From positions 1 through 7,899 of the forward strand of contig QNDV01000089.1 in NCBI GenBank assembly GCA_003646045.1: DNA of 7,899 bases, in the 5' to 3' direction. A program made the position numbers and the translations under genes. The notes under the pieces were generated by a model. That model did no database searches. It saw only the letters and a program-made list of their open reading frames with translations, and was not told the origin of the DNA. Below are positions 1 through 7,899 of this stretch, in pieces; the first letter of the stretch is position 1; each line of letters starts with the position of its first letter. Source of the stretch: a bacterium. GTDB taxonomy: Bacteria > Krumholzibacteriota > Krumholzibacteria > LZORAL124-64-63.

Positions 1-979
1 AAAGTTTACCATCTAGAGAACCTGTTGCTAAAGGCACAACACCATTCGCCAATGTTACCCAAGAAGAACCATTATAGCGATAAACAATATCAACATCGTT
101 TACACTAGCAGCCCAACCTTCAACAGCTGATGAATATGTAGTAGCAAGATCAGCAAATGTGTTTACTGCTTCTTTCCAATCAATACCTGTAACAATTGCA
201 GAGTCTTTTGCATCTACTTCAGCTTTAGTATAAGAGTCAGAAGCTGTTGCATAATAAGCGCCTTCTTGACCATCTAATAAATCAGCATCCAAACCCGTTC
301 CAGCACCATCAACTGTCAATATGTCAGTCATTGTTTCTGCAGGAGTTCTGTTAACTTCAGCTAAAGCTTCGACGCCATCAAGTTTAGTACCGTCACTTGC
401 TACATCACGACCATCAATCAATCCACTAGTAGTCAAATCACCAGTCATTTCAGGAGTAGCTTTATTAACAAAACTGTCGTTAATGTTTGTTCCACTTATT
501 TCGATACCAGTATTGTCTATTACAACAACGCCAGACGCGATATTAAGTGAATCTGCTGATAATGCTTGTGCAGCAACAGATGGTACAAATAATGCTGAGT
601 TAGCTATAACAACAACCATACCAGTTTCAGCAGTAGCAAAATCTACTGTAAAACTATCTAAATCAATTAATGAATTATTTACTTGTATTAGATTATGAGA
701 TGAATCATAAACCATATATACAAATTCATCTGTATTAAAGTTATGCTGAACAGTCCACTGAAGTGAACCGACAGCTTGTTGATGTACATAAATAGATTTT
801 TTATTAGTTAATGGAAACCAAGTGGTTACTCCATCAACAGTTGAGTATACATAAAGTACACCGTCTTTCATTACCATTTCACCGTTTGCAGGTGATCCTG
901 GAAATTCATTATTATCTCCATGAATTAAAGCAGCACCAGTGCCGATCTTTAATTTGGAGAGTAAATTCATATTTGCCAT
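1..979 (-). CDS. Phage tail fibre / structural protein, 3' end outside window
   Basis: The frame is open from ATG at 979 to the window edge, giving 326 residues with no stop, so the C-terminus is missing. Residues 1-60 (MANMNLLSKLKIGTG..., then FPGSP, LYVYS and TWFPLTN) look like the short N-terminal domain of myovirus fibre or structural proteins. Residues 64-126 (YVHQQ, WTVQHNFNT, then MVVVIA) look like a beta-sandwich unit. Residues 178-210 hold MTGDL and then DGRDVASDGTKLDG, and residues 227-243 hold GTGLDADLLDGQ and YY, both common in marine phage and T4-like fibres. Residues 268-310 (DWKEAV..., then YRYNGSSWV) resemble a small beta module seen in phage adhesins. It probably acts outside the host as part of the adsorption structure. 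The start is supported by AGGA at 990-993, ten bases upstream and overlapping the stop of the preceding gene. Fibre-family assignment is fairly sure; the exact position in the virion is unknown. Confidence 0.85.
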   Translation of the reverse strand, partial: MANMNLLSKLKIGTGAALIHGDNNEFPGSPANGEMVMKDGVLYVYSTVDGVTTWFPLTNKKSIYVHQQAVGSLQWTVQHNFNTDEFVYMVYDSSHNLIQVNNSLIDLDSFTVDFATAETGMVVVIANSALFVPSVAAQALSADSLNIASGVVVIDNTGIEISGTNINDSFVNKATPEMTGDLTTSGLIDGRDVASDGTKLDGVEALAEVNRTPAETMTDILTVDGAGTGLDADLLDGQEGAYYATASDSYTKAEVDAKDSAIVTGIDWKEAVNTFADLATTYSSAVEGWAASVNDVDIVYRYNGSSWVTLANGVVPLATGSLDGKL

Positions 980-993
980 AAGCCTTTATTCCT
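980..993 (-). promoter_or_regulatory. Ribosome binding site of the 979 fibre gene
   Basis: On the minus strand AGGA (990-993) lies ten bases before the ATG, and a second purine run AAAGG (983-987) lies three bases before it. The AGGA overlaps the TAG stop of the upstream small gene (992-994), which suggests translational coupling. It favours the ATG at 979 over the in-frame ATG three codons later. Confidence 0.55.
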
Positions 994-1219
994 ATTTGTT
1001 AAATATATTTTTGTCAATGCCTTCTAAATAACTTTCTCCATTTAATACTTTTTTTAAGGATTGCAGAAGACCGTATTGAACTCTAATAACATTAAGTTGT
1101 GCATCAAGTGATTGACCATCTCGATACAATTTAAAACCTTTAATATTAGATTGTGTTCTGTCAAGCCACATTATAGCTTGTGCTGTTTTTCTATCGAATC
1201 GTTCTTGATTTTCAGCCAT
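992..1219 (-). CDS. Small protein of unknown function between fibre genes (75 aa)
   Basis: I do not recognise the family. The 75-residue product is charged and mostly predicted helical by eye (QERFDRKTAQAIMWLDRTQ, then LDAQLNVIRVQYGLLQSLKK), with no signal peptide, membrane segment or cysteines. A strong AAGGAG at 1230-1235 sits ten bases before the ATG, so translation looks real. Its start overlaps the end of the preceding 84-residue gene by eight bases, and the next fibre gene begins 12 bases after its stop, so it belongs to the same transcript. A small helical protein between two fibre genes could be an assembly factor or trimerisation chaperone, in the way T4 gp57A (79 aa) serves T4 fibres. 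That is inference from size and position, not sequence similarity. It ends in TAG. Confidence 0.75.
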   Translation of the reverse strand: MAENQERFDRKTAQAIMWLDRTQSNIKGFKLYRDGQSLDAQLNVIRVQYGLLQSLKKVLNGESYLEGIDKNIFNK

Positions 1220-1466
1220 TTGTTAATAACTCCTTTTCAATCTTTTCAAAAAAACGTTTAATAAAGATAATATCAATATCTAAGTTATCGCGCTCATCTT
1301 TAGAACGAATAGAATTTTTTTCTAGTCTAGTCATCATAAAGCTTAATTGTTTGGAAATTAAATCACACAAATCATCAATAGATATATTAGCATTTAGATT
1401 TATAAGACGTATAGAATCAATAGATATTTCATTAATATTTAGTTTAGTATAATCTTCAGTAGCCAT
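1212..1466 (-). CDS. Small helical protein of unknown function (84 aa)
   Basis: I do not recognise the family. The product starts MATEDYTKLNINEISIDSIR and continues with a charged, probably coiled-coil C-terminal half (LISKQLSFMMTRLEKNSIR, then FIKRFFEKIEKELL). No membrane segment, signal peptide or cysteine cluster stands out apart from one Cys near the middle. The stop TGA lies within ATGGCTGA, an eight-base overlap with the next gene, which is typical of translational coupling. No good Shine-Dalgarno sequence precedes the ATG at 1466, and a 10-bp inverted repeat (1488-1512) ends about 21 bases upstream. Together with its 75-residue neighbour it forms a two-gene cassette between two fibre genes; an accessory or chaperone role is possible but unproven. 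Confidence 0.7.
   Translation of the reverse strand: MATEDYTKLNINEISIDSIRLINLNANISIDDLCDLISKQLSFMMTRLEKNSIRSKDERDNLDIDIIFIKRFFEKIEKELLTNG
1230..1235 (-). promoter_or_regulatory. Shine-Dalgarno AAGGAG of the 75-aa gene
   Basis: AAGGAG on the minus strand, ten bases before ATG at 1219. It lies inside the last codons of the 84-residue gene, so the 75-residue gene can initiate on its own as well as by coupling. It is the most consensus-like ribosome binding site in the window. Confidence 0.7.
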
Positions 1467-1487
1467 ATTAAAGTGTTAAGTAAAGGC

Positions 1488-1512
1488 GTGGACTAACATA
1501 TCGTTAGTCCAC
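1488..1512 (-). terminator. Perfect 10-bp inverted repeat after the repeat fibre gene; possible terminator
   Basis: GTGGACTAAC and GTTAGTCCAC form a perfect 10-bp stem around a five-base loop. It lies 23 bases after the TAA of the long fibre gene and 21 bases before the next ATG. On the minus strand it is followed by GCCTTTACTT, only a weak U-tract, so it may be a partial terminator, an mRNA-stabilising hairpin or a processing site. The stem is directly visible; the function is inferred. Confidence 0.55.
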
Positions 1513-1535
1513 TGTATTAGAAAGAATAAATAAGA

Positions 1536-4500
1536 TTAAAGATCTAATGCTGAAGTTATGATAATTTTAATATTAACAGCTTCAGTACAATCAATAGTTA
1601 ATACATTTGCATTAGTTTCAGTAATCAAAACGATATCGTTTTGGAATGTACCACCACCATTTTTAGTCCAAATAGTAACATTCAAGAATGCATTATTTAA
1701 ATTATGTGTAATGGTATGTTGTTGTGCAGCAACAGTAGTTTCTTGAGTATAAGTACGAGCATTATAATCAGAACGAATCAATGTATCAGCAGCAATATAT
1801 GCAGTAGTACTAGTACCAATTGCATCAGCATTAGCTTTAACTTGTGTATCAAGTAATTGATCAGCATTATCTAGATCAGTTGCACCTGACAAATAATTAG
1901 AACCACCTGTAGCAATATATGCACCACCTGTTCCTAGACCAGCACCAGACTGTGTTGCGTCTAATTCAGATTGCATTGTAGAATCAGCATTAGTACGGGC
2001 AGTAGTTTCAGCACCGATTGCATCAGCATTTACTTTAGCTTGAGCATCAAGTAATTGATCAGCATTATCTAAATCAGTTGCACCTGAAATATAATTTGCA
2101 GCACCAGTTGCTAAATATGTACCATTTGCTTGTAGACCAGCACCAGTTTCAATAGCTGTAATGTCAGAGTTTATGGTTACATGATTAGCAACTCTAGCAG
2201 CAGCTTCAGTAACAATTGCATCAGCATTAGTTTTGATTTGATCATCTAACAAACTATCAGCATTTGATAATGATACAGCACCAGATATATAATCAGCACC
2301 GCCATCAGCAACATAAGTACCAGTTACAGATAAACCTGCACCCAGTTGAGTTGCATCCATTTCTGTTTGCAAACCAGTTATATTGGTTTCATTAGTATCT
2401 ATTTGTGCATCTAATAATTGATCAGCATTATCTAAGCTAGTAGCAGAAGATATATAGTTTGCACCACCATTTGCTGTATATGCACCATTAGTACCAAGAC
2501 CAGCGCCAGCTTGTGTTATATCTAACTCACCTTGTAATCCAGTTAATGCACCTTGACCACCAGATTGTGTCCAGGTAACATCATCAGTACCAAGAGTTAC
2601 ATTACCATCAAATAATATAACAAATTCACCACCAGCATTATTTGTACCGATTTCAACATATGTATGCACACCGCCAGAAACTTCAGCAGCTGGTGAACCA
2701 TCCATATCAAGAGCACGAGTTAAGACCCAATTAGTACCAGCAGAACCTTCATCAGTAACAGTATAAATACCATTTTCAACAGGATCGGTTTGATCTTTAA
2801 CTAAGATACGATTACCAACAACGACAGTTTGTCCATCGAATGTAGGAATAACTTCAGTAGAAGAAGATGTTAACGTTGCACCAACGCCAGCAGTACCATT
2901 ATTATAAGCAGTAGCTAGATCGGCAGTTGTAGCAACACGAGTTGATTCTTTAGGATCAAAACCAGCAGCAATACTATCAGCATATGCTTTATTAACTAAA
3001 GCAGATGGTGATGTAGGCGATGTAGTAGTATAGACTTCGTAAACACCCATAGTGATGTTTCCGGTCATAATACCGCCAGCTAATTGCAGTCTGTCATTAA
3101 TATCATCCGTATTCGTTTTAACTTGTGCGTCTAATAAATCATCAGCATCAGTTAAAGAAGTAGCAGTATTGATATAGTTAGCTGAACCATTAGCAACATA
3201 AGCACCAGTTGCAGATAAACCTGCACCAGTTTGTGTTAAATTTAATTCATTTTGAATTAAAGTATCAGCAGCAGCATATGCAGTTGCATTAGCACCAATC
3301 GCATCAGTATTGACTTTGATTTGATCATCTAACAAACTATCAGCATTTGATAATGAAGTAGCAGCAGATATATAATCAGCAGTACCATCAACAACATAGT
3401 TGCCATTAGCAGCTAAACCTGCACCAACTTGTGTATCAGTTAGTTCTGAATTAATTGTAGTATCAGCATTAGTACGTGCAGTTGTTTCAGCACCGATTGC
3501 ATCAGCATTTACTTTAACTTGTGCATCAAGTAATTGATCAGCATTATCTAAATCAGTTGCACCTGATATATAGTTTGCAGCACCAGTTGCAGTATATGTG
3601 CCGCCAGTTCCAAGACCAGCACCAGTTTGTGTTGCATCTAATTCAAGTTGTAATGCATTAGTACCACCACCAACTGTTGTTGCCAAAGCAGCTAAAGCAG
3701 CATCTAATAAGTCATCTGCACTATCTAATGAAGTTGCAGTATCAAGATAGTTAGTACCAGAATTAGTTGTATATGTACCATCATTAGCTAAGCCAGCACC
3801 AGTTTGAGTAGCAGTCAATTCATTATTGATTGCAATATCAGCATTAGTACGTGCAGTAGCTTCAGCAGTAACAGCTAAACCACGATCAGTAACTTCAGTT
3901 GACAAACCATCAGTAACAGTTTTTAATTGACTGTCTAATAAATTATCAGCATTTTGAAAAGTAGTTGCTAAAGCAATATAGTTTGCAGAACCATTAGCAA
4001 CGTAATTACCATTAACATCCAAACCTGCATTTAATTGTGTAGCATCTAATTCAGCTTGAATTGCAGAAGCATCGCCTGTTACAGAATCAGAAACAGCTTT
4101 TAATGCAGCATCTAACAAATCATCAGCATTGTCTAATGAAGTTGCAGTATCAAGATAGTTAGTACCAGTATTAGTTGTATACGTACCATTTGCAGCTAAA
4201 CCAGCTCCAGTTTGAGTAGTATCTAATTCAGTATTAATTAGTGTATCAGCAGCAGCTCTATTAGTAATTTCTGTAGTAACTGCGTCTGCATTTGCTTTAG
4301 CTTGGGTATCTAACAATACATCAGCGTTTTTCAATGAAGTAGCAGTATCTATATAATTTGTTCCAGATATAGAATATGTTCCATCACCGCCTAAACCAGC
4401 ACCAGCTTCAATAGTATCAATTTCAGTTTGGATACCTGCAACAGCACCAGTACCAGAAGATTGAGTCCAATTAATGTCATCAGTACCTAATGCTACAATA

Positions 4501-4601
4501 CCGTCCCATATTAATACGAAACCAGCACCTTCATTAATAGTACCCTGTTCTACATATGTGTTCGCACCACCTGAAACTTCAGCAGCAGGAGTACCATCCA
4601 T
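1536..4601 (-). CDS. Long repeat tail fibre protein, downstream part of a split gene
   Basis: From the ATG at 4601 this gives 1021 residues ending in TAA. The same frame is open up to 4769, where an in-frame TAA separates it from the 243-residue upstream piece; the two were probably one gene of about 1320 codons. The ATG at 4601 sits inside a conserved module (its paralogue reads ALDMDGSPAAEV) and has no clear ribosome binding site, so it is probably not a natural start. Residues 1-57 are the end of module copy 1. Residues 58-510 hold seven repeats with TQ.GAGL, NYI and ADxLLDAQ motifs. Residues 511-688 are module copy 2 (MTGNI, NKAYADSIAAGFDPKES, VLVKDQTDP-like, TWTQ). Residues 689-945 hold four more repeats. 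Residues 950-1021 (YTQETTV, HTITHNLN, then DIVLITE) look like a C-terminal beta domain. No catalytic motif is visible. The likely role is an elongated, probably trimeric, fibre shaft; whether this part is translated depends on the upstream stop. Confidence 0.8.
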   Translation of the reverse strand: MDGTPAAEVSGGANTYVEQGTINEGAGFVLIWDGIVALGTDDINWTQSSGTGAVAGIQTEIDTIEAGAGLGGDGTYSISGTNYIDTATSLKNADVLLDTQAKANADAVTTEITNRAAADTLINTELDTTQTGAGLAANGTYTTNTGTNYLDTATSLDNADDLLDAALKAVSDSVTGDASAIQAELDATQLNAGLDVNGNYVANGSANYIALATTFQNADNLLDSQLKTVTDGLSTEVTDRGLAVTAEATARTNADIAINNELTATQTGAGLANDGTYTTNSGTNYLDTATSLDSADDLLDAALAALATTVGGGTNALQLELDATQTGAGLGTGGTYTATGAANYISGATDLDNADQLLDAQVKVNADAIGAETTARTNADTTINSELTDTQVGAGLAANGNYVVDGTADYISAATSLSNADSLLDDQIKVNTDAIGANATAYAAADTLIQNELNLTQTGAGLSATGAYVANGSANYINTATSLTDADDLLDAQVKTNTDDINDRLQLAGGIMTGNITMGVYEVYTTTSPTSPSALVNKAYADSIAAGFDPKESTRVATTADLATAYNNGTAGVGATLTSSSTEVIPTFDGQTVVVGNRILVKDQTDPVENGIYTVTDEGSAGTNWVLTRALDMDGSPAAEVSGGVHTYVEIGTNNAGGEFVILFDGNVTLGTDDVTWTQSGGQGALTGLQGELDITQAGAGLGTNGAYTANGGANYISSATSLDNADQLLDAQIDTNETNITGLQTEMDATQLGAGLSVTGTYVADGGADYISGAVSLSNADSLLDDQIKTNADAIVTEAAARVANHVTINSDITAIETGAGLQANGTYLATGAANYISGATDLDNADQLLDAQAKVNADAIGAETTARTNADSTMQSELDATQSGAGLGTGGAYIATGGSNYLSGATDLDNADQLLDTQVKANADAIGTSTTAYIAADTLIRSDYNARTYTQETTVAAQQHTITHNLNNAFLNVTIWTKNGGGTFQNDIVLITETNANVLTIDCTEAVNIKIIITSALDL
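1767..2537 (-). repeat. Second fibre repeat block, four GAGL repeats
   Basis: Four protein repeats lie between module copy 2 and the C-terminal domain. Spacing from one GAGL to the next is 55, 66 and 66 residues; 66 residues equals 198 bp, visible in the DNA as near-identical stretches starting near 1855 and 2053. Each unit reads roughly ELDATQ.GAGL, then Y.A.G.NYISGAT, then DNADQLLDAQ, then NADAI. The helical ends may form a coiled coil. Confidence 0.8.
2538..3071 (-). repeat. Fibre module copy 2 (intact paralogue of the interrupted module)
   Basis: About 178 residues run from MTGNITMG through NKAYADSIAAGFDPKES and TRVATTADL, then RILVKDQTDPVENGIYTV, DMDGSPAAEVSGG and TLGTDDVTWTQ. Motifs of the type VLVKDQTDP..NGIY with a later TW are widespread in phage tail and fibre proteins. 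It duplicates the module at 4431-4895, including a 72-bp stretch (2932-3003 against 4759-4830) with only two differences. One of those differences is TCA here against TAA in copy 1. Confidence 0.8.
3072..4430 (-). repeat. First fibre repeat block, seven GAGL repeats
   Basis: Seven repeats have GAGL (once NAGL) spacing of 65, 59, 77, 59, 66 and 66 residues. The second and fourth units are nearly the same (GTYTTN.GTNYLDTATSLD, then DDLLDAAL). The fifth and sixth resemble the tenth and ninth of the gene, in swapped order. The 77-residue spacing comes from an extended helical linker in the third unit (EVTDRGLAVTAEATARTNAD). Confidence 0.8.
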
Positions 4602-4769
4602 ATCAGTAGAGCGGGTCCAAGTACCAGCAACAACATCATATATACCATTTTCAGTGGCATCAGTTTGATTCTTTACAAGAACACGATCACCAGCAATTAA
4701 AACGACACCATCAACAGTCAGTAAACCACCAGTAGCTAAATCGATGTTAGCTGTTGCAGCAACACGAGT
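4602..4769 (-). pseudogene. Open 56-codon stretch between the in-frame stop and the next ATG
   Basis: These 56 codons encode TRVAATANIDLA, VLVKNQTDATENGIYDVV and TWTRSTD, in frame with both flanking pieces and clearly homologous to module copy 2. There is no ATG, GTG or TTG with a ribosome binding site here that could restart translation, so the stretch would be expressed only by readthrough or from a version of the genome lacking the stop. Retained protein similarity suggests the stop is recent, artefactual or tolerated by recoding. Confidence 0.6.
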
Positions 4770-4772
4770 TTA
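4770..4772 (-). other. In-frame TAA splitting the repeat fibre gene
   Basis: The minus strand reads CCT AAA GAG TAA ACT CGT; the paralogous site near 2944 reads CCT AAA GAA TCA ACT CGT. One C-to-A change turns Ser into a stop. TAA also ends the genes at 1536, 5582, 5950 and 6850, so a genome-wide reassigned TAA is unlikely. It could be a real truncation, a readthrough site or a sequencing or assembly error. Confidence 0.8.
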
Positions 4773-5501
4773 CTCTTTAGGATCAAAACCAGCAGCAATA
4801 CTATCAGCATATGCTTTATTAACTAAAGCACCTGCAGTTGAAGGTGATGTAGATGTAAATATTTCATTTGAACCTAACTGGATATCACCAGTCATAGTAC
4901 CACCAACAAGTGGTAATGATGCAGCTACACCATCGGCGTTTGTTTTAGCTTGTGTATCTAATAATACAGTTGCGTTTTCTAAATCAGTTGCACCTGTTAA
5001 ATAGTTAGATCCTGCAGGAGCTGTATATGTACCGTCAGTATTTAGACCAGCACCAGATTGTGTTGCATCTAATTCAGATTGTACATTGCCAGTAGCAGTT
5101 GATGTACTATTTGTTAATGCTAAAATAGCATCAATGCGATCTTGAATTTCTTGGTCAAGTCCTGAAACTAATGAATCCAATGCAACATCAGCAGCAGAAG
5201 CAGCTAATGAGAATTGACCATTTGATCCTGTAGCGCCATCATAGCCTAGTAATGAAGCACCAGTAGAAGAAGAAAGAGAGGATACGTAATTAGCTAAGTC
5301 TTGAGCAGAACCAAAAACATTAATTTCAATCGCACCACCGGCATCTAGACCAGAATATTTAAATTCTTTACTAGTAAGATTGAACCAAATTTGACCAGGA
5401 TATGAAGGAACCGGATCAGAAGATAATGATTCGATTACAGCATTTTGAATTGCTGCGCCGCCTGCAAGTGTAAGGCCGTGGATTTTTAAATAATTTGCCA
5501 T
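4770..5501 (-). CDS. Repeat tail fibre protein, N-terminal part (243 aa)
   Basis: The ATG at 5501 follows a well-spaced AGGA (TATAGGAAACTATAAAATG). Residues 1-65 (MANYLKIHGLTLAGGAAIQN, then PGQIWFNLTSKEFKYSG) form an N-terminal attachment-like domain typical of phage fibre and structural proteins. Residues 75-130 (SSSTGASLLGYDGATGSNGQ, then LDSLVSGLDQEIQDRIDAI) form a linker with a helical end. Residues 141-200 are the first GAGL repeat (QSELDATQSGAGLNTDGTYT, then LLDTQAKTNAD). Residues 203-243 begin module copy 1 and end at TAA after AAGFDPKE. The downstream frame continues the module exactly, so this is probably the head of a fibre of about 1320 residues. As written it would make a short protein with the attachment domain but without shaft and tip. 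It lies 80 bases after the DUF1353-like gene. Confidence 0.85.
   Translation of the reverse strand: MANYLKIHGLTLAGGAAIQNAVIESLSSDPVPSYPGQIWFNLTSKEFKYSGLDAGGAIEINVFGSAQDLANYVSSLSSSTGASLLGYDGATGSNGQFSLAASAADVALDSLVSGLDQEIQDRIDAILALTNSTSTATGNVQSELDATQSGAGLNTDGTYTAPAGSNYLTGATDLENATVLLDTQAKTNADGVAASLPLVGGTMTGDIQLGSNEIFTSTSPSTAGALVNKAYADSIAAGFDPKE
4902..5081 (-). repeat. First GAGL fibre repeat, upstream of the stop
   Basis: A single unit of about 60 residues with QSELDATQSGAGLNTDGTYT, NYLTGATDLENA and LLDTQAKTNAD. It matches the 11 units downstream of the in-frame stop, giving 12 in the reconstructed gene. It supports the view that both pieces are one gene. Confidence 0.8.
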
Positions 5502-5520
5502 TTTATAGTTTCCTATAGTT
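5502..5520 (-). promoter_or_regulatory. Leader and ribosome binding site of the repeat fibre gene
   Basis: The minus strand reads AACTATAGGAAACTATAAA before the ATG, with AGGA nine bases from the start codon and AACTATA occurring twice. An almost identical leader precedes the gene at 6828. It is best explained as a translation initiation region. Confidence 0.55.
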
Positions 5521-5534
5521 TAATAAAAAATTTT

Positions 5535-5562
5535 GTAATTTCTTTTAAAAGACTTAAATTAC
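5535..5562 (-). other. AT-rich inverted repeat in the 80-base gap before the repeat fibre
   Basis: Arms GTAATTT and AAATTAC (5535-5541 and 5556-5562) enclose the palindrome CTTTTAAAAG (5542-5551). On the minus strand it is followed by ACAAAATTTTTTATT, so it could act as a weak terminator after the DUF1353-like gene, an operator or part of a promoter region. The stem is AT-only apart from one G-C pair, so stability is low. Confidence 0.35.
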
Positions 5563-5581
5563 CAAATATGTCGGTGTGTTT

Positions 5582-5944
5582 TTATTTAAATAAATTAATG
5601 AAAACACCATAAGATCTAACGAAGGAGAACATAGATACTTTTCTCCAAGCAGGAACATCAAGATGTGTCATTACTTTATAAAATTCATTATCGGGAACTT
5701 TTCTTGATTCTCCAGATTCTAATTGTTCTAATAAATAGTCATGAACAACAGCTGCTTTCATATATTTTCCAGTAGGTGAAAAAATCATAATAAGAACGAG
5801 AGGAACAGAAGCACCATCAGTAATAAATCCTTTTGGAATAACATGATCGATTATTTTTAAATCTTCTACAAGTTCCCATCTCGCTCTTTTATACCATCTT
5901 GTTGGAGCAATATGTTTAACTATTAAGTCACATGTATCACACAT
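5582..5944 (-). CDS. DUF1353-like small phage protein (120 aa)
   Basis: The sequence carries the hallmarks of the DUF1353 family: IPKGFITDGASVP (residues 36-48), KAAVVHDYLL (63-72) and a following NEFYKVM segment (86-92) that matches the usual ADRxFxxxM position, then VRSYG (109-113). Length fits the family, commonly around 100-150 residues in phages and prophages. The molecular function of this family is not established as far as I know. MCDTCD at the N-terminus gives a CxxC pair (Cys2, Cys5), which could bind metal or be redox active, but no partner pair is visible. The ATG lies five bases after the TAA of the preceding gene with only a weak ribosome binding site, so translation is probably coupled. 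It sits between fibre-related genes; whether it is a virion part or acts in assembly or infection is unknown. Confidence 0.8.
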   Translation of the reverse strand: MCDTCDLIVKHIAPTRWYKRARWELVEDLKIIDHVIPKGFITDGASVPLVLIMIFSPTGKYMKAAVVHDYLLEQLESGESRKVPDNEFYKVMTHLDVPAWRKVSMFSFVRSYGVFINLFK

Positions 5945-5949
5945 TTAAC

Positions 5950-6828
5950 TTATGTCCAAACTATAGCTGCTACAGCTGCTTCGTCAGCAGCAGAATCAAC
6001 ATTACCTAGTAATATATATAAATCATTCTTTTTGGTTTGCATAACTGTTACACCATCATTGAACACTTGTGTCATTTGTGCAGTCGTATGACTTACACGA
6101 AGTTTATTATTAGCACCATCAATAACAGTAAAATCAAGAGTAGAACCAGAAATAAATGCTCCAGCAATATTTAATTGATCTTTTAAAGTACTTTCATAAG
6201 TATATGTAACTCCCAATGCATCAGAATCAAATCCAGTTTCTATATCAACATTACAAGCTAGTTTTAATTCGTTCTTTTTATTGGTTTTGAGTTCTTCCAA
6301 TGAAAATTGAGGATCAGGAGTATTAGGAACTGGTGCTATTAAAGCAGTAATAGTTGGTTCTGGAATATCACCTGGAATTAATAATATTACTGACTCTGGA
6401 ACCCAATACGTTTCAGGTTTCAAAGGATCAGTATCAGCTTGCCATTCAGTCCATCCTGATTGCCATTCAGAATGTTTAATCACAGAATCATCTACTTCAG
6501 TTTGTGTATGATATCCTTCAGGTTTAGTAATGATTTCTGGTTCAGCTGGACGAACAGGATTTTCTTCTGAAAAGACCCAATCAGTATAAGCAGCTAAATC
6601 AATTTCATATTGAGCTAAGTCAGCATCATATGATTGGATGTTAAGCCAATTATCATGAGCAGCAGTTTCTGCATTAAATGTATCTTCTAATGCTAACCAT
6701 GCCTCAGTTTTACCCAATATCCAATTTTGTATTAGAATGTAGTCTGAATTTCGTGAATCATTAGGAACTTGTTTAACGCCATCTAATAGATAAGCGCCAT
6801 CTTCTTGATTTTTTACAGTTGTTATCAT
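5950..6828 (-). CDS. Tail-fibre-associated protein with DUF4376-like C-terminus (292 aa)
   Basis: Residues 9-38 (EDGAYLLDGVKQVPNDSRNS, then NWILG) resemble the N-terminal element of fibre-associated and fibre-assembly-type phage proteins that carry an ipndp.N.dy..y..W motif. Residues 55-145 are rich in Trp, Asp and Pro (YDADLAQYEIDLAAYTDWV, WQSGWTEWQADTDPLKPETY). Residues 177-292 match the DUF4376 pattern: LEELKTNKKNELKLAC, an ETGF element, TYTYES, a central beta part and an ending of helices with AADEAAVAAIVW. Proteins of this type often lie next to fibre genes and may be minor tail components or help fibre assembly; the exact role is not established. A good leader (TATAGGTAAACTATAAAATG) precedes the ATG, 21 bases after the adhesin stop. 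No signal peptide, membrane segment or catalytic motif is visible. Confidence 0.75.
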   Translation of the reverse strand: MITTVKNQEDGAYLLDGVKQVPNDSRNSDYILIQNWILGKTEAWLALEDTFNAETAAHDNWLNIQSYDADLAQYEIDLAAYTDWVFSEENPVRPAEPEIITKPEGYHTQTEVDDSVIKHSEWQSGWTEWQADTDPLKPETYWVPESVILLIPGDIPEPTITALIAPVPNTPDPQFSLEELKTNKKNELKLACNVDIETGFDSDALGVTYTYESTLKDQLNIAGAFISGSTLDFTVIDGANNKLRVSHTTAQMTQVFNDGVTVMQTKKNDLYILLGNVDSAADEAAVAAIVWT

Positions 6829-6847
6829 TTTATAGTTTACCTATATT
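6829..6847 (-). promoter_or_regulatory. Leader and ribosome binding site of the DUF4376-like gene
   Basis: TATAGGTAAACTATAAAATG differs from the leader of the repeat fibre gene (TATAGGAAACTATAAAATG) by one inserted base. AGG lies about ten bases before the ATG. The shared leader suggests a conserved initiation element for tail genes of this phage. Confidence 0.5.
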
Positions 6848-6849
6848 AG

Positions 6850-7899
6850 TTATAAATTAGCTTCATAAAGAAAACCAATACCTAATGCAGTTACAGTAGG
6901 AGCAGCATACATTTCATATGTGAATTCTGCTGCTCTAACATTTACATCAGATAGTCTTGCATATCTACGACATATAATTAATTCTTTAGCAATAGAGTTT
7001 CGTTCAAATCCAGATGCAATAGATCCTTCTTCTAGTTTAGCTTCCGAAAGAAATAATTCATTAGTACCATCATTTTTCATACTAATAAGTATCGAAAGTG
7101 ATGTTATAGTATCAGAAATACCAGCAGTAAATTTGATTTGTTTTTCTTCACTAGATACTGAATCAGTTTGTGAATATATAATACCATTAATAACTATAGA
7201 CGTAATTACTTCAGTACTTTTAGTAGAACTAGCAGTAAATGAAAGTGTTAGTGAATTGTCTGTTATTTTTTCTATTTCCTCAATTTTTTGAGATATCGAG
7301 ATACTAGTTTCATTAGAACGAACGTCAAATAATCTTAATCCCTTATTTATAGTTTTATCAGCGTATCCAATAGTACCGGTAAAATTGGCATCAAATTGAA
7401 GAGTATTAGTATTCCATTTGTAGATTTTAGAATCGGCATTATGTGTAGAACCATTATGAAAATTAGCTATTGCTAGATAGTGGTCAGTTTCAATAGTGAA
7501 GAAATGCCAATCAAAAGCACCATTAGTAGCTATAGATTGAAATGAATCAAATTGCAGAGTACCAGTATTCCATTTATAGATTACAGAGTTAAGATTAAGA
7601 GTAGTGCCATTATAGTAATTAGCAATAGCTAGATAGTGATCACCTGAAATAGTAAAGAATTCCCAATCCATAGCACCACTAGTAGCTATAGATTGAAAAA
7701 TATCAAATTGCAGAGTACCAGTATTCCATTTATAGATTACTGAGTTAATATTATAAGTAGAATCATTATAATTATTAGTAACAGCTAGGTAATGATCACT
7801 TCCGATAATAAAGGATTCCCAATCACGTCCCCCATTAGTAGCAATAGATTGATAACTATCAAACTGAAGAGTACCGGTATTCCATTTATAGATTACTGA
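6850..7899 (-). CDS. EPTP/EAR-repeat phage adhesin, 5' end outside window
   Basis: The frame is open from the window edge to TAA at 6850 (349 residues visible); an internal Met at 7671 is inside a repeat and is not the likely start. Residues 1-156 are three 52-residue repeats and 157-170 begin a fourth. Each has SVIYKWNTGTLQFD, then FQSIAT.GA.DWEFFTI and DHYLAIAN. This matches the EPTP/EAR repeat (LGI1, TSPEAR), which forms a seven-bladed beta-propeller. Residues about 187-291 (NKGLRLFDV, SISQKIEEIEK, LTLSFTAS, SEAKLEEGSIASGFE) look like the jelly-roll region common near the end of phage fibres. Residues 305-313 (AKELIICRRY) and 330-337 (YAAPTVTA) are typical fibre C-terminal motifs, but the end is shorter than usual. 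It is probably a receptor-binding protein, with the propeller as a ligand-binding part. The downstream DUF4376-like gene starts 21 bases later. Confidence 0.8.
   Translation of the reverse strand, partial: SVIYKWNTGTLQFDSYQSIATNGGRDWESFIIGSDHYLAVTNNYNDSTYNINSVIYKWNTGTLQFDIFQSIATSGAMDWEFFTISGDHYLAIANYYNGTTLNLNSVIYKWNTGTLQFDSFQSIATNGAFDWHFFTIETDHYLAIANFHNGSTHNADSKIYKWNTNTLQFDANFTGTIGYADKTINKGLRLFDVRSNETSISISQKIEEIEKITDNSLTLSFTASSTKSTEVITSIVINGIIYSQTDSVSSEEKQIKFTAGISDTITSLSILISMKNDGTNELFLSEAKLEEGSIASGFERNSIAKELIICRRYARLSDVNVRAAEFTYEMYAAPTVTALGIGFLYEANL
7390..7899 (-). repeat. Tandem 156-bp repeats encoding EPTP/EAR propeller blades
   Basis: Units lie at 7744-7899, 7588-7743 and 7432-7587, with a partial unit down to about 7390. 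The period is exactly 156 bp (52 codons). The stretch coding for SVIYKWNTGTLQFD is nearly identical in DNA between units, so duplication is recent or homogenised. A complete seven-bladed propeller would need about four more units upstream, outside this window. Confidence 0.85.

What the first reader, a model, noticed from the sequence alone, without database searches (positions are those of the whole stretch)
4770..4772. Single in-frame TAA splits a fibre gene of about 1320 codons at a module boundary
The 243-residue and 1021-residue frames are in the same phase and are joined by 56 open codons with clear homology to an internal paralogue. The paralogue has GAA TCA ACT where this site has GAG TAA ACT, so one base change made the stop. 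TAA is the normal stop of four other genes here, and no restart site with a ribosome binding site follows. Options are a recent truncation that removes shaft and tip and changes host range, readthrough giving a short and a long fibre, or a sequence error. The downstream 1000 codons show no further damage, which argues for a recent event, recoding or an artefact.
Basis: partly seen in the sequence, partly recalled or inferred. Interest (0 to 1): 0.75.

Follow-up and report, generated by a model that had tools for sequence, protein, structure and literature searches.

The report
Private stop in phage fibre gene
A stop codon cuts a long gene of a bacterial virus in two in this one assembled sequence, but an almost identical copy elsewhere reads straight through, so this looks like a one-off mutation or an assembly error and not a new way of reading genes.

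Summary
A TAA at 4770-4772 (minus strand) interrupts one gene: 243 codons, the stop, 56 open codons, then a 1,021-codon frame. A public protein, P0002 (1,321 aa, ENA, contig of 11,902 bases), is near-identical: it has a sense residue at the stop and differs at 2 of the other 1,320 residues. Of 22 fetched viral loci, 7 match the N-terminal piece; in all 7 the interrupted module lies in the same open frame. So the one-gene view holds and the stop is not a conserved device. None of 27 genetic codes checked gives P0002's residue for TAA, so P0002 is not a recoded reading. What remains is a consensus error or a real private nonsense allele. For error: the stop lies one base from the end of the gene's longest exact repeat (57 nt), and another change at a conserved position lies five codons on. 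Against it: differences are also bunched in the neighbouring gene's closest relative. Fibre loss by mutation is known in phages (lambda stf, PMC2762979, passages). Reads would decide; none were available. Interest is low.

The parts
4770..5501 (-). first part of the gene: ATG at 5501, 243 codons and the TAA
   Evidence: identical to residues 1-243 of P0002
4770..4772 (-). in-frame TAA; P0002 has a sense residue here
4602..4769 (-). 56 open codons after the stop, the start of a widespread phage structural module; 1 residue of 56 differs from P0002
1536..4601 (-). 1,021-codon continuation (repetitive shaft and C-terminal part) with the normal TAA at 1536-1538; 1 residue of 1,021 differs from P0002
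4774..4830 (-). copy 1 of the longest exact direct repeat of the gene (57 nt); ends one base before the stop codon
2947..3003 (-). copy 2 of the 57-nt repeat, in front of the intact paralogous module

Best explanation
One phage structural gene, most likely a tail fibre, of 1,321 codons, in which this contig, as far as could be seen, alone carries a nonsense codon. The stop has no function in the gene. Either the assembled consensus is wrong beside a long intragenic repeat (about 0.50), or the sampled phage carries a recent private nonsense allele (about 0.43). If real, translation would end after 243 residues and leave a stub of the N-terminal domain and first helical repeat, without shaft and C-terminal part. 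Shown: single frame, near-identical intact copy, unbroken relatives. Inferred: the choice between error and mutation, and any effect on the virion.
For: P0002 is open through the site and near-identical. P0003 has the same layout in one chain. 7 of 7 viral loci with the N-terminal piece carry the module in the same open frame. No near-identical truncated protein among the best 120 of 156 hits of 134-425 residues. For error: stop one base from the end of the 57-nt repeat, 36 of 1,320 codons being that near an edge of a repeat of 40 nt or more; 2 of 3 differences from P0002 five codons apart, 2.3% by chance; the second at a position that is Thr or Ser in 69 of 74 aligned segments and Ala in 1.
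Against: The repeat-edge and bunching arguments were made after seeing the data. The three differences between the neighbouring 292-aa gene and its relative P0242 are bunched too, in the last 32 residues, so real strain differences may bunch here. The 5 members of P0002's cluster cannot be seen and might include other truncated copies. P0002's DNA could not be reached.
Confidence: 0.93

Rival explanations
1. Within the best explanation, the real-mutation half: a phage lineage that lost most of this fibre, perhaps favoured where weaker adsorption pays or where other fibres suffice.
For: No other damage in the gene. Other fibre-like genes lie beside it. In lambda, 19 of 21 independent mutants selected in soft agar had mutated stf, 15 by frameshift and 4 by missense (PMC2762979, passages).
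Against: Second change at a conserved position five codons on, and the repeat edge. No second copy of the stop seen. The lambda mutants in the passages read are not nonsense mutants.
Confidence: 0.43
2. Programmed readthrough or a reassigned TAA makes a short and a long fibre.
For: The frame is long and intact beyond the stop.
Against: Sense residue in the near-identical copy. In 27 code tables TAA is sense in 8, as Gln, Tyr or Glu, never the residue of P0002. TAA ends other genes here. No tRNA gene in the window; the rest of the genome is not held.
Confidence: 0.02
3. Two separate proteins, the second starting at the ATG at 4601.
For: An in-frame ATG exists, with a start signal no worse than that of two other frames here.
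Against: That ATG lies inside a conserved module. Relatives have one chain.
Confidence: 0.02
4. The intact copy is the artefact: P0002 took the paralogue's letters by misassembly or gene conversion, and the stop is the older state.
For: At both protein differences beside the repeat P0002 agrees with the internal paralogue.
Against: P0002 also agrees with the commonest residue among relatives at both positions, and relatives are unbroken.
Confidence: 0.03

Closest known systems
P0002, 1,321-aa protein on an 11,902-base ENA contig
   Same: Same gene: 1,318 of 1,321 positions identical, open throughout.
   Different: Sense residue at 244; residues 249 and 1283 also differ.
P0003, 1,097-aa protein on a 16,927-base ENA contig
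   Same: Same layout in one chain: N-terminal piece at 1-110 (70% identity), module at 246-299 (64%).
   Different: About 47% identity over 67% of the long piece; no stop.
Proteins named tail fibre in Pelagibacter phage Mosig and Methylophilales phages Melnitz
   Same: 49-50% identity to about residues 534-684 of the 1,021-aa piece, the paralogous module.
   Different: Only 14-15% of the piece is covered.
Lambda stf, side tail fibre loss (PMC2762979, abstract and passages)
   Same: Loss-of-function mutations in a fibre gene that is otherwise kept.
   Different: Unrelated by any test made here; there frameshift and missense mutations under tested selection, here one stop of unproven reality.

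Membership tests
Programmed stop-codon readthrough or reassigned stop | Stop kept in close relatives at the same place | tested here: not met
   P0002 has a sense residue; 7 of 7 informative loci are open
Programmed stop-codon readthrough or reassigned stop | Suppressor tRNA or code change in the genome | not testable with these tools
   No tRNA in the window; no genome held
Programmed stop-codon readthrough or reassigned stop | Codon not used as an ordinary stop | tested here: not met
   TAA ends four other frames of the window, the 1,021 frame included
Private loss-of-function fibre allele (as lambda stf mutants) | Intact allele in a near-identical relative | tested here: met
   P0002
Private loss-of-function fibre allele (as lambda stf mutants) | Allele present in reads or in a cultured phage | not testable with these tools
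   No reads or isolate available
Phage tail fibre | Homology to annotated tail fibres and place among tail genes | tested here: met
   Hits named tail fibre; neighbours match tail families
Phage tail fibre | No better match to another virion protein class | tested here: inconclusive
   The module also occurs in proteins named head or capsid decoration; the 243-aa piece has no PHROGs match
Phage tail fibre | Trimeric fibre in the virion | not tested
   Only a low-confidence monomer model of the 243-aa piece was made

The most novel reading that the evidence does not exclude
The stop is a real polymorphism kept beside the intact allele in one natural phage population, so that virions with and without the long fibre coexist, as was proposed for lambda side tail fibres, but in an uncultured phage.
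Probability: 0.1. Interest if true: 0.4.

Novelty: new member of a known kind. Interest (0 to 1): 0.12.

Why it matters
If the stop is real, it is one more case of a phage losing a long fibre while the rest of the gene is intact, with a near-identical intact copy for comparison. If it is an error, it warns that a single stop beside an intragenic repeat in an assembled fibre gene should not be read as recoding or truncation without the reads.

Tried and rejected
Rejected: readthrough or reassignment and two independent genes.

Led nowhere: an exact 28-base pattern across the site in viral contigs, 0 copies. The 292-aa gene in viral contigs, 7 stretches matched a pattern, no relative confirmed. 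P0002 in genome contigs, 21 stretches, no relative confirmed. Plasmids, no match. Phage records by DNA, 16 records with short pieces covering at most 3%. The 243-aa piece had no family in Pfam, PHROGs or NCBIfam. AlphaFold of that piece on a 21-row alignment gave mean pLDDT 65.7 and pTM 0.31: strands, long helices, the stop after a helix at 223-236. This was too weak for a fold search, so none was run. Papers: four searches on fibre stops, readthrough and assembly errors were seen as listings only, a fifth listing led to the lambda paper. Passages read in PMC8594841, PMC8573959 and PMC6669636 were not about a stop in a fibre gene. No claim is made that such stops are absent from print.

Full report
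What is there. On the minus strand a gene starting at 5501 runs 243 codons to a TAA at 4770-4772. The frame then stays open for 56 codons and continues into a 1,021-codon frame ending at 1536.

Is it one gene? Yes. The search with the 1,021-residue piece gave 746 proteins with E up to 0.001 among 7,995 scored candidates, the best 120 listed. The first is P0002, 1,321 residues, from an 11,902-base contig in ENA. Against the three window pieces taken apart it is identical at 243 of 243, 55 of 56 and 1,020 of 1,021 residues, and it has a sense residue where the window has the stop. The next, P0003, has the same layout in one chain: N-terminal piece at 1-110 (70% identity), module at 246-299. Among 250 proteins held, 61 matched the first 110 residues, 56 of these also matched the 56-residue piece, and all 56 also matched the long piece. 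That figure is biased, because many of these proteins were found with the long piece. The DNA loci are a fairer test. Of 22 loci (19 found with the 243-residue piece; 3 with the long one), 7 matched the first 110 residues, and in all 7 the 56-residue piece lay in the same stop-free frame; 2 more matched the 56-residue piece only and 13 neither. In those 7 loci the module lies farther from the start than in the window, so they show that this kind of gene is unbroken, not that this codon is conserved.

What made the stop? Not recoding: the near-identical copy has a sense residue. In 27 code tables TAA is sense in 8, always as another residue, and TAA ends other frames here. Two readings remain. 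For a consensus error: the longest exact direct repeat of the gene, 57 nt, ends one base before the stop codon, and 36 of 1,320 codons lie within 3 nt of an edge of an exact repeat of 40 nt or more. Two of the three differences from P0002 are five codons apart, which three random differences would do in 2.3% of trials. The second of these hits a position that is Thr or Ser in 69 of 74 aligned segments from 72 proteins; one segment has Ala, as the window has. Against it: these arguments were made after the fact. Also, the neighbouring 292-aa gene and its closest relative P0242 differ at three residues that are bunched as well, in the last 32, so real strain differences may bunch in this phage. 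For a real allele: the gene shows no other damage, and in lambda fibre loss is strongly selected in soft agar, with 19 of 21 mutants in stf, 15 by frameshift and 4 by missense (PMC2762979, abstract and passages). I put error at about 0.50 and a real private allele at about 0.43.

Other truncated copies. A search with the 243-residue piece, which sees proteins of about 134-425 residues, gave 156 hits. The best 120 were listed, the first at 36% identity. The database shows one representative per 90% cluster, and P0002 stands for 5 members that cannot be seen; the window's own two pieces or other truncated copies could be among them.

What the product is. Most likely a tail fibre. Listed hits of the long piece include proteins named tail fibre in Pelagibacter, Methylophilales and Vibrio phages, though the highest-ranked, in Pseudomonas phages, are named hypothetical or structural (52 records, 25 listed). 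Neighbouring genes match PHROGs tail families. The 56-residue piece matches 59 phage records, some named tail fibre and some head or capsid decoration (25 listed), and a PHROGs head-decoration family matches the long piece. One solved chain, 9efk_AE, named only 'orf22', matches 154 residues of the long piece at E 7.8e-22. The 243-residue piece has no convincing solved relative (one hit, E 0.42) and a low-confidence model.

Restart. The ATG at 4601 has a weak Shine-Dalgarno match, but two ordinary frames here do no better. The better argument against a restart is that the ATG lies inside a module that relatives keep whole.

Verdict. A correct observation with an ordinary explanation. The stop is private to this contig as far as could be seen, and reads are needed to tell error from mutation.

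Noticed in passing
6850-7899, minus: A partial frame (open at the window's end) with three EPTP (PF03736) repeats, E 2.1e-43, a repeat family I recall from animal proteins, followed by a tail-fibre-like part (phrog_4492).
   Followed up: partly
5502-5523 and 6829-6850, minus: The leaders of the fibre gene and the 292-aa gene are alike just before the ATG (an ACTATAAA stretch behind a TAGG); a shared promoter or translation signal is possible.
   Followed up: no
1536-4601, minus: The shaft is built of diverged repeats, often spaced 198 nt, in families of 5 to 8 copies. Long relatives include two proteins of Polaribacter filamentus, P0004 and P0015, a hint to flavobacterial hosts.
   Followed up: partly
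992-1466, minus: Two small overlapping frames (75 and 84 aa) between fibre genes, without any Pfam or PHROGs match.
   Followed up: no
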